This document shows positions 1 through 64,000 of a stretch of DNA of 64,000 nucleotides, one piece after another; position 1 is the stretch's first letter, and the number at the start of each line of letters is the position of its first letter. Origin of the DNA: Clostridia bacterium (GTDB lineage: Bacteria > Bacillota > Clostridia > Oscillospirales > CAG-272); assembly GCA_017503325.1 (NCBI GenBank), contig JAFVTI010000018.1, forward strand, positions 62,001-126,000. Reading direction: 5' to 3'. The notes under the pieces were generated by a model. The model ran no database searches. It saw only the letters and a program-made list of their open reading frames with translations, and was not told where the DNA came from. Position numbers and translations under genes: made by a program.

Positions 1-969
1 CGCAAGTCCCGCGCGCTTTGCCGCGAGCACGATGCGGATATTTCTGATCGCATATTCCTGTGCGTAGAAATACGCGCTCAGCACAGGTGCGCCAAAGGTG
101 GTGTACTTGACCGTGCGTACGAGCTCCATCAGATAATCATCCATCAGTCGCTCTGCCGCAGCGGCCGTGCCGCCCTGCTCGCGCAGAGAAATGGTGAATT
201 TTTCGTACACAGTGCCAACCAGACAACCCACCAATGCAGCCTCGCCCTCACCGTACGCCTGTATCAGCGTTTCTTTTTCCAAAATACCGCCGTCAAGCAG
301 CGCCCGGTCAAGCAAAAGCGCACCCTGCTCTCCTGCCTGCATGCGAACAAGGCGCAAGCAGATCATGAGATTGGTCAGATCGATCTTGGCCTGTACCATC
401 TGCAAATGGAAGGGCTCTCCGCCCTTTTTTGCGCAAGAAAGCATATCCGCATAGCACGCCTTGTCCAAAATCAGATCGATCTGTCTGGGATTTGCGGTCT
501 TGGCGTATGCCTGCATGGCAAGCGGCGCGGCCTTGGCCATTGCCTCGGGAAGCAGCGAAAAATCGTCCTCGACGGGCATTTTGGCAACCACTCCCGCATC
601 CACCGTGCCCAGAGGCGATAGCATGCCGTCGGGAGAAAGGCCTCGCAGATAGCTCTTGATCGCGGCCTTGATATTATGGCAATCGTACGGATACCGCAAA
701 AAGTCAAACAGCCCGGGGGCGGGTGCGGATTCGATCAGGTCGGCAAGCGCGCGGACAAGAATGCCCTCGAGCGTCTGCTCCTCCAGCACGCAGCCGTCGG
801 CATCCTTGACAAGCTCTACGCCAAACTCCGAAAGGCGCGCGTATACCTCGTCCATACCGGCAGCATTCACCAGCTGCTCGATGCGGTCCTTTCCCACAAT
901 GCCGTTTTCAAGTGCGCGCACGCGGGAGGACGCATACATATATGCGGTTTGTTGTGGATTTTTCGACAT
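1..969 (-). CDS. ntpC: V-type ATP synthase subunit C (partial, 3' end off the left edge)
   Basis: The frame is open from an ATG at 969 to the window edge, 323 codons without a stop. Subunit C (the d-like subunit) caps the membrane rotor ring and links it to the central stalk. The start MSKNPQQTAYMYASSRVRAL and the visible end QEYAIRNIRIVLAAKRAGLA, with its NxR pattern, fit the V-ATPase AC39/C family; only the last few residues should be missing. It follows subunit E by 34 bp in the same operon. F, A, B and D subunits are expected to the left but are not visible. Confidence 0.9.
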   Translation of the reverse strand, partial: MSKNPQQTAYMYASSRVRALENGIVGKDRIEQLVNAAGMDEVYARLSEFGVELVKDADGCVLEEQTLEGILVRALADLIESAPAPGLFDFLRYPYDCHNIKAAIKSYLRGLSPDGMLSPLGTVDAGVVAKMPVEDDFSLLPEAMAKAAPLAMQAYAKTANPRQIDLILDKACYADMLSCAKKGGEPFHLQMVQAKIDLTNLMICLRLVRMQAGEQGALLLDRALLDGGILEKETLIQAYGEGEAALVGCLVGTVYEKFTISLREQGGTAAAAERLMDDYLMELVRTVKYTTFGAPVLSAYFYAQEYAIRNIRIVLAAKRAGLA

Positions 970-1003
970 GGGTCTTTCAACCTTTCAAAAATTCTTATGC
1001 TAA

Positions 1004-1684
1004 TTATGCTTTGCCGTGATCCTTATACAGGATCTGCTGTACGCGGGGCTCCAGCTCGGGGCGAATGGCCGCCAGCAGCATAGAGAAGCTGCAGTTTGTC
1101 TCGATATCACCGCAGCGCAGTACAAGGCCGCCGTCAATATCAATGGGCGCGGGATTCAAACAAAGCTTTGCAGCCATATCTGCAGGAAGCTTTCCCGACG
1201 CCGCAGCAAGCTTTACGTTTTGCATCAGAGGGGCTGCAACGTCCGCGTGATCGCGCGCACAAAGCAACAGCTCGTAAGAGGCGGGCGCGATATCCTCACC
1301 GTACAGTCTCATGCTGTCGACCTCGGATTCTCTTTGCGCGTTCAGCGTCTTGCACAAAAGTGAGAGCAGCAGCGCACCGTACTTCTCGCGGTCCATTTCG
1401 TAGATCTCCTGCATCGCCCTTGCAAACGCGCGCTCGATCATTTCGCTCCTGGCAGAAAGCTCGATATTCCTTCTGGTCATGGCCGCGCTGGATTTGGCTC
1501 TGATCACCAAAGCCTCCCCCTCCTTCTCGGCCTTTTCGGTCAGGCGTTCCTGTGTCGCCTGCACGCTCGCCAGATTCTCCGAACGGATACGCAGGCTTTG
1601 CTCGGTCGCCTCGTCCAGGATCTCCTGGGCCTCAGCCTTTGCGTCCTCTAAGATGCGGGATGTGATTTTTTCAAGTCCTGTCAT
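1004..1684 (-). CDS. ntpE: V-type ATP synthase subunit E
   Basis: 226 aa, typical for the peripheral stalk subunit E, which pairs with the G/H subunit and clamps the catalytic head to the membrane part. The first ~110 residues form a charged alpha-helical coiled coil rich in Ala, Glu, Lys and Arg (start MTGLEKITSRILEDAKAEA); the rest is a globular C-terminal domain that contacts the A/B ring. It lies between the proteolipid and subunit C, the usual Clostridia order. Confidence 0.9.
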   Translation of the reverse strand: MTGLEKITSRILEDAKAEAQEILDEATEQSLRIRSENLASVQATQERLTEKAEKEGEALVIRAKSSAAMTRRNIELSARSEMIERAFARAMQEIYEMDREKYGALLLSLLCKTLNAQRESEVDSMRLYGEDIAPASYELLLCARDHADVAAPLMQNVKLAAASGKLPADMAAKLCLNPAPIDIDGGLVLRCGDIETNCSFSMLLAAIRPELEPRVQQILYKDHGKA

Positions 1685-1739
1685 GATTTTCCCTCAATTC
1701 TCAATCTGTATGTGGGGCATTACCGCCAAGCGGCCGATA

Positions 1740-2372
1740 TCAGCCTACCAGTACAAGCAGAACGGAAATCAGCAGTGCGAAAATTGCGTAAGTCTCAACA
1801 AGTGCTGCGGAGGTGATAGCCTTACCAACCTGGTCGGGACGCTTGGACAGCAGATTGATGCCCGCAGCGGATACTCTTGCCTGCTTGAGTGCAGAGATCA
1901 GACCAACTACTGCGATAGGCAGCGCGCTCATCAGATAGTAAGCGCCTTCCTGCACGGTCAAGGACAGAAGTCCCTGCATGCCATCGGTAAACAAGCCACA
2001 CTTGAACACGATCAAAAACGCGATAACCAGACCGTAAATACCCTGGGTCATAGGCAGCGCCATCAGTGCAAATGCCTTACCGAACATGTTGGGGTTTTCG
2101 GAAAGCAGGCCTGCGGTTGCTTCGCCGACCATACCAACGCCCTTTGCAGAGCCAATGCCTGCAAGGCCTACAGCCAGTGCCGCACCGAGAATTGCCAGTG
2201 CGCCGCCGTTGAAGACCTGAGCGAGCAGCTTGGGTGCCTGTTCGGTCTGTTCTGTTGCGCCAACGGTGATCGCAGAATCTGCAGCAGCATCCTCAGCTGC
2301 AAAAGCGCCAACAGTCAGGGCAAGTGCCAGGATGGCAGTCATAACGATAGTCAAAAGAATTGTCTTTTTCAT
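1740..2372 (-). CDS. ntpK: V-type ATP synthase subunit K (proteolipid ring)
   Basis: 210 aa. I chose the ATG at 2372 because GGAG sits 8-9 bases upstream; an ATG at 2390 is also possible. A hydrophobic, signal-like leader (MKKTILLTIVMTAILALALT) and an Ala/Glu/Thr-rich stretch precede four transmembrane helices made of two related hairpins. LPMTQGIYG in the second helix, the Gln of KQARVSAAG, and the Glu of ALVETYAIF match the Leu, Thr, Gln, Gln and Glu Na+ ligands of the Enterococcus hirae NtpK ring. This suggests Na+ rather than H+ coupling. The N-terminal leader makes it longer than the ~156 aa NtpK. Confidence 0.93.
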   Translation of the reverse strand: MKKTILLTIVMTAILALALTVGAFAAEDAAADSAITVGATEQTEQAPKLLAQVFNGGALAILGAALAVGLAGIGSAKGVGMVGEATAGLLSENPNMFGKAFALMALPMTQGIYGLVIAFLIVFKCGLFTDGMQGLLSLTVQEGAYYLMSALPIAVVGLISALKQARVSAAGINLLSKRPDQVGKAITSAALVETYAIFALLISVLLVLVG

Positions 2373-2409
2373 GATTTTATTCTCCTTCATATTTTTCAGA
2401 TAAATCGTG

Positions 2410-4380
2410 TTATTGATCCGTATAGCGATCCGAGGGCGCGATGGGCACAAACGCTTCGCCACCGTCCTCGAAGAATTTTCCGAAGAATTCCAGATACTGC
2501 AGTCGGCTGGTATGCACGAACGAGCCAAGCACGTTGAGTGCCATATTGACCGTGTGACCGATCAGGGAGACCAACAGCAAAATCAGAAATCCGGGGATAC
2601 CGGACACGAACATCGTGCCCACCATATTGACAACCTGCGCAATGACCGCTGACGCAAGGCCCAGCGCAAGAATTCTGGAGTAAGAGAGCAGGTCCGCCGC
2701 GTAGTTGATGGCGTCGTAAAGTCCCAAAAGTCCCTTGAAGAACTTCATGATGGGATTTTTGGCACTTCTGCCCGCGGTGCAAATAATCATCAGCACGCCA
2801 AGCACCACCATCACGATGCCCGCGATCTTGTGTAAGAACACCACGCCGATGCCGGCAAAGATGATCAGCCACGAGCCTACGTCAAAGATGGCTGCAAACA
2901 CCTGCTTGTCCTTGCAAAGCAGCACGAACTTGACGATCATACCTGCCAGCAGGTGCACAGCACCGATACCGAGCGAGACCACCAAGAACGCCATGGGATT
3001 GGAGAGCGGGTTGAGCATGATCGGCTCGCCGCCAAGGCTCAGCTGCAGACCGTTAAAGAACGGAACTGCCGCGATGGCCGCGTCGGTGGTTTCGTAAAGT
3101 CCCAGCAAGTTGACCATAATGGCATACGGCATATCGCCAAACCAGCCACCAAAGATCACGCCGCACACCGCGCACGCAATGCCGCAATAGCCGAACATAT
3201 TGAAGGTGCGGCGCATGCCGTCACGCATCTTGATAGCGGGCGGGATCAAAAATCCGCCCAGTGCCAGCAGCACACCGTAGCCCACGTCGGCAAACATCAG
3301 ACCAAAAATAACAAAGTAGAAGATACTCATGATCATGGTCGGGTCGTACGTGCCGTACTTGGGGTAGGAATACATGCCCACCACCCATTCGAAGTTCTGC
3401 GCGAATTTGTTGTTGCGCAATAGCACAGGAGGCTCCTCGCCCTCGGCGGGCTCTTCAAATTCAAAGGCACATTCCTCTGCCGAGAGTGCCTCGGCGATCT
3501 TGTCCACGCGTCCCACGGGTGCCCAGCCCTGCAGCAGCACCAGATAATCGGTCTCTGCCAGCTTTTGCTTGGCGGTGGCAACAGTCAGCTCGGAACTTTC
3601 CAGGTCGAAAAGCATTTCGATATCGTCCAGCATGCGCGCAAGCCCGAACAGCCTTTGCTTGATCTGCTCCAGCTCTGTCTGCAACGCATCACACGCCTGC
3701 TTGGCCTTTTCGTATTCCGTACGAGGCAGCTCCGAGAACTCCTTGAGCGGTGCTTTGGTAAAGCCTCTCTCGCCAAGCACTCTTTGCACGGCCGCGGCAT
3801 CAGACTGATGGCAGACGACCGATACGTACTCGCCGTCGTCATCGGAAAATACACTCTCCAGCACCGCGCAATGCTCTGCCAGCGCGTCCGTAATCTCGGC
3901 AAGGCGCGTCTTTGCGGGAAACGAGCCAAGCTGCAGCTCACAATTCTTTGTCTTTTCAAGCGCAAGCGGCACGCCGTATGTCAGCCAGGGCGCCAGCACG
4001 TGCAAGCGACCGGTCAGAGCGGCCAGCTCGGCGCGGCACTCATTTTCTCTCTGCCTGGTAGCAATCGCATCTTCGACCGCTTGCATGGCAGCCTCATACC
4101 GCTCCGCCTTGAATTTTTCCGTATCCAGCTGTTTTGGGGTTTGCACAAAGCCCTTTCTCTCGGAGAATTTGGCAAGAATCTCAAGTGCCTCATTCACCGC
4201 GGCCACGCGTCGCTCCGCGTCTGCCCTTTGCGCCTCGCAATTGACGCGCGCAAGCGCGCTTTCCGCATCATCGACTTGCCGTACCTGCACGCAACGCAGT
4301 CGCATCAGCCGATGGATCAGCGCATCTGCCCGGTCCTTTGGTGCAAACACACTCAGCTTTCGCATCGTGCTTACTGACAT
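2410..4380 (-). CDS. ntpI: V-type ATP synthase subunit I (a-type stator)
   Basis: 656 aa from the ATG at 4380, with GGGGGA upstream; an in-frame ATG at 4398 lies inside the preceding gene. Subunit I forms the ion half-channels next to the proteolipid ring and anchors the peripheral stalks. The N-terminal ~330 residues are soluble with coiled-coil stretches; the C-terminal half has about seven to eight transmembrane helices, starting near PTMIMSIFYFVIFGLMFADV. The start overlaps the end of the G/H subunit by 10 bp, indicating translational coupling. Confidence 0.93.
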   Translation of the reverse strand: MSVSTMRKLSVFAPKDRADALIHRLMRLRCVQVRQVDDAESALARVNCEAQRADAERRVAAVNEALEILAKFSERKGFVQTPKQLDTEKFKAERYEAAMQAVEDAIATRQRENECRAELAALTGRLHVLAPWLTYGVPLALEKTKNCELQLGSFPAKTRLAEITDALAEHCAVLESVFSDDDGEYVSVVCHQSDAAAVQRVLGERGFTKAPLKEFSELPRTEYEKAKQACDALQTELEQIKQRLFGLARMLDDIEMLFDLESSELTVATAKQKLAETDYLVLLQGWAPVGRVDKIAEALSAEECAFEFEEPAEGEEPPVLLRNNKFAQNFEWVVGMYSYPKYGTYDPTMIMSIFYFVIFGLMFADVGYGVLLALGGFLIPPAIKMRDGMRRTFNMFGYCGIACAVCGVIFGGWFGDMPYAIMVNLLGLYETTDAAIAAVPFFNGLQLSLGGEPIMLNPLSNPMAFLVVSLGIGAVHLLAGMIVKFVLLCKDKQVFAAIFDVGSWLIIFAGIGVVFLHKIAGIVMVVLGVLMIICTAGRSAKNPIMKFFKGLLGLYDAINYAADLLSYSRILALGLASAVIAQVVNMVGTMFVSGIPGFLILLLVSLIGHTVNMALNVLGSFVHTSRLQYLEFFGKFFEDGGEAFVPIAPSDRYTDQ

Positions 4381-4700
4381 TGCTCCAAAATCCCCCAAAC
4401 AATTGCTTTCACAGCCTCATCCATACGGAATTCGGCCTTTTTATTCATTTCATCCGCTTCCTTTTGCGCACTCTCCCGACTCTTCTCGAGGATCTGAGTG
4501 CTGCGCATCTGCATATCATCCAGCATTTGACGCAAGCGAATATCGGTTTCGGCCTCGATCCTCTCACGGTCCTCGTTGCATTTCTGCTCGGTCTCGGAGA
4601 ACATTGCGCGTGCACGCGCCTTGGCGTCCTCCACGATCTGCAAAGCCTGCGCCTCGACCTGTGCGATCTTGGTCATAGTCTCTTTAGACAATGCTTTCAC
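4371..4700 (-). CDS. V-type ATP synthase subunit G/H (peripheral stalk helix)
   Basis: About 109 aa, almost wholly charged alpha-helix (ETMTKIAQVEAQALQIVEDA and on), as expected of the G/H stalk subunit (AhaH/NtpF type) that pairs with E. It is first in the operon, right after a strong promoter. The start is uncertain: the GTG at 4700 is only two bases after GGA, while a TTG at 4691 has GGTGA at a better distance and an ATG lies at 4676. The downstream residues are the same in all three. Confidence 0.8.
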   Translation of the reverse strand: MKALSKETMTKIAQVEAQALQIVEDAKARARAMFSETEQKCNEDRERIEAETDIRLRQMLDDMQMRSTQILEKSRESAQKEADEMNKKAEFRMDEAVKAIVWGILEQCQ

Positions 4701-4743
4701 CGTCCTTTTTTTGAAATTTCAAGACTTTGGCACTATTGAGTAT

Positions 4744-4772
4744 AGTTTACCATATTTCCCATACAAATTCAA
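4744..4772 (-). promoter_or_regulatory. Promoter of the V-ATPase operon
   Basis: Minus strand: -35 TTGAAT (4772-4767), 17-base spacer, -10 TAAACT (4749-4744). It lies between the upstream hypothetical gene and the first ATPase gene, so it should drive the whole operon. Confidence 0.75.
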
Positions 4773-4819
4773 GGGATTTTGGCAAATTTCTCATAATTAT
4801 CGAATCCATTGTCTTAAAC

Positions 4820-5434
4820 TTACGTGCTTTTTGTGAATTCTGCAAGAATCGGAACGTATTCCTGCACGCCGCTACCCTTTGCAGGCACGAAATCCAGCTG
4901 TAATCCCGTATGATATTCGGCATAACCGTCACTTCCCGCATTGTGATACAGTACCACGCCGCGCTCGTCCAACCACAGCCCTTCTGGGCGTTTTCCGCCA
5001 ACGCGAAGTGACCGCAGCGCAGGAACGTGCACAAAAAATTGCTTTGCGGGAATGATAACCCCACGCTGCATGTCCCACACGTCGGCATTCCGATGGCAGA
5101 TCGGATATTCCCCTCTGACGCCGCTGTCGCGCACGCTGTCGATCACCACCGACCAAAAGCGGTCGTTCTGCCACACCACCCGCACGTCCATACTGCAAAG
5201 CACCGGCCGAAAGCCAAACATGCGATCCGAGCCTTGCGCCGCGTATTCCTCCCGGAGCATTTTACCCTGCTTGTGCTCTGCCCACGCAAGATACGCCTTG
5301 GCCGTTTTTTCATAGCATTCGTTGAATCTCTCGCAGTCCCCGCCCTCAACCGCTGCGTAAGTTGCGCGTGCACGCAAGACCACCGCACCGCCCTGCATGA
5401 CGCAAATTTGCTCGCTTTTTTGCTTGATCTGCAT
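4820..5434 (-). CDS. Hypothetical cytosolic protein
   Basis: 204 aa, not recognised. AAGGGGGGA stands 4-5 bases before the ATG, so translation is well supported. There is no signal peptide or membrane segment. The N-terminal half looks alpha-helical and the C-terminal half beta-rich, ending with GYAEYHTGLQLDFVPAKGSG; this faintly resembles DUF3298-like folds but I would not assign it. It ends just upstream of the V-ATPase promoter and need not be functionally linked. Confidence 0.7.
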   Translation of the reverse strand: MQIKQKSEQICVMQGGAVVLRARATYAAVEGGDCERFNECYEKTAKAYLAWAEHKQGKMLREEYAAQGSDRMFGFRPVLCSMDVRVVWQNDRFWSVVIDSVRDSGVRGEYPICHRNADVWDMQRGVIIPAKQFFVHVPALRSLRVGGKRPEGLWLDERGVVLYHNAGSDGYAEYHTGLQLDFVPAKGSGVQEYVPILAEFTKST

Positions 5435-5477
5435 AAAATCCCCCCTTTGTTATGTTGTATTCAAGAAAAAGGGAGAA

Positions 5478-5511
5478 TATGAAAAGGCGACCTGCTTACA
5501 TGCAGGTCGCC
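5478..5511 (-). terminator. Rho-independent terminator after the CvpA-like gene
   Basis: Perfect 10-bp stem GGCGACCTGC / GCAGGTCGCC (5486-5495 and 5502-5511) with a 6-base loop, followed on the minus strand by CTTTTC and further T-rich sequence. Confidence 0.75.
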
Positions 5512-5533
5512 CCAATATTCTGTTCGGGTCAGA

Positions 5534-7096
5534 TCATTCGGGAAGAACGATATCGTCGGGATCAATATCCACGCTTCCCTCGGGCAGCTGCGTCGACGCA
5601 TAATTGAGCACGAAGTCGATGACCTCTTCCTCGCTGACGTCATCGCGTCCCTCAAACTCCTTGCCGATGGCAGCGGCCATCTCGTCGGTCAACTCCGTGC
5701 CGACCGTTGCCGCGACGCCCTGCTCGTCCAGATAATCCTGCACGATGACGCCAAGCTCTTGGCTGAGCTTTTCGGGCTGGTCCTTATACGAATTGATCGA
5801 ATCGGTCAGCTTACCGGTCAGCTCGGTATTTTCCATATCCAGCGTCTGGGTCACGGCACGCACGCAAAGACGCTTGATCTCTGCGGACATGGGTGCCAGG
5901 TGCTCGTTTTTCTCAAAGGTCGCTTGCAGCTCACTGATCAGCTGCGGATTTTGGCTGAGAATATCCATCAGCTTATCCGAATCTCCGAGATTTTCAAAGA
6001 TCTCGTGCCGGACAAGTAAATCCATCACGTCAAGCAGCGTATTGAGATCCTCCACCAGCGTCTTTCCCTCGGTGGTGGCCAGCAAGCCCAGCAGTACGTC
6101 AACGGAAGGATCCAGCAGCTCACCGAGCGCAGGTTTTTCCATACCGAGCAAGGTCTCGCCGCTCGCCCAGTTATCACACATGCCGGAGATCAGAGAAGCC
6201 ATGATCTCGGGAATGACCACAGAATCGTCAAGCGTATCCACGATGCCGTGCAGATCCTGAACGCCCTGTTCGTCCATCTTGGAAAAATCGGACGATGTGA
6301 AGTCCACGACCTTTCCGAACAGCCCGGTAGCGGCAATGGCCTCGCTCTCCAGGCCGAATTCGGTGTCCTTGTAAACGGTCTCGGTCATGTGGGTAAACGC
6401 CGGACGTCCGACGGTATTGTAGCCGGCCTTGATAAACCAGTTATCGGTAATGGGGTGCACGTAATCCTGCACGGCAAAGTAAACAATCTCGTGAGGCGTC
6501 TCCCCCTCGCGCGTATACTCGGGCGTGTTCAGGTTTTCAAAATACGCATCGCTGACATGTCTGACCAAAAATGCATAACCGCCAAACGGCAGCGTCAGCA
6601 CAGTCAGCAGCAATACGGCATTGACCGCACCAATGACAGCGCCCACAACACGCGACCAGACCGGTATGTGGCGCTTGATCTTGACTTTCTCGCCGTTCTC
6701 TCCCTTTACCTTACGCGAAGGCTTGAGGAAGAAGGACAGCACAAATCCGAATATCGCACGGAATATGTTGAAAAAGACGAGGAACAAAGCCGGTGCCGCC
6801 AGCATACCGATCAGAAGCGGCATCAGCGCAATGATCTCCTCAAAATCAGCCAGGCTCTGTTCCAATGACAGGCCGAAAAGGTTTGTGATCCCGATAAATA
6901 CGGGGTATACGTAATCGCGTGCAATGGTGGTAAAATCTCTTGCGATAAAGCAGGCCAAGAATGCGCTGAGCACGATATTGCCCGTGCTCATCAGAGCCTT
7001 GATCCAGCCCCCGCGCAGACCGCGCACTACCAGAATCGCACCGATGGCGGCTAATAAAACCAAAACAACAATCGAAATGATCAACTCGTACGTCAT
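5534..7096 (-). CDS. CvpA-like large membrane protein
   Basis: 520 aa. The N-terminal ~180 residues carry four hydrophobic helices (IISIVVLVLLAAIGAILVV first), with the Gly-rich RGLRGGWIKAL turn typical of CvpA, a small membrane protein linked in proteobacteria to colicin V production and envelope homeostasis. A long, mostly soluble, acidic C-terminal region of ~340 residues follows that I do not recognise. The full protein is about three times the usual CvpA length. It has its own strong promoter and terminator, so it is probably monocistronic. Confidence 0.6.
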   Translation of the reverse strand: MTYELIISIVVLVLLAAIGAILVVRGLRGGWIKALMSTGNIVLSAFLACFIARDFTTIARDYVYPVFIGITNLFGLSLEQSLADFEEIIALMPLLIGMLAAPALFLVFFNIFRAIFGFVLSFFLKPSRKVKGENGEKVKIKRHIPVWSRVVGAVIGAVNAVLLLTVLTLPFGGYAFLVRHVSDAYFENLNTPEYTREGETPHEIVYFAVQDYVHPITDNWFIKAGYNTVGRPAFTHMTETVYKDTEFGLESEAIAATGLFGKVVDFTSSDFSKMDEQGVQDLHGIVDTLDDSVVIPEIMASLISGMCDNWASGETLLGMEKPALGELLDPSVDVLLGLLATTEGKTLVEDLNTLLDVMDLLVRHEIFENLGDSDKLMDILSQNPQLISELQATFEKNEHLAPMSAEIKRLCVRAVTQTLDMENTELTGKLTDSINSYKDQPEKLSQELGVIVQDYLDEQGVAATVGTELTDEMAAAIGKEFEGRDDVSEEEVIDFVLNYASTQLPEGSVDIDPDDIVLPE

Positions 7097-7150
7097 ACAT
7101 AGTTCCTTTCTGCAAGTATATATCGTTTGGTAAACGGATCTCTACCTTTC

Positions 7151-7179
7151 ATCATACACCATTTTTCCGGATTTGTCAA
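7151..7179 (-). promoter_or_regulatory. Promoter of the CvpA-like gene
   Basis: Minus strand: consensus -35 TTGACA (7179-7174), 17-base spacer, -10 TATGAT (7156-7151). AAAGGA stands 8 bases before the ATG at 7096. Confidence 0.85.
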
Positions 7180-7189
7180 TAAGAAAAGC

Positions 7190-7220
7190 AAAATGCCGCT
7201 GCGCCTCGGGCGCAGCGGCA
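7190..7220 (-). terminator. Terminator after the first small lipoprotein
   Basis: 11-bp perfect stem TGCCGCTGCGC / GCGCAGCGGCA (7194-7204, 7210-7220), 5-base loop, then TTTTGCTTTTC on the minus strand. Confidence 0.85.
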
Positions 7221-7225
7221 AGTAT

Positions 7226-7675
7226 TCATTCTTCAATGGGGAAGGATGCAACGGTAACGCTGACGATCCAGCCGCCGTCGATAATAATGGCCTTTCCCTC
7301 TTCCAATTCGGTCGCATATTCACCCTCCAGATACTGGATCAGCGTATCCACGTCCTCCGTCGCGGACAGGCCTATCGTGATCTGCTGTGCCCAATTGCCG
7401 GTCTCCTGGTTGACAGTGCTTCCCACCAAGGTGCCCGTGATCTCGCCCTTGAGTGAAATGCCGTCCTCATTCAGAGCATTGGCAAAATCTGCGATAAACT
7501 CCTGATCATCGCGTTCAAGCGTATCAAACGCATTCTCTGCGCGCAGCTCCTCCTCAACCTTGTTCAAGGCTTCAACCGACACCGATTTCCCGATCTCCTC
7601 GGTAATGGCATCACAGGAAAAAAGGCAGGTGCCGCAGACAAGCAGCATCAGGGCTACGATCAATATTCTCTTCAT
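7226..7675 (-). CDS. Small lipoprotein, paralogue of the next gene
   Basis: 149 aa. A lipoprotein signal ends in LFSC with the modified Cys at residue 21. The mature part is acidic, with a helix around residues 30-75, then GISLKGEITGTLVG and a beta-rich end. Function not recognised. It aligns along its length with the protein at 7751-8182 (shared GIxLKG and a central Ala/Asp-rich helix), so the two are likely duplicated surface lipoproteins. It has its own promoter and terminator. Confidence 0.75.
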   Translation of the reverse strand: MKRILIVALMLLVCGTCLFSCDAITEEIGKSVSVEALNKVEEELRAENAFDTLERDDQEFIADFANALNEDGISLKGEITGTLVGSTVNQETGNWAQQITIGLSATEDVDTLIQYLEGEYATELEEGKAIIIDGGWIVSVTVASFPIEE

Positions 7676-7706
7676 TTTTGTACCTCCACACGGTTATTTA
7701 CAGTAT

Positions 7707-7735
7707 ATTTTAGCACTCTGAAACACAAAAGTCAA
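7707..7735 (-). promoter_or_regulatory. Promoter of the small lipoprotein gene
   Basis: Minus strand: -35 TTGACT (7735-7730), 17-base spacer, -10 TAAAAT (7712-7707). Confidence 0.8.
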
Positions 7736-7750
7736 TCGAATTTTGTAAAC

Positions 7751-8182
7751 TCATCCGTAAATCTGCAGCATGGTCACGATCATCCCGGACCGGGTGACCT
7801 CCACACTCAGCGACTCGGTTGCAGCGTCGTCGGTCATTCTCTTCATCGCATCCGCCAGAGTCTCTGCGTCCTTTGCAGACGACATGGCGATCACGGTAGC
7901 AACGACATAGGACTCCTGCTCCTCATACGTATACATCAGCATGCCGACGGCAGGACCTTTGAGCACGATCCCCTCACCGGAGACAACGGATTCGATGACC
8001 GAATTCATCTCGGACTCCTCCAGCCTGCGCACCTCGTATTCCATAGCCACGCATTCCTGCTCGATCTTCTCCAGCTTGGACTCGGCACTTGCCTGGTTGA
8101 TGGGCTGCATCAGCGTTGCGCACGAGCACAAAAGCGTTGCGCATAAGCATACGCACAACAGTAAAAATATACGTTTTTTCAT
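7751..8182 (-). CDS. Small lipoprotein, paralogue of the previous gene
   Basis: 143 aa. The signal peptide is Cys-rich and ends in LCSC with the lipid-modified Cys at residue 21. A helical segment (ESKLEKIEQECVAMEYEVRR) is followed by GEGIVLKGPAVGMLMY, matching the GIxLKG region of its neighbour at 7226-7675. Function unknown. It precedes a strong promoter for its paralogue and follows the flavodoxin gene by 26 bp, so it may be co-transcribed with that gene. Confidence 0.72.
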   Translation of the reverse strand: MKKRIFLLLCVCLCATLLCSCATLMQPINQASAESKLEKIEQECVAMEYEVRRLEESEMNSVIESVVSGEGIVLKGPAVGMLMYTYEEQESYVVATVIAMSSAKDAETLADAMKRMTDDAATESLSVEVTRSGMIVTMLQIYG

Positions 8183-8208
8183 GGTTCCGAACCTCCGATT
8201 ATTTCCGT

Positions 8209-8733
8209 TTACAGCGATAGCTGCTTTAATTTGTTGGCAAAGACCGCAATATTTTCCTCGGAAATGGTGGGCAGCACGGCATCCTCTCTCTGGTCGCCGT
8301 TATTGCCGCCGCCAAGGATATGGTCGCGCTCGATCTTGAGCACTAACTTATCCCACAGACTTTTTGCGTGCGCGGGCACCATTTCCCCGCCAAAGCAAGC
8401 AAGATCAAACGCGCGCTCAGCCTGTGCATCGGTCAGATTTTTCTCAAAAAACTCCTCTGCGCTGTCGGGATATCCGCACAGAATAAAATAGCCGGTCTGC
8501 TTGGTTGCGAGCACCGCATCCCACTTTTTTAAGTATTCCCTGACCGGCTTGTACAGCTTTGCATAGCGGATGCAGCCGCCGATCACCACGATATCGTACG
8601 CGGTCGGGTCAGCACTTGCCTCCTCGGTGGTGCAAAGCGTCACGTCTCTGCCCGCAAGTCGGTCATAAAGCAGCTGCGCCGCGGTCGCGGTGCTGCCGGT
8701 TTTGGTTGCATATACGATCAGAATCCTCTTCAT
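8209..8733 (-). CDS. Flavodoxin-domain protein (HemG-like)
   Basis: 174 aa, flavodoxin-like length. The N-terminal beta strand and FMN phosphate loop are clear: RILIVYATKTGSTATAAQLL, then DIVVIGGCIRYAKLYKPVREY and YFILCGYPDS. Such proteins bind FMN and shuttle electrons; some are menaquinone-dependent protoporphyrinogen dehydrogenases. No haem genes are nearby, so an electron-transfer role is as likely. It follows the metallo-hydrolase lipoprotein by 9 bp, suggesting one transcript. Confidence 0.8.
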   Translation of the reverse strand: MKRILIVYATKTGSTATAAQLLYDRLAGRDVTLCTTEEASADPTAYDIVVIGGCIRYAKLYKPVREYLKKWDAVLATKQTGYFILCGYPDSAEEFFEKNLTDAQAERAFDLACFGGEMVPAHAKSLWDKLVLKIERDHILGGGNNGDQREDAVLPTISEENIAVFANKLKQLSL

Positions 8734-8742
8734 TCTCTCACC

Positions 8743-9720
8743 TCATTGCGTGCATTCCACAACGTCACCGTCGGTGCGCAGCACCATGGTGCCGTTATAG
8801 GAAAAATAGGTCAGCGCGTTCAGATTACGCATCAGGAGCACCACCTCGTTTTCAATATTGGCCAGTGCATCCGAGCAGATCACACCGTATTTGACACCGC
8901 AGGTGGTCAGAATATCGCGCAGAGCCTTGTTGTGGCTGCCGTGATGCGGCAGCTTGACGAAATCATACTGCCCGCTATACTGCGTCTGTGCAAGGAAATC
9001 CTCGCATCGCGCCTTTTCCGCGTCTCCCATGAACAGAGCCGAAAAATCTCCCAGAGTCAGGCCGCAGATCAGGGAAAGATCGTTATCCATGCTATCCTCG
9101 GGGATAGGCTCCTCGTGCGAAAGCTCGGGATAAACGCGTGAGACGTTGATCCAAAGGCTGCCGACGGGCAAAGCGACGGTGGTATCGTCGTTGAGCTTAT
9201 GGACGGTCGTGCGTGCGGCATTTTGCTCAAGCGCACTCAAAAGCGAGCGGTAAAGTCCCGAATCGCGCACGTAATTGGGCATATACACCTCGGCAACCTC
9301 GAAGTCCTCGATGATCTTGGCCGCGCTGCCGATGTGGTCGTTGTCAAAATGGGTCAGGATCAAAAGATCAATGCGCGAAATGCCAAGCGATTCCAGCGTA
9401 TCGCTGATCTCTCCGTAGTCGTCCGCGTCGGCCGTGTCAATCATAATCACGGTACCATCCAGCTGCAAAAGCATGCAATCGGATTTTCCTGTTTCAAGCA
9501 CGCGCACGGTCAGCATGTGCTCCGCGCCCTCAAACGAGTTACCCGGATTGAGCGAGCCGGCATTCCCGCCCGAGCTTGGCTGCGTGCCGCCGATCTCACC
9601 CGTGCCGAGCTGTCCCGTGCCGCCGGGCGAACCCTGTTGCAGCACCTCACCGCTGCATGCGCAAATGCAAAGTGCAAGAGCTGCGCAGACAAGGGCGATC
9701 AGAAATCTGTATAGCTTCAT
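8743..9720 (-). CDS. Lipoprotein with ComEC-like metallo-beta-lactamase fold
   Basis: 325 aa from the ATG at 9720 (GGAGAG 7 bases upstream). The signal peptide ends ICAC with Cys at residue 22, then a Gly/Ser/Gln-rich linker to about residue 65. The catalytic domain has THFDNDHIGSA (variant HxHxDH metal site), MGDAEK and KLPHHGSHNK, the pattern of the C-terminal metallo-hydrolase domain of ComEC/Rec2. In ComEC this domain is thought to be an extracellular nuclease acting in DNA uptake; here it stands alone as a tethered surface protein. The substrate is unknown. Confidence 0.85.
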   Translation of the reverse strand: MKLYRFLIALVCAALALCICACSGEVLQQGSPGGTGQLGTGEIGGTQPSSGGNAGSLNPGNSFEGAEHMLTVRVLETGKSDCMLLQLDGTVIMIDTADADDYGEISDTLESLGISRIDLLILTHFDNDHIGSAAKIIEDFEVAEVYMPNYVRDSGLYRSLLSALEQNAARTTVHKLNDDTTVALPVGSLWINVSRVYPELSHEEPIPEDSMDNDLSLICGLTLGDFSALFMGDAEKARCEDFLAQTQYSGQYDFVKLPHHGSHNKALRDILTTCGVKYGVICSDALANIENEVVLLMRNLNALTYFSYNGTMVLRTDGDVVECTQ

Positions 9721-9744
9721 AAATTCTCTCCGTAAAACAAATTC

Positions 9745-9771
9745 AGGTGGAAGGCTCGTAGCCTTCCACCT
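9745..9771 (-). other. Stable 12-bp hairpin in the leader of the MBL lipoprotein
   Basis: Perfect arms AGGTGGAAGGCT (9745-9756) and AGCCTTCCACCT (9760-9771) with a 3-base loop. On the minus strand it begins right after the -10 box, so it would form the very 5' end of the mRNA; it also lies after recX and could end that transcript, though only a broken T tract follows. Confidence 0.6.
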
Positions 9772-9774
9772 AAC

Positions 9775-9803
9775 ATTATAGCGCATCTCTCTCTTTTTTA
9801 CAA
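9775..9803 (-). promoter_or_regulatory. Promoter of the MBL lipoprotein and flavodoxin genes
   Basis: Minus strand: -35 TTGTAA (9803-9798), 17-base spacer, consensus -10 TATAAT (9780-9775). Confidence 0.75.
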
Positions 9804-9836
9804 GAGCCCCTGCACGCAGTGCAAAAAAATTTACAC

Positions 9837-10475
9837 TTATTGCGCGTCCAACACCTCAAACGCTGCCTTGATCTGCGACGATGAAAATCCCTGCGCCACC
9901 ATTTTTTGAGAAAGCTTTTTGCGCTCGTCGCCCTCGGGTATGCCATGGCGGCATTGTCGCGCAAGCGCCTCTCGGCACACCTCGTCGAAATCCACCTCGT
10001 CAAGATACCCCTGCACGTCGGCATCCGACGCGTCGTAGCCCTTGGCACGCAGATCGTACTCCACGCGTCTGCGGCTGCGCAGCTTTGCCACGCTGCGCTC
10101 AGCCTCGCGCAAGGCGGCAGAGCTTTCGCGCAGATATCCCGCCGCGATCAGCATGCAAACCGCCTCCTCGGCGTGCGCCTTGGAACAGCCCTTTTGCACG
10201 AGCTTGTAGGTCAGCTCGCGCGCAGATCGGTCACCGTACGAAAGCGAGGTCAGACCTTTGATAAAGGCACGGCAGATTCCCGACGCATCCGCGATTCTCT
10301 CGGCGGTTTCTGCGTCGATCTCGCCTGCCTGCAACCCCATTTCCTTGTATTGCGAGAGCAGCAATGGGTACTTTTCCTTTTGATATTGCTCGGCACTCTC
10401 GCCGCGCAAGATCAGCGTCACCCACACGATCCCCTTGTCGGGCACGGGCGTGATGCTTTTGATGCGGATATTCAT
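9837..10475 (-). CDS. recX: Regulatory protein RecX
   Basis: 212 aa, within the RecX range. RecX binds RecA filaments and limits their activity. The protein is built of three-helix repeats; ALREAERSVAKLRSRRRVEYDLRAKGYD and SQKMVAQGFSSSQIKAAFEVL are typical (each segment shown in part). It starts 9 bp after the recA stop, with AAGGATC as ribosome binding site overlapping the recA stop codon, so the two are co-translated. recA-recX pairing is conserved in many bacteria. Confidence 0.88.
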   Translation of the reverse strand: MNIRIKSITPVPDKGIVWVTLILRGESAEQYQKEKYPLLLSQYKEMGLQAGEIDAETAERIADASGICRAFIKGLTSLSYGDRSARELTYKLVQKGCSKAHAEEAVCMLIAAGYLRESSAALREAERSVAKLRSRRRVEYDLRAKGYDASDADVQGYLDEVDFDEVCREALARQCRHGIPEGDERKKLSQKMVAQGFSSSQIKAAFEVLDAQ

Positions 10476-10484
10476 ATCTGATCC

Positions 10485-11597
10485 TTAATCTTCATCCTTG
10501 AGCACGCGGATGTCGAATGCGTCGTCCTCGTCCTCGTCGTCCAGGTCGAATTCCTCTTCCGCAAGCATATCACCGTTGGCAAGCAGCACGCGAACCTTTT
10601 CCTCAATCTCTGCCATGAGCGCAGGGTTGCCCTCGATCATCTTGCGCACGTTGTCCTTGCCCTGTCCGATTCTCTCGCCGTTATACGAGAACCACGAACC
10701 GCTCTTCTTGATAATATCCGAGTTGATGGCAAAATCCAGCACCTCGCCCGAGCGGCAGATGCCCTTGCCGTACAGAATATCAAATTCCGCTACACGGAAA
10801 GGAGGCGCGACCTTATTCTTGACGATCTTGCACTTGACACGGTTGCCGTAGATCTCGCCGCCGTTCTTGAGCTGATCGGTCTTTCTGATATCAATACGCA
10901 CCGACGCGTAGAACTTGAGCGCGCGGCCGCCCGTGGTGGTCTCGGGATTGCCGTACATAACGCCCACCTTTTCACGCAACTGGTTGATAAAGATGACCAC
11001 GCAGTTAGACTTATTGATCACGGCGGACAGCTTACGCATAGCCTGCGACATCAAACGCGCCTGCATACCCATCTGCGCCTGGCCCATATCGCCCTCCAAT
11101 TCCTGCTTGGGAACCAGAGCCGCTACCGAGTCGATGACCACGCAATCGATTGCACCCGAGCGCACCAGTGCCTCGGTGATCTCCAGCGCGTCCTCACCGC
11201 AATCGGGCTGAGAGACCAGCAGATTGTTGATATCCACGCCCAGCGCCTTTGCATACACGGGATCCAGCGCGTGCTCCGCGTCGATAAACGCAGCCTCGCC
11301 GCCCGCCTTCTGCACCTCTGCGACGATGTGCAGCGCAACGGTAGTCTTACCCGAGGACTCGGGCCCGAAGATCTCGATAATTCTGCCCTTGGGCACGCCG
11401 CCGATGCCCAGCGCCATATCCAGCGAAATAGAACCGGTGGAGACCGCCTGCACCTCCATGTGGGCGTTCTCGCCCAGACGCATGACTGCGCCCGCGCCAA
11501 ACTCACGCTCGATCTGCACCATAGCGGTATTGAGTGCTCTCTGCTTTTCTGCCTTCTTATCTACAACAACCTCGGGTGTGACTGCTTTCTTTGCCAT
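10485..11597 (-). CDS. recA: Recombinase RecA
   Basis: 370 aa. RecA forms filaments on single-stranded DNA, exchanges strands and triggers LexA cleavage. Seen: Walker [10 protein letters not shown] near residue 78, the L1/L2 DNA loops around [19 protein letters not shown] and [20 protein letters not shown], and an acidic C-terminal tail. It heads the recA-recX operon behind a near-consensus promoter. No LexA/DinR box of the GAAC-N4-GTTC type is visible upstream. Confidence 0.98.
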
Positions 11598-11655
11598 AAT
11601 AATATTCCATCCCTTCCGCCCGCGAATGCGCAGGCCCTCATTCTGTTATGGCAAT

Positions 11656-11684
11656 ATTATACACCGACAACAACCTTTTGTCAA
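11656..11684 (-). promoter_or_regulatory. Promoter of recA-recX
   Basis: Minus strand: consensus -35 TTGACA (11684-11679), 17-base spacer, consensus -10 TATAAT (11661-11656). An inverted repeat ATTCCG-N4-CGGAAT lies just upstream at 11704-11719. Confidence 0.9.
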
Positions 11685-11804
11685 TAGGTTTTTCAAATGT
11701 TTTATTCCGTAATCGGAATTTTATTTTTTAACACCATTTGATGCAGGTTCTATTTATTCCGATTTTGGACGATTCAGTCAACCAACAAGACGGGTCGGAC
11801 AAGA

Positions 11805-11834
11805 TTGACAAGTTCCCTTTTCTCATGTTATAAT
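11805..11834 (+). promoter_or_regulatory. Promoter of the P-loop kinase-like gene
   Basis: Plus strand: -35 TTGACA (11805-11810), 18-base spacer, -10 TATAAT (11829-11834). Confidence 0.85.
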
Positions 11835-11861
11835 ATGGTAGTTGAGTTGGGAGGTGGAGAT

Positions 11862-12365
11862 ATGAAAATAGCTGTGATAGGCTTTAGCGGTGCCGGGAAA
11901 TCCACACTGGCCGCAGCACTCGGAAAGCATTATGACATTCCCGTATTACACATGGATGCAATTCATTTTTTACCGAATTGGGTGGAGCGCGATGACGCCG
12001 ACATGCTCAGCGACGTGCAGCAGTTTCTTTCCGAGCACGATTCGTGGGTCATCGATGGCAATTACTCGCGCATCTTGTTTGACGCACGAATAGAGCAAGC
12101 GGATCGCATCGTCATCCTGCAATTCAATCGCCTTGTATGTTTTTGGCGTGCATTTTGGCGTTCGAAAAAATACAAGAACCAAACCCGCCCGGATATGGCT
12201 CCCGGCTGCATGGAAAAATTCGACAAAGAATTTGCACGCTGGATATTGTTTGAGCAAAAACGAAAGGTCAAGCGCTACAAGCTGTTGCAAGAGCAGTACG
12301 GTAATAAGATCACCATGATCCGCAACCAACGGCAGCTGGATAAATTCATGAAAAACCAGGGATAA
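11862..12365 (+). CDS. P-loop adenylate-kinase-like protein (topology modulation family)
   Basis: 167 aa from the ATG at 11862 (GGAGGTGGAGAT before it; the upstream TTG lies in the promoter). Walker A GFSGAGKST at residues 7-15, then HMDAIHFLPNWVE and WVIDGNYSRI, hallmarks of the FlaR/topology-modulation family of small nucleotide kinases. Their substrate is unknown; the family name comes from an old plasmid supercoiling observation and is not strong functional evidence. It is transcribed away from recA, with its own promoter. Confidence 0.82.
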   Translation: MKIAVIGFSGAGKSTLAAALGKHYDIPVLHMDAIHFLPNWVERDDADMLSDVQQFLSEHDSWVIDGNYSRILFDARIEQADRIVILQFNRLVCFWRAFWRSKKYKNQTRPDMAPGCMEKFDKEFARWILFEQKRKVKRYKLLQEQYGNKITMIRNQRQLDKFMKNQG

Positions 12366-12379
12366 TTCAACACACTTGA

Positions 12380-12556
12380 TCAAGCCCTTGCGACATAGCC
12401 GCGCAGCGGATATGTCATCCTCGAGCAAGCATCCTCTGCCAAGATCCTTCGCTTCGCTCGAGGATGACAGGCAGAGGATGCGCCGCGAAGGATCTTGCAA
12501 GGGCGCAGATCGTTTTCACACCACGACATGTGCGGGCGACCTGCGGTCGCCCGCAC
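12380..12556. repeat. Nested inverted-repeat element plus strong hairpin
   Basis: The gap 12366-12607 holds no gene. TGTCATCCTCGAGC (12414-12427) pairs with 12457-12470; GCATCCTCTGCC (12430-12441) with 12471-12482; the GCAAGATCCTTCG-type segment with 12487-12499; AGCCCTTGC near 12385 with GCAAGGGC near 12498. A separate 12-bp hairpin GTGCGGGCGACC / GGTCGCCCGCAC lies at 12530-12556. It looks like a small interspersed repeat of gut Clostridia. Confidence 0.65.
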
Positions 12557-12572
12557 GGACACATACTAACCA

Positions 12573-12600
12573 AACAGCCGCGGCAGATGCCGCGGCTGTT
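12573..12600 (-). terminator. Terminator-like hairpin after the CPBP protease
   Basis: 12-bp perfect stem AACAGCCGCGGC / GCCGCGGCTGTT with a 4-base loop, starting 8 bases after the stop codon of the minus-strand gene. The T tract is short. Confidence 0.65.
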
Positions 12601-12607
12601 CCGGGAT

Positions 12608-13465
12608 TTATTCTGTTTTGATTTCCGCTTCGGGTTTGCTCCCCTTTTCGGGAAACAATCTCTCCACGTCCTCGGGCTTAACGCGCAAGAGGCTGATCAC
12701 CATAAACACGGTCACGGCCACGCCGAGTACGGCAGTGATGACCACGGTCACGGGATCCCAGCGCACGCCGCCGCCCAGGTAAAGGATGGTGCCGCCCAGG
12801 TCGTACACGAAATGCAGCAGCACGCAATACCAGATGTTGGCGGTTTTGAGCAGCACGATGGCGCACATACCGCCGATCAGGAAGGAATACCCCACTTGCA
12901 GGATGGTTGCGCCCGGATTTGCGCCGATAAAGAGATTGACCAAGTGCACAAAGCCAAACACCGCGCTGCTTGCGGCTGTGGTCCAGAAGATCTGCTTGGT
13001 GCTTTTTCTTCTGCCGTCCAGGATCATCAGATAAAACAGTCCGCGGAAGGCAAATTCCTCAAACATGCCGATGGCAAGGCAGTACGCCACCACCAACAGA
13101 ACGCCGCCGATCGGATCGGTCACGTAGGCGTTGCCCGTGGCAAGTCCGATCAGGGGGAAATTGTTGATAGCCACCGCCAGCGAGGGCAAAAGGAACAAAA
13201 GCGACTTCCCTATCGGCCGTCTCAGAGGATTGAGCACGCGATAGCCCATATAGACCGTCATGACCACAAACACGATCGCACCCACACCGTCCATGACCAG
13301 CGTGTCAAGGATAGGGGCGCGGTATGCGTCGCTTGTGATCAGCGACCGCATCAGCTCGCTGTCCGCGACCGCTCCCGCAAAAAACAGCTTGTACACGCCC
13401 ACGATCGCCACGCAGGCGATCAGCACGGCGATGCAGACCTTACGACTGAGCAGAGGCTTCTTCAT
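12608..13465 (-). CDS. CPBP family intramembrane protease
   Basis: 285 aa from the ATG at 13465 with GGAGGGATCC upstream. About eight membrane segments. The three motifs of the CPBP/Abi (CAAX-protease-like) family are present: EEFAFR, FGFVH and HFVYD, giving the two Glu, Arg and two His of the active site. Family members process prenylated or other membrane substrates, or give bacteriocin self-immunity; nothing here tells which. The start overlaps the end of lgt by 26 bp, so it is translationally coupled. A charged cytosolic tail ends the protein. Confidence 0.85.
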   Translation of the reverse strand: MKKPLLSRKVCIAVLIACVAIVGVYKLFFAGAVADSELMRSLITSDAYRAPILDTLVMDGVGAIVFVVMTVYMGYRVLNPLRRPIGKSLLFLLPSLAVAINNFPLIGLATGNAYVTDPIGGVLLVVAYCLAIGMFEEFAFRGLFYLMILDGRRKSTKQIFWTTAASSAVFGFVHLVNLFIGANPGATILQVGYSFLIGGMCAIVLLKTANIWYCVLLHFVYDLGGTILYLGGGVRWDPVTVVITAVLGVAVTVFMVISLLRVKPEDVERLFPEKGSKPEAEIKTE

Positions 13466-14354
13466 CGGATCCCTCCGCAAGCTGCGTTTGGGCGGCCTGC
13501 TGTGACGCCGCCTGCTCTGCAGCCATGCACTTGGCTGTATAATTTCTGACAAACTTTTCAAGGAAGATAACGCCCACACCCACCGCGATCAGCAAGAGTG
13601 CGGTCTGCTGCGAGGGAGAAAGAAACGGGATAATGCCCTCTCCGCGCGCATCGGCACGCAGATATTCGGCAAAAAATCTCCAAACGCCGTACGCGATGGT
13701 GTAAATGGGCAGGTTGTAATGCTTATTTCTGACCACGCGCCAAAGCAGCCATGCTGCAAGCGCAAACAGGAAGATGGCCTCCAGCAGCTGCACGGGCACG
13801 GCGTAGAACTCCTCTACCGAGCCGTCGGTAAACAGCTTCAAAAAGGTCAGGGTATACCACTCCTTTTGCTCGCAGACCTTGCCGTGGCAGCAGCCCGCCA
13901 TCAGACAGCCGATGCGGCCGATACCGTGTGCCAAGGGGATGACTGCGCCCGCGATATGCGCGATGGGGAAAAAGTGGTGGATATTCTCTTTCTTTTTGAA
14001 AAGCAATGCGCCAATGCCAAAGTAAATGATGACGAATATGATCACACCGCCCACAAGGCCGCCGTAAAAGGTGGCACCCGTTCCCCAATAATCAAAGAAC
14101 TTGGCCTCGGGATTCTCTCCCAGCGCGGCGTTCCAGTTATAAAAGGTTTGCACCAGGGCTGCGGCGTAATATCCGCAGCCTATTGCAAAAATGGACGTGA
14201 TCAGCGCGAAATTCTGAATTTTCGCCTTGAATTTCTGTCTGTCCGCAAACACGCGGTACAGGACAAGACAGATGACGATGGCGATCATCAGGCAGATATC
14301 GTACAGCCCTAAGCGAAAATGCTCGCCAAGATCAATGATAATATACGGATACAC
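13440..14354 (-). CDS. lgt: Prolipoprotein diacylglyceryl transferase Lgt
   Basis: 304 aa. The GTG at 14354 is chosen because AGGAGG stands 6 bases upstream; the frame continues to a TTG at 14381 inside ftsK. Lgt transfers diacylglycerol from phosphatidylglycerol to the lipobox Cys of prolipoproteins. The signature HGIGRIGCLMAGCCHG, the ATFYGGLVGG loop and WRFFAEYLRADARG are present, across seven membrane helices. Many lipoproteins in this window are its likely substrates. It follows ftsK by 23 bp. Confidence 0.95.
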   Translation of the reverse strand: MYPYIIIDLGEHFRLGLYDICLMIAIVICLVLYRVFADRQKFKAKIQNFALITSIFAIGCGYYAAALVQTFYNWNAALGENPEAKFFDYWGTGATFYGGLVGGVIIFVIIYFGIGALLFKKKENIHHFFPIAHIAGAVIPLAHGIGRIGCLMAGCCHGKVCEQKEWYTLTFLKLFTDGSVEEFYAVPVQLLEAIFLFALAAWLLWRVVRNKHYNLPIYTIAYGVWRFFAEYLRADARGEGIIPFLSPSQQTALLLIAVGVGVIFLEKFVRNYTAKCMAAEQAASQQAAQTQLAEGSDEEASAQS

Positions 14355-14377
14355 GGAAAACCTCCTGTGTGAAAAAA

Positions 14378-17167
14378 TCAATCAGCCTTGCCGTTCATGC
14401 GCAGCTCGTCAAGATCCGACTTGGTGACAAGCACCTTGCGCGGCTTGTTGCCGTCCTGCTCCGAGATAAAGCCGAGCTCCTCCATGCGGTCCAAGAGTCC
14501 CGCTGCTCTGCCGTAGCCTACCTTAAGGTAACGCTGCAGCATGGACGTGGAAGCCTTGCCCTCGGTGACAACCACCTCAACAGCCTCCCACAGCTTTTCG
14601 TCCTCACCGTCGCCTCCGCCAAGGTCACCATCAGCACCGCCGCCTGCGCCCTTCTTGTTGCCGCACTTGGCAGCCTCTTCCTCGATCTGACGCGTGAAGC
14701 TGTCGTTATACTTGGCAGAGCCGTTCTGCGTCTTGACAAAGTTGACCACTCGCTCTACCTCGCCGTCCGCAACGAACGCGCCCTGTACACGCTGGGGCTT
14801 GGGTGCGCCGACGGGTGCGTACAGCATATCGCCGCGACCAATCAGCTTTTCCGCACCGCCCACGTCAATGATGGTACGCGAGTCAACCTGCGAGGATACG
14901 GTAAATGCAATACGGGAAGGAATGTTTGCCTTGATCAAGCCGGTAACGACGTCAACGGACGGACGCTGCGTACCGATGATGATATGGATACCCGCTGCTC
15001 TTGCCTTCTGTGCAAGACGGCAGATGCAGGTCTCCACGTCGTCGGGCGCGGTCATCATCAAGTCGGCAAGCTCGTCGATGATAATGACGATTCTGGGCAG
15101 ATATTCCTTTTCGGGATCATCCTTGGTGATTTCGTTATAGCCCGTGATGTTTCGCACGCCAACCTCCTCGATCAGCGAGAAGCGGCGCTCCATCTCGGCA
15201 ACCGCGCTGGCCAGTGCGCCCGCGGCCTTTTTGGGGTCGCTGACGATGGGACAGTACAGGTGCGGGATGTCACGGTACATGGTAAACTCTACCTTCTTGG
15301 GGTCGACCATGATCAGCTTGACCTCGTCGGGCGTTGCCTTATAAAGCAGCGACATGACAAGGCAGTTGATGCAGACCGACTTACCCATACCGGTTGCACC
15401 CGCAACCAGAAGGTGAGGCATCTTCTCAATATCGAATACGACCGGCTTGCCCGAAACGTCCGCACCAAGGCAGACCGCCACCTTACTCTTGTGATTTACA
15501 AATTCGGGGCTCTCCAGAAGGTTACGCAAATAAACGGTCGCGGGCTTATCGTTGGGCACCTCGATACCCACGGCAGCCTTACCGGGGATGGGTGCTTCGA
15601 TACGCACGCCCGATTTTGCAAGGCCAAGCGCGATATCGTCAACCAGGTTGGCAATGGCACGCACGCGCACGCCCGCCTCGGGCTTGATCTCGTAACGCGT
15701 GACGGTAGGACCTGTGGAGCAGGTGACCTCCTTGACGCGGATGTGGAAATCCTCCAAGGTCTGACGCAGCACCTCGGTGTTGGCCGCAACCTCCTCCTCG
15801 CTTGTGTGGTAGCTTGCGCTGCCTGCGGACAGCATATCGGTGGTGGGGAATACGTAAACGCTCTCGACCTCCTCGGGCTCGGGCTGCTCATTCATGCCGT
15901 CGTCCAGGATCTCGTCCAGCATATCCTCAAAGTCCTCCTCGGGCTCGGGCTCTGCCTTAGCAGCCTTGCGGGCGCGGGGTGCGGGAACGTCGTCCTCAAG
16001 ATCCACCTCGATCTCCTCCATGGGCTGATCCTTATCAAGCTCACCGACGTTGGCGTAAGCGTCCTCATCGGGGATCTGCTCTGCCTCGGGAATCTGCTCG
16101 GTCAGCGTGGGGATGTTTGCCGCATCGGCAGCATCCGCATCCTGCTCGTCAGCCGTCAGCTTGAGCGGCGTAAAGCCGATATCGTCGTCCTCGTCCGCCT
16201 GCTTTGCCTTGCTCTTCTTGCTCTTCTTGCTCTTGCGCGAGGACTTTTTGTCAAGCTCGATCATCTCGCCGGTCTCGGGATCAACGCGGTATCCGTCGTC
16301 CTCAAAGTCCTCCTCATCCTCATCGCGAACCTTTTTCTTATTTTTCTTTGCCTTGACGGGTACGGGAATCTCGTCCTCTTCCTCGTCCTCATCCTCATAG
16401 TCGTCGTAATCCTCATCGTCCTCTTGTTCAAGACGGGCACGAGCGGCACGCTTGGCATTTGCGGCCTTGACCTTGTTCCAGATCTGTACGGGCGTGATCT
16501 CCAGAAGCACCATGAACAGAATGATCACCACGAACAAAAGCACGAAGGGGGATGCCCAGCGGAACGCCCAGCAGAATACCCAACCGAGATATCCGCCAAG
16601 CAGACCGCCCGCCTGCAAAAACTTACTTGCAAGGAACAGATCGCGAAGTCCCGTATCCATGTTGTCGACATTCATGCCGAACTGGAAAATGTGGATCATG
16701 GCAGAAAACGCAGCCACGATCATGACCGACAGGATCGCCTTGATGGCACGGGTCACACCGTCGTCGGTCTTGAACCAGTAGATGCCGAAAATGACTAGCA
16801 GCACCGGGAACAGATAAGAAGCATGTCCGAAAATGCCGAACAGCATATTGCGGCAGATAAACTCACCCACAACGCCCTCCAGCTGCGAGCCGTTGAAATA
16901 GCTGATGGCATTGAGCACCAGCAAAACGGTCAGGATCAACGCCAGCGCAAACAGGATAAAGGGCACGAATTGCGAGAATTTATTCTTGCGCTTATTGGCC
17001 TTGGCCACGCGCTCCAGATTCTTTTTTCTCTGGGCGGCACTGACGCTCGTCCCGCCCTTCCCTTTTTTGGCCGTGCTCTTTTTGGGAGCACTCTTTTTCT
17101 TTGGAGCGGGGCTTTTGACAGCCGAGGCAGTCGTCTTACTCTGATCGGTCGTTTTTTTGGAAGCCAT
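14378..17167 (-). CDS. ftsK: DNA translocase FtsK/SpoIIIE
   Basis: 929 aa. Pumps chromosomal DNA through the division septum. Order: Lys/Ala-rich N-terminus, about four membrane helices (residues 50-230), a long acidic and Lys-rich low-complexity linker (about 240-480), then the RecA-like motor with Walker A GATGMGKS near residue 590 and DELADLM near 697, and a C-terminal winged-helix gamma domain (last ~65 residues) that reads orienting sequences. ATG at 17167 with GAGGATA upstream. It heads the ftsK-lgt-CPBP operon. Confidence 0.96.
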   Translation of the reverse strand: MASKKTTDQSKTTASAVKSPAPKKKSAPKKSTAKKGKGGTSVSAAQRKKNLERVAKANKRKNKFSQFVPFILFALALILTVLLVLNAISYFNGSQLEGVVGEFICRNMLFGIFGHASYLFPVLLVIFGIYWFKTDDGVTRAIKAILSVMIVAAFSAMIHIFQFGMNVDNMDTGLRDLFLASKFLQAGGLLGGYLGWVFCWAFRWASPFVLLFVVIILFMVLLEITPVQIWNKVKAANAKRAARARLEQEDDEDYDDYEDEDEEEDEIPVPVKAKKNKKKVRDEDEEDFEDDGYRVDPETGEMIELDKKSSRKSKKSKKSKAKQADEDDDIGFTPLKLTADEQDADAADAANIPTLTEQIPEAEQIPDEDAYANVGELDKDQPMEEIEVDLEDDVPAPRARKAAKAEPEPEEDFEDMLDEILDDGMNEQPEPEEVESVYVFPTTDMLSAGSASYHTSEEEVAANTEVLRQTLEDFHIRVKEVTCSTGPTVTRYEIKPEAGVRVRAIANLVDDIALGLAKSGVRIEAPIPGKAAVGIEVPNDKPATVYLRNLLESPEFVNHKSKVAVCLGADVSGKPVVFDIEKMPHLLVAGATGMGKSVCINCLVMSLLYKATPDEVKLIMVDPKKVEFTMYRDIPHLYCPIVSDPKKAAGALASAVAEMERRFSLIEEVGVRNITGYNEITKDDPEKEYLPRIVIIIDELADLMMTAPDDVETCICRLAQKARAAGIHIIIGTQRPSVDVVTGLIKANIPSRIAFTVSSQVDSRTIIDVGGAEKLIGRGDMLYAPVGAPKPQRVQGAFVADGEVERVVNFVKTQNGSAKYNDSFTRQIEEEAAKCGNKKGAGGGADGDLGGGDGEDEKLWEAVEVVVTEGKASTSMLQRYLKVGYGRAAGLLDRMEELGFISEQDGNKPRKVLVTKSDLDELRMNGKAD

Positions 17168-17242
17168 TATGTATCCTCATCTTTCTCAGAAATTACACGG
17201 TATGTTTTGCGCGTCCGGCGGCATACTACGTACGCAGAGACC

Positions 17243-17271
17243 TTGCGCATAGTTACAGTTATAGATATTAT
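17243..17271 (+). promoter_or_regulatory. Candidate promoter of the TauE pair
   Basis: Plus strand: -35 TTGCGC (17243-17248), 17-base spacer, -10 TATTAT (17266-17271). Its -10 box overlaps the ftsK -10 box on the other strand. Confidence 0.45.
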
Positions 17272-17295
17272 AACATTATCTAAACGAAATTGCAA
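17267..17295 (-). promoter_or_regulatory. Promoter of ftsK operon
   Basis: Minus strand: -35 TTGCAA (17295-17290), 17-base spacer, consensus -10 TATAAT (17272-17267). Confidence 0.75.
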
Positions 17296-17335
17296 GTACC
17301 GAGCGTACATTTATCACAAAGGAAGGTGAAGTTTT

Positions 17336-17719
17336 ATGACTTCTGTCAAAAGCCGTGCACATCTTGGCGCACTCGTGGGCTGCGCGCTGCTTGCGGGCGT
17401 CATCAACGGTCTTTTGGGCGCGGGCGGCGGGATCATTCTGGTATTCGCGCTGACCCTGTTTTGCAAAGGGGCGCTGCCCGACCGCCGCGACCTTTACGCC
17501 ACCGCGCTGGTCGTGACCCTTTCGCTGACCGTCGTATCCACCCTGCTCTATATCAAGGGCGGCAACGCCCCACCCGCCGATCTCTCGCGCTTTGTGCTGC
17601 CCGCCATTGCGGGAGGGGTTGCAGGAGGTCTTTTACTGGGGAAAATTTCGTCAAAAGCACTCGGACGCCTCTTCGCCGTCTTGCTGATCGTTTCGGGTGC
17701 GATCATGATCTTGCGATGA
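17336..17719 (+). CDS. TauE/SafE-type exporter, N-terminal half protein
   Basis: 127 aa with about four hydrophobic helices; LVGCALLAGVINGLLGAGGG is the Gly-rich first repeat of the TauE/SafE (sulfite/sulfonate exporter) family. A full transporter has ~250 aa with two such repeats; here the second repeat is the separate downstream gene. GGAAGGTG precedes the ATG. The substrate is not deducible. Confidence 0.82.
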   Translation: MTSVKSRAHLGALVGCALLAGVINGLLGAGGGIILVFALTLFCKGALPDRRDLYATALVVTLSLTVVSTLLYIKGGNAPPADLSRFVLPAIAGGVAGGLLLGKISSKALGRLFAVLLIVSGAIMILR

Positions 17720-17731
17720 GGAGAGGGATCT

Positions 17732-18139
17732 ATGCCTTGGCTTGATATATTGGTTTCATTCGGGATCGCTCTGCTCTCGGGACTCGGCGTGGGCAGCGGC
17801 GGGCTTTTGGTGATCTATCTGACGCTGCTTTGTGCCGTCCCTCAGCTACAGGCGCAAGGGATCAATCTGGTATTCTTCATTTTTTCTGCAGGCTCGTCCA
17901 TGCTCGTGCATCTGTTTTCGCGCCGCCTGCCGCTTGCCTTGTGCATTTTGATGATCGCTGCAGGCATTCCGGGTGCGCTGATCGGCGCACGCCTTGCCGC
18001 CTTGCTGCCCGGCGAGGCTCTGCGCAAGCTTTTCGGCGCGTTTTTGGTCACGGCCGGGCTGCTGACTCTGACAAAACGCGACAGCACTCGCGCAGCCTTT
18101 AGCAATATTCACAACCGGATCAATAATAATAGAGGATAA
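17732..18139 (+). CDS. TauE/SafE-type exporter, C-terminal half protein
   Basis: 135 aa, four hydrophobic helices starting with FGIALLSGLGVGSGGLLVIY, the second TauE/SafE Gly-rich repeat. It starts 12 bp after the first half, with AGGAGAGGGATC as ribosome binding site. The frames differ and each gene has its own start and site, so this is a split pair expected to form a heterodimer rather than a frameshifted gene. Confidence 0.82.
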   Translation: MPWLDILVSFGIALLSGLGVGSGGLLVIYLTLLCAVPQLQAQGINLVFFIFSAGSSMLVHLFSRRLPLALCILMIAAGIPGALIGARLAALLPGEALRKLFGAFLVTAGLLTLTKRDSTRAAFSNIHNRINNNRG

Positions 18140-18176
18140 TTTTTCATAAACGACAGGAAAATTTCCCGCAAACCCC

Positions 18177-18205
18177 TTTACAAATCCTCGGGAATGTGAT
18201 ATAAT
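18177..18205 (+). promoter_or_regulatory. Promoter of rpsO
   Basis: Plus strand: -35 TTTACA (18177-18182), 17-base spacer, consensus -10 TATAAT (18200-18205). Confidence 0.85.
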
Positions 18206-18211
18206 ATCCTA

Positions 18212-18326
18212 TGCATGGCGTTCTCACGGCCTTCGGATAAACGGCTGCTGTGCGGCACTTTCACCCGCCGATTTCTGTGGGACACGCAAAATGCAAGAAA
18301 TATTTATTTGAAAGGTGAAAAAAATC
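18212..18326 (+). promoter_or_regulatory. Structured 5' leader of rpsO (candidate S15 autoregulatory RNA)
   Basis: The expected 5' leader is ~115 bases. TTTCACC (18259-18265) is fully complementary to GGTGAAA (18314-18320), which overlaps the ribosome binding site. S15 controls its own translation through leader RNA in several bacteria; whether this leader belongs to a known S15 class cannot be told by eye. Confidence 0.4.
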
Positions 18327-18590
18327 ATGACCACTCAAGAAAAACAGGCTATCATCGAGCAGTATGCCATCCACGAGGGCGACACCGGTTCTCCCGAAGT
18401 GCAGATCGCTATTCTGACCTACCGCATCAACAACCTGACCGAGCACCTCAAGGGCAACACCCACGACAACCACAGCCGTCGCGGTCTGTCCAAGATGGTT
18501 GGTCACAGAAGAAACCTGCTGGGTTATCTGCAGAAGGTTGACATTGAACGCTACCGTGCGATCATCAAGAAGCTGAACATCAGAAAGTAA
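18327..18590 (+). CDS. rpsO: 30S ribosomal protein S15
   Basis: 87 aa from the ATG at 18327, matching the usual 88-89; an ATG at 18315 lies inside the ribosome binding region. S15 binds the central domain of 16S rRNA early in small-subunit assembly. [31 protein letters not shown] and [10 protein letters not shown] are the family signature. It has its own promoter and terminator and is followed by pnp, the classic rpsO-pnp order. Confidence 0.98.
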
Positions 18591-18597
18591 AATACTG

Positions 18598-18652
18598 CGG
18601 GAGTGGAAAGCGGCGGATTTCTCTGCCGCCTCCACTCCCAACTGTTTTTTTG
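18598..18652 (+). terminator. rpsO terminator
   Basis: GGGAGTGGA...CGGCGG pairs with CCGCC..TCCACTCCC, followed by AACTG and seven T. Some read-through into pnp is possible. Confidence 0.85.
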
Positions 18653-18682
18653 CCAAAAAACGTCGCATCGCATGGATTTAGA

Positions 18683-18729
18683 ACTTAAACGCGCGCTTGT
18701 AGATACCTCGGACAAGCTCGGGTTTAAGT
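18683..18729 (+). promoter_or_regulatory. Stem-loop in the pnp leader
   Basis: ACTTAAAC (18683-18690) pairs with GTTTAAGT (18722-18729) and GCTTGT (18695-18700) with ACAAGC (18712-18717): a two-part stem with an internal loop and 11-base cap, ~70 bases before the pnp start. There is no T tract, so it is not a terminator. Confidence 0.5.
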
Positions 18730-18796
18730 ACTAAAACCTATGCGTAAGCGAAAAAAACGATCCCAAGAATTATGAAGAAGAGGAGAAAAAGAAGAA

Positions 18797-20941
18797 ATGA
18801 ATTCCGCAATTATCAGCTCTGAAATGAATTTCAAGAATCACAGAGTATTCCATTACACCCTGGCAGGCAGACCGCTGGTCATCGAGACCGGTAAGGTTGC
18901 AGGCCTTGCAAACGGCTCGGTGCTTTGCCGCTACGGTGACACCGTGGTGCTGTGCTGCGCTACCGCTTCCGAAAAGCCCCGCGACGGCATTGACTTCCTG
19001 CCCCTGTCGGTTGACTTTGACGAGAGAATGTACGCTGCAGGCAAGATCCCCGGCGGTTACCTCAAGAGAGAGGGTAAGCCCTCCGAAAAGGCAATCCTGA
19101 CCAGCCGCGTCATCGACCGCCCCATCCGTCCCCTGTTCCCCAAGGATCTGCGTAACGACGTAGCGCTGACCCTGACCGTTATGTCGGTTGACCCCGACTG
19201 CGCTCCCGAAGTCACCGCTATGATCGGTGCCTCCACCGCTCTGGCTATTTCCGATATTCCGTGGAACGGCCCCATCGGCGGCGCTTGGGTAGGCTTGGTT
19301 GACGGCGAGTTCGTTCTCAACCCCACCTACGAGCAGCAGAAGAAGAGCGAGATGCAGCTGACCGTTGCAGCCTCCATGAATAAGGTCGTCATGATCGAGG
19401 CAGGCGCTAACCAGGTTGCAGACGACGTCGTTTACGACGCTATCATGTACGCTCACAAGGAGATCAAGGAGCTGCTCGGCTTTATCAACGCCATCATCGA
19501 CGAGGTTGGTAAGCCCAAGTTCGAGTATCCCTCCTGCGAGCTGGATCACGATATGTTTGACAAGGTTTTCGCTTTCTGCGAAAAGGACGTCATGTTTGCG
19601 CTCGACACCGATGACAAGACCGTTCGCGACGCTCGTATGGTTCCGATCAAGGACGCGATCCTGGAGCAGTTCTCCGAGGAGTATCCCGAGCTGCCCGGCA
19701 TGATGGACGAGCTGGTTTACAAGATCCAGAAGAAGATCGTTCGTCGTTGGCTGCTGGTTGACAAGAAGAGAGTCGACGGCAGAAGCATGAACCAGATCAG
19801 ACCCCTTGGCGCAGAGGTAGGCGTTCTGCCCAGAACTCACGGCTCGGGTCTGTTCACCAGAGGCCAGACTCAGGTTATGACCATTGCAACCCTTGGCACG
19901 CTCTCCGAGGCACAGATGCTGGACGGCATTGACTCCGAGACCTCCAAGAGATATATGCACCACTACAACATGCCCGGCTTCTCCACGGGTGAAGCTAAGG
20001 CTGTTCGTTCTCCCGGCCGTCGTGAGATCGGTCACGGCGCACTGGCTGAGCGTTCTCTCGTTCCCGTTCTTCCCTCCGAGGAGGAATTCCCCTACGCAAT
20101 CAGACTGGTTTCCGACGTCGTTTCCTCTAACGGCTCTACCTCTCAGGGCTCCGTTTGCGGTTCCACCCTTGCTCTGATGGACGCAGGCGTTCCGATCAAG
20201 GCTCCCGTTGCAGGTATCTCCTGCGGCCTGATCACCGCTGAGGACGGCTCTTGGGACACCATGATCGATATCCAGGGCCTTGAGGACTTCTATGGCGACA
20301 TGGACTTCAAGGTAGCAGGCACGCACAAGGGTATCACCTCCATTCAGATGGACCTCAAGATCGACGGTCTGACCCCCGAGATCATCAAGCAGGCATTCGA
20401 GCAGACCCGTGCCGGCAGAGAATACATCATCGACAACGTACTGCTCAAGGCAATCCCCGCTCCCAGAGCCGAGGTTTCCAAGTACGCGCCCAAGATGACC
20501 ACCATGCACATCGATCCCGATAAGATCCGCGAGGTCATCGGTAAGGGCGGCGCAACCATTCAGAAGATCGTTGCAGACACCGGCGCAAAGATCGACATTG
20601 AGGACGACGGCACCATCCGCATCGCTGCTATCAACGGCGACCAGGCTGCAGCTGCTCAGGCTGCTATCGCTGCCATCGTATTTGAGCCCGAGGTTGGCTG
20701 CATCTACAACGCAACCGTTGTCAAGATCCTGGCAAGCAAGGATAAGCCCAACGAGGATATCGGCTGCTTCGTGGAATATGCTCCCGGCAAGGACGGCATG
20801 GTTCACATTTCCAAGATCTGCGATAAGAGAATCAACAAGGTGACCGACGCAGGCATTGACGTTGGCTCCGAGGTAAAGGTTAAGTATATGGGCCTTGACA
20901 AGAAGGGCCGTATGGACTTCTCCATCAAGGACGCAAAGTAA
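18797..20941 (+). CDS. pnp: Polyribonucleotide nucleotidyltransferase (PNPase)
   Basis: 714 aa, the usual length. A phosphorolytic 3'-5' exoribonuclease that works as a trimer in RNA decay. Two RNase PH-like domains (first and third, separated by a helical domain near residues 230-310; the second has GEAKAVRSPGRREIGHGALA), a KH domain from about residue 570 (REVIGKGGATIQKI) and a C-terminal S1 domain (about 638-712). GAGGAG precedes the ATG. The codon use looks strongly biased, as expected for a highly expressed gene. Confidence 0.98.
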   Translation: MNSAIISSEMNFKNHRVFHYTLAGRPLVIETGKVAGLANGSVLCRYGDTVVLCCATASEKPRDGIDFLPLSVDFDERMYAAGKIPGGYLKREGKPSEKAILTSRVIDRPIRPLFPKDLRNDVALTLTVMSVDPDCAPEVTAMIGASTALAISDIPWNGPIGGAWVGLVDGEFVLNPTYEQQKKSEMQLTVAASMNKVVMIEAGANQVADDVVYDAIMYAHKEIKELLGFINAIIDEVGKPKFEYPSCELDHDMFDKVFAFCEKDVMFALDTDDKTVRDARMVPIKDAILEQFSEEYPELPGMMDELVYKIQKKIVRRWLLVDKKRVDGRSMNQIRPLGAEVGVLPRTHGSGLFTRGQTQVMTIATLGTLSEAQMLDGIDSETSKRYMHHYNMPGFSTGEAKAVRSPGRREIGHGALAERSLVPVLPSEEEFPYAIRLVSDVVSSNGSTSQGSVCGSTLALMDAGVPIKAPVAGISCGLITAEDGSWDTMIDIQGLEDFYGDMDFKVAGTHKGITSIQMDLKIDGLTPEIIKQAFEQTRAGREYIIDNVLLKAIPAPRAEVSKYAPKMTTMHIDPDKIREVIGKGGATIQKIVADTGAKIDIEDDGTIRIAAINGDQAAAAQAAIAAIVFEPEVGCIYNATVVKILASKDKPNEDIGCFVEYAPGKDGMVHISKICDKRINKVTDAGIDVGSEVKVKYMGLDKKGRMDFSIKDAK

Positions 20942-20978
20942 TTTTCACACACAGATAATTTGACGAAAGGAGCTTCTC

Positions 20979-22004
20979 ATGGACAATCAAAGAACCCCTC
21001 GCAGCTTCTCCACCGGCGGCACCGTCAAGCGTGACACGCGCCAGCAGCAGCAAAAGCTGGTCGTCATTCTGATCTGTATCGTGATCGCTCTGCTCTTGGT
21101 CGTATTCATGACCATCATAGGCACCAAGATCGTACTGACGCTGACAGGCGGCCATCAGAACGCCGATCCCTCTGCCGTTGAGTACGAGGAGGTCACAGTT
21201 GACCGCACGCAGACCCTGTACGGCCCGCTTGCCATTGTCAACGAGACACATGAATACGAATTCCCCGATAAAGCAGCAGCCAATCTGGTAAAAATCTGGA
21301 ACTACAGAAACGCACACACCGAGGAAGGTGACTATCCCGCATATAAAATCAGCTATCCCGAGCTGATCCTCGTGGACGGTGCAGCACTTCCCTCCCTGCA
21401 TAATTTCCTGACCGATTTCAGTGATGCGACCAAACAGACCAACACCATCGTGACCTCTGCTTACCGTACCTACGAGGAGCAGAAGTCCTTCCAGGTAACC
21501 GAAGGCAAGTCCGACCACCACACCGGCTTTGGCGTCACGCTCAAGCTGAATGACGACGGTATCGTTCTCAATATTTACGACAACCCCGAGTACTACGCCT
21601 GGCTGAGCGAAAACGCGCACAAATACGGCTTTGTGCCCCGCTATCCCGAGGATAAGGCAAACATCACCGGCATTTCCAACTACGTGGAATACTTCCACTA
21701 CGTCGGCTACGCTCCTGCGGCTTATATGAAGGCAAACAACCTCTGTCTTGAAGAGTTTGTTGCCGGCATCAAGTCCTATTCCGTAGACGATCCGCTCAAG
21801 GTGACCGATGCAAACGGTCAGAACTGGCTGATCTATTACGCAGCATGCCCCGGTGATATGGCAACCATCAAGCTGCCCACCAACTTCACCTACACCGTTT
21901 CGGGTGACAATGAAGGCGGTATCATCGTTTGCGTATCCCTTTCCAAGGCTGCATTCGAGCAGCAACAACAGCAGGAATCCGAGTCGGACTCCGCAGCACA
22001 ATAA
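20979..22004 (+). CDS. VanY-like D-Ala-D-Ala carboxypeptidase-family protein, degenerate site
   Basis: 341 aa: short cytosolic start, one membrane anchor (about residues 27-55), then an extracytoplasmic M15/VanY-like domain and a Gln/Ser-rich tail. TSAYRTYEEQ and SDHHTGFGVTL align with the VanY metal motif SxHxxGxxxD, but the Asp ligand position is Thr. The later VEYFHYVGYAP corresponds to ExWHxRYVG with two residues missing. So it is VanY-like in fold but may not cleave peptidoglycan stems. AAAGGAG precedes the ATG. Confidence 0.75.
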   Translation: MDNQRTPRSFSTGGTVKRDTRQQQQKLVVILICIVIALLLVVFMTIIGTKIVLTLTGGHQNADPSAVEYEEVTVDRTQTLYGPLAIVNETHEYEFPDKAAANLVKIWNYRNAHTEEGDYPAYKISYPELILVDGAALPSLHNFLTDFSDATKQTNTIVTSAYRTYEEQKSFQVTEGKSDHHTGFGVTLKLNDDGIVLNIYDNPEYYAWLSENAHKYGFVPRYPEDKANITGISNYVEYFHYVGYAPAAYMKANNLCLEEFVAGIKSYSVDDPLKVTDANGQNWLIYYAACPGDMATIKLPTNFTYTVSGDNEGGIIVCVSLSKAAFEQQQQQESESDSAAQ

Positions 22005-22017
22005 TGCAATAGTTTCA

Positions 22018-22052
22018 GGGGAATCTGCCACAGGCAGATTCCCCTCTTTTTT
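22018..22052 (+). terminator. Terminator after the VanY-like gene
   Basis: 12-bp perfect stem GGGGAATCTGCC / GGCAGATTCCCC, 3-base loop, then TCTTTTTT. Confidence 0.92.
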
Positions 22053-22193
22053 ATCAATCATGTAGAAAATCCTGCATTACGTGCAAAATCATACCGCGAT
22101 GTAAAAAAGTTCTTGAAATGGTCAATATTTGGTCACAATATCCATGTATACTAAAGGGACGAACGAATCCCCCAAAAGAATATGGAGGCTTTT

Positions 22194-23108
22194 ATGAAAA
22201 AGATTTTGATTTTTGCACTGGCAGCTATCCTCGCTCTTTCCTGCCTTGCTTTTGCAGCCTGCTCGGGAGAGACCAACCCCGGCGACAATCATACACCCGG
22301 TGGCCAGACCCCCGAGGGCAATGAATCCTCGAATGTGGCCGGCCTGATTGACTGCTATATTGAGTTCAGCGGCACCTCTTATACCACCACCGATTCCTCG
22401 GCAATCAAGGTAGAGGGTTCTGCGCTGACCATCGTCAAGCCCGGCACCTACGACCTTTCCGGCACGCTGGATAACGGCCAGATCATTGTGGAGGTTACCA
22501 AGGCTGACCGCGTCACGCTGATCCTCAATAACTTTACCGGCCATAACGAATCCTCTGCCGTCATCTGGGTCAAGAGCGCAGACAAGGTTTACTTGGAGGT
22601 CAAAACCGGCACCACCAATACGCTGACCGACGGCGCGACCTACGTTTTCGAGGGCGCTGAGACCAAACCCAACGCTTGCATCTACGCATCCGACGACCTC
22701 TCTATCAAGGGACACGGTACGCTGATCGTCAAGGGCAACTACAACAACGCCATCGGCTGCAAGAACGACCTTTCGATCAACAACTGTAAGCTGACCGTCA
22801 GCGCGGTCAATAACGCCATCAAGGGTAATGGCAGTGTAACCATCAAGGGCGAGGCCGAGGTACTGGTTGAGGGCGCGGACGACGCCATCAAAACCGACTC
22901 GCTGGACGAGGGCAAGGGGTATCTGACCGTGACCGAGTCCGCCAAGGTTACCGTTTACTGTGAGGACGATGGCCTGCAGGCTACGCAGAGCATCACCATC
23001 ACCACAGGTGCCAGCGTGACCACTTATGCCAAGGGCAACAGCGTCAACTGCGACGGCATTATGACCATTGACGAGGGCTGCCTGATCGAAAACACGCCCG
23101 AGGCGTGA
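22194..23108 (+). CDS. DUF4353 carbohydrate-binding beta-helix lipoprotein
   Basis: 304 aa from the ATG at 22194, with GGAGG five bases upstream (an in-frame ATG at 22182 overlaps that site). The signal peptide ends AFAAC with Cys at residue 23, then a Gly/Pro/Thr linker. The rest is a chain of short beta-strand repeats (LIVKGNYNNAIGCKNDLSIN, AIKGNGSVTIKGEAEVLVEG), typical of the DUF4353 family. Its characterised member, Cthe_2159 of Clostridium thermocellum, is a beta-helix that binds cellulose and pectin-like polymers. Likely a surface glycan-binding protein. Confidence 0.83.
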   Translation: MKKILIFALAAILALSCLAFAACSGETNPGDNHTPGGQTPEGNESSNVAGLIDCYIEFSGTSYTTTDSSAIKVEGSALTIVKPGTYDLSGTLDNGQIIVEVTKADRVTLILNNFTGHNESSAVIWVKSADKVYLEVKTGTTNTLTDGATYVFEGAETKPNACIYASDDLSIKGHGTLIVKGNYNNAIGCKNDLSINNCKLTVSAVNNAIKGNGSVTIKGEAEVLVEGADDAIKTDSLDEGKGYLTVTESAKVTVYCEDDGLQATQSITITTGASVTTYAKGNSVNCDGIMTIDEGCLIENTPEA

Positions 23109-23135
23109 TTTCAACGAAAAATGAATAACATAGTA

Positions 23136-23167
23136 GAAACCCCTTGCGAGAGCAAGGGGTTTCTTCA
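23136..23167. terminator. Terminator between convergent DUF4353 and aroF genes
   Basis: 12-bp perfect stem GAAACCCCTTGC / GCAAGGGGTTTC (23136-23147, 23152-23163), 4-base loop. T-rich on the plus side; usable in both directions. Confidence 0.85.
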
Positions 23168-23196
23168 TTCTTAATTCCGAATTCTTAATTCTGCAT

Positions 23197-24225
23197 TTAC
23201 AGCTGCTCTGCCATCTCGAGGATCAGCCGCTCGGTCTTGTCCCAGCCAAGGCAGGGGTCGGTAATCGACTTACCGTAGCAGCCTTCGCCGATCTTCTGTG
23301 CGCCGTCCTCGATATAGCTTTCGATCATAAGTCCCTTGACAAGGCCCTTGATGTGCTCGGAATGGCGGCAGGAGTGCAGGATCTCCTTGGCAATGCGCAC
23401 CTGTTCTGCCCACTTCTTACCCGAATTTGCATGGTTGGTATCCACCACAACTGCAGGCAGCTGCAAATCTCTCTTGGCGTACTCCTCATACAGATGCTCC
23501 AGATCCTCATAGTGGTAGTTGGGCAAGGACTGGCCGTGCTTGTTGACGTAGCCGCGCAGAATGGCGTGTGCGTAGGGGTTACCCTCGCTGACGACCTCCC
23601 AGCCTCTGTAAATGAAAGCATGGGAATGCTGTGCTGCCGTGATCGAGTTGAGCATGACCGAAATGTCACCGCTGGTGGGATTCTTCATACCTACGGGAAT
23701 ATCCAGGCCGCTGGCCACCAATCTGTGCTGCTGATTCTCCACGCTGCGCGCGCCGACTGCCACGTAGGAAAGCAGATCGGACAGGTAGCGGTGATTCTCG
23801 GGGTACAGCATCTCGTCCGCGGTGGAAAGCCCTGTCTCCTCCAGCACCTTCATATGCAAGGAACGGATTGCAATGATGCCCTTGAGCAGGTCGGGTGCAA
23901 CGTTGGGATCGGGCTGGTGCAGCATACCCTTATAGCCGTCGCCCACGGTTCTGGGCTTGTTGGTATATACGCGGGGAACGATCAGAATTTTCTCCTTGAC
24001 CTGCTCCTGCACGCGCGCCAGGCGGCCGATATAGTCAAGCACGGGTGCTTCGGAATCAGCCGAGCACGGGCCGATCACAAGCAGGAGCTTATCGTTTGTG
24101 CCGTCAAAAACACCCTTGATCTCGGCATCTCTTTGCGCCTTGACTGCGGCCAGCGCATCGGTCAAGGGGTACATCTGCTTGATGTCCTGCGGAACAGGAA
24201 GCTTTCTTTTGAAATTCATATTCAT
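23197..24225 (-). CDS. aroF: 3-deoxy-7-phosphoheptulonate synthase (DAHP synthase, type I)
   Basis: 342 aa from the ATG at 24225 (AAAGGAG upstream). First step of the shikimate pathway: phosphoenolpyruvate plus erythrose 4-phosphate give DAHP. The AroF/G/H signatures are clear: LLVIGPCSADSEAPVLDY, RVYTNKPRTVGDGYKGM, VGMKNPTSGDISVM and DTNHANSGK. The closest E. coli isozyme cannot be told from sequence alone, so the symbol is nominal. It follows pheA by 28 bp and shares its leader control. Confidence 0.95.
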   Translation of the reverse strand: MNMNFKRKLPVPQDIKQMYPLTDALAAVKAQRDAEIKGVFDGTNDKLLLVIGPCSADSEAPVLDYIGRLARVQEQVKEKILIVPRVYTNKPRTVGDGYKGMLHQPDPNVAPDLLKGIIAIRSLHMKVLEETGLSTADEMLYPENHRYLSDLLSYVAVGARSVENQQHRLVASGLDIPVGMKNPTSGDISVMLNSITAAQHSHAFIYRGWEVVSEGNPYAHAILRGYVNKHGQSLPNYHYEDLEHLYEEYAKRDLQLPAVVVDTNHANSGKKWAEQVRIAKEILHSCRHSEHIKGLVKGLMIESYIEDGAQKIGEGCYGKSITDPCLGWDKTERLILEMAEQL

Positions 24226-24253
24226 ACTTGTGAGTCTCCTTTGGGTATTGCTT

Positions 24254-25342
24254 TTATGATTTGGTACTGTATGAGCCAACCAACTTGAGCTTATCGCACA
24301 TGGGTGCCAGGGCTCGCATCATTTGTTTGCCGTTTTCGCTGCGGATATCACCCTCGCACTCCACGTAGAAATAATAATTCCACGCAAGATCCTTCATGGG
24401 GCGGGAGTGCAGATTTTTCATATTATAGCCGTAAGCACCGATGATATTGATGGCCTGCGCCAGCGCGCCCGCCTGGTGCTTGACGGTAAATACCAGGATA
24501 AAGTTGTCGTCCGGCCTGCCCGCGGGTCGATTTTCCACGCGGGAGAAGCAAGCAAAGCGCGTGGTATTGCCTGCGCTTTGGTTGATACTGCGCTGCAGCA
24601 CCTCCAGTCCGTACAGCTGCGCCGCCTGCACGCTGCCGATGGCGGCGACGTGGGGCTTGCCAAGCTCTGCAACGAATTTTGCGGCAAGCGCGGTGTTGGA
24701 ATAGGGGGTGCGGACTCCGATCCCATGCTGGTCCAGATACCCTTCACATTGCGCAAGTGCCTGCGGATGGCTGACCACCTCGCAAATGTCCTCAAGCTTT
24801 GTGCCGGGCAGCACCAAAAGATTCTGCGTCACGGCAAGATCGCAGGTGCGGTTGATATACAAGGATCCCGAAAACATCAGATCCATGACCTGTCCGACCT
24901 CGCCGGCATAGCTGTTTTCAATGGGCAGCACGGCAACGTCGCACTCCCCCGCCTCCACGGCACGGTAAGCCGCTACGAAATCAGAGCAAGAAATATATTC
25001 TCCATTCGGATACAGCACCTCGGCTGCCTCGGATGCAAACGCGCCCGGCACACCGCCGTACGCCACGCGCATGCCGCCGATCAGTCTTTGCTGATAATCG
25101 CGCGACAGCTTCATGGTATATTTAAGGAAGTTCACGTAATACTCGCGCCACTCGGAATTTTCCACAAGCGCGCTGTTCTTTGCGATCAGCTCCTCCTCGC
25201 GTCGCGAGTCGAGAACGGCTAATCCTCTCTCCTTTTTATATTCAGCGACCGTCTCTGCAGCCTCCATGCGGCGGCAGAACAGCCTTGCGATCTCAGCATC
25301 AACCTCGGAGATCGTCTTTCTGGCCTGTTGCAGCTTGTCCAT
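24254..25342 (-). CDS. pheA: Bifunctional chorismate mutase / prephenate dehydratase
   Basis: 362 aa, three domains in the E. coli P-protein order: AroQ-type chorismate mutase (about 1-90), prephenate dehydratase (about 93-270, with SYAGEV and NTTRFACF) and a C-terminal ACT domain (about 280-355, KNLHSRPMKDLAWNYYFYVE) for phenylalanine feedback. Together with aroF it commits chorismate to phenylalanine. AAAGGAG precedes the ATG. Upstream lie a Phe/Tyr-rich leader peptide and terminator. Confidence 0.96.
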   Translation of the reverse strand: MDKLQQARKTISEVDAEIARLFCRRMEAAETVAEYKKERGLAVLDSRREEELIAKNSALVENSEWREYYVNFLKYTMKLSRDYQQRLIGGMRVAYGGVPGAFASEAAEVLYPNGEYISCSDFVAAYRAVEAGECDVAVLPIENSYAGEVGQVMDLMFSGSLYINRTCDLAVTQNLLVLPGTKLEDICEVVSHPQALAQCEGYLDQHGIGVRTPYSNTALAAKFVAELGKPHVAAIGSVQAAQLYGLEVLQRSINQSAGNTTRFACFSRVENRPAGRPDDNFILVFTVKHQAGALAQAINIIGAYGYNMKNLHSRPMKDLAWNYYFYVECEGDIRSENGKQMMRALAPMCDKLKLVGSYSTKS

Positions 25343-25366
25343 ACGCGGACTCCTTTCAATAAAAAT

Positions 25367-25395
25367 ATCGCAGAGGCTTTACGTGCATCTGCGAT
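25367..25395 (-). other. Second hairpin between attenuator and pheA
   Basis: ATCGCAGA (25367-25374) pairs with TCTGCGAT (25388-25395), 13-base loop, then ATTTTTATT on the minus strand. It immediately follows the attenuator T tract and may be a weak second terminator. Confidence 0.45.
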
Positions 25396-25429
25396 AAAAA
25401 AACGCAGAATGCCCCTCGGGCATTCTGCG
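25396..25429 (-). terminator. Attenuator terminator of pheA-aroF
   Basis: 12-bp perfect stem CGCAGAATGCCC / GGGCATTCTGCG (25418-25429, 25403-25414), 3-base loop, then seven T on the minus strand, all upstream of pheA. Part of the 5' arm can instead pair with the end of the leader peptide reading frame (25464-25472). Confidence 0.9.
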
Positions 25430-25452
25430 GCAAAATTCGATCTGTTTCAAAC

Positions 25453-25515
25453 TTACGCGGTCAAGAACACCCGGAAACCGAGAAAATAACCGCAATAAAA
25501 TCGTGTCTGCTTCAT
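25453..25515 (-). CDS. Phe/Tyr-rich leader peptide of the pheA attenuator
   Basis: 20 codons, MKQTRFYCGYFLGFRVFLTA, with a strong AAAGGAG site 8 bases before the ATG. Four Phe (6, 11, 14, 17) and two Tyr (7, 10) make 30% aromatic residues, like PheL of E. coli in logic though not in sequence. It lies between a consensus promoter and a terminator ahead of pheA. Slow decoding of its Phe/Tyr codons would relieve termination. The peptide itself probably has no function. Confidence 0.85.
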   Translation of the reverse strand: MKQTRFYCGYFLGFRVFLTA

Positions 25516-25548
25516 GTTATTGACTCCTTTCCCGATGAACTTATGATT

Positions 25549-25577
25549 ATTATAAACCCATTTTTTACGCTTGTCAA
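25549..25577 (-). promoter_or_regulatory. Promoter of the pheA-aroF operon
   Basis: Minus strand: consensus -35 TTGACA (25577-25572), 17-base spacer, consensus -10 TATAAT (25554-25549). The -35 overlaps the murQ stop codon. Confidence 0.93.
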
Positions 25578-26428
25578 GGGTTCTGTGAATTTTTTTGGAT
25601 ATACGCGACCGCCTCTCTGATCTCTCCGTCACACGCGTCCAGGGCCTGCTCGGCCGTCTCGGCATCGCAGCCCGCAAGCTCACCGATGATACGGATGCAG
25701 CGCAGGCGCAGCTTCTGATTGGTAGGGCGCACGTTGACCATGAGATTGCCCATGACCTTGCCCGTTTTGATCATGGCACCCGTGGAAAGCATATTGAGCA
25801 CCAGCTTTTGCGCGGTGCCTGCTTTCAGACGCGACGAGCCCGTGATAACCTCCGCGCCCACAACCGGCGCGATGGTAACGCGACAGAGCGGATGCATGCG
25901 GCTTTCGGGATTGCAGGTCACGCCGATGGGCACGGCACCGATCTCGGCAGCCTTTTGGAGCGCACCCAGCACGTAGGGCGCACCGCCCGAAGCTGAAAGA
26001 CCGACTACCACGTCGCCCGCGCACACGCCGTCGGCGATCAGATCGGCAGCGCCCGCCTCCGCGCTGTCCTCCGCGCCCTCCGAGGCGCGGAACATGGCGT
26101 CCTTCCCGCCTGCGATGATGCCGCGCACCAGCTCGTACTCTACGCCAAAGGTGGGCGGACATTCCGAGGCATCCAGCACGCCAAGGCGACCCGACGTGCC
26201 CGCACCCACGTAGACCAGGTGCCCGCCCGCCTGTATCGCGGCGGCGATCAGGTCGATGGCCTTGGCAATATGCACAGCCTGGGCAGCCACCGCGTCCTCC
26301 ACGACGCGGTTCTCCTCTGCCATCAGGCGTACCATATCAAGCGTGGGCAGCTTGTCAATCTCCAGGGTGCGGGGGTTTCTTGCCTCGGTATTCAGCTTCT
26401 GATAATCGGGTCTGACATTGTGATTCAT
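25574..26428 (-). CDS. murQ: N-acetylmuramic acid 6-phosphate etherase
   Basis: 284 aa from the ATG at 26428 (GAGG 9 bases upstream; an earlier ATG overlaps the previous gene). Cleaves the lactyl ether of MurNAc 6-phosphate to GlcNAc 6-phosphate in cell wall recycling. SIS-domain signature VYVGAGTSGRLGVLDASECP and GLSASGGAPYV are present, plus a C-terminal helical tail. It follows the glycerophosphodiesterase by 4 bp. No MurNAc transporter is nearby. Confidence 0.96.
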   Translation of the reverse strand: MNHNVRPDYQKLNTEARNPRTLEIDKLPTLDMVRLMAEENRVVEDAVAAQAVHIAKAIDLIAAAIQAGGHLVYVGAGTSGRLGVLDASECPPTFGVEYELVRGIIAGGKDAMFRASEGAEDSAEAGAADLIADGVCAGDVVVGLSASGGAPYVLGALQKAAEIGAVPIGVTCNPESRMHPLCRVTIAPVVGAEVITGSSRLKAGTAQKLVLNMLSTGAMIKTGKVMGNLMVNVRPTNQKLRLRCIRIIGELAGCDAETAEQALDACDGEIREAVAYIQKNSQNP

Positions 26429-26432
26429 ATAC

Positions 26433-27257
26433 TCAATCCTCGGGGATAAATCCTTCAAAAATCATGCCCTCGTTGCGCTTTTTCGCGGGAATCTGCTCGG
26501 GCTTTCGCACGGTCCACACGTAAGCGGGCGCGCGGAACAGGTATTTACAGATCATAAAAGACAAATTGTGCACGCTTTCCTGCCCGTAAGCCAGGAAATG
26601 CGGACGGGCAAGCACGTTGGTGGCAAGCACCGTGATCAGAAAATAGAAAAGCTTATTGCCCTTCTTTTCCTTTAAGAGATTGCAGAACAGCTGACCGCGC
26701 ACCACATGGGGAGCATTTTTTCTGTACCAGCGCACCAGCAAGGGATTGAACGACTCAATGATATAGTCGCCCTTGTACTGCGAGAGAATCTCGTTTGCCA
26801 CCGGGCAAAGGCTTGTATCCAGCGCAGCACCCTTGAGCTCGACCAGCAGCGGCACACGGCCGTCCACCAGCGCAAGCATTTCGGTCAAAAGCGGGATCTT
26901 TTCATCCGTGCCGCCAAGACGCAGCTCGCGCAGCTCGGCAAGCGTTTTGTCCTCTACCTTGCCTTCCACACCGCACATGCGCATCAAAGTGTCGTCGTGG
27001 AACACCACCACCTGTCCGTCCTTTGTCTTGTGGATATCAAACTCAATGCCGTAGCCTGCATCCACAGCCTTTTGGAAAGCAGAGAGCGAGTTCTCGGGCG
27101 ACTGTGCATCCCACAGACCTCTGTGCGCAAATTTGGTGCCGTACTTGGCAAGATTCAAGTCCCGCGTCGACGCGGGCTTGATCAAAAACAGATAAAGCGC
27201 GACGGCCGCGACAAAAACGGCCGCGCAGATCAGCAGGATCCATCCATAAGGCGGCAT
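26433..27257 (-). CDS. Membrane-anchored glycerophosphodiester phosphodiesterase
   Basis: 274 aa. One N-terminal membrane helix (ILLICAAVFVAAVALYLFLI), then a GDPD TIM barrel: FAHRGLWDAQSPENSLSAF, GIEFDIHKTKDGQVVVFHDD and LLVELKG give the His, Glu and Asp residues of the metal site. It releases glycerol 3-phosphate from lipid or teichoic acid headgroups; its exact substrate is unknown. Middle gene of a NUDIX-GDPD-murQ operon with 3-4 bp gaps, a possible envelope-recycling set. Confidence 0.9.
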   Translation of the reverse strand: MPPYGWILLICAAVFVAAVALYLFLIKPASTRDLNLAKYGTKFAHRGLWDAQSPENSLSAFQKAVDAGYGIEFDIHKTKDGQVVVFHDDTLMRMCGVEGKVEDKTLAELRELRLGGTDEKIPLLTEMLALVDGRVPLLVELKGAALDTSLCPVANEILSQYKGDYIIESFNPLLVRWYRKNAPHVVRGQLFCNLLKEKKGNKLFYFLITVLATNVLARPHFLAYGQESVHNLSFMICKYLFRAPAYVWTVRKPEQIPAKKRNEGMIFEGFIPED

Positions 27258-27260
27258 CTC

Positions 27261-27815
27261 TTATTCCTCCCTTTGGCGGCGCATTCCGGCAAACGCGGCG
27301 CGCAGCACGGCAGCCTGCGTTTTTGCATCGGGCACCTCTCCGCGGCAGATGCGATCCACCAGCTCGTCAAGCGGAATTCTCTCCACCTCAATAAACTCGT
27401 CCTCGTCAAAGTCTGTCTCGCCAAAGCTGAGCCCCTCGGCCATATACATGTGAATGACCTCGTCAATCAGCGCGGGCGTGGTATAAAGCGGACCGAGATA
27501 GGTCAGCTTGTCGCAAACAGCCCCCGTCTCCTCGCGCAACTCGCGCAAGGCTGCCTCGGTGGGATCCTCGTCGGGGCTGTCCAGCTTGCCCGCGGGGATC
27601 TCCAGCATCATTTTGCGGTGCGCATAACGATATTGCTTGACGCAAATGACCTCTCCTTGGTCTGTCAGCGGCACGATGCACACAGCACCCATGTGCTTGC
27701 AGTACTCGCGAAATCCGACCTTGCCGTCGGGCAGCAGAATGTCATCCTTGTATAAATGCAGCACGTGACCGTCAAAGATCAGTTCGCTGTGCAGTTGCTT
27801 TTCGGTGTAATCCAT
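27261..27815 (-). CDS. NUDIX hydrolase (ADP-ribose pyrophosphatase-like)
   Basis: 184 aa from the ATG at 27815 (GGGAGACG upstream). NUDIX box AGKLDSPDEDPTEAALRELR followed by EETG, with one extra residue before the first Glu, and the ADP-ribose pyrophosphatase-like YRYAHRKMMLEIPAG. Probably hydrolyses ADP-ribose or a similar nucleoside diphosphate. It heads the operon under its own promoter. Confidence 0.88.
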   Translation of the reverse strand: MDYTEKQLHSELIFDGHVLHLYKDDILLPDGKVGFREYCKHMGAVCIVPLTDQGEVICVKQYRYAHRKMMLEIPAGKLDSPDEDPTEAALRELREETGAVCDKLTYLGPLYTTPALIDEVIHMYMAEGLSFGETDFDEDEFIEVERIPLDELVDRICRGEVPDAKTQAAVLRAAFAGMRRQREE

Positions 27816-27845
27816 ATTCGTCTCCCATGAAAAATTTCTTCTTTC

Positions 27846-27874
27846 ATTATACATGAAATCTCAATATTTGTAAA
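27846..27874 (-). promoter_or_regulatory. Promoter of the NUDIX-GDPD-murQ operon
   Basis: Minus strand: -35 TTTACA (27874-27869), 17-base spacer, consensus -10 TATAAT (27851-27846). Confidence 0.82.
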
Positions 27875-27878
27875 GCCC

Positions 27879-27907
27879 TTGCGCCAAAGAAAAAAATGTG
27901 ATACAAT
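27879..27907 (+). promoter_or_regulatory. Promoter of tcdA
   Basis: Plus strand: -35 TTGCGC (27879-27884), 17-base spacer, -10 TACAAT (27902-27907). Confidence 0.65.
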
Positions 27908-27941
27908 ATAAAAAACACGTATGATCTCGGAGGTGCTCTGA

Positions 27942-28655
27942 ATGAATCAAAGCCAACACGCACGTTCCCTGCCGCTGCTTGGCGAACAGGGACTTGAAAG
28001 ATTGCAAAATGCACGCGTGGCCGTGTTCGGCATTGGCGGCGTGGGCGGACATTTGTGCGAGGCGCTGGCACGCGCAGGCGTGGGCGAGCTGCACCTGTTT
28101 GACAAGGACACCGTTTCCCTTTCCAATATCAACCGTCAAGCGGTCGCGCTGCATTCCACCGTGGGGCTTGCCAAAGTAGAGGTCATGAAGGCGAGAATCG
28201 CGGACATCAACCCCGATTGCCGTGTTGTCGCGCACGAGGTGTTCTATCTGCCCGAGAATGCGGACGAGTACGACCTTTCGGAATTTGACTATATTGCAGA
28301 CGCCATTGATACAGTCAGCGCAAAAGTAGAGTTGATTTGTCGCGCAAAGGCCGCAAACGTGCCCATTATCTCTGCCATGGGTGCAGGCAACAAGCTTGAC
28401 CCCTCTGCCTTCCGTGTCGCCGACCTTGCCAAAACGCAAGCTTGCCCCTTGGCGCGCATCATGCGCCGCGAGCTGGGTGCGCGCGGCATTCGCCACCTGA
28501 CTGTGGTGTACTCCGAGGAAAAGCCCAGGCCTTCGCTTTTGCCGAGCGAGCACGGCAAGCATACCCCCGCCTCGATCTCGTTCGTGCCACCCGCCATGGG
28601 TCTTATCATGGCAGGCAGGATCGTGTGCGACCTCTCGGGAGTGAGTCCGAAATAA
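27942..28655 (+). CDS. tcdA: tRNA threonylcarbamoyladenosine dehydratase (TcdA/CsdL)
   Basis: 237 aa. E1-like (ThiF/MoeB fold) enzyme that uses ATP to cyclise the t6A side chain of tRNAs that decode ANN codons. VFGIGGVGGHLCEALARAGV binds ATP; LFDKDTVSLSNINRQ and DAIDTVSAKVEL are typical TcdA motifs, and the CxxC pairs of ThiF are absent, as usual for this branch. GGAGGTG precedes the ATG. Monocistronic. Confidence 0.9.
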   Translation: MNQSQHARSLPLLGEQGLERLQNARVAVFGIGGVGGHLCEALARAGVGELHLFDKDTVSLSNINRQAVALHSTVGLAKVEVMKARIADINPDCRVVAHEVFYLPENADEYDLSEFDYIADAIDTVSAKVELICRAKAANVPIISAMGAGNKLDPSAFRVADLAKTQACPLARIMRRELGARGIRHLTVVYSEEKPRPSLLPSEHGKHTPASISFVPPAMGLIMAGRIVCDLSGVSPK

Positions 28656-28697
28656 AAAATAAGCGAAAAAACATAACCCGATAATTACAATAAACAC

Positions 28698-28826
28698 CGT
28701 AGGGGGCGACGTCCTCGACGCCCCGGGTGGCTACAAACTAACTTCTCAAACGGACCGTCCGGGAGGTCGGTCCCTACAAAAGATTGTTTGTGCCTGCCCG
28801 GGGCGTCGAGGACGTCGCCCCCTACG
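28698..28826. repeat. Long inverted repeat (30-bp perfect arms)
   Basis: Arms 28698-28727 and 28797-28826 are exact reverse complements and begin CGTAGGGGGCGACG. The 69-base middle carries GACCGTCCGGGAGGTCGGTC, itself partly palindromic. The gap 28656-28942 has no gene. It belongs to the GTAGGG-type intergenic repeats seen elsewhere in the window. Confidence 0.85.
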
Positions 28827-28942
28827 CTTGTTGATTTTTTACATGAGAAAAACCAACACGGAAACTGCTTTTGATACAGTTCCCGTGTCAATTTCTCCGC
28901 TAATTTTTCACGCCCATCGGGCTGTTTTTTTGTTTTGTCTTC

Positions 28943-29632
28943 TCAATCCCTCTCGGGCGCGCGATAAGCAAAGCGGAAGTATCTTCCCTGCTCCGGCTTG
29001 GAAAGCCGCTCGATCATGGGCTGCACCGACTGAATTCTTTGATCCGACCCCGAATCATAGCGGTAGAAAAGCCCATCCTCGGCGGGGCCTGCGTTGATAA
29101 ACACGTGGCGCGGATAGCCGCGATACGGCTCGGGCAGCGCTGGCGGCATATGGTGGGAATCCCCCTCAAAGATCAGGTCACCCGGGCGCACCTCGGCTGC
29201 GTCGTCAATGCGCGCAAAGCCGCTCGCGATCAAAAATTCCTCTAAGTTTGGCGAAAAATACAAGGGCAAGCCCTTGCGGAGCGGTTGATGCTCGACATAC
29301 CCCGCCTCGTAAAGCACCCAGCCGCAAAAGCGGTCGCAGGACACGATCTTTTCGGGATTTTCGGAATACTTATCCAGCGCGGGATTTTGGTCGGCATCGC
29401 CGTATTTGTAACCGTGCTCGCGCATATAATCGGCCACGTCCTTGGCGTGATACAGAATGTGCGAGGCAGTCGCAGAGCCCGCGGGCGACCAGACCATATT
29501 GCCGTCCTCGTCGCAAACAGCATAGCCGTACACGCGCTTGTCCTCCGCCGCTTTCTTGGCATCCTCCAAGCTCTCAAATGCTTGAGGCAAATGCCCTTCC
29601 TGACCGTGAAACGGAATATACAAATAGAACAT
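28943..29632 (-). CDS. NlpC/P60-like cysteine peptidase candidate
   Basis: 229 aa from the ATG at 29632 (GGAGG five bases upstream). No signal peptide. The C-terminal two thirds have SCDRFCGWVLYEAGY (Cys followed by a helix), VRPGDLIFEG and YPRHVFINAG (His), the order found in NlpC/P60 and CHAP amidase-like proteins. The fold call rests on these short motifs. The lack of an export signal suggests a cytosolic substrate or unconventional location. Confidence 0.5.
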   Translation of the reverse strand: MFYLYIPFHGQEGHLPQAFESLEDAKKAAEDKRVYGYAVCDEDGNMVWSPAGSATASHILYHAKDVADYMREHGYKYGDADQNPALDKYSENPEKIVSCDRFCGWVLYEAGYVEHQPLRKGLPLYFSPNLEEFLIASGFARIDDAAEVRPGDLIFEGDSHHMPPALPEPYRGYPRHVFINAGPAEDGLFYRYDSGSDQRIQSVQPMIERLSKPEQGRYFRFAYRAPERD

Positions 29633-29667
29633 ACGCACCTCCGCGATTCTTACTTGACGTTAAAGGC

Positions 29668-29696
29668 AGTATAGCACAATCCGGGATCATTGTCAA
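29668..29696 (-). promoter_or_regulatory. Promoter of the NlpC/P60-like gene
   Basis: Minus strand: consensus -35 TTGACA (29696-29691), 17-base spacer, -10 TATACT (29673-29668). Confidence 0.88.
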
Positions 29697-29801
29697 GGTC
29701 AACGTCGATTCTCCCGGGCACACATGTTCCCGTTGAGTCAGCACCTCCCCCATCCGACGTCCCCATCTTCCCTTTTCACCGATTTTTTCAACTATCTTCT
29801 C

Positions 29802-29830
29802 TTGACAGAAGTCAGGTCCGATAGTATGAT
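29802..29830 (+). promoter_or_regulatory. Promoter of the paired TIM-barrel hydrolases
   Basis: Plus strand: consensus -35 TTGACA (29802-29807), 17-base spacer, -10 TATGAT (29825-29830). Confidence 0.85.
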
Positions 29831-29868
29831 ATAATCATAGACTTTCAAAAGTCACCCATCAATCCAGC

Positions 29869-29903
29869 AGGAGGTTGCTCAAAGCCTTTGAGCGTACGCA
29901 AGC
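29869..29903 (+). promoter_or_regulatory. Ribosome binding site separated from the ATG by a hairpin
   Basis: AGGAGG (29869-29874) lies 29 bases before the ATG, too far for direct use. Between them GCTCAAA (29877-29883) and TTTGAGC (29887-29893) form a 7-bp hairpin that would shorten the effective spacing to about 12 bases. Confidence 0.5.
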
Positions 29904-32225
29904 ATGAAAACAAAAATATTCTGCGGCATACTGGCTATGCTGATGCTTTTGCCCCTGGTTGCCTGCAATCCGGGCAGCACCCAAGACCCGACCGACACAC
30001 TCGGCACGACTGCTCCCGAGGCAAGTAACACAGAGCCCTCGACCGAGCCGATCACGGAATCCGAGACAGAGCCCGAGCCGCCTTTGGATATTGAGGTGCC
30101 AGACTACGAGGACATCGGTCTTTCGGCTGCGCTCCCGGGAGTGGATCTGCGCACCAGCCTTCATTTCAATTTTGCAGACTACACGTACGGCAAGCTGAAA
30201 AGCAACAACGCGCTGGTCTTTACCTCGAACAAGGACTATACGGTGGACAAGGGCGGCCTAACGCTTACCGAGGAGGGCTGGAACAGCGTTGGATTTGCGC
30301 ATACGCTCAAAGAAGCCTACACCGCCAAGACCTTTATCACCAACCGAGGAAACGAGAGCAACGTGCGTTCCATCATGTTCGGCTGCCGCGTCACTCGCTC
30401 CGACCACCTTTACATTGACAGCGGCTTGTGGTTCACCTTCTCCGAAAGTGCCGTCTACGCACACGTCAAGAACAGCTTTACCAAGCTTGTACGCAACGAC
30501 TTTGATTTCAACGCCAAGGACGGTCTGGACGTCACCATCAAGGACGACGGCATCACCATTGCATGCTTTGTCAACGATCAGCTGGTCGCTACGGCGACCG
30601 TAGAGCAGGAATATCTTGCAGTCTACGATGCCAACGGCACCGAGATCGGTCGCACGCCCGATCTTGCGTACATTGCTCACGGCGATACGCTGGGCTACGT
30701 TCGCACCATGTCTCACTTTGCAAACTCCACCACCAAATCCATCAGCCTTGAGACAGGCAGCGTGACTCCTTACGCACCGAATGATACCGTCACCGAGCTC
30801 AGGCATGGATATTCCTACCTGCTCTGCGATAAAACACAGATCAAAACGCAATATCCCATCACGTCCTGCGAGGGCATGACGCTGCTGGATGCCAAAGCAG
30901 CCGCTACCCTCTTTGGATTTACGTGCACTCTCTCCGAGGACAGCACCAAGGCGACTCTGACCCGCGATAACGCAACGCTGGTCTTTACGGTCGGCTCTGA
31001 CAAGGTGGACTATAACGGCACGCTCTACAACTGCCCCACCACCGTTGCTCGCGGTGGCCATATCCTGATCGCCATTGACTATTTGGCGCGTTGGATGGGC
31101 TACACCGTCACTCCTGCCGACAGCTCGGTTTATATCAGCACCTCAACCGAGGCGCTGACAGACGCGCGCAAGCAAGCTATGGCGGATCGCTATCAGCTCT
31201 ACGCGGACGTCATTTACAACTACGATGACGTGGAAATTGAGCAGATCGGTGTAGGAAAATATGATCCTACGCCTTACGAGGACCGCCTGGTCGGGATTGC
31301 TTATTCCACTTGGCTGTGCACCAAGATCATCACCTGGGGCAAGAATACATGGGATACCCCTCTTTACGGCAATTATTATTCAGACAACCGCGAAATGATC
31401 GCCAAGCACGCAGAGCTTTTGCGTGACGCAGGCGTGGATTTCATCTTTATCGACTGGACCAATAACACCACCTACGACCCCGAGACCATGAGAGAATCAC
31501 GTTCGGATTTCCGTATGATCGAAGAAGCCACCGACCTGGTCTTTGAGGTATGGTCGCAGATCGAGGGCGCTCCCAAGATCTGTATCTTTGCAGGCCCCGG
31601 TCACTCGGGCATTGAAAACATCAATAACGGCAAGCATCAGACCAAGGTGGATCAGATCTGGCGTGATTACGTGGAAAAGTACCCCGACCTCTATTTCCAC
31701 TACGAGGGCAAGCCCCTGCTCATGTGCTACGGCGCAACGCCCAACCAGTATGGCAATCGCCCCAAGTGGACGGATGACCGCTTCACCATCCGTTGGGCAA
31801 CTGGCTACGTCGGTCAGCAGAGCGGGCTTTATAACGGCAGAACCATGGCAACCCGCAACCAGTGGTGGAGCTGGGAGGAGCGCGGACTGCAGCCTTATTC
31901 CGTATTGGATGGGCGCGTCGAGTGCGTCACCTGCACCGCCGCCAGCCGCGCGCAGGGCTCCGAGGGTGACGAAAACTACATCCCCGCATACGGCAGAGAA
32001 AACGGCATGACGCTCAAAAAGCAATTCCAGCGCGCCAACGATCTGGGCGCAGGTATGGTCATTCTCATCTCCTGGAATGAGTGGACAACGGGTGAGCAGC
32101 CCTCACCCGAGATCTCCAAGGACCTGGAGCCCTCCGTCGTTCACGGCACCTTCTACTACGACCTGCTGTGCGAGCAAATCAAAAAGTTCAAAGGTCAGAT
32201 TCAAACCCAAGAAACAGAATCATAA
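29904..32225 (+). CDS. Surface lipoprotein with GH99/WbsX-like TIM-barrel hydrolase domain
   Basis: 773 aa. Lipoprotein signal with Cys at residue 21 (LPLVAC), a Thr/Glu/Pro-rich linker, a beta-sandwich module, a copper-amine-oxidase-N-like stalk domain (about 305-430), then a catalytic domain from about 463: VGIAYSTWLC, DAGVDFIFIDWTNN, CIFAGPGHSG and ILISWNEWTTGEQ, with an ending like GH99/WbsX-type barrels. The exact family and substrate are uncertain. The next gene encodes the same catalytic domain without an export signal. Confidence 0.65.
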   Translation: MKTKIFCGILAMLMLLPLVACNPGSTQDPTDTLGTTAPEASNTEPSTEPITESETEPEPPLDIEVPDYEDIGLSAALPGVDLRTSLHFNFADYTYGKLKSNNALVFTSNKDYTVDKGGLTLTEEGWNSVGFAHTLKEAYTAKTFITNRGNESNVRSIMFGCRVTRSDHLYIDSGLWFTFSESAVYAHVKNSFTKLVRNDFDFNAKDGLDVTIKDDGITIACFVNDQLVATATVEQEYLAVYDANGTEIGRTPDLAYIAHGDTLGYVRTMSHFANSTTKSISLETGSVTPYAPNDTVTELRHGYSYLLCDKTQIKTQYPITSCEGMTLLDAKAAATLFGFTCTLSEDSTKATLTRDNATLVFTVGSDKVDYNGTLYNCPTTVARGGHILIAIDYLARWMGYTVTPADSSVYISTSTEALTDARKQAMADRYQLYADVIYNYDDVEIEQIGVGKYDPTPYEDRLVGIAYSTWLCTKIITWGKNTWDTPLYGNYYSDNREMIAKHAELLRDAGVDFIFIDWTNNTTYDPETMRESRSDFRMIEEATDLVFEVWSQIEGAPKICIFAGPGHSGIENINNGKHQTKVDQIWRDYVEKYPDLYFHYEGKPLLMCYGATPNQYGNRPKWTDDRFTIRWATGYVGQQSGLYNGRTMATRNQWWSWEERGLQPYSVLDGRVECVTCTAASRAQGSEGDENYIPAYGRENGMTLKKQFQRANDLGAGMVILISWNEWTTGEQPSPEISKDLEPSVVHGTFYYDLLCEQIKKFKGQIQTQETES

Positions 32226-32237
32226 GGAGGAAGCACC

Positions 32238-33227
32238 ATGCAAAACAGATTCAACGCCGTCCTGCCCATCGGTACAGGACTCTATGAAAAGACTCCCGCA
32301 GATCAGCGCAAGGTTGGTATTGCCTACACCACCTGGCACTGCGACCTTCTTCCCGGTTGGGGCAAGAACACGTGGGATCTCCCCCTGGACGGGCCCTATA
32401 ACTCCGACGACCGCGACGTGATCCGCAAGCACGCCATCCAGCTGCGCGATGCAGGAATTGATTTCATCTTTGTGGACTGGACAAATAACACCTGCTACGA
32501 TCCCGCAAAGCAGCGCAACTCCGCACCCACCTTCCGCATGATCGAGGAGGCGACCGACGTGCTCTTTGAGGTATGGTCAAAGATCGAGGGCGCTCCCAAG
32601 ATCTGCATCTTCGCAGGCCCCGGACACTCCATGCCGGAAAACTTGGAAAACGGTAATCACCAGAAAAAGGTGGATCAGATCTGGCGCGATTACGTAGCAA
32701 AATATCCCGATCTCTACTACAATTACGACGGCAAGCCGCTTTTGATGTGCTACGGTGCTACCCCCAACTTCTACGGTGCCGATCCCAAATGGACGGACGA
32801 TCGCTTTACCGTGCGTTGGGTGACCGGCTACGTTGGCCAGCAGGACGACCTTTTCGATGAGCAAACCATGCGCTCCTATCACTTCTGGAGCTGGGAGGAA
32901 CGCGCTACCCAAACCTATACGGTCAAGGACGGCCGCGTGGAGTGCATTTCGGTCACGGCCTCTAGCCGCGCACAAGGCAAGGAGGGCGACCGAGGCTACA
33001 TCCCCGCCCGCGGCAGAAGAAACGGCGAGACCTTCCGCGAGCAGTTTGGCCGCGCTTGCGAGCTTGGCGCAGGCATGGTGCTGCTGATCTCCTGGAACGA
33101 ATGGACCAAGAGCGAGCAGCTTTCGGTGGAAATCTCCAAGGACCTGGAGCCCTCGCAGATCCACGGCACCTTCTATTACGACCTGCTGTGCGAGCAGATC
33201 AAAAAGTTCAAGGAACTGGACTCGTAA
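32238..33227 (+). CDS. Cytosolic paralogue of the TIM-barrel hydrolase
   Basis: 329 aa, only the catalytic domain, no signal peptide. It aligns throughout with the C-terminal ~310 residues of the upstream lipoprotein (VGIAYTTWHC, DAGIDFIFVDWTNN, KICIFAGPGHS, LLISWNEWTKSEQ, EISKDLEPS). It starts 12 bp after it with AAGGAGG, so both are co-transcribed. An exported and an internal enzyme of the same kind suggest stepwise breakdown of one glycan outside and inside the cell. Confidence 0.68.
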   Translation: MQNRFNAVLPIGTGLYEKTPADQRKVGIAYTTWHCDLLPGWGKNTWDLPLDGPYNSDDRDVIRKHAIQLRDAGIDFIFVDWTNNTCYDPAKQRNSAPTFRMIEEATDVLFEVWSKIEGAPKICIFAGPGHSMPENLENGNHQKKVDQIWRDYVAKYPDLYYNYDGKPLLMCYGATPNFYGADPKWTDDRFTVRWVTGYVGQQDDLFDEQTMRSYHFWSWEERATQTYTVKDGRVECISVTASSRAQGKEGDRGYIPARGRRNGETFREQFGRACELGAGMVLLISWNEWTKSEQLSVEISKDLEPSQIHGTFYYDLLCEQIKKFKELDS

Positions 33228-33242
33228 AATAAATAAAGAAAC

Positions 33243-33287
33243 GGACACGTCACAAGGGATTTTCCCAAATGACGTGTCCACTTTTTT
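33243..33287 (+). terminator. Terminator of the hydrolase pair (GGACAC family copy 1)
   Basis: 10-bp perfect stem GGACACGTCA / TGACGTGTCC (33243-33252, 33270-33279) with an inner GGGA/TCCC, then ACTTTTTT. Two further copies lie at 34608-34644 and 34851-34888. Confidence 0.88.
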
Positions 33288-33314
33288 GTGATTCAATTTC
33301 GCCCGCGCTTATTC

Positions 33315-34451
33315 TTAGCTCTTCGTATCCTTCGCAAACGGCGCGTATTTTTCAACAATATCGACAAACCACTGCTCATTCCGTATGCTGTCAAAGCTCT
33401 CTATCTTGCAAACATCGCCTAACCGACGCTGCACGTCGTTACATTCATACCCCGAATTCACTCTTGATCTTTCTAATTCGCAGTCCTTTACAAGAAAAGA
33501 GGTATGAACGGTCTTCTCGGGAAGCTCGTCATAGGCTTTTGCATGTGCAAGGCTCAGGTCAAGATATTTGGCGCAAAGCTCGTAATCCTCTTCGCAGCAA
33601 TAACGGGATGCCATAGAAAGATACGCCTCGGACAAATGATAATGTGAAAAGCCGTAATCCCCCTCGTCATAAATCATTTTGATAAAATCAACCGCCTTTT
33701 TATAGATGCGGATGGCTTCTTGATTGGTCGGGGCATAATTTGCGCAATTTCTGATCTTTACGTATACGTCTTCGCTGATTCCGTGAAGCTCCTCTCGCGC
33801 ATATTTCCACCAGTTTTCACTGCCTCTTTTGTAAAGCTCTCTCATTTCTCCGACCTGCAGTGCAGTAGGCAAAAGCTTGATATATGCAATGGCTTTTTTC
33901 TCGTCACCGCTAAGCCCGTAAATGCCGCTGAGTAAGCTGATGGCATCGTATCTGATCTGTTCGTCAAAGCACTCCTTGAGTATACGCTCACACAACGTAA
34001 TCAGCTCTTCCATGTGAGGTACCTTGGGGTGATCCGGCGTTAATTTGCCCTTTTCCTGCAGATCCCAATACTTTTCCCAGAAATAAGGGTCATAGTAAAG
34101 CATCCAAATATACTTTTGCAAAATTTTTTCATCGTTCGGATATGCATGGTATGCCCTGCAGATAAAATCAAACTTCTCCTTTTCCTTGCCAAGATTCGAG
34201 AGTCTGTCATACTCGGCTATGATCTCATCGATCTTTGCTTGCTTTTTGGCAAGATCCACCCCTAAAAGCTCGTCGGTGGACACGTTAAAAAAGTTTGCAA
34301 GAATAGGAAACATGGTGATATCGGGCAACGATGCATTGGTTTCCCACTTGGAGATGGTCTGATACGACACGTTCAACCTTTCCGCAAGCTCTTCTTGTGT
34401 TAAATTCATTTTTCTGCGTAAAGCCTTGATTCTGTTGCCAAAATTTTTCAT
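33315..34451 (-). CDS. XRE-family regulator with TPR-like C-terminal domain
   Basis: 378 aa from the ATG at 34451 (GGAGGAATACC upstream). N-terminal helix-turn-helix (residues 1-60: LTQEELAERLNVSYQTISKW), then ~300 residues of helical repeats resembling TPRs, including KKAIAYIKLL and YLDLSLAHAKAY. Such Rgg/Rap-like architectures often sense small peptides; here no peptide gene is visible. The target genes are unknown. Confidence 0.82.
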   Translation of the reverse strand: MKNFGNRIKALRRKMNLTQEELAERLNVSYQTISKWETNASLPDITMFPILANFFNVSTDELLGVDLAKKQAKIDEIIAEYDRLSNLGKEKEKFDFICRAYHAYPNDEKILQKYIWMLYYDPYFWEKYWDLQEKGKLTPDHPKVPHMEELITLCERILKECFDEQIRYDAISLLSGIYGLSGDEKKAIAYIKLLPTALQVGEMRELYKRGSENWWKYAREELHGISEDVYVKIRNCANYAPTNQEAIRIYKKAVDFIKMIYDEGDYGFSHYHLSEAYLSMASRYCCEEDYELCAKYLDLSLAHAKAYDELPEKTVHTSFLVKDCELERSRVNSGYECNDVQRRLGDVCKIESFDSIRNEQWFVDIVEKYAPFAKDTKS

Positions 34452-34491
34452 GGTATTCCTCCATTGAAATGATTCCCTCGAGGTTGATTTC

Positions 34492-34519
34492 ATTATACCA
34501 TATTTTTTTCGGTTGTACA
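34492..34519 (-). promoter_or_regulatory. Promoter of the XRE regulator
   Basis: Minus strand: -35 TGTACA (34519-34514), 16-base spacer, consensus -10 TATAAT (34497-34492). Confidence 0.6.
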
Positions 34520-34607
34520 GATAAGGCTGTGAGAATATTACTCAACCAGCATTAGAATTTTCGCATGCGACGCACAATGATACTCTTTTGACTATAACTA
34601 AAAAAAT

Positions 34608-34644
34608 GGACACATCACAAGGGATTTTCCCAAATGACGTGTCC
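34608..34644. repeat. GGACAC hairpin family copy 2
   Basis: GGACACATCA (34608-34617) pairs with TGACGTGTCC (34635-34644) with one mismatch; inner GGGATTTTCCC; T-rich on both outer sides. Not directly after a plus-strand gene. Confidence 0.75.
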
Positions 34645-34720
34645 GATTTTTATTGTCAATTTTGTAGGGGCGAGAATTTCGGCAAAGCCGAAATATGTGA
34701 TCGCCCGTAGCCATTTTTCT

Positions 34721-34823
34721 CGTAGGGGAGGATATTATCCTCCCGCACGCAATGAGGGCGCGAATGCGTTTATTAGGCTAATCAGAGCCTGTTTACGAGC
34801 GGAGGATGATATCCTCCCCTACG
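34721..34823. repeat. Pair of GGAGGATATCATCC palindromes in opposite orientation
   Basis: 34721-34749 reads CGTAGGGGAGGATATTATCC then TCCCGCACG; 34797-34823 ends GATGATATCCTCCCCTACG, the reverse complement with one change. The same element occurs three times at 49484-49663. The gap 34452-35036 has no intact gene. Confidence 0.85.
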
Positions 34824-34850
34824 CAGAAAAAGTATTCTCAAAAAATAATT

Positions 34851-34888
34851 GGACACATCATGGCGGATTTTTCCGTAATGATGTGTCC
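34851..34888. repeat. GGACAC hairpin family copy 3
   Basis: Perfect 10-bp stem GGACACATCA / TGATGTGTCC with inner CGGA/TCCG, then AATTTTTTA. The stem bases change in pairs relative to copy 1. Confidence 0.8.
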
Positions 34889-34944
34889 AATTTTTTATGA
34901 AAGTTTTTGCGGAGCTTTTTTAGGGAAAGCGACCGTAATCCTTT

Positions 34945-34983
34945 TTACTTGCAAGCCTCTTCGATCGCAACTGCAACTGCCAC
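34945..34983 (-). pseudogene. Detached second 3' tail of the GGGtGRT gene
   Basis: Thirteen codons on the minus strand read VAVAVAIEEACK-stop, identical in protein to the last 12 residues of the intact GGGtGRT gene ending at 35037, but with six base differences, all synonymous. The similarity continues only a few bases further upstream (ATGAC, with one extra base), so this is a remnant. A GGAATGACCGTGG segment of the same gene appears inverted at 34994-35006. Confidence 0.75.
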
Positions 34984-35036
34984 GTGTCATATTGGAATGA
35001 CCGTGGGCAGTTCCTATCTATAGGCATAAGTTTTTC

Positions 35037-36035
35037 TTACTTGCAAGCTTCCTCAATAGCTACAGCAACTGCCACGGTCATTCCTACCATGGGGTTGTTA
35101 CCTGCGCCGATCAAGCCCATCATCTCTACGTGAGCGGGAACGGAGGAGGAGCCTGCGAACTGAGCGTCACCGTGCATTCTGCCCATGGTGTCGGTCATGC
35201 CGTAGGAAGCGGGACCTGCTGCCATGTTATCGGGGTGCAGGGTTCTGCCCGTGCCGCCGCCGGATGCTACGGAGAAGTACTTGACGCCGTTTTCGTTACA
35301 CCACTTCTTGTAGGTGCCTGCAACGGGGTGCTGGAATCTGGTGGGGTTGGTGGAGTTACCGGTGATGGAAACGCCAACGTTCTCCAGTCTCATGATTGCA
35401 ACGCCTTCCGGAACGCTGTCGGAGCCGTAGCACTTAACCTTTGCTCTGTCACCGGTGGAGTATGCGGTTTCCTTAACAACCGCAACTTCCTCGGTGTAAG
35501 GATCGAACTGGGTCTGAACATAGGTAAAGCCGTTGATTCTGGAAATGATCATAGCAGCGTCCTTGCCAAGGCCGTTGAGGATAACGCGCAGAGGCTTGGT
35601 TCTTACCTTGTTAGCATTCAGAGCGATCTTGATTGCGCCTTCAGCAGCTGCGAAGGACTCGTGACCTGCTAAGAAGCAGAAGCACTCGGTCTCCTCGGAG
35701 AGCAGCATCTTGCCCAGGTTGCCATGTCCCAGACCAACCTTACGGTTCTCAGCAACGGAGCCGGGGATGCAGAAGGCCTGCAGGCCGATACCGATAGCGG
35801 CAGCAGCGTCAGCAGCCTTGGTGCAGCCCATCTTGATTGCGATTGCTGCGCCAACGGTGTATGCCCACTTTGCATTCTCAAATGCGATGGGCTGGGTCTC
35901 TTCTACGATCTTGTAGGGGTTGATGCCCTTTGCATCGCAGATTTCCTTGCATTCGTCGATGGAGGAAATTCCATACTGATTCAGTACGCCGAGGATCTTT
36001 TGCTCGCGTCTTTCATAACCTTCAAAATGTGCCAT
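35037..36035 (-). CDS. GGGtGRT family protein
   Basis: 332 aa. Named for the motif SVASGGGTGRTLHPDN near residue 260 (Pfam GGGtGRT family, widespread in Bacillota, no known function). Other conserved-looking parts: FCIPGSVAENRKVGLGHGNLG and MHGDAQFAGSSSVPAHVEMM. No signal peptide; several Gly-rich loops and two Cys in the middle (ETECFCFLAG). It follows the NifU-like gene by 19 bp with GGAGGAA, and this pairing is common, so a joint Fe-S or cofactor-related role is plausible but unproven. Confidence 0.85.
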   Translation of the reverse strand: MAHFEGYERREQKILGVLNQYGISSIDECKEICDAKGINPYKIVEETQPIAFENAKWAYTVGAAIAIKMGCTKAADAAAAIGIGLQAFCIPGSVAENRKVGLGHGNLGKMLLSEETECFCFLAGHESFAAAEGAIKIALNANKVRTKPLRVILNGLGKDAAMIISRINGFTYVQTQFDPYTEEVAVVKETAYSTGDRAKVKCYGSDSVPEGVAIMRLENVGVSITGNSTNPTRFQHPVAGTYKKWCNENGVKYFSVASGGGTGRTLHPDNMAAGPASYGMTDTMGRMHGDAQFAGSSSVPAHVEMMGLIGAGNNPMVGMTVAVAVAIEEACK

Positions 36036-36054
36036 TACGATATTCCTCCTTCAA

Positions 36055-36771
36055 TTATTCCTTGCGGGGGTCAATGTACTTCACAGCATCAGCAAATCTG
36101 CCGTAAGTACCCATTGCCTTGGCATATGCTTCGTTGGGCTCCATGCCCTTCTTGATGAAGTCGGTCATCTTGCCAAGAGATACGAACTCGTAGCCGATTA
36201 CCTGATCGTTCTCGTCAAGAGCCATTCTGGTGCAGTAGCCCTCGGTCATTTCCAGGTAACGAACGCCCTTTGCCTTGGTGCCGTACATGGTACCAACCAT
36301 ACTTCTCTCGCCCTTACCAAGGTCCTCCATGCCTGCGCCGATGACAAGGCCGCCCTCGGAGAATGCGGACTGGCTGCGGCCGTAAACGATCTGCAGGAAC
36401 AGTTCTCTCATAGCGGTGTTGATTGCGTCGCAAACAAGGTCGGTGTTCAGAGCCTCAAGAAGGGTCTTGCCGGGCAGGATCTCTGCAGCCATTGCTGCGG
36501 AGTGGGTCATACCGGAGCAGCCGATGGTCTCAACGAGTGCTTCCTCGATGATACCGTTCTTGACGTTCAGGGAAAGCTTGCATGCGCCCTGCTGGGGTGC
36601 GCACCAGCCCACACCGTGGGTATATGCGGAAATGTCGGTGATCTGCTTTGCCTGTACCCACTTGCCCTCTTCGGGAATGGGAGCAGGACCGTGATCAGGG
36701 CCCTTAGCGACTTTGCACATGTGCTGTACTTCCAGGCTCATTGCATATTCGCAGTTGTTTTCAATGCTCAT
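36055..36771 (-). CDS. NifU/IscU-like iron-sulfur scaffold domain protein
   Basis: 238 aa. The central part GWCAPQQGACKLSLNVKNG and ETIGCSGMTHSAAMAAEILP resembles IscU/NifU N-terminal scaffolds, with Cys at the expected second site. The N- and C-terminal additions (total 238 against ~130 aa) are typical of the variant that accompanies GGGtGRT proteins. Several further Cys are present. AAGGAG precedes the ATG. Confidence 0.82.
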   Translation of the reverse strand: MSIENNCEYAMSLEVQHMCKVAKGPDHGPAPIPEEGKWVQAKQITDISAYTHGVGWCAPQQGACKLSLNVKNGIIEEALVETIGCSGMTHSAAMAAEILPGKTLLEALNTDLVCDAINTAMRELFLQIVYGRSQSAFSEGGLVIGAGMEDLGKGERSMVGTMYGTKAKGVRYLEMTEGYCTRMALDENDQVIGYEFVSLGKMTDFIKKGMEPNEAYAKAMGTYGRFADAVKYIDPRKE

Positions 36772-36806
36772 GATTGTTTATCTCCTTATCAAAATTTTTA
36801 CAGAGT

Positions 36807-37427
36807 TTATGCCAGCTCCTCGATCAGAGGGGTGATGGCTTCGAGATACTTTTGCGCGATCAGACATGCGCCGTCCTCGGTGGGATGCACGCCGTCAGCA
36901 GCATACACAGTCTTATCCCGGGCCTCGTCGGCCTGGAAAATCTCGTGCATGGGCAGGTACACGTCCGCGTACTTATCTGCCAGCGCCTTGACAATGGCCT
37001 GCTTTTCTGCAAGCTCCGCTTTCAGCTCCTGCTTATCGGGTACGTCGATCAGAAACGGCTGAATGATCATGATCTTTGCAGCGGTCTTTTGCTTGATCTC
37101 CTCAAGCACTGTGGTGTAATTTTGCTCAAACGCCTCGTTGGAGGTGTAGATGCCGGAAAAGGCATAATGATGCCACACATCATTAATGCCAATAAGAATA
37201 GAAACTATATCGGGTTGTATTTCAATGAAATCACTTTGCATTCTTGCTACGAGGTCCTCAGTACGGTTGCCGCTGATGCCAAGGTTGACAAATGCAAAAT
37301 CAATATCGGGAAACGCGTCCTCTATCATAGCCGATGCATACTTGGGGTATCCAAAGCCCATGTCAGAGGACTGACTTCGGTCTCGGCCTGCGTCGGTTAC
37401 GCTATCCCCTTGAAACAAAATCTTCAT
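36807..37427 (-). CDS. SGNH/GDSL-family esterase
   Basis: 206 aa, cytosolic. Block I LFQGDSVTDAGRD (Ser nucleophile), the Gly of GISGNRTEDL, GINDVW (block III) and DGVHPTEDG (Asp and His) form a complete SGNH set. Likely deacetylates sugars or hydrolyses esters. It sits 20 bp after pduL and 35 bp before the NifU-like gene, so it seems part of the operon, though its link to them is unclear. Confidence 0.88.
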   Translation of the reverse strand: MKILFQGDSVTDAGRDRSQSSDMGFGYPKYASAMIEDAFPDIDFAFVNLGISGNRTEDLVARMQSDFIEIQPDIVSILIGINDVWHHYAFSGIYTSNEAFEQNYTTVLEEIKQKTAAKIMIIQPFLIDVPDKQELKAELAEKQAIVKALADKYADVYLPMHEIFQADEARDKTVYAADGVHPTEDGACLIAQKYLEAITPLIEELA

Positions 37428-37447
37428 AATCTCTTGTTTAATCTCCT

Positions 37448-38023
37448 TTAGTCTACGATCTCGCCGTAGATCTCACCGAATGCGCAAGCAGCGTTGCACT
37501 CATCGGTATCGATGTGCATAGCCAGAGCAAACTTGTCGCTGACGCGGCAAACAACGTCGTCAAAGATCAGAGAACGAGCGGAATTGACGCGGACCTTAAC
37601 GATCTGGCCATTGGTTACGCCAAGTGCCTCTGCTTCCTCGGGACGCATGTGAATGTGTCTCTTTGCGATGATGACACCGCTGTCGATGGTGAGCTCGCCG
37701 CAAGGACCAACCAGCTTAACGCCGGGAGTGTTTGCAACGTCGCCGCTCTCACGTACGGGAACACCGGCAAGGCCGAGTGCGCGTGCGTCGGAGAAGGACA
37801 GCTCAACCTGGTTAGCGGGACGGGTAGGACCCAGAACGCTGACAGCCAGAGAGCCCTTAGGGCCAACGAGGGTGATCTTTTCGTTGCCGGTTGCGAACTG
37901 ACCGGGCTGGCTGAGCATTTTCTTGACAGTCAGCTCTGCGCCTGCGCCGTACAGAACCTCAACGGCTTCTTTGGTCAAGTGGATGTGTCTGGCAGAGGTT
38001 TCAACCAGAATTTTGTTTTCCAT
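37448..38023 (-). CDS. pduL: Phosphate propanoyltransferase (PduL-type phosphotransacylase)
   Basis: 191 aa. Swaps acyl groups between CoA and phosphate. Two related half domains carry VETSARHIHLT and IIAKRHIHM, whose His residues bind the zinc ions. No N-terminal encapsulation helix and no microcompartment genes nearby, so this is probably a housekeeping cytosolic enzyme making acetyl phosphate. First gene of the pduL-GDSL-NifU-GGGtGRT operon; AAGGAG precedes the ATG. Confidence 0.93.
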   Translation of the reverse strand: MENKILVETSARHIHLTKEAVEVLYGAGAELTVKKMLSQPGQFATGNEKITLVGPKGSLAVSVLGPTRPANQVELSFSDARALGLAGVPVRESGDVANTPGVKLVGPCGELTIDSGVIIAKRHIHMRPEEAEALGVTNGQIVKVRVNSARSLIFDDVVCRVSDKFALAMHIDTDECNAACAFGEIYGEIVD

Positions 38024-38092
38024 AATGACATCTCCTTATGTATTATAAATTTTAATTTTCCAAAAAACCGGATTTCTCCATTATCACCCTAC

Positions 38093-38121
38093 ATTATAAC
38101 ACAATCAGACAAAATTGTAAA
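38093..38121 (-). promoter_or_regulatory. Promoter of the pduL operon
   Basis: Minus strand: -35 TTTACA (38121-38116), 17-base spacer, consensus -10 TATAAT (38098-38093). Confidence 0.85.
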
Positions 38122-38201
38122 GGGATTTTTTGAATAATAACGCATGCATATCATGATATTTTTCGGGCATACTGTCAATATATACGATAGCGGAGGCAGA
38201 T

Positions 38202-38894
38202 ATGAAGCAAAAGGAAGAGCTGCAGGAGAAACAGGGCGAGCTTTACGAAAACATAAAGGAAAGCGGCGGCGTGGTGGCCAAGGGGGCACACGAGACCATT
38301 CATTGCCTTTCGATCGTGGGGCAGATCGAGGGGCATTATATGCTGCCGGATGGACAGAAGGCAACCAAATACGAGCACCTCATTCCCCTGCTGGTCTCCT
38401 TGGAGCAGGATCCCGAAATCGACGGGCTGCTGATCCTGCTCAACACCATGGGCGGAGACGTGGAGGCAGGGCTGGCAATTGCAGAGGTGATCGCATCCAT
38501 GACAAAGCCGACGGCATCGGTGGTGCTGGGCGGCGGGCATTCGATCGGCGTGCCGCTGGCGGTGGCGGCAAAACGGTCGTTTATCGTGCCGAGCGCCACC
38601 ATGACCATACACCCGGTCAGAATCAACGGGCTTGTAGTGGGCGCACCACAGACCTACACATATTTTTCGCAGATGCAACAGCGCATTATCCGATTCATCT
38701 GCAGTCATTCAAGGGCTAAGGAGGACGAAATTCACGCGCTGATGATGCGACCGGACATGATCGCAACCGACGTGGGCTCGGTGATCGAGGGACAAGAGGC
38801 GGTGGAATACGGACTGATCGACGCGGTGGGCGGCATCGATACAGCGCTGGCAGACCTGCGAAAGCAGATCAAAAAGCATAAGAAAAAAGGATGA
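38202..38894 (+). CDS. ClpP-like serine protease, TepA family
   Basis: 230 aa. ClpP fold with LLILLNTMGGDVEAGLAIAE, the nucleophile in LGGGHSIGVPLAVAA and the His in MTIHPVRINGL. It is close to TepA of Bacillus subtilis, a cytosolic ClpP-like protease once tied to protein translocation and spore proteins. No ClpX or ClpC partner is nearby. A Lys-rich C-terminus (KKHKKKG). GCGGAGG precedes the ATG. Confidence 0.85.
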   Translation: MKQKEELQEKQGELYENIKESGGVVAKGAHETIHCLSIVGQIEGHYMLPDGQKATKYEHLIPLLVSLEQDPEIDGLLILLNTMGGDVEAGLAIAEVIASMTKPTASVVLGGGHSIGVPLAVAAKRSFIVPSATMTIHPVRINGLVVGAPQTYTYFSQMQQRIIRFICSHSRAKEDEIHALMMRPDMIATDVGSVIEGQEAVEYGLIDAVGGIDTALADLRKQIKKHKKKG

Positions 38895-38932
38895 CCGCCA
38901 CCACACAGACAACCACTCACGAAAGTTTTTGC

Positions 38933-39259
38933 GTCGCTTTTTTCAAAAAGCGACCGGGGTTCGGGGCGGCGCCCCGCCAAACGCCGTTTTTGGTTCTTTT
39001 TGCGGCTACTCCGTCAAAAAAGAACGGAAACGATTTTCTCACATAAACAAAAAGGAAGCTACTTTGCATGAGTAACTTCCTTATATTTTTACATTGAAAT
39101 AGTTCTCTCCGTACTTTTCTTTGACACCGCGGGCGCAAAGAAAAGTACCAGTAATTCGCTGCGCGAATTGAAACGCCGAGACCATTTCGCCTCTGCGGAG
39201 GCGACTTGGGGCTCTGCCGGTTGCCTTTTGGATGTTGAATTTCGCAGAAATTCAACATC
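38933..39259. repeat. Cluster of hairpins in a gene-free region
   Basis: The gap 38895-39369 has no gene. It holds a series of perfect hairpins: 38933-38954 (10 bp), GTACTTTTCTTTG paired at 39111-39123/39136-39148 (13 bp), 39153-39169 (7 bp), 39188-39203 (6 bp) and GATGTTGAATTTC at 39231-39243/39247-39259 (13 bp). A stem near 39050-39085 followed by TTTTTG on the minus strand is terminator-like. The block looks like fused intergenic repeats rather than a gene. Confidence 0.7.
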
Positions 39260-39369
39260 GGGTGGCGTCACTTACACTCGAAAGCATGACAACATTCACA
39301 CGCCACAATCCTTTTCTGAAAAAGGCGGGCGAAAACTTTCATTCAGTGGGGGTGATCAAAACCTGATCC

Positions 39370-40458
39370 TCAATGGCACGTGCCGCACAGCTTATAGCCC
39401 TGCGCCAGCAGCGCGTCCAGCTCCTCCTGCGTGCCCGTAAATTCCTGCTTGTTCTTCTCCGACATCTGGGCAACACCCGAGCAATCCGGCTTATGCACGC
39501 GCTTGGAGCTTGTATTCAGCACCAGATGCAACAGTCCGTCGTCCGGCTGCGTGGTCTCTTCACCCGGCGTGGTAGGGCCGCCATCTGCTTCCAGATAGCT
39601 CTCGCCCGTAGCGTAATCGATCACAATGCCCGGCTGCACGTTGTACATGTAAATGCAAAAAGCAATGCCCTCGTCCTCCACAGACCAAGCCTCCATGACA
39701 GCACCGCTTGCAACCAGGTTGTCACCCTCAAATACGGGCGTGACGCGGTACATGACGTGATTGTTCGTTTCCTTGATATAGTCCGCAATCATGTTCTCAA
39801 ACGGGATCATAGCCTCGTTGAAATATCTCGTGCCCGTGATCAGATTGCGCTCGTTGGCGTCTTCGCCCGTGAGCTGCCATCCGATCAGATGGCAGCGATT
39901 ATACAGATTGCCGCCATTGACGATGCTGTACTGTGCCTGCACCCAGCCCGTGGGCTTGACGCTGCTGATGCTGCCGCGGTCGGTGGTGGGCATCAGATCC
40001 TTGCCGCAGCACGCAATGACCGCCGTGCATCTGCCAAGCGCGTCCAGCTCGCCGTAGGTCTCGTACGACTCGGTCACAAGCTCGCTTGCGCTGAAGTAAG
40101 GCATGCCGTCGTTGAGCGTGACGTATTCGCTGCCGCTGTACGCGGGGATATTCGAAAGATCGATTGTAGCCTCGGGCTCGGTTGTCTGTTCCTCGCTCGA
40201 TTGCTCTGTCTCTGTCTCAGTTTCCGAATCAGATTCCGCCTCTTCTTGCGTCGTCTGCTCGCTTGACGGTTCGGTCTCTTCTTGTGTGGTATCCGCAACC
40301 GTGATCTGCTCTGCGGGTGCGGTCGTGTCCGCAGCGGTAGACTCCATACCTGTTCCCTGCCCGTCGCATGCGGAAATGCACAGAATCAACGCAAGCAGCA
40401 GCGCAGCCAAGGCGCGCGTCAGCGTTCTTTTTTCAAACAGCTTTTTGAAATCAAACAT
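39370..40458 (-). CDS. Lipoprotein DNA/RNA non-specific endonuclease
   Basis: 362 aa. Lipobox ISAC with Cys at residue 31, a ~65-residue Thr/Glu/Ser/Gln linker, then a beta-beta-alpha-metal nuclease domain: TTDRGSISSVKPTGWVQAQY, YNRCHLIGWQLTGEDANERN and LITGTRYFN give the catalytic His and metal-binding Asn. A C-terminal module with HKPDCSGV and LCGTCH looks like a small Cys-based metal-binding domain. A surface nuclease for nutrient DNA or competence. It starts 3 bp after the upstream gene ends. Confidence 0.9.
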   Translation of the reverse strand: MFDFKKLFEKRTLTRALAALLLALILCISACDGQGTGMESTAADTTAPAEQITVADTTQEETEPSSEQTTQEEAESDSETETETEQSSEEQTTEPEATIDLSNIPAYSGSEYVTLNDGMPYFSASELVTESYETYGELDALGRCTAVIACCGKDLMPTTDRGSISSVKPTGWVQAQYSIVNGGNLYNRCHLIGWQLTGEDANERNLITGTRYFNEAMIPFENMIADYIKETNNHVMYRVTPVFEGDNLVASGAVMEAWSVEDEGIAFCIYMYNVQPGIVIDYATGESYLEADGGPTTPGEETTQPDDGLLHLVLNTSSKRVHKPDCSGVAQMSEKNKQEFTGTQEELDALLAQGYKLCGTCH

Positions 40459-40461
40459 ACT

Positions 40462-40866
40462 TTACTCCTTCATATAAATTTCCTCGGTGATGCACTCGTG
40501 CGAATACCCCGCAAAATCCTCGCTGTTTTTTTGCACAAAGCCAAGCGCGGATAAGTCAACCGTGAATTTGCGGTCACTCGGATACAGCCTGTTCCAGCGG
40601 TACAAATACACCTTTTCTGCGCACTCTGTGGGAATCTCACCGTCCTCGGCAAAATAGTAATCCCCTGCTGCCGCGTCCGCCCAAGGCCTATCCGACACGC
40701 AAAGCGGTGCGCCGTCCTCAAATTGGCGCGCGGTATAGGGCGTGACCCACAGCTTTGCCCCCTTGGTGATCTCTAAAAGGCGCGCGCGCAGCACCCTGTC
40801 CTGACTTTGCCTGCGGCGGTTGAACATCATGCCGCCCGCGTCGTCAATACATATGATCAAATTCAT
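40462..40866 (-). CDS. Conserved hypothetical protein (sometimes called RNase Z)
   Basis: 134 aa from the ATG at 40866 (GGAGGTG upstream). The start MNLIICIDDAGGMMFNRRRQ and the end part VYLYRWNRLYPSDRKFTVDL resemble a small Bacillota family occasionally labelled ribonuclease Z, but the HxHxDH metal motif of that enzyme is missing, so I do not accept that label. Co-transcribed with the secreted nuclease. Confidence 0.65.
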   Translation of the reverse strand: MNLIICIDDAGGMMFNRRRQSQDRVLRARLLEITKGAKLWVTPYTARQFEDGAPLCVSDRPWADAAAGDYYFAEDGEIPTECAEKVYLYRWNRLYPSDRKFTVDLSALGFVQKNSEDFAGYSHECITEEIYMKE

Positions 40867-40904
40867 GCGCACACCTCCATTCTGTCACATTCACCCCCGT
40901 AGGG

Positions 40905-40947
40905 GAGAACTGTGCTCGCTCGCGGGCGACCGCAGGTCGCCCCTACG
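40905..40947. repeat. GTAGGGG-type intergenic palindrome
   Basis: CGTAGGGGAGAACTG... and GCGGGCGACC / GGTCGCCCCTACG; the right end mirrors the left, with an inner GGGCGACC-GCA-GGTCGCCC hairpin. Same repeat class as 12530-12556. Confidence 0.6.
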
Positions 40948-41007
40948 ATGTTTCACCGCCATTTTACCATAAAATTTGCCGCCGCGCAAGACGTACGGTA
41001 AAAATTC

Positions 41008-41036
41008 TTGCCAAGCAAGGTGGGCTGTGGTATAAT
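41008..41036 (+). promoter_or_regulatory. Promoter of the MazG-like gene
   Basis: Plus strand: -35 TTGCCA (41008-41013), 17-base spacer, consensus -10 TATAAT (41031-41036). Confidence 0.8.
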
Positions 41037-41062
41037 AAAAGAAAACGCTTACGGAGGCCTTT

Positions 41063-41365
41063 ATGATATACAACAAGCTGGTGCGCGACCGCATTCCCGA
41101 GATCATCCGCGCCAAGGGCGGTGCATGCAAAACGTGCATCCTCTCGGACGAGGAATACAAAGACGCACTTGACAAAAAGCTTGGCGAGGAGCTTGCGGAA
41201 TACCTGAACTCGCACGATCCCGAGGAGCTGGCAGACCTCTTGGAGGTTATTTACGCCTGCGCCGCATTGCAAGACCTCTCCCCTGCCGACCTTGAACAAA
41301 TCCGCGCCGACAAGGCAGACAAGCGCGGCGGGTTTGCGGATAAGATTTTGTTGATTGAAAGTTGA
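41063..41365 (+). CDS. MazG-like nucleotide pyrophosphohydrolase
   Basis: 100 aa. YNKLVRDRIPEII at the start and KKLGEELAEYLNSHDPEELA then DLLEVIYACAAL carry the ExxE...ExxD acidic metal cluster of the all-alpha MazG/HisE-type pyrophosphohydrolases. Probably a house-cleaning enzyme that removes aberrant nucleoside triphosphates. Acts alone, with its own promoter; ACGGAGG precedes the ATG. Confidence 0.85.
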   Translation: MIYNKLVRDRIPEIIRAKGGACKTCILSDEEYKDALDKKLGEELAEYLNSHDPEELADLLEVIYACAALQDLSPADLEQIRADKADKRGGFADKILLIES

Positions 41366-41517
41366 AAACAAACCAATCACTTTATTGTCGGGGAGGCGCC
41401 TCGCCTACGGCACGATAGAATAAAAATATTTCCAAAAATTTTTCCAACCCTACCTCACCTTTTTCATTTCCCCCGACTATCAGGACGAAAGCATTGATCA
41501 AAGCTTTGGAGAAAGAT

Positions 41518-43149
41518 ATGAAAAAACATGAATTGCTGAATATGATCGACGAATCTCTGCTGGACAAGCTGTACGGCTACTGCTATCCGCGTACCCGCGA
41601 CAGCTACGCCGCGCAAGAGCTTTGCTCGGATATCGTGTACGCGCTGATCAAGGCCGCCAACCGTGACGGCGAGATCGACCAGCCCTACGCCTTTATCTGG
41701 CGCGTGGCGCGTAACGTATATGCCGATTACTGCCAGAAGCGAAGCCAATCCGACGCGTACGGCTACGTAGGCGACCCCGATGACGCGCTTGCAAGCGTTG
41801 CCTTTGACGATGCGGATGCGGGCGACGCGCTCATGGAGCTTTTGCCCGACGTCTACCGTCGCATTGCCTATCTGACCCGCGCCTACCGCGAGGTCATGAT
41901 CGCCTTTTACTTGGACGGCAAGCCGATTGCAGAGATTGCCACCGAGCAGGGCGTGCGCGAGGATACCATCCGCCAGCGACTCTATTCGGCAAGAAAGAAA
42001 CTGAAAGAAGAGGTAGAAACCATGACACAAGCAAATAAACCCGTAGCACTTAACCACATCGACTACTATATCGTTGGAACAGGTAATCCGTGGTGGGGCG
42101 ATCCCCGTGAAGGCTTTTATGACCGTGACCTTTCCCAGCACGTCCTGCACCTTTGCCATCGCTCCCCCAAAACCGCATCCGAAATCGCTGCCGAGCTGAA
42201 CGTCCCCACGCTTTACATCGAGCAGGAGCTGGAGATCCTCGCCCGCGGCAGAAACGGAGAATACGGACTTCTTCGCCGCTTGGATAACGGCAGATATGCT
42301 ATCAACTTCGTGCTGTTGGAAAAGCAGACAATCGAAAAGGCCATTGCTCTTTATGAAGCACAGCTGCCCATGGTTGCCGACGTGATTGCCAAGTTCATCG
42401 AGCAGCACAAGGACGAATATCTCGCATTCCCTTACCTGAACAAGGAGGTAGATCTCAATCTCGTCCTCTGGCAGCAGATCTACTGGATGAGCAGTGCGCT
42501 TGAAGAGCAGGTCACAGGTATTTTGGAAACCAAGTATTTCGCCGACACCGTCACACCTGATCGCCCCTTCACCGTATATGGCTTTGAAAGCATTGGCAGA
42601 CACTTCGGCTGCGGCATGGACGGTACTACTGCACAAGAGATTTGCGGCTACAGCAACGTCCATATGATCAACATTTACATCTCGCGCATTCAGAAGCATT
42701 TCCACTGCGGCCACAATATTTCCACCGATCCCATGCTGCTTATGACCATTCGCGCCATTAACGGCTTGTCTGTCAGATCCTTGACCGAGGACGAGCAGGA
42801 GATCGCAGCAAAGGCCATCGAGCAAGGACTGCTGGTGCGCAAGGGTAACACTCTTTACACAAAGATTCTGGTCAATGACAAAAAGGACGACAGCCGCCTT
42901 TACAGCGTAACCACCAAACTGGAAAACGGCTACTTTGACGAGACTGCCGAGTCGATTGCCAAGGAGCTTGCAGCGCTGATCAAGGGCGCACTTCCCGATT
43001 ACCTGATCGGTGAGTGGCGTTATGCCAACCGCTTGGCAGGACTTCCCATGGTAGATGCATTGGTCGAGGCGCTGATCGAGCGCGGCATGCTCACCCCGCC
43101 CGCAGACGGCATTGGTGCCGAGGGCTGCTGGATGGAAGTGGAGAAGTAA
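41518..43149 (+). CDS. Sigma-70 family factor with large C-terminal extension
   Basis: 543 aa from the ATG at 41518 (GGAGAAAGAT upstream). Residues 1-~165 form a group IV (ECF-like) sigma factor: region 2 around AQELCSDIVYALIKAANRD and FIWRVARNVYADYCQKR, region 4 around YREVMIAFYLDGKPIAEIAT with DTIRQRLYSARKKLKEE. A further ~370 residues follow; PKTASEIAAELNVPTLYIEQ looks like a winged helix, the remainder is not recognised. No anti-sigma gene is adjacent, so the extension may hold the sensor. Confidence 0.72.
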   Translation: MKKHELLNMIDESLLDKLYGYCYPRTRDSYAAQELCSDIVYALIKAANRDGEIDQPYAFIWRVARNVYADYCQKRSQSDAYGYVGDPDDALASVAFDDADAGDALMELLPDVYRRIAYLTRAYREVMIAFYLDGKPIAEIATEQGVREDTIRQRLYSARKKLKEEVETMTQANKPVALNHIDYYIVGTGNPWWGDPREGFYDRDLSQHVLHLCHRSPKTASEIAAELNVPTLYIEQELEILARGRNGEYGLLRRLDNGRYAINFVLLEKQTIEKAIALYEAQLPMVADVIAKFIEQHKDEYLAFPYLNKEVDLNLVLWQQIYWMSSALEEQVTGILETKYFADTVTPDRPFTVYGFESIGRHFGCGMDGTTAQEICGYSNVHMINIYISRIQKHFHCGHNISTDPMLLMTIRAINGLSVRSLTEDEQEIAAKAIEQGLLVRKGNTLYTKILVNDKKDDSRLYSVTTKLENGYFDETAESIAKELAALIKGALPDYLIGEWRYANRLAGLPMVDALVEALIERGMLTPPADGIGAEGCWMEVEK

Positions 43150-43170
43150 ATCAAGCACACATAAACACAT

Positions 43171-43207
43171 AAAGCCCCGCAAGCACGCGCTTGCGGGGCT
43201 TTCTTTT
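43171..43207 (+). terminator. Terminator of the sigma-factor gene
   Basis: 14-bp perfect stem AAAGCCCCGCAAGC / GCTTGCGGGGCTTT, 4-base loop, then CTTTT. Confidence 0.93.
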
Positions 43208-43239
43208 AATCATAGTCATTTGTCGTAGGGCGGGGGCTT

Positions 43240-43405
43240 GCTCCCGCATCCTTTTTTACGGCGGGACATAAAGCCCCGCCCTACCGGTTGCATGTATGAT
43301 TACATTCCAAGCAACTCGGAAAGCTCCCGCATCCTTTTTTACGGCGGGACATAAAGCCCCGCCCTACCGGTTGCATGTATGATTACATTCCAAGCAACTC
43401 GGAAA
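43240..43405. repeat. 83-bp perfect tandem duplication including the radC 3' end
   Basis: 43240-43322 and 43323-43405 are identical. Each copy holds a GTAGGG-type palindromic repeat end, a spacer and the last codons of radC with its stop. The right copy is joined to the working gene; the left copy is orphan. GCTCCC occurs at both outer borders. Confidence 0.95.
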
Positions 43406-44165
43406 GCTCCCTCTTCCCCGTTTCCATATTGGCATAGAAGCGGTCGTAGAAGGTGTCGGTATCCTCTCCCGTGGGCGAGGAACGCAGCATGCAGGAATGC
43501 TCTTGCAAAATCGGAATGCAGCTGCCGCCGCCAAATAACAAGTGCTCCATCATGACCACGCCCACCAGCTTAAGTGCCTGCTCCAGCTTGGATGTGAAAT
43601 CCCTGTCCTGCGAGGTGGCGATGGCAAACCCATCCGGATGGTTGTGCGCAATGATAACACCTGAAGCGTTTTTCAGCAGTGAGCGTCTTGCAATGCTGCC
43701 CGCGATCGGATATGCCTCATTGATCGAGCCCTCGCATGCTATGTAAAAGTCGATCACACGCATGCCGTTATCCAACGCCAGAACGTATACGCGCTCCACG
43801 TCCACGCCCACGTAGTAGGGCTCAATGAATCCGCGCGCTTGGTTAAACGTTCCGATTTTGGGCATCTCGGGCCTTTGCTCGATGGCAGCACGGCGAAGCA
43901 AATCACCCACAAGGCTGAGCAGCATCGCGCTCTTCTCACCAACGCCCTCGGTTAAGCCAAGCGCATTGATATCCGCGCTCATCATGCCGATCAAGCCGCG
44001 GTTTTCCTCCAGCAGCCTGTGCGCAACGTCATTTGTATCGCTTCTCGGGATCGAATAATAAAGCAGCATTTCCAAAAGCTCGTGTGTGGCAAAGCCGTCG
44101 GGACCCTGCATCAAGTATCTTTGGCGCATGCGTTCTCTGTGGTTGGCGTGTACGTTCTTTTCCAT
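43383..44165 (-). CDS. radC: RadC-family JAMM domain protein
   Basis: 260 aa from the ATG at 44165 (AAAAGGGG upstream). N-terminal helix-hairpin-helix region (about 1-100: ITALGLTEGVGEKSAM-like segment INALGLTEGVGEKSAMLLSL), then a JAMM metallo-domain with IIAHNHPDG and the later SQDRDF completing HxH...SxxD. Despite the historic name its role in DNA repair is doubtful; related proteins are spread with mobile DNA. The last codons and stop lie in the tandem duplication. Confidence 0.88.
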   Translation of the reverse strand: MEKNVHANHRERMRQRYLMQGPDGFATHELLEMLLYYSIPRSDTNDVAHRLLEENRGLIGMMSADINALGLTEGVGEKSAMLLSLVGDLLRRAAIEQRPEMPKIGTFNQARGFIEPYYVGVDVERVYVLALDNGMRVIDFYIACEGSINEAYPIAGSIARRSLLKNASGVIIAHNHPDGFAIATSQDRDFTSKLEQALKLVGVVMMEHLLFGGGSCIPILQEHSCMLRSSPTGEDTDTFYDRFYANMETGKRELSELLGM

Positions 44166-44193
44166 TTGTGTTCCCCTTTTGCAATTTTTCTCC

Positions 44194-44222
44194 ATTATAT
44201 CGGAAAGCCTCGTGCTTTGCAA
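44194..44222 (-). promoter_or_regulatory. Promoter of radC
   Basis: Minus strand: -35 TTGCAA (44222-44217), 17-base spacer, consensus -10 TATAAT (44199-44194). Confidence 0.8.
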
Positions 44223-44259
44223 GAGATTTTTGCATTTTTTAGCCGAACGGGAGCCGCAG

Positions 44260-44288
44260 TTGACATTTTTTCTCATTTGTTATATAAT
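44260..44288 (+). promoter_or_regulatory. Promoter of the two-component system
   Basis: Plus strand: consensus -35 TTGACA (44260-44265), 17-base spacer, consensus -10 TATAAT (44283-44288). Confidence 0.9.
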
Positions 44289-44320
44289 AAAAGCAATCAA
44301 AACGGCAAAGGAGACGACCC

Positions 44321-44992
44321 ATGACAAAGATATTACTGGTAGAGGATGACAAGACCATCGTAGCAACCTTGAGCGAATTTCTCGTCCGCGAGGGGTTTGC
44401 GGTCAAGAGCGCGAACGGACAGAGCGCGGCTCTTGCCCTGTTGGATAGCGAGGCCTTTGATCTTGCGCTGTTGGATATCTCTCTTGCCGACGGCAACGGC
44501 TTTTCCCTGTGCTCGGCCATCAAGGCAAGCTGGAATCTCCCCGTCATCTTTCTGACCGCCTCGGGCGACGAATACAGTACGGTTGCCGGCTTTGACCTGG
44601 GCGCGGACGACTATATTCCCAAGCCCTTCCGTCCCCGCGAGCTGGTCTCGCGCATCAAAAACGTGCTGCGCCGCACGGGCGGTGCTGCCGGCAGCGTTGT
44701 GACCATCGGCAACGTGCAGGTGGATACGGTCAAGGGCGTGGCCACCAAGCACGGGCAGGATCTCTTCCTCTCCGCCCTGGAATACCGCTTGCTTTTGGTC
44801 TTTCTCAACCATCGCGGCACGGTGCTGACCCGTGCGCAGCTGCTGGAATCCATTTGGGATATTGCGGGCGAGTTTGTCAACGACAACACGCTGACCGTTT
44901 ATATCAAGCGTCTGCGCGAGAAGATCGAGGACGACCCGCAGAATCCCACCATCATTCTGACCGTGCGCGGTCTTGGCTATAAGGTTGTGTAA
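44321..44992 (+). CDS. OmpR-family response regulator
   Basis: 223 aa. Receiver domain (1-~118) with acidic VEDD, phospho-Asp in LALLDISLADG and Lys in YIPKPFRP; winged-helix DNA-binding domain (about 125-223) ending VRGLGYKVV. AAAGGAG precedes the ATG. It forms an operon with the histidine kinase, and the following ABC transporter genes make a BceRS-BceAB-like arrangement of envelope-stress or antimicrobial peptide defence, although the permease is not clearly of the BceB type. Confidence 0.94.
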   Translation: MTKILLVEDDKTIVATLSEFLVREGFAVKSANGQSAALALLDSEAFDLALLDISLADGNGFSLCSAIKASWNLPVIFLTASGDEYSTVAGFDLGADDYIPKPFRPRELVSRIKNVLRRTGGAAGSVVTIGNVQVDTVKGVATKHGQDLFLSALEYRLLLVFLNHRGTVLTRAQLLESIWDIAGEFVNDNTLTVYIKRLREKIEDDPQNPTIILTVRGLGYKVV

Positions 44993-44993
44993 G

Positions 44994-45995
44994 ATGAAGT
45001 TGCTCAGAAATCCCGAAATCAGAAGACTTTTGCTGATCCTTGGCGTCATTTGCGCCTGTGCGACCATTGCTGCGTTTATCTGGAACGTGGGCTTTGGCAT
45101 CTTTACGCTTGTGCTCTGCCTTGCGCTGATCACCGTCTTTTTAATCTTTACCCACAATCGCTACAAGCGTCTGGCTGCACTTTCCGACACGGTCAACCGT
45201 ATTCTGCACGGCGACAATTCTCTTTCGTTCGACGGATACGACGAGGGCGAGCTGGGCGTTTTGCAAAGCGAGCTTTACAAAATGACGGTGCGCCTGCGCG
45301 AGCAGCAGCAGGCCTTGCTTGACGACAAGATCTTTCTTGCCGATTCGATTGCGGACATCTCGCATCAGATCCGCACGCCGCTGACCTCGATCAATCTGAT
45401 CGTCTCGCTGTTAGACGACCCCGATCTGCCCGAGCAGACGCGCGAGCAGCACATGCGCGAGCTTTACATGCTGCTTGGCCGCATTGACTGGCTGATCACC
45501 GCGCTGCTCAAGATCTCCAAGCTGGACGCAGGCACGGCACCCCTGTCTGCACAAACAATGCCGCTGCAGGTGCTGATCGATCGCTCGGCAGCCCCCCTGC
45601 AGGTTCCCACCGAGCTGCGCGGACAGCAGCTCTGCCTGCGCGCCGAGGGTCAGGTGACCTGCGACCCCGCGTGGACGGCAGAGGCACTTGGCAATATCAT
45701 CAAAAACTGCATGGAGCACACCCCCGAGGGCGGCAGCATCCGCGTGGACGCCAAGGAGACCGCGCTTTACTCCGAGATCACGGTCACGGACAGCGGATGC
45801 GGCATTGACGAGGAGGATCTTCCCCATCTGTTTGAACGCTTTTATAAAGGAAAGCATTCGTCCGACGCGGGCTTTGGCATCGGTCTTGCACTTGCACGCA
45901 CCATCGTCACCGCGCAAAACGGCACGCTCAAGGCGCAGAACGCCCCCGAGGGCGGCGCACGGTTTATCATGAGATTTTATAAGGGAACAGTGTAA
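44994..45995 (+). CDS. Sensor histidine kinase
   Basis: 333 aa from the ATG at 44994, one base after the regulator's stop. Two N-terminal membrane helices with almost no external loop (LLLILGVICACATIAAFIWN and FTLVLCLALITVFLIF), a HAMP-like linker, H-box DISHQIRTPLTSI near residue 125, then N, G1 (DSGCGIDEEDLP) and G2 (GFGIGLALA) boxes. The tiny sensor suggests it detects signals in the membrane or through the neighbouring transporter. Confidence 0.93.
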   Translation: MKLLRNPEIRRLLLILGVICACATIAAFIWNVGFGIFTLVLCLALITVFLIFTHNRYKRLAALSDTVNRILHGDNSLSFDGYDEGELGVLQSELYKMTVRLREQQQALLDDKIFLADSIADISHQIRTPLTSINLIVSLLDDPDLPEQTREQHMRELYMLLGRIDWLITALLKISKLDAGTAPLSAQTMPLQVLIDRSAAPLQVPTELRGQQLCLRAEGQVTCDPAWTAEALGNIIKNCMEHTPEGGSIRVDAKETALYSEITVTDSGCGIDEEDLPHLFERFYKGKHSSDAGFGIGLALARTIVTAQNGTLKAQNAPEGGARFIMRFYKGTV

Positions 45996-46008
45996 CATGT
46001 TCCCTTTT
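45981..46008 (+). terminator. Terminator between kinase and ABC genes
   Basis: AAGGGAACA (45981-45989) pairs with TGTTCCCTT (45998-46006), then TTT; the kinase stop codon lies in the stem-loop. Confidence 0.75.
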
Positions 46009-46035
46009 TCAAAGTGACGTTTTTGTAATAAAAAA

Positions 46036-46067
46036 GTCACCGTCCTGTCACTTGACCGGGGTATAAT
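46036..46067 (+). promoter_or_regulatory. Candidate regulator-dependent promoter of the ABC transporter
   Basis: Consensus -10 TATAAT at 46062-46067 without a good -35. GTCAC is repeated at 46036-46040 and 46047-46051 (11-base period), covering the -35 position, as in activator sites of OmpR/PhoB-type regulators. Confidence 0.6.
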
Positions 46068-46099
46068 TTGCTCGTACAACAAGAAAAGGAGAAAACACC

Positions 46100-46783
46100 A
46101 TGGAAATCTTAAGAGTTGAAAATCTTTGTAAAACGTATGGCACGGGCGATGCCCGCGTAAACGCATTGGACGGCGTTTCCTTCTCCGTAAGCAAGGGCGA
46201 ATTCGTAGCCATCATCGGCCCCTCGGGCTCGGGCAAATCCACGCTGCTGCACATTCTTGGCGGCGTTGACAAGCCCACGAGCGGCAAGGTATATATGGAC
46301 GGCAAGGACGTCTACGCACAAAACGACGAGCAGTTGGCCATCTTCCGCCGCAGACAGGTTGGTCTGATCTATCAGTTCTACAACCTCATCCCCGTGCTCA
46401 ACGTCACCGAGAACATGACCCTGCCCGTGCTCATGGACGGACAAAAGGTCAACAAGGAACGCTTGGAGGAGCTGTTGACCACGCTCTCGCTCAAGGGTCG
46501 AGAGAATCACCTGCCCAACCAGCTCTCGGGCGGTCAGCAGCAGCGCGTTTCGATCGGCCGCGCACTCATGAACGCTCCCGCGGTCATGCTGGCAGACGAG
46601 CCGACCGGCAACCTGGACTCACGCAACAGCCGCGAGATCATTGAGCTGCTCAAGCATTCCAATCAGAAATACGGACAGACGCTGATCGTGATCACCCACG
46701 ATGAAAACATTGCCCTGCAGGCAGACCGCATCATTGCCATCGAGGATGGCAGGATCGTGCGCGACGAGGTGATACGAAAATGA
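46100..46783 (+). CDS. ABC transporter ATP-binding protein (LolD/MacB type)
   Basis: 227 aa. Walker A GPSGSGKST, Q-loop, signature LSGGQQQRVSIGRAL and Walker B VMLADEPTGNLDS, all intact. Length and sequence fit the LolD/MacB/BceA class that works with FtsX-type permeases as a mechanical transducer rather than a true importer. The stop overlaps the permease start (4 bp), so both are made together. AAAGGAG precedes the ATG. Confidence 0.96.
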   Translation: MEILRVENLCKTYGTGDARVNALDGVSFSVSKGEFVAIIGPSGSGKSTLLHILGGVDKPTSGKVYMDGKDVYAQNDEQLAIFRRRQVGLIYQFYNLIPVLNVTENMTLPVLMDGQKVNKERLEELLTTLSLKGRENHLPNQLSGGQQQRVSIGRALMNAPAVMLADEPTGNLDSRNSREIIELLKHSNQKYGQTLIVITHDENIALQADRIIAIEDGRIVRDEVIRK

Positions 46784-49419
46784 GCATCTTCCAAAAAGTA
46801 ACGCTGGCCACCTTGAAGAAAAACAAGGTGCGCACGGCCGTGACCATCATCGGCGTGCTGCTGGCCACCGCCATGATCTGCGCCGTGACCACCATCGCGT
46901 CCAGCGCCCTGAATTACACCAAGCAAAACTATGAATATATGGATGGCTCCTGGCACGGCAGCGTGCGGGATGCCGACAAGGACACACTTGACAGGCTGCA
47001 AGCATCCGACAAGCTTGACGAGCTGGTATACGGCCAAGGCATAGGCTACGCCGAAACAGACTCAACCAATCCCGACAAGCCTTACCTTTATATTATGGGC
47101 GCAAGCGACGGCTTTGCGGACATGATGCCTGTACATCTGACGGCGGGTAATTACCCCAAAAGCACGGGCGAGCTGCTCTTGCCCGATCACCTGCTTGCAA
47201 ACGGCGGTGCCGGATACAAGATCGGAGACGTGTTGACGCTTGCGATCGGTGAGCGCGCACAGATCGGCTCGGGACTTGGCCAAAGCACCCCTTACATGGG
47301 CGAGGAGCTTGCCATCCGCGAGACGCGCACCTATACGGTGGTGGGCTTTTACGCCCGCCCGAGCTTTGAGGATCCCACAGCCCCCGGCTATACCGCCATT
47401 ACCTTGGCGGATGGCGACGCAAAGGTATGCGACGTTTACTTTACCATGAAAAACGCCAAGGATATTTCGTCCTTTGGCAAGGAGATGGAGCTTGAGGTGG
47501 TCAAGAACGCCGACGTGCTGATGTTCTCGGGCGTCTCCGAGAGCAACGCACTCTTTACCATCGCCTACGGGCTTGCCGCCCTGGTCATTGCGCTGATCGT
47601 GCTCGGGGCTGTTGCGCTGATCTACAATTCCTTCTCAATCTCGGTATCCGAGAGAACCAAGCAATTCGGTCTGCTCTCCTCGGTGGGTGCAACCCGCCGA
47701 CAGCTGCGCCACATGGTGGGATTTGAAGCCCTGGCAGTCAGCGCGATCGGCATCCCGCTCGGCATTCTTGCGGGCGTGGGCGGCATTGGCGCAGTGCTTG
47801 CGCTGTTTGGTGATAAGTTCACCGCCTTTACCAGCCTGCCTCTGCCCATGCAACTGTCCGTCAGCCCCTGGGCAATTCTTGCAGCCGCCGCCATTGCGCT
47901 GATCACCGTACTGATCTCGGCATGGATCCCCTCGATCCGCGCCATGCGCGTCTCGGCCGTGGAGGCCATTCGTCAGAATGCAGACATCAAGGCCAAGAAA
48001 TCCCGTACAAGCAAGCTGACCTACAAGCTGTTCGGTCTTCCCGGCGTGCTGGCAAGCAAGCATGCCAAGCGCAATCGCAAAAAGTACCGCGCAACCGTGC
48101 TTTCCCTGTTTTTGAGCATTGTGCTCTTTATCTCTGCCTTCGCGCTTTCGGACTATCTGACCAAGACCGCCGAGAGCACCTTCACCTCTGCAGGCTACGA
48201 CATCTCTTACAGCGTCTACCCGACTGCAGACAGTAAGCTTGACAAAGACAAGCTGCTCTCGCAGCTCAAGGGTGCGGATGCGATAGAGAAAGCAACCTAT
48301 ACCACCTATTTCAAGCAAGGCACCACGCTCCCCTCGGACGTGCTGAACGCCAAGTGGCGCGAGGATGCCGCAGGTGCGGTTTCCTACGTTGACGGACTTG
48401 AGCAGAACCAATCTCATACGTTTATCCACTACGCCTTTGTGGAGGACGGAACCTACCTTGCATATCTGGAAAAGCAGGGACTTGATCCGGACGTTTATAT
48501 GAATGCAGAGCATCCCGTAGCCGTCGCGCTGGACGGAAACGTGATGTACAACCGCGCCGAGGACAAATACGAAACGCTGAATGCACTGAGCCAAAATCCC
48601 GGCAAGATCAACGTCACGCTGGTCAACGATTATCAGGGCTACTATTTCGACAGCATCGTACAAGAGAACGGTCAGACCTCTTACAGATACGTCTCCCTGT
48701 TCTCGGACGAGGAAATGCTGGTGGACGCAGCGGATGCCGCACAGGACAAAACGCTGACCGTGGGCACCGTGCTTTATGAAAAGCCCTACTTTGTGTACGA
48801 GGACACCTATCTTGTGCTGATGTACCCGCACAGCGCACTGCAAACGCTGTTCCCTGCGACCCCCGAGCTCTCGACCACCGATTTCGTGTTCGTATCCGAG
48901 AATCATATAAAGAGCTTTGATTCGCTCGGCAAGATCCTGACAGACAACGGCCTTTCGACCGAAGAGCTTTACGATTACGCCGCTGCCGTACAGCGCAACC
49001 GCGACATCGTAACCATTATCCGCATCTTTGCCTACAGCTTTATCGTGCTGATCTCTCTGATCGCAATCGCCAACGTATTCAACACCATTACCACGAGCGT
49101 GCAGCTGCGCCGCAGAGAATTTGCAATGCTCAAATCGGTTGGTATGTCCAAGCGTGACTTTACGCGCATGACCTGCTTTGAGTGCCTCTTATACGGCGCT
49201 AAGGCGCTGCTTTGGGGCTTACCCGTATCGATCCTTGTCACCTTTATCATCTACCTTATCGTCTCCGAGGGCATGACGATCGGCTTTACCCTTCCCTGGG
49301 CCGCCATCGGCATTGCAGTTGCAAGCGTATTCCTGGTCGTATTCGTGACCATGATGTACGCCATGCATCAGGTGCATAAGGATAACCCCATCGATGCACT
49401 CAAGAATGACAATCTGTAA
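46780..49419 (+). CDS. FtsX-like ABC permease
   Basis: 879 aa. A membrane helix near residues 18-40, an extracytoplasmic domain, an FtsX helix bundle (about 255-400), a fourth-fifth helix region near 440, a second large external domain (about 460-740) and a final FtsX bundle (about 745-870). This is the 8-10 helix, two-FtsX-domain layout of LolE/Bce-like permeases. Together with the ATPase and two-component system it likely protects against cell-envelope-active compounds or peptides; the substrate is not deducible. Confidence 0.92.
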   Translation: MSIFQKVTLATLKKNKVRTAVTIIGVLLATAMICAVTTIASSALNYTKQNYEYMDGSWHGSVRDADKDTLDRLQASDKLDELVYGQGIGYAETDSTNPDKPYLYIMGASDGFADMMPVHLTAGNYPKSTGELLLPDHLLANGGAGYKIGDVLTLAIGERAQIGSGLGQSTPYMGEELAIRETRTYTVVGFYARPSFEDPTAPGYTAITLADGDAKVCDVYFTMKNAKDISSFGKEMELEVVKNADVLMFSGVSESNALFTIAYGLAALVIALIVLGAVALIYNSFSISVSERTKQFGLLSSVGATRRQLRHMVGFEALAVSAIGIPLGILAGVGGIGAVLALFGDKFTAFTSLPLPMQLSVSPWAILAAAAIALITVLISAWIPSIRAMRVSAVEAIRQNADIKAKKSRTSKLTYKLFGLPGVLASKHAKRNRKKYRATVLSLFLSIVLFISAFALSDYLTKTAESTFTSAGYDISYSVYPTADSKLDKDKLLSQLKGADAIEKATYTTYFKQGTTLPSDVLNAKWREDAAGAVSYVDGLEQNQSHTFIHYAFVEDGTYLAYLEKQGLDPDVYMNAEHPVAVALDGNVMYNRAEDKYETLNALSQNPGKINVTLVNDYQGYYFDSIVQENGQTSYRYVSLFSDEEMLVDAADAAQDKTLTVGTVLYEKPYFVYEDTYLVLMYPHSALQTLFPATPELSTTDFVFVSENHIKSFDSLGKILTDNGLSTEELYDYAAAVQRNRDIVTIIRIFAYSFIVLISLIAIANVFNTITTSVQLRRREFAMLKSVGMSKRDFTRMTCFECLLYGAKALLWGLPVSILVTFIIYLIVSEGMTIGFTLPWAAIGIAVASVFLVVFVTMMYAMHQVHKDNPIDALKNDNL

Positions 49420-49426
49420 TTGACGG

Positions 49427-49454
49427 AAAACCGCTCTGAGGAGCGGTTTTCTTG
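49427..49454 (+). terminator. Terminator of the ABC transporter
   Basis: 10-bp stem AAAACCGCTC / GAGCGGTTTT, 4-base loop, then CTTG. Confidence 0.8.
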
Positions 49455-49483
49455 TTTATGCCCCTCCTGCTTTCATGCTCTCC

Positions 49484-49663
49484 CGTAGGGGAGGATATCA
49501 TCCTCCCGCACGAAAACGGTTTCTGATCGTATTCCACGAATGCTATTCCTGATTTATCGCGTGCGGGAGGATGATATCCTCCCCTACGAGATCGGTTTAT
49601 GTTGGCCGCGTCCGTATACTTCACCGAATGCAGCGCGTGCGGGAGGATGATATCCTCCCCTAC
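49484..49663. repeat. Three copies of the GGAGGATATCATCC palindromic repeat
   Basis: 49484-49512, its exact 29-base reverse complement at 49560-49588, and a third inverted copy at 49636-49663. Each reads CGTAGGGGAGGATATCATCC plus TCCCGCACG or the complement. The gap 49420-49735 has only these, the terminator before and the promoter after. Confidence 0.9.
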
Positions 49664-49676
49664 AACAATCCTTATC

Positions 49677-49705
49677 TTGACAAGAAAAGGAAATCCGGAT
49701 ATAAT
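49677..49705 (+). promoter_or_regulatory. Promoter of the EEP-family lipoprotein
   Basis: Plus strand: consensus -35 TTGACA (49677-49682), 17-base spacer, consensus -10 TATAAT (49700-49705). Confidence 0.93.
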
Positions 49706-49735
49706 AAAAGCAAGAACCAAAAAGGAGGTACTCTT

Positions 49736-51415
49736 ATGAAACGTTTGGCGCATCGCATCCAAGTCCTTTGTCTTGCGCTTGCCCTTTTGCTGTGCCTTCC
49801 GCTGCTGACTGCATGCAACGGTACGGATGAGCCGAGCGTGAGCACCGATGAGGTCACGCAGGCTCCGAATGAGGATACCACAACCGAAGCAGAATCCGAG
49901 GAGGCCACGACAGAGGAGATCACCACGGAAGAAATCACGACTGAGGAAGTCACGACCGAGCAGGTCATCCCCGAGCCCGAGTTGTTGACCTCGCTTTCCT
50001 TCTCCGAAATCCCCGCAGACACGGATCTTTCCAAATATTTCATTCAGCCCCATCAGTGTACCGTTTCCCTGACCCAAACGGAAAGTGACGGTCAGGTGCT
50101 GGCGCTGACCACCTCCGCGATTTCAACCGTTGCCGCCAGCGACCCTTACGTGTATTTCAAGCATGCACAGCTGGCAAAGGCTCTTGGCTTTGAATCGGTG
50201 GATACGCGCGAATACCCCTACCTTGTGCTGCGCGTGCGCGGCGCGGGATTGACGGGCGGTATTTTCTCATTCTACGGCTACTCGACCAAAACGCCCTCGG
50301 GCACCGGCGTGACCGGTCAGGTGGATTACCGCCTGCAGAAAACCGAGGACTGGCAATACCTTTGGATCGACCTTTCCAAATACAGCAAGAATCTCCCTCT
50401 GCTCCGCTTTGATATGGAAAACATGGCTGCCGATAACGGCGAGGTGCTGTACGTCAGCGATATGACCTTCTTTGCAGATAAGGAAGAATCCCTTGCATAC
50501 ATGCCCCCCAAGACCTATCCCATCAACGAACAGACGGCCGAGAATTACGTCGCCAAGATCATGTCCTTCAACGTGCAGGTGGAGAGCGGCTCCAAGGTGC
50601 GCGCCGACATCCGCGCCGATATGCTGCGCGACCTGATCGATGAGTACGTGCCCGATTCGATCGGTCTGCAGGAGGTCACACCACTCTGGGACGGCATGAT
50701 GAAAAACTTTGTGTTTAACAAAAGCTACGCCTGTGTAGGCGAGCAGAGAGCCCCCGGCGAAGAGGCCGTACTCATTTACTACCGTACGGACAAATACGAG
50801 CTTGTGGACAGCGGTACCTTCTGGCTGTCCGACACACCCGAGGTACAGGGCTCAAAATTTGAGGCCAGCCAATATATCCGCATCTGCACATGGGCGCACC
50901 TGCGTGACCGCTCCACGGGCACAGAATACGTGCACATCAACACGCACTTGGATAACCTTGGCGGCAGCGACGGCAGATCGCTTCGCAAAAAGCAATTCAC
51001 GGTCATTCTCAATTTCATGGAGCGCTTTGGGGACATTCCCATGGTGGTCACGGGCGACTTCAATCAGGCAGCCGTCAACTCCGAGCAAAATCAATATTCG
51101 GTATACAAGACCATGGTAGGCGTCAAGCCCTACAAAACGCTGGAGGACGGCACCGAGCTGTTCTCTCCCCTCTCCAACGCGCGCTACGAAGCACCCGATA
51201 ACATGCCCGAGGGCTTCTGCGCAAGCATGGTGGCCTCGCACGACCCGAACGGCAGCAAATACAATCCTGCCAAGGAGCCCATTGACTACGTGCTTTATTC
51301 CCGCGATTCGCTCACAGCGCTTTCCTACAAGCTGCTTTTGTTTGATCGCTGCGGCATGTATCTCTCGGATCACCTGCCCGTGGTGTGTGACATCAAATTC
51401 ACTCCCGCACAATAA
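49736..51415 (+). CDS. Lipoprotein of the endonuclease/exonuclease/phosphatase family
   Basis: 559 aa from the ATG at 49736 (AAAGGAGG upstream). Lipobox LTAC with Cys at residue 27, a Thr/Glu repeat linker (TTEEITTEEITTEEVTTEQV), a carbohydrate-binding-like beta domain (about 80-270), then an EEP domain: MSFNVQ, GLQEVTP, INTHLDNLGG, VVTGDFNQ and SDHLPVVC, the full metal and His set. May cut nucleic acid, sphingolipid or inositol phosphates outside the cell; substrate unknown. Confidence 0.88.
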   Translation: MKRLAHRIQVLCLALALLLCLPLLTACNGTDEPSVSTDEVTQAPNEDTTTEAESEEATTEEITTEEITTEEVTTEQVIPEPELLTSLSFSEIPADTDLSKYFIQPHQCTVSLTQTESDGQVLALTTSAISTVAASDPYVYFKHAQLAKALGFESVDTREYPYLVLRVRGAGLTGGIFSFYGYSTKTPSGTGVTGQVDYRLQKTEDWQYLWIDLSKYSKNLPLLRFDMENMAADNGEVLYVSDMTFFADKEESLAYMPPKTYPINEQTAENYVAKIMSFNVQVESGSKVRADIRADMLRDLIDEYVPDSIGLQEVTPLWDGMMKNFVFNKSYACVGEQRAPGEEAVLIYYRTDKYELVDSGTFWLSDTPEVQGSKFEASQYIRICTWAHLRDRSTGTEYVHINTHLDNLGGSDGRSLRKKQFTVILNFMERFGDIPMVVTGDFNQAAVNSEQNQYSVYKTMVGVKPYKTLEDGTELFSPLSNARYEAPDNMPEGFCASMVASHDPNGSKYNPAKEPIDYVLYSRDSLTALSYKLLLFDRCGMYLSDHLPVVCDIKFTPAQ

Positions 51416-51421
51416 AATTGA

Positions 51422-51450
51422 AAAAACCGCCCACTTGGGCGGTTTTTCTT
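51422..51450 (+). terminator. Terminator after the EEP-family lipoprotein
   Basis: 11-bp stem AAAAACCGCCC / GGGCGGTTTTT, 4-base loop, then CTT. Confidence 0.9.
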
Positions 51451-51469
51451 AATTTGTTCATAAAACGGA

Positions 51470-51499
51470 TTGAAATTACGCGATTTTTCATGCTATAAT
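51470..51499 (+). promoter_or_regulatory. Promoter of the MATE gene
   Basis: Plus strand: -35 TTGAAA (51470-51475), 18-base spacer, consensus -10 TATAAT (51494-51499). Confidence 0.75.
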
Positions 51500-51529
51500 G
51501 AAGGAAATCACACAAAAAAGGATGCAGAT

Positions 51530-52906
51530 ATGCAAAACGATAAGGAGTTTTTGGGCACAGCCCCCGTGGGCAGGCTGCTCTTTCGGCTGGCGCTGCCCAC
51601 CGTGGTGGCGCAGCTGGTCAATATGCTATATAATATCGTGGACCGCATTTACATCGGCCACATTGAAGGCTACGGTGACCTTGCGCTAACCGGCGTGGGC
51701 GTATGTATGCCGCTGATCATGATCGTCTCGGCCTTTGCCGCACTGGTTGGCTCAGGCGGCGCGCCGCGCGCCTCGATTTCCATGGGTAAGAAGGACTACG
51801 AGAGTGCCGAGCGGATCCTTGGCGGCTGCTTTGGCCTGCAGCTGATCATATCCGTTCTGCTGACCGTGGCGCTTCTGATCTGGAACAAGCCCCTGCTGCT
51901 TACATTTGGTGCAAGCGAAAACACCATCCAATATGCCACCGAATACATGAGCATTTACGCGCTTGGCACCATCTTCGTGCAGCTGACGCTTGGGCTCAAC
52001 GCCTTTATCTCGGCGCAGGGCTTTTCCAAATTCTCCATGCTTTCAGTCGTCATCGGTGCGGCCTGCAACATCGTGCTCGACCCCATTTTCATCTACGGCT
52101 TTGACATGGGCGTCAAGGGTGCGGCCATTGCCACCATCCTCTCACAGGCTGCCTCAACGCTCTGGATCATTCTGTTCCTTTGCGGGAAGAAAACGCTCCT
52201 GCACCTGCGCCTGAAATACATGCTGCCCGTGCCGCGCGTGGTGCTTCCCTGCATTGCCCTCGGCTCTGCCACCTTTATCATGCAGGCAAGCGAGAGCGTG
52301 ATCTCGGTCTGCTTCAATTCCTCGCTGCTTGGCTACGGCGGTGACGTGGCGGTGGGCGCGATGACCATTCTGACAAGCGTCATGCAATTTGCCATGCTGC
52401 CCATGCAGGGCGTAGCCCAGGGCGCGCAGCCCATCCTTTCTTACAACTTTGGCGCACGGCGCGCCGACCGCGTCAAAAAGACCTACAAGCTCTTGCTTGT
52501 GACCTGCCTTTGCTATTCGGTGACCATCTGGACGCTCGTTATGCTGTTCCCGCAGGTATTCGTGAGCATTTTTACAAACAAGCCCGAGCTTGCCGCCTTT
52601 GCCACAGACGCTTTGCGCGTTTATTATGCGGGCATGCTGCTGTTCGGCATTCAGATCGCTTGCCAGATGACCTTCGTTTCTCTTGGCAACGCGCCCTCGT
52701 CGGTCATCGTGGCGGTCATGCGAAAATTCGTGCTGCTGCTCCCCTTGATCTACATCGTGCCGCATCTTGTACCGGACAACCCCACTATGGGCGTTTATCT
52801 GGCCGAACCGATCGCCGACGTGATCGCCGTGACCTTTACCACCGTTTTGTTCATCTTCCAATTCAAAAAGGCCATGAAAAAGATCGAGCAGCCGACGGAC
52901 ATCTGA
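51530..52906 (+). CDS. MATE family efflux transporter
   Basis: 458 aa from the ATG at 51530 (AAGGATG upstream). Twelve membrane helices in two related halves; MLYNIVDRIYIGHIEGYGDL and GGAPRASISMGKKDYESAE are typical of the DinF/MepA-like MATE branch that expels drugs or metabolites with Na+ or H+. Monocistronic between terminators. The substrate is unknown. Confidence 0.93.
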   Translation: MQNDKEFLGTAPVGRLLFRLALPTVVAQLVNMLYNIVDRIYIGHIEGYGDLALTGVGVCMPLIMIVSAFAALVGSGGAPRASISMGKKDYESAERILGGCFGLQLIISVLLTVALLIWNKPLLLTFGASENTIQYATEYMSIYALGTIFVQLTLGLNAFISAQGFSKFSMLSVVIGAACNIVLDPIFIYGFDMGVKGAAIATILSQAASTLWIILFLCGKKTLLHLRLKYMLPVPRVVLPCIALGSATFIMQASESVISVCFNSSLLGYGGDVAVGAMTILTSVMQFAMLPMQGVAQGAQPILSYNFGARRADRVKKTYKLLLVTCLCYSVTIWTLVMLFPQVFVSIFTNKPELAAFATDALRVYYAGMLLFGIQIACQMTFVSLGNAPSSVIVAVMRKFVLLLPLIYIVPHLVPDNPTMGVYLAEPIADVIAVTFTTVLFIFQFKKAMKKIEQPTDI

Positions 52907-52927
52907 TTTGACTGCGTATGTATATAG

Positions 52928-52962
52928 AAAAGGACGGATTCCTTCGAATCCGTCCTTTTCAT
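52928..52962. terminator. Bidirectional terminator between convergent MATE and rhamnosidase genes
   Basis: 14-bp perfect stem AAAAGGACGGATTC / GAATCCGTCCTTTT, 4-base loop; A tract on one side and T tract on the other. Confidence 0.95.
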
Positions 52963-52967
52963 TATGC

Positions 52968-54932
52968 TTAAAACGTAATAATCAACCCGCCGACCTCGGG
53001 AATCACGTATTCCTTGCCGCCAAAGATCAGTGTACCGCCCGCGCGGGTAGCCGATACGGCGCAGACGTGTGCGTCCATGGCAATATGCACGCTGTGTCCG
53101 TCGGGCAGCGGCACAGTGCCTTCGATCTTTCGGTAGAGTCCGCGATCGGGCTGCACGGCAAAGGTCTCGTAGCCCACAGAGGTAGGATATACGCCCAGGC
53201 AATATCTGCCCAGGAGATAGATCGGTCCGCCGCCCCATGCGTGGCAGAGCGAGCAGCCGTACTTCATACCGTACATGCCAAAATGCTCGATTCCCTTTTG
53301 CTCGGGCAGATACTGCTCCCAGATCGAGGTCGCGCCCAAGGCAACCATGCCGCCCCAGTAGGACTCGATCTTTTTCTGCGCGGTCTTGAGCCTGCCCATC
53401 ATGCAAAGCGCGTTGAGCTCAAAGAACTCAAAATACGGCGTGGTGATCTGATTGACCGCGTCGTTTTCAAGCACGCAGCGCACGATCTTCTGCGCGCGTC
53501 TGTGCGAAACAAAGCCGTACATAATGGCAAAGATATTGGCGTGACGCGTCACGTTCTCGCGGCCTGTGGTATGGCAATCGATAAACGCGCCGCGATCCTC
53601 GCGCCAGTAATCCTTCATAATGCGCTTTTGCAGCGCGTTGGCCGCATCCGTATGCGCCTTTCCGTCCTTACCGACCAGTGCGCACAGCTCTGCCATGCAC
53701 CTGCGGCATTGCCAGAGCAATATCTGCTCTGCGCAAAGCGAACCGCCCTTGTCCATATCCGACCAGTCGATAAAGATCCAGTCGCCGTCGCGATAGCAAA
53801 CGTAGCCGTTCTCGTCCAGTCTGCCCACGATAAAGTCGTAAAGCGCCTGCAGACGGTCAAAGTAAATTTCGATAAACTGCTTGTCCCCCGTGGAGAAATA
53901 GTATTCGTAAGCCCCGATGATCAGATACATGGAATAATCGTTGATCGAATTGATATGCTGCTCGTAAGGCGGCTTGCCCAAAAGCGCGATAATGGTGCGC
54001 TTGGTGATCTCGGGATCGAAATACAGATAGCGGTTTGCCATATACGACTGGTACGCGTCTCCCGACCAGCACCAGCGGTCGCGCTTGATGCCGTCAAGGA
54101 AAAACTCGCGCGAATTGAGATGTAAGGTGTAAGCGCAGATATCCCAGATCTTGTTGACGTTTTTGCGATTGCACGCAAAGGTTGCCACGTCGGCAATCGG
54201 CAGATATTCGTAATCCGCCCAAACCTTCAGCCCCTTGCCGCCCTGCACGCAAGCATAGCGGAAGGCACGGCCACTCAGGCGGTAGGTCCCCTTGCCGCTG
54301 ACCGTCTCCCTGATCAGAGCTTCGGCATGATCCAACGCCTCCTCGCGCGATTCTCCGTAGGTCACGCGGATCCGGTCATTTTGATCCGCGCCCTCGATGC
54401 ACAAATACGCGTAAGTCTCGCGACCGAAATCGTACAGCGTTCCCTGCTCGGTCTTTGTCGCCTTGACGGGATCAAGACGCTCATAGGAGAAGCGGAACAC
54501 CTCGGGATTGTCCTCGGGTGAGGTGTAAGCGGGCGTGCAGCCGACCGGCACACGATGCGTCACGATCATATGATCGGCGATCCAACTCTCGTCGGTCTTG
54601 AGATATTTGCTGTCCACGTACAGACAAGGCAGCCCCTCGGTTGCCAGCGTGACCACCATGATATTATGGTCGCCCGCACCGATCTTCAGATCGGTATTGA
54701 CGGGCAAACGGTCGTTGTCTACCATCACGTACGCCTTGGCACGCGTGACAAAGCGCACCACATCCTCCTCGTCCGCGTGATAGCTTTTGAAAAAGCGCAC
54801 GTTGGGATAAGGGGGAGAAAGCTTCCAGAACGTGGGATATTCGCAGCCGAATTCCTCGCGTCGCGCATGCAGCAGCATGCTGTGATACAATTCAAAATCA
54901 CCGTGATACCAGATCCATTTTGCTTGACTCAT
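52968..54932 (-). CDS. Alpha-L-rhamnosidase-like glycoside hydrolase (GH78)
   Basis: 654 aa, no signal peptide. N-terminal beta domain (about 1-230), then an alpha/alpha six-hairpin barrel: EFFLDGIKRDRWCWSGDAYQ matches the GH78 acid region, SIWEQYL the second Glu, SLCHAWGGGPIYLLG a further family motif, followed by a C-terminal beta-sandwich. Removes terminal rhamnose from plant or microbial glycans, probably taken up as oligosaccharides. GGGAGG precedes the ATG. Confidence 0.87.
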   Translation of the reverse strand: MSQAKWIWYHGDFELYHSMLLHARREEFGCEYPTFWKLSPPYPNVRFFKSYHADEEDVVRFVTRAKAYVMVDNDRLPVNTDLKIGAGDHNIMVVTLATEGLPCLYVDSKYLKTDESWIADHMIVTHRVPVGCTPAYTSPEDNPEVFRFSYERLDPVKATKTEQGTLYDFGRETYAYLCIEGADQNDRIRVTYGESREEALDHAEALIRETVSGKGTYRLSGRAFRYACVQGGKGLKVWADYEYLPIADVATFACNRKNVNKIWDICAYTLHLNSREFFLDGIKRDRWCWSGDAYQSYMANRYLYFDPEITKRTIIALLGKPPYEQHINSINDYSMYLIIGAYEYYFSTGDKQFIEIYFDRLQALYDFIVGRLDENGYVCYRDGDWIFIDWSDMDKGGSLCAEQILLWQCRRCMAELCALVGKDGKAHTDAANALQKRIMKDYWREDRGAFIDCHTTGRENVTRHANIFAIMYGFVSHRRAQKIVRCVLENDAVNQITTPYFEFFELNALCMMGRLKTAQKKIESYWGGMVALGATSIWEQYLPEQKGIEHFGMYGMKYGCSLCHAWGGGPIYLLGRYCLGVYPTSVGYETFAVQPDRGLYRKIEGTVPLPDGHSVHIAMDAHVCAVSATRAGGTLIFGGKEYVIPEVGGLIITF

Positions 54933-54963
54933 ACATAGCCTCCCGTGGTATTAGATTGATTCT

Positions 54964-54992
54964 ATTGTAACACAGAAAAAGCGGAAATGCAA
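54964..54992 (-). promoter_or_regulatory. Promoter of the rhamnosidase gene
   Basis: Minus strand: -35 TTGCAT (54992-54987), 17-base spacer, -10 TACAAT (54969-54964). Confidence 0.65.
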
Positions 54993-55042
54993 TAGCGAAT
55001 GAGCAAGTAAGTGCAGAGTGCAGAATGCGGAATATGAAAGCA

Positions 55043-55120
55043 CGTAGGGCGGGGGCTTGCTCCCGCAGCATCTCCCCCGAATGTCATCCGTAGGGGGCAT
55101 TCACGAATGCCCCCTACGGA
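55043..55120. repeat. GTAGGG-type intergenic repeats with a 15-bp hairpin
   Basis: CGTAGGGCGGGGGCTTGCTCCCGC near 55050 (the same words as at 43224-43247 and, inverted, 62057-62085) and a perfect hairpin TCCGTAGGGGGCATT / AATGCCCCCTACGGA (55087-55101, 55106-55120). No gene in 54993-55151. Confidence 0.75.
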
Positions 55121-55151
55121 TAAACTGTTTGCATCATCCTGAATTCCGCAT

Positions 55152-55586
55152 TTACAAATACCCTCTGATATCGATCGCCAGCTGTTCTTCAAGATTGATC
55201 AGCCTTTTGCAAATGTCCTTGCTGCGCTCGTCCGCGGCCTTATACTGATTGAGGTACTTATTGAGCGACTTGACGCCCATATTGCAGCCGTCCGTGATCA
55301 GGTCGGCCACCGTGTGATCCGACTGGTGCATGGTCAGCTTGACATTGGTCTTGATCCAGGACATGCTCTGCGCCATGGGAGAAGGATCCTTGCCCTCATC
55401 GCCAAAGCGATCCAATTGCTCCTGCAGCTCGGTGTTCAGCTGATCATGCTCGCGCTTGCAGGTGTTCAAGGTTTCCTTGAGCTGCTCGGATTTGACCGTA
55501 TCCAGCACCTCCTTGATGGACTGCACGCCCATTTTGACGCCTGCGTCACATTCCCGCAGCAGCTTGATGGTATCTTGCTCGATCAT
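55152..55586 (-). CDS. Helical-bundle protein (DUF2383/ferritin-like)
   Basis: 144 aa from the ATG at 55586 (AAAGGAG upstream). Four long amphipathic helices; CDAGVKMGVQSIKEVLDTVK and CNMGVKSLNKYLNQYKAADE are internal repeats of a similar helix pattern. The layout resembles DUF2383/PA2169-type four-helix bundles, but I see no clear di-iron ligand set. Function unknown, perhaps stress-related. No signal peptide. Confidence 0.65.
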   Translation of the reverse strand: MIEQDTIKLLRECDAGVKMGVQSIKEVLDTVKSEQLKETLNTCKREHDQLNTELQEQLDRFGDEGKDPSPMAQSMSWIKTNVKLTMHQSDHTVADLITDGCNMGVKSLNKYLNQYKAADERSKDICKRLINLEEQLAIDIRGYL

Positions 55587-55651
55587 ATGAATTTCTCCTT
55601 TTTTATTACAGTATGCACCGCCCCCTTGCGCTTCATACACCGACTTTTTTA

Positions 55652-55680
55652 TTGACAAACAAGTGTGCATATGATATCAT
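55652..55680 (+). promoter_or_regulatory. Promoter of the DUF4832 pair
   Basis: Plus strand: consensus -35 TTGACA (55652-55657), 17-base spacer, -10 TATCAT (55675-55680). Confidence 0.85.
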
Positions 55681-55717
55681 GAAATCAGAAATAAAACAAA
55701 AAAAGGAGACCGATATC

Positions 55718-57154
55718 ATGACCGATTTCCCGAATATTGTCAACGTTCCCGGCGGCAAAGAGGTACAGACCCTTTGCTTTATGACCGACAAAAAGCACGT
55801 GCGCAAAAACTTTGTGGATCTTCGACTTTTGGTAGACGATAAGACCGTTTTGCGCAACCCGCACAAGGGCTGGTTCTGGCACTATATCGACAATGGATAC
55901 GGTCGCGGCGCATACCGCGCAGCGCATGATCCCAACGACGATCTTACCGACTTCCCGGGGCTCAACCATCTCTACCTGCGCTTTGACTGGGGCGACGTGG
56001 AAAAGGAGGAAGGCGTTTACGACTTCTCGTACCTTGACCAGATCATGGAAACCTGGGGAGCGCGCGGCTACCGATTCTCCTTACGCGTTTGCACCTACGA
56101 GGGTGCTGCGGAGCTCAATGACGCAACCCCTGCGTACGTGTACGAAAAGGGTGCGCGCTGTTACCTTTTGGAGGACGGCAAGATTCAGCCCGACTTCGGG
56201 GATCCCATCTTCCTTTCTTGTCTGGAACGATTCATGCAAGCCTTTGGAGAAAAATACAACGGTGACTCCCGCATCGAGTGCATTGACATCGGCACCCTGG
56301 GCACCTGGGGCGAGGGGCATACGGTGGAGGGCGACGGCCGCATTTACCCCATTGAGACGGTCAAGGCGCACTTTGATCTGCATGCAAAATACTTCCCCGA
56401 CACGCCCGTGCTTTGTAACGACGACCACATTGCAGGCCGCTTTGCAAACGGACAGGGTGAGGTGCAAGAGATCCTTGACTACGCCGCTGCCTGCGGCTTT
56501 GGCGTGCAGGACGACTCGATCTGCTGTGATTACTACTATCAGATGAACGATTACGACACCATGCGTGCCCCCTGGGCGTTTGACCGTCTTGCTCCCAATG
56601 CACCAAACGCGATCGAAATGGCGCACTACACCTACATCAAGCCGCGTTACGAATCCTATTTCCGTGGCGGCCTTACCGCCATGGAGTCCTTCAAGCGCGC
56701 GCATGCCACCTTTGCGGGCTTTCACGGCTATCCGCGCAAGTGGCTGGCAAATGAATATTATCTGACCGAATACTGCGCAAACCGCCTTGGATATTGGTAT
56801 TTCGTGACGGGCGCGGTCATTCCCGCGTTGACCGACACCGCCTACAATATCATTGAGCTTGACATAGAAAACCGCGGCTGGGCACGTGCCTACCGTAAAT
56901 ACGAGCTTAAGGTACGCCTGTGCGGCGAAGGCGGCACCTACACCATCCCCATGGAGTGCGACAACCGCACCTGGGAGCCCGATGCCCCGCTGACGCTTGC
57001 TTTGCGCCTTGACGCGCGCGGCGTGCCAAAGGGAGACTACGACCTCTTGATCGGTATGTTTGAGGGAGAGGTGCCCATCAAGCTTGCCATCAAGCAAGAG
57101 GCAATGCAGAACGATTACTACAAGATCGCGCGCACGCATGTGCGCAGCGTATAA
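55718..57154 (+). CDS. DUF4832-type glycosidase-like protein 1
   Basis: 478 aa from the ATG at 55718 (AAAAGGAG upstream). No signal peptide. A TIM-barrel N-terminal part resembling GH42-type enzymes: HLYLRFDWGDVEKEEGVYDF, DIGTLGTWGEGH (a Glu at the end of strand 4 in the usual acid position) and YHGYP-like FAGFHGYPRKW; then a C-terminal beta-sandwich, the DUF4832 domain (about 385-478: DIENRGWARAYRKYELKVRL). Probably acts on imported oligosaccharides. Paired with a close paralogue 12 bp downstream. Confidence 0.75.
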   Translation: MTDFPNIVNVPGGKEVQTLCFMTDKKHVRKNFVDLRLLVDDKTVLRNPHKGWFWHYIDNGYGRGAYRAAHDPNDDLTDFPGLNHLYLRFDWGDVEKEEGVYDFSYLDQIMETWGARGYRFSLRVCTYEGAAELNDATPAYVYEKGARCYLLEDGKIQPDFGDPIFLSCLERFMQAFGEKYNGDSRIECIDIGTLGTWGEGHTVEGDGRIYPIETVKAHFDLHAKYFPDTPVLCNDDHIAGRFANGQGEVQEILDYAAACGFGVQDDSICCDYYYQMNDYDTMRAPWAFDRLAPNAPNAIEMAHYTYIKPRYESYFRGGLTAMESFKRAHATFAGFHGYPRKWLANEYYLTEYCANRLGYWYFVTGAVIPALTDTAYNIIELDIENRGWARAYRKYELKVRLCGEGGTYTIPMECDNRTWEPDAPLTLALRLDARGVPKGDYDLLIGMFEGEVPIKLAIKQEAMQNDYYKIARTHVRSV

Positions 57155-57166
57155 GGGAGGATAGCA

Positions 57167-58618
57167 ATGATGGAAAACAAGCTTTATCCCAATCTTCAGC
57201 CCGCTCCCATACCGGACGGCAGTCAGACCATGTGCGGCACGTTTGATAACCCCTTGGCCTGCCCCGATTTTATTGACCTGCGTCCCTATCTTGATGACAA
57301 GACCGTGCAAAAGAACCCGCACAAGGGCTGGTTCTGGCACTATATTGACAACGGCTACGGCCGGGAAAACTACCGCAATCCGAAATTCGCCGATCCAGCG
57401 GACGATCTTTCCGACTTCCCCGGCCTCAATCACCTTTATCTGCGCTTTGACTGGGGCGATATTGAAAAGGAGGAAGGCGTTTACGACTTCTCTTACCTTG
57501 ACCAGATCATGGAAACGTGGGGGCCGCGCGGCTACACCTTCTCCATGCGCGTCTGCTCTTATGAGGGTGACCCCAATTTAAGCTATGCAACGCCCGCTTA
57601 CGTGTACAAAAAGGGTGCACGCGGCTATCGCCTGCCCTCGGGTGCGCTGCAGCCCGACTACGGCGATCCCATTTTCCTCTCTTGCCTTGAAAAATTCATG
57701 CAAGTATTCGGCGCGCGCTACAACGGCGACCCGCGCATTGAATGCATTGACGTGGGCACCATGGGCACGTGGGGCGAGGGACACACGGCAGGCGACGGTG
57801 ACGGCGTCATTTATCCGACTTGGGTGACCAAAAAGCACTTTGATCTGCACGCCAAGTACTTCCCCGACACGCCCGTGCTTTGCAACGACGACCACATGTG
57901 CAGCCGTATCGCGCACGGACAGGACGAGGTGCAGGAAATCTTGGACTATGCCTACGAGCGCGGCTTTGGCATTCAGGACGACTCGGTCTGCTGCAACTAC
58001 TACACGCAGGTCAATGATTACGACACGCTGCGCGCGCCCTGGGCTTTTGACAAGCTGGCCGCCAACGCACCTGCCGCCATTGAGATGGAGCACTATGGCT
58101 ACGTGCATGCGCACAACGATCATTTCCGCGACGGTCTGACCGCCATGGAAGCCTTCAAGCGCACGCACGCCACCTTTGCAGGCTTTCACGGCTATCCCCG
58201 CGATTGGCTGAAAAACGAATACTATCTGACTGAATACTGCGCAAACCGACTTGGATATTGGTACTTTGTTACGGGTGCAACCGTACCCGCACTGCGCCGC
58301 TCAGCGCACAATATCGTCACGCTGAACGTGCAAAATCGCGGCTGGGCACGCGCTTACCGCAAATTTGATCTCAAAATCAGACTGCGCAGCGCGGATGGCA
58401 GCGAGTACGTGCTTGACACCGAGACCAACAACCGCACCTGGCTTTCGGGTCAAAAACTGACCGTAACTCTGCGCCCCGATTGCAGAAACGTTCCCGCAGG
58501 TGACTACGAGCTCGCCATCGGTATGTTTGAGGGGGAAAGACCCATCAGATTTGCACTCAAGCAGGAGATTTTTGACGGCAGATTCTATACGATTGCCAAC
58601 GACGTCAAGGTGTTTTGA
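57167..58618 (+). CDS. DUF4832-type glycosidase-like protein 2
   Basis: 483 aa (an adjacent ATG at 57170 is possible); GGGAGGATAGCA precedes it. It aligns with the previous gene over almost the full length (HLYLRFDWGDIEKEEGVYDF, DVGTMGTWGEGH, FAGFHGYPRDW, NVQNRGWARAYRKFDLKIRL) apart from the first ~35 residues. A tandem gene duplication with likely diverged specificity. Ends 105 bp before the second sigma gene, with no evident terminator. Confidence 0.75.
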   Translation: MMENKLYPNLQPAPIPDGSQTMCGTFDNPLACPDFIDLRPYLDDKTVQKNPHKGWFWHYIDNGYGRENYRNPKFADPADDLSDFPGLNHLYLRFDWGDIEKEEGVYDFSYLDQIMETWGPRGYTFSMRVCSYEGDPNLSYATPAYVYKKGARGYRLPSGALQPDYGDPIFLSCLEKFMQVFGARYNGDPRIECIDVGTMGTWGEGHTAGDGDGVIYPTWVTKKHFDLHAKYFPDTPVLCNDDHMCSRIAHGQDEVQEILDYAYERGFGIQDDSVCCNYYTQVNDYDTLRAPWAFDKLAANAPAAIEMEHYGYVHAHNDHFRDGLTAMEAFKRTHATFAGFHGYPRDWLKNEYYLTEYCANRLGYWYFVTGATVPALRRSAHNIVTLNVQNRGWARAYRKFDLKIRLRSADGSEYVLDTETNNRTWLSGQKLTVTLRPDCRNVPAGDYELAIGMFEGERPIRFALKQEIFDGRFYTIANDVKVF

Positions 58619-58723
58619 TACGCACTACGGTTTATTTTCAAAAACTTTTACACTTTTCCGAAAATTTGTTGACTATCTATAGTGAAGGCCCTTCACGAAA
58701 AATCTGTGACAAGGAGGTGTGCT

Positions 58724-59308
58724 ATGAAAGCCAAGGACAACGGCCGCATGAGTGACGGTGAGATCATGGATCTTTACTTTGCGCGCGACGAGCGCGCGAT
58801 CAAAGAGACCGACGTCAAATACCGCGCAAGGCTGCTTTACTTAGCGCGCAACATCGTGCACGATGCACAGGATGCCGAGGAATGCTTGAACGATACCTAC
58901 GTGTGCGTCTGGAATTCGATTCCGCCCGCAAGACCCGATTCACTCCCGGCTTTTCTGCTCTCGATCATGCGCCGCACGGCCATCAACCGCTATAAGGCCG
59001 CAAGAAGGCAAAAGCGCGTGCCTGCAGAGCTGGTCTCTTCCCTTTCCGACTTTGACGACATGCTCTCGGATGGCGACAGCTTTCATACCGAGCAAGCAGC
59101 GCGTGCGCTTGGCGAGACGCTGACCGCATTTACAAACGCACTCTCCGACCGCCGCGCTTATATCTTTATGAGCAGGTATTACCTTGCCCGCCCCATTGAC
59201 GAGATTGCAGACAAGCTGGGGTGCAGCAAGTCCACGGTCAACAAGGAAATTGCCGCCATCAAGCAGGAGCTGCGGCAGCTTTTGGAAAGCGAGGGTTATT
59301 TGAAATGA
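58724..59308 (+). CDS. Sigma-70 family (ECF-like) factor 2
   Basis: 194 aa from the ATG at 58724 (AAGGAGG 6-7 bases upstream; a GTG at 58682 is in a palindrome and unlikely). Region 2: YLARNIVHDAQDAEECLNDT and SLPAFLLSIMRRTAINRYKA; region 4: YIFMSRYYLARPIDEIADKL with KSTVNKEIAAIKQELRQLL. It is translationally coupled to the next gene, whose membrane protein is the likely anti-sigma partner. Confidence 0.9.
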   Translation: MKAKDNGRMSDGEIMDLYFARDERAIKETDVKYRARLLYLARNIVHDAQDAEECLNDTYVCVWNSIPPARPDSLPAFLLSIMRRTAINRYKAARRQKRVPAELVSSLSDFDDMLSDGDSFHTEQAARALGETLTAFTNALSDRRAYIFMSRYYLARPIDEIADKLGCSKSTVNKEIAAIKQELRQLLESEGYLK

Positions 59309-62019
59309 TGAATAAAAATTTATTCTCGGACGGCCTTGGCCACATCGATCCCGATGCGGTTGAGCGCATGCTCCGAATGGAAGACGACCTTGCACGCAAG
59401 GTCGCGCGCCGCAGGTATGCGTGGGTCAAGCCGGTGCTGATCGCGGCTGCGCTTGCCCTGATGCTGAGCGCGGTGCTTGTGATCGTTCCCTTTATCCCCA
59501 AGAAATTGGATATTGAATACGAGCCGGTCAAGGGTCCCGACCAAAGCGTTTGGGTCTACTATACAAACGAGAACGGCACGCAAAAGCGCGAGCGCGTCAG
59601 CCTGCCGGGCGGTGCCGGCAACGTATTTGAAGCGTGGAAGCATTTGAGCGAGGTAGACGACGCGGTGGAAATTCTCGGCTACGAGGAAGTCACCGACGCA
59701 CAGTCGGGCATCACGGTTGTGCCCAGCACGCTGTGGGAATACCTGAAGCAAACGCTCTCCCCCGCGTCGGGACAAAAGACCGTGACCGTCACACTGTCCG
59801 CACAAATCACGTCCTGCGACAATTACGACGCGCTGATCGAGTCCTTGCAAAAAACACTTGCCAAATACGCGGGCGTGGATGCAGAGCAGATCAGAATCCT
59901 GATCGACGGTGAGCAGACCGCGGTGGTTGGCGGGCTGCAGTTCTATCACAGCTTGCAAGGTGGCGGCCCTGTGGTCGCAGAACTTGGAACAACACTGGAG
60001 ATCACGGTGGGTGTGACTAATATTTCAAATCAAATCATTGAGTATGACCTCTGTTCTATTGATTATTGGTATGTGGATGCACTGTTGACCATGGATGGTG
60101 CCGCAAGGATTATGCACGAGGAGTGTTATATACTCGATGAATATCCGGATACCGTGATTAGTCCCGGCGAGAGCCGCGAACTACGCTATAGATTTATCAT
60201 TCCCGAGCAGGCGACCTGCGGAGTGTACGATCTTGTAATATGGTCCGGTGAAAAGACCTTCACCTTTGAAGACGCCGTGCAGGTCGTAGGCTTTGGCTAT
60301 ACCCCTTCTCTTGCTGTTTCCGCCACCGAATTCCATGAATTTTTGCTGAAATACGGCTTCAATACCACCGATCCCGAGGCATTCAAGCAAGCAGTGGGCA
60401 TGCATACCTACCTGAATGATCAGAGCGTGCTTGACATCATGAACCCGTGGTCGGTTGAGTACGCACCGGGATACAGCGGCGAAGAGCACGGCTCCAATCT
60501 GTTTGCATACGGATATACGCGCCACCCCGACGGCAGCTGCAACAACTATTTTGGCAGCCTCGCTCTGCCGGGCGATATGCGCCTGCCGCACGGCATCACC
60601 CCCGGAGACAGACTGGTGGATTCGCTGCATAAAATGGGCGTTGACCCACAAACCGCACAAGAGACCGTAGAAAAAGCGCAAAAACTGTTCGAGGGTGAGC
60701 AGATCAGACTTGGCGACAACTTCAATACGTTTTGCATCACGCGCAACAGACACGGTGAATATATCATTCACTACGACTTTATCGCAGCCCCCGTGGACGG
60801 TGATCCCGCACCGCCCCAATATTCGCTGGAACTGGTCTACAATGAAACAAACATGGTCTTCGTATGCTTCTACGTCAAAGCAGGCTACGGCGACTTCTCT
60901 GTCGAAATGTTTTCTTCCCCCATTTTTGTCTCCTCCATGTCGTCCTCGGCGCTTGGCAAAGAGCTTGACGCGGATGAAACGAGACAGCTGTTTGCCATCA
61001 TTGACAGCACCACAAGGCAAGACGGCAAGCCTGACGTCACCTGCGACTATTGCATCGTGTTTGACGGATTCCTCTTTTTATACAGCACCGAGACCGGCAT
61101 TCTGATGGGTCAGGAGCGTTATTATGAGTTCTCTGACGAGCAGAGGCTGATCGTCAACAAAATCGTTGCAAACAGCACTTATGCGCCGAATTTTCAGAGC
61201 GTGACGCTCAAGGACAGTGGTATCCTGACCCCTTCTCTGGCACAAAAGCTTTTGAGTCTGATGAACAACGGCACATGGCACGACGGATGCCTGGAGGGTG
61301 TGCCCGAGATCGAATTTGACTGCGACGGCACCACGGTGGGATATACCAACGGTTGCTTGTTCACCACCGAGCATTACATGTTCGTCGGGGGCTTTGACCT
61401 CTACCAACTGGACTCTCTGTGGGAGGCGGTAGGCAGCGTCCGCCGGGATGAATACGACTTCGTGGTATACTTCATGGGTGAATACTACGGTCACAGCACA
61501 GCCGTGGATGAAAAATACGCAGGCAGCGCAACCTTTGTGCCCGACATGCTGGACGAGAGCATTGGCAACACCAATTATAATACCGCGTGGCTAGCCTTGT
61601 ATCAGCCCGAGCTTGCAGACTCGCATGGAATGCAGGACGTACGATTTGACGTGCAGGACGGATTCCTTGTAGCCGAGAACGGTATGTTTTTCGAGCAATT
61701 CACCGACTTTGAGCCCAATTTCGGCAGAGGTGACGTGTATATCACCTGCATAGAGGGCGAGGAATGCAATATCAGGATCAGCACGGCTGACGCACGCATT
61801 CTGCGCGACGCATTGATCAACGTCGAGGCATGGGATTGCCCCTTTGCATCCTATTATCTCTTTGACACGGTCATAAAGGTCGGCGGCTATACGCTTGGCT
61901 TTGATTTTTCCTTCAACGGTATCCGCCTTGGAAACCGTGAAACCTCATTTGCAACGCAAGAGGACTATGAGGCAGTCGAAGCCATGATACAAAAGTATAC
62001 TACAACGCATATAAACTAA
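59305..62019 (+). CDS. Membrane-anchored large extracytoplasmic protein, putative sigma partner
   Basis: 904 aa. The ATG at 59305 overlaps the sigma stop (ATGA), with GAGGG upstream. A short cytosolic N-terminus (~45 residues, DPDAVERMLRMEDDLARKVA), one membrane helix (VLIAAALALMLSAVLVIVPF), then ~840 extracytoplasmic residues that I do not recognise, with IEYDLCSIDYWYVDALLT and other beta-rich stretches. The gene order and topology fit an anti-sigma or sensor protein, but no zinc-type anti-sigma motif is visible in the short cytosolic part. Confidence 0.65.
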   Translation: MMNKNLFSDGLGHIDPDAVERMLRMEDDLARKVARRRYAWVKPVLIAAALALMLSAVLVIVPFIPKKLDIEYEPVKGPDQSVWVYYTNENGTQKRERVSLPGGAGNVFEAWKHLSEVDDAVEILGYEEVTDAQSGITVVPSTLWEYLKQTLSPASGQKTVTVTLSAQITSCDNYDALIESLQKTLAKYAGVDAEQIRILIDGEQTAVVGGLQFYHSLQGGGPVVAELGTTLEITVGVTNISNQIIEYDLCSIDYWYVDALLTMDGAARIMHEECYILDEYPDTVISPGESRELRYRFIIPEQATCGVYDLVIWSGEKTFTFEDAVQVVGFGYTPSLAVSATEFHEFLLKYGFNTTDPEAFKQAVGMHTYLNDQSVLDIMNPWSVEYAPGYSGEEHGSNLFAYGYTRHPDGSCNNYFGSLALPGDMRLPHGITPGDRLVDSLHKMGVDPQTAQETVEKAQKLFEGEQIRLGDNFNTFCITRNRHGEYIIHYDFIAAPVDGDPAPPQYSLELVYNETNMVFVCFYVKAGYGDFSVEMFSSPIFVSSMSSSALGKELDADETRQLFAIIDSTTRQDGKPDVTCDYCIVFDGFLFLYSTETGILMGQERYYEFSDEQRLIVNKIVANSTYAPNFQSVTLKDSGILTPSLAQKLLSLMNNGTWHDGCLEGVPEIEFDCDGTTVGYTNGCLFTTEHYMFVGGFDLYQLDSLWEAVGSVRRDEYDFVVYFMGEYYGHSTAVDEKYAGSATFVPDMLDESIGNTNYNTAWLALYQPELADSHGMQDVRFDVQDGFLVAENGMFFEQFTDFEPNFGRGDVYITCIEGEECNIRISTADARILRDALINVEAWDCPFASYYLFDTVIKVGGYTLGFDFSFNGIRLGNRETSFATQEDYEAVEAMIQKYTTTHIN

Positions 62020-62020
62020 A

Positions 62021-62051
62021 AGAAAAGCCGCCTTTCGGCGGCTTTTCTACT
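62021..62051. terminator. Bidirectional terminator between convergent genes
   Basis: 12-bp stem AGAAAAGCCGCC / GGCGGCTTTTCT, 4-base loop (62021-62048). A GTAGGG-type repeat end lies between it and the MFS stop (62057-62085). Confidence 0.9.
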
Positions 62052-62095
62052 TACTCTACGGGTGCGGGAGCAAGCCCCGCCCTACATTTATACCG

Positions 62096-63529
62096 TTAAT
62101 CGTCTACGTCCAGATTCTCCAGCACGCTCTTCTTGGGTGCGGGCTTGGCGTCACCGTGCTTGACAAAGAACATGGTGATAAACGAGAAAACGACGAACGC
62201 TGCACCAAACAGGAAGAATACCTGACGCATGCCGATCAGGTCGTACAGCACACCGGATACGATGGGTGCGACAATCTGCGCCGACATGGACGCGGTGTAA
62301 TAATACCCCGTGTATTTCCCCACATTGCCGCCCTTTGCAAGCTCGACCACCATGGGGAAGGAATTGACATTGATGGTTGCCCAGCCGATACCTGCCAGGC
62401 TAAAGATCGGGAACATGATCCACGCGGGTGTGGTGGGTTGAATGAAATGGCCGATGGTGAATGCGGCAGCCAGCATGATGATACCTGCCAGGATGGTCTT
62501 TCTGCGTCCGAATTTGGACGAAATGATACCCACGGGAATATAAGCCACGATGGCAGCGGCCTGCGCCACGATCAGCGTCAGGTTAAAGTCAAATCCCAGG
62601 ATGTTGGTCGCGTAGACCGAATACTTACTGGTAATGGAATTATAGCCGATATACCAAAGCGCAACCGATGCAAGAATCAGCATCAGCGAAATCAGCTCAG
62701 GCTTGGACAGCTTGCGCTGCTCCTCGGCATTCTCGCCCTCGGTAGCATCCTCAAGGCCAAGGCGTCGTGTCTCCTCCTCCATCTCTGCAGCCCACTTCTT
62801 TTCCTTGACGAACCAGAAGAAAATATACAAGCCTGCGATCATGACGTAGCAGACAGCCAGCACGTAGCCGGTATACTGCATAAAGACGTTCTTGGAGGTT
62901 GCAAACACAGAGCCCAAAGCAAGCACGATGATACCGCCTGCGGTACCCGTCAGATTGATGATGGCGTTTGCCTTGGAGCGCAGGGGCTTGATTGTGACGT
63001 CAGGCATCAGCGCAACTGCGGGAGAGCGGAAGGTTGCCATTGCGGAAAGCACGGCCAGCAGCGTGGCAATAAAGCCAACCAGCGGCCAGGGGTTTGCCAG
63101 CGTGATCTCAATGGTCTTTTGTCTGATCTGTTCTGCCATGTCAGCAGCGGCGGCGGGATCGGTTTCGGAAAGAGCCTTCATTGCGGCGTGCAGATCGGGA
63201 ATGTCGGTCACCACGACCTGTGCCAGCTGCCAGTTATCCACCAGCGTCAGCACCACGAAAGCAATCACGGCACCGATACAGCCCCAGAACACGAACGGCG
63301 TTCTTTTTCCGTAGCGGGTATTGACCTTATCCGAAAGCGCACCGAAGAGCGGCAGCATAAACACGGCTAAGACGTTGTCGATCGACATGACCGCACCCGA
63401 GATGGACTGCGGCAAGCCGAAATGGTTGGTCAGGATCAGCGGAATGATCGCATCGTACGCCTGCCAGAAGGCGCTGATAAGAAAGAACGCAGAGCCGACC
63501 AGCAATACGCGTTTGTAATTGAGCTTCAT
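62096..63529 (-). CDS. MFS transporter, glycoside/sugar type
   Basis: 477 aa, twelve membrane helices. FGALSDKVNTRYGKRTPFVF is the loop 2-3 motif of GPH/sucrose-like MFS carriers; two long internal inserts lie near residues 105-145 and 240-265. Probably brings in oligosaccharides or glycosides; the hydrolases nearby on both sides suit that. AAAGGATTTT precedes the ATG. A single gene under its own promoter. Confidence 0.86.
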   Translation of the reverse strand: MKLNYKRVLLVGSAFFLISAFWQAYDAIIPLILTNHFGLPQSISGAVMSIDNVLAVFMLPLFGALSDKVNTRYGKRTPFVFWGCIGAVIAFVVLTLVDNWQLAQVVVTDIPDLHAAMKALSETDPAAAADMAEQIRQKTIEITLANPWPLVGFIATLLAVLSAMATFRSPAVALMPDVTIKPLRSKANAIINLTGTAGGIIVLALGSVFATSKNVFMQYTGYVLAVCYVMIAGLYIFFWFVKEKKWAAEMEEETRRLGLEDATEGENAEEQRKLSKPELISLMLILASVALWYIGYNSITSKYSVYATNILGFDFNLTLIVAQAAAIVAYIPVGIISSKFGRRKTILAGIIMLAAAFTIGHFIQPTTPAWIMFPIFSLAGIGWATINVNSFPMVVELAKGGNVGKYTGYYYTASMSAQIVAPIVSGVLYDLIGMRQVFFLFGAAFVVFSFITMFFVKHGDAKPAPKKSVLENLDVDD

Positions 63530-63571
63530 AATAAAATCCTTTCAAGTCTTTTTATGGGCTTGTTTATCTGT

Positions 63572-63600
63572 ATTCTACCAAATATTTTGCGCAAATGCAA
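63572..63600 (-). promoter_or_regulatory. Promoter of the MFS gene
   Basis: Minus strand: -35 TTGCAT (63600-63595), 17-base spacer, -10 TAGAAT (63577-63572). Confidence 0.65.
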
Positions 63601-63626
63601 GGGATTCTATGAAATCTTAATACATC

Positions 63627-64000
63627 TTAATCCAAAAGCGGCGGGCACAAATACACGTCGGACACGAAATCGGTATGCTCACCGTTCAGAAGCATGACCC
63701 AAACGGTCAGCTCGCGTCCTAACATTTCCTCGGTTACGGGGATATAGTAAGTATAATGATGATCCATGAAAATGACGCGCGACTCCCATGCGTTGGCAAG
63801 GTAGGTGGGTGCGCGGTCGGGTGCACCGATGGCACTCTCGCCCATTTCCACAGCGGCATACGCGCCTTCCACGCCGTGCTCGCCTTCAAGCGCGACCGAC
63901 AGATAAGAGCCGGGCACCCAATCGCGGCGATCGATCTTGACGCTCACCTTTTGCGCACCGATCACGGGTCTTTGCTGCGTCGAGGGCATCAGGTTATTGG
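63627..64000 (-). CDS. C-terminal part of an unrecognised protein (truncated by the right edge)
   Basis: The frame is open to the window edge; an internal ATG at 63989 lacks a good ribosome site, so the true start lies beyond. About 124 residues are visible: beta-strand rich, with VSVKIDRRDWVPGSYLSVAL, NAWESRVIFMDHHYTYYIPV and LTVWVMLLNGEHTDF. It resembles a C-terminal beta-sandwich of a glycoside hydrolase, but this is a guess from pattern and context. Confidence 0.55.
   Translation of the reverse strand, partial: NNLMPSTQQRPVIGAQKVSVKIDRRDWVPGSYLSVALEGEHGVEGAYAAVEMGESAIGAPDRAPTYLANAWESRVIFMDHHYTYYIPVTEEMLGRELTVWVMLLNGEHTDFVSDVYLCPPLLD

Follow-up and report, generated by a model that had tools for sequence, protein, structure and literature searches.

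A probable leader-peptide attenuator of clostridial pheA-aroF with two terminators that may be coupled

The question raised by this locus is how transcription of pheA and aroF is controlled in a member of the Clostridia. Leader-peptide attenuation is a classical mechanism known mainly from enterobacteria, and it requires a ribosome close behind the RNA polymerase. T-boxes, which bind tRNA directly, sense its charging and control termination, are the rule in Bacillota, where amino-acid leader-peptide attenuators are sparsely documented. The window is the whole stretch of 64,000 nucleotides analysed here, and it comes from a MAG (G000). The elements run along the minus strand in the order promoter, leader ORF, T1, T2, pheA and aroF:

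25577-25549, minus strand: promoter, with -35 TTGACA, a 17-bp spacer and -10 TATAAT, matching the consensus at 12 of 12 positions
25515-25453, minus strand: leader ORF, MKQTRFYCGYFLGFRVFLTA and a stop, 20 codons with four Phe and two Tyr, preceded by GGAAAGGAG
25473-25464, minus strand: s2, CGGGTGTTCT, in leader codons 15-18, forming 10 pairs with the T1 5' arm
25473-25417, minus strand: predicted antiterminator hairpin from s2 to the T1 5' arm, -21.5 kcal/mol, z -3.9
25429-25403, minus strand: T1, intrinsic terminator of 12 bp with T7, -21.1 kcal/mol, z -6.6; 5' arm (a) 25429-25418, 3' arm (b) 25414-25403
25414-25385, minus strand: predicted relay helix b:c, the T1 3' arm with the T2 5' arm, an alternative to both terminators
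25396-25366, minus strand: T2, second intrinsic terminator of 11 pairs with one mismatch, -14.4 kcal/mol, z -4.9 (-16.5 kcal/mol as c:e when compared with b:c); 5' arm (c) 25396-25385, 3' arm (e) 25377-25366
25342-24254, minus strand: pheA, bifunctional chorismate mutase / prephenate dehydratase; PF01817, PF00800 and TIGR01805 above cut-off
24225-23197, minus strand: aroF, class I DAHP synthase of the AroFGH type; TIGR00034, PRK12755 and PF00793 above cut-off

All the parts named in a first-pass annotation of this DNA were found where it had placed them, including the consensus promoter, the 12-bp terminator with seven T (T1) and a 20-codon leader with a ribosome site, whose six Phe/Tyr residues resolve into Phe 6, 11, 14 and 17 and Tyr 7 and 10. 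Profile searches support the identities of pheA and aroF, the proposed target operon; the pheA product carries a type II chorismate mutase and a prephenate dehydratase domain, with an ACT match below threshold. The start of aroF is probably the ATG at 24225 rather than the listed TTG at 24279. The promoter overlaps the final codons of the upstream gene, which is MurQ-like as judged by eye. Four promoter-like sites occur in the 1.2 kb scanned, compared with 0.6 expected from shuffles, and similar -10 elements also precede the leaders of relatives.

The short ORF resembles the leaders of ribosome-mediated attenuators in being rich in codons for the products of the pathway, in its Shine-Dalgarno sequence and in its apparent conservation; the sister-species leader is MQKTRFYCGYFLGFRVFLTA. 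As expected of an attenuator, intrinsic terminators, T1 and T2, lie between the leader and the first gene. The pairing proposed earlier between GGGTGTTCT (25472-25464) and AGAATGCCC (25426-25418) stands as described, and the helix is extended by one C-G pair. The antiterminator as a whole is longer than had been noted, with all of 25473-25417 folding as one hairpin that was matched in stability by none of 200 shuffles. Comparisons of relatives showed that s2:a keeps 8-10 of 10 core pairs with compensatory changes (CGGGTGTTCT:AGAATGCCCG here, CCGGCGTTC:GAATGCCGG in L011 and GGCAcTCTGC:GCAGgATGCC in L021). The pairing energy within the own lineage ranked sixth of 120 permutations, a modest result from few lineages with the s2 register set by hand. 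Of 18 members, most have a stretch from s2 to a that exceeds its shuffles in stability (mean z -1.8); the antiterminator is weak or absent, no better than shuffles, in genera g12 and g29. An RNAduplex survey of the whole leader against the whole terminator arm at all loci was too noisy (mean z -0.9), and close relatives in fixed registers were compared instead. One centroid showed a classic 1:2 hairpin (GCGGTTA with TGACCGC), which was absent from the staged folds.

In the staged folding, the RNA was covered to 12 nt past the first base of the A-site codon and transcription was halted before b. Under these conditions, s2:a was predicted to form with the ribosome stalled at codon 6, 7, 10 or 11, but not with it at codon 14 or the stop codon. 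This agrees with the earlier proposal that a ribosome stalled at Phe6-Phe11 would free the strand and one at the stop would cover it. By footprint geometry, codons 6, 7, 10 and 11 are most likely the only control codons, because a stall at Phe14 or Phe17 would place the ribosome over the strand needed for antitermination. Prediction and covariation both point to a mutually exclusive antiterminator whose strand would be masked once the ribosome stands at the stop codon. Equilibrium folding showed that T1 wins in every ribosome state once b is available; thus, the choice of helix must be made kinetically, as it is in known attenuators. Antitermination is also predicted when the leader is not translated, in contrast to the textbook trp case.

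The ribosome position, folding order and Phe/Tyr response that we infer for the attenuator are as follows. Scarcity of charged tRNA-Phe or tRNA-Tyr would stall the ribosome at leader codons 6-11, leaving s2 free to pair with a and block T1. The released 3' arm b would capture c and thereby block T2 too, and with both terminators lost the RNA polymerase would continue into pheA. With an ample supply of Phe and Tyr, the ribosome would run on to the stop codon and cover s2, whereupon T1 and T2 would form and transcription would stop. Control of pheA-aroF by leader-peptide attenuation is very probable, and the full model, a ribosome-mediated attenuator whose alternative helices follow one another as in a row of dominoes, is probable.

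T2 sits between T1 and pheA, followed by TTTTTATTG and then directly by the pheA Shine-Dalgarno sequence. Thus, opening of T1 alone would be insufficient for expression of the operon. The first-pass annotation, supported in its attenuator, had overlooked both T2 and the helix coupling it to T1. In this genome, b:c is a bulged 9-pair version of -11.8 kcal/mol alone (z -4.2) and -12.6 kcal/mol in the comparison with c:e; its counterparts are CGTTTTCTGCG:CGCAGAAAACG in L021, GTCTTCTGCG:CGCAGAAGAC in L011 and CGGTTTCTGCG:TGCGGAAACCG in L186. Positions 8 and 9 of b:c show compensatory changes in five lineages across four genera, position 8 being T-A, G-C or A-T and position 9 G-C, G-U, A-U or C-G. 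At position 8, b fits c in all five lineages and fits a in one, the T1 pair being broken in the other four, indicating that b there tracks c rather than a. The own-lineage energy of b:c ranked second of 120 permutations, which is modest, and the covariation comes from few lineages with the T2 register set by hand, since the MAFFT alignment of T2 misaligned L001 and L033 with the other lineages. A second hairpin is found at the place of T2 in 16 of 16 strong relatives. In g12, T1 has no T tract and is at most a middle stem. The overall architecture is that of a his-type domino (B:C + D:E against C:D + E:F, with a final terminator), its pairings and compensatory changes being found in five lineages.

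The same attenuator could also operate with T2 as a fail-safe duplicate of T1, or as a leaky and unregulated terminator, b:c being a by-product of the CGCAGA/TCTGCG core. This core is common to T1 and T2, b resembles e, and T2 is the stabler structure in this genome (-16.5 for c:e against -12.6 for b:c), making the relay step less certain here; b:c is equal or stronger in most relatives of the group. However, the five lineages show covariation of b with c beyond the core, where b mismatches a, and a constitutive T2 would silence the operon. An uncoupled T2 is thus possible though doubtful, and the T1-T2 relay, in which one ribosome position would govern both terminators, is reasonably likely.

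Leaders of this kind recur in related genomes. Among 162 distinct pheA upstream regions gathered from related clostridial MAGs, 47 have an aromatic leader, defined as an ORF of 9-40 codons preceded by a Shine-Dalgarno sequence and with at least four F/Y in eight residues, compared with 0-5 (mean 2.6) in ten dinucleotide shuffles; MKYTYRFYYYYAAVRHSARA, MTDRTYFYTVRFYYYAPSSRRSGSAQ and MFKQYAYFYYFMSAMDRCIVPGLAK are examples. A stricter scan, for at least five of eight aromatic residues and a terminator up to 3.2 kb upstream, gave 55 of 164 loci against one on the opposite strand, and added leaders before other first operon genes such as aroF or an aminotransferase gene. Both scans combined give ~65 of 164 loci (~40%), counts that are inflated by relatedness, yet clearly different leader sequences recur in many genera. 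Conserved aromatic codons and alternative pairing in relatives, chosen beforehand as the test on which the proposal could fail, were thus both found. The locus had been singled out as a noteworthy clostridial example for Phe; no T-box lies at this pheA, and the locus is one of dozens rather than isolated. The closest named relative, Oscillospiraceae bacterium SIG620 (L033), has a pheA 84% identical and retains the leader and the structures.

Across 395 genomes of the family, a covariance model of the leader and T1 (R1) gave 16 matches with E <1e-5, distributed over genera g1, g12, g22, g29 and g42; all 16 fall on aromatic leaders with two hairpins between leader and gene. No further aromatic leader was found with R1 in 394 genomes drawn from the order outside the family. 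The weak matches examined (E 1e-5 to 1e-3) were chance terminators, except for one Met leader. No second convincing leader was found within the 64-kb window.

Several side observations concern the leaders themselves. An Arg codon (25503-25501) lies immediately before the aromatic run, as in 44 of 67 leaders, where shuffled peptides would give 9.8, and it is CGA in 25 of 47 such places; CGA is rare elsewhere, with five of 169 Arg codons in nine genes of the window. The Phe/Tyr codons of the leaders favour TTT/TAT (387 of 507), and this bias and the Arg counts are inflated by relatedness. In g22 (L182-L188, L005-L008), the same leader precedes a PLP aminotransferase gene, followed by pheA, and the wiring differs, the T1 5' arm pairing with the T2 3' arm and the T1 3' arm TTTTTTGCGGC with the T2 loop GCCGCAAAAAA. 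A second leader type, [AV]R[FY][FY]AG[FYW], occurs in L045, L048, L060, L069, L094, L106 and others with the terminator GCGGTTCTG...CAGAGCCGC; this leader showed no clear pairing to the 5' arm of its terminator. Met-rich leaders (MTICGFVMMMAMFMCGMMMMPRFVLPAGSSCRMG; MNGIRLNSCSMCSMMRAMRTMCMCMPIFSDDRRKTS; MRITRRMMEMMMQMRLMCMCMVISVLSAAVLIF) with a promoter, a Shine-Dalgarno sequence and a downstream terminator were seen in L220 (the same as L217), L221 and L237, which represent three further families within the order. They lie ~180-280 bases ahead of metN-like genes (three of 23 metN-like loci); the next ORF in L237 resembles a substrate-binding lipoprotein. These are apparently methionine attenuators.

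Motifs beyond the Phe/Tyr content, namely the Arg before the aromatic run in those 44 of 67 leaders and RFYxG[FYW] in 22, would fit a nascent leader peptide that senses free Phe or Tyr and arrests the ribosome as TnaC does with Trp, instead of stalling at hungry codons. However, the motif counts are inflated by relatedness, and the motifs of other leaders are quite different (YYFYYF..AMD), aromatic richness being the sole common point. Such a sensor is quite improbable, and stalling at hungry codons is retained in the model.

Control of pheA by a T-box or another metabolite riboswitch, with the small ORF incidental, would be in keeping with the abundance of T-boxes in this family, where they occur in 58 of 59 genomes and control pheS in the present one. 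Because the T-boxes of G000 reach 77-133 bits and most of them fall short of the cut-off of 93, E-value thresholds were used. No T-box (RF00230) was found at the pheA locus at E 0.01, whereas seven matches lie elsewhere in G000; by eye, the genes downstream are valS, pheS, tyrS (on two contigs), a trpB-like gene and two regulator-like genes. The two T-box-tyrS regions (C5:3014-3285 and C40:50288-50559; L210 and L211) are apparently identical, reflecting either a true duplication or assembly redundancy. An Rfam scan of the window and 20 leader loci at gathering scores, which included the enterobacterial leader families, gave no match. In G037 and G029, where T-boxes do occur near pheA, they stand in front of other genes upstream, and an aromatic leader is still present ahead of aroF in G037. 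As these searches contradict a riboswitch at pheA and the aromatic ORFs far exceed chance, this explanation is extremely improbable. A chance origin of the ORF amid unremarkable terminators belonging to the upstream gene, with pheA under no special regulation, is scarcely credible: despite the position of the promoter at the extreme end of that gene, the sister species and other genera retain the promoter, the leader, the antiterminator and both hairpins.

With attenuation at pheA as the preferred reading, the cell probably senses tRNA-Phe in two ways, through the pheA leader and the pheS T-box, and these two sensors can be compared side by side in one genome. On balance, it appears that a large group of gut and rumen Clostridia attenuates Phe/Tyr biosynthesis by means of the ribosome, with T-boxes at pheS and tyrS in the same genome and a relay of two terminators in this genus and its relatives. 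Attenuation at pheA would open transcription-translation coupling in these bacteria to direct tests. If true, coupling of the tandem terminators would provide a tighter off-state from a known principle.

The his attenuator of E. coli and Salmonella is said to have been described by Johnston et al. (1980; cited in PMC3896937) as helices A:B, C:D and E:F against B:C and D:E. The chain logic is the same here, with s2:a and b:c set against a:b and c:e. However, the middle stem a:b is itself a terminator with T7, the amino acid and the phylum are others, and no homology of the clostridial pheA leader to his leaders was found. In the enterobacterial pheL-pheA system, a Phe-rich leader peptide likewise directs an antiterminator/terminator choice before the same target, pheA; the clostridial leader differs in its mixed Phe/Tyr content and second coupled terminator, and neither an Rfam family match nor a sequence relation was seen. 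T-boxes, present in this genome at pheS and tyrS, resemble the attenuator in sensing tRNA charging and controlling termination, but bind tRNA directly, and none was found at pheA. In Bacilli, leader-peptide attenuators have been predicted for His before hisS/hisZ (PMC2965389), proposed with genetic support for Leu before the S. aureus ilv-leu operon (PMC5794164) and described for bmrB-bmrCD (PMC4191407). These are likewise ribosome-mediated outside Proteobacteria, and differ in their amino acids or antibiotics and in class. The uORFC-13-1 motif, a computationally proposed Phe-codon uORF at Acholeplasma aroF (PMC8632094), shares the Phe-codon uORF and a terminator before an aromatic-pathway gene, but belongs to another lineage, concerns aroF only, has few Phe codons and is described without a second terminator. 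No report of an aromatic leader-peptide attenuator at clostridial pheA was found in the open-licence literature. Thus, the class of mechanism is known, whereas the host group, its breadth and the apparent coupling of the two terminators are new.
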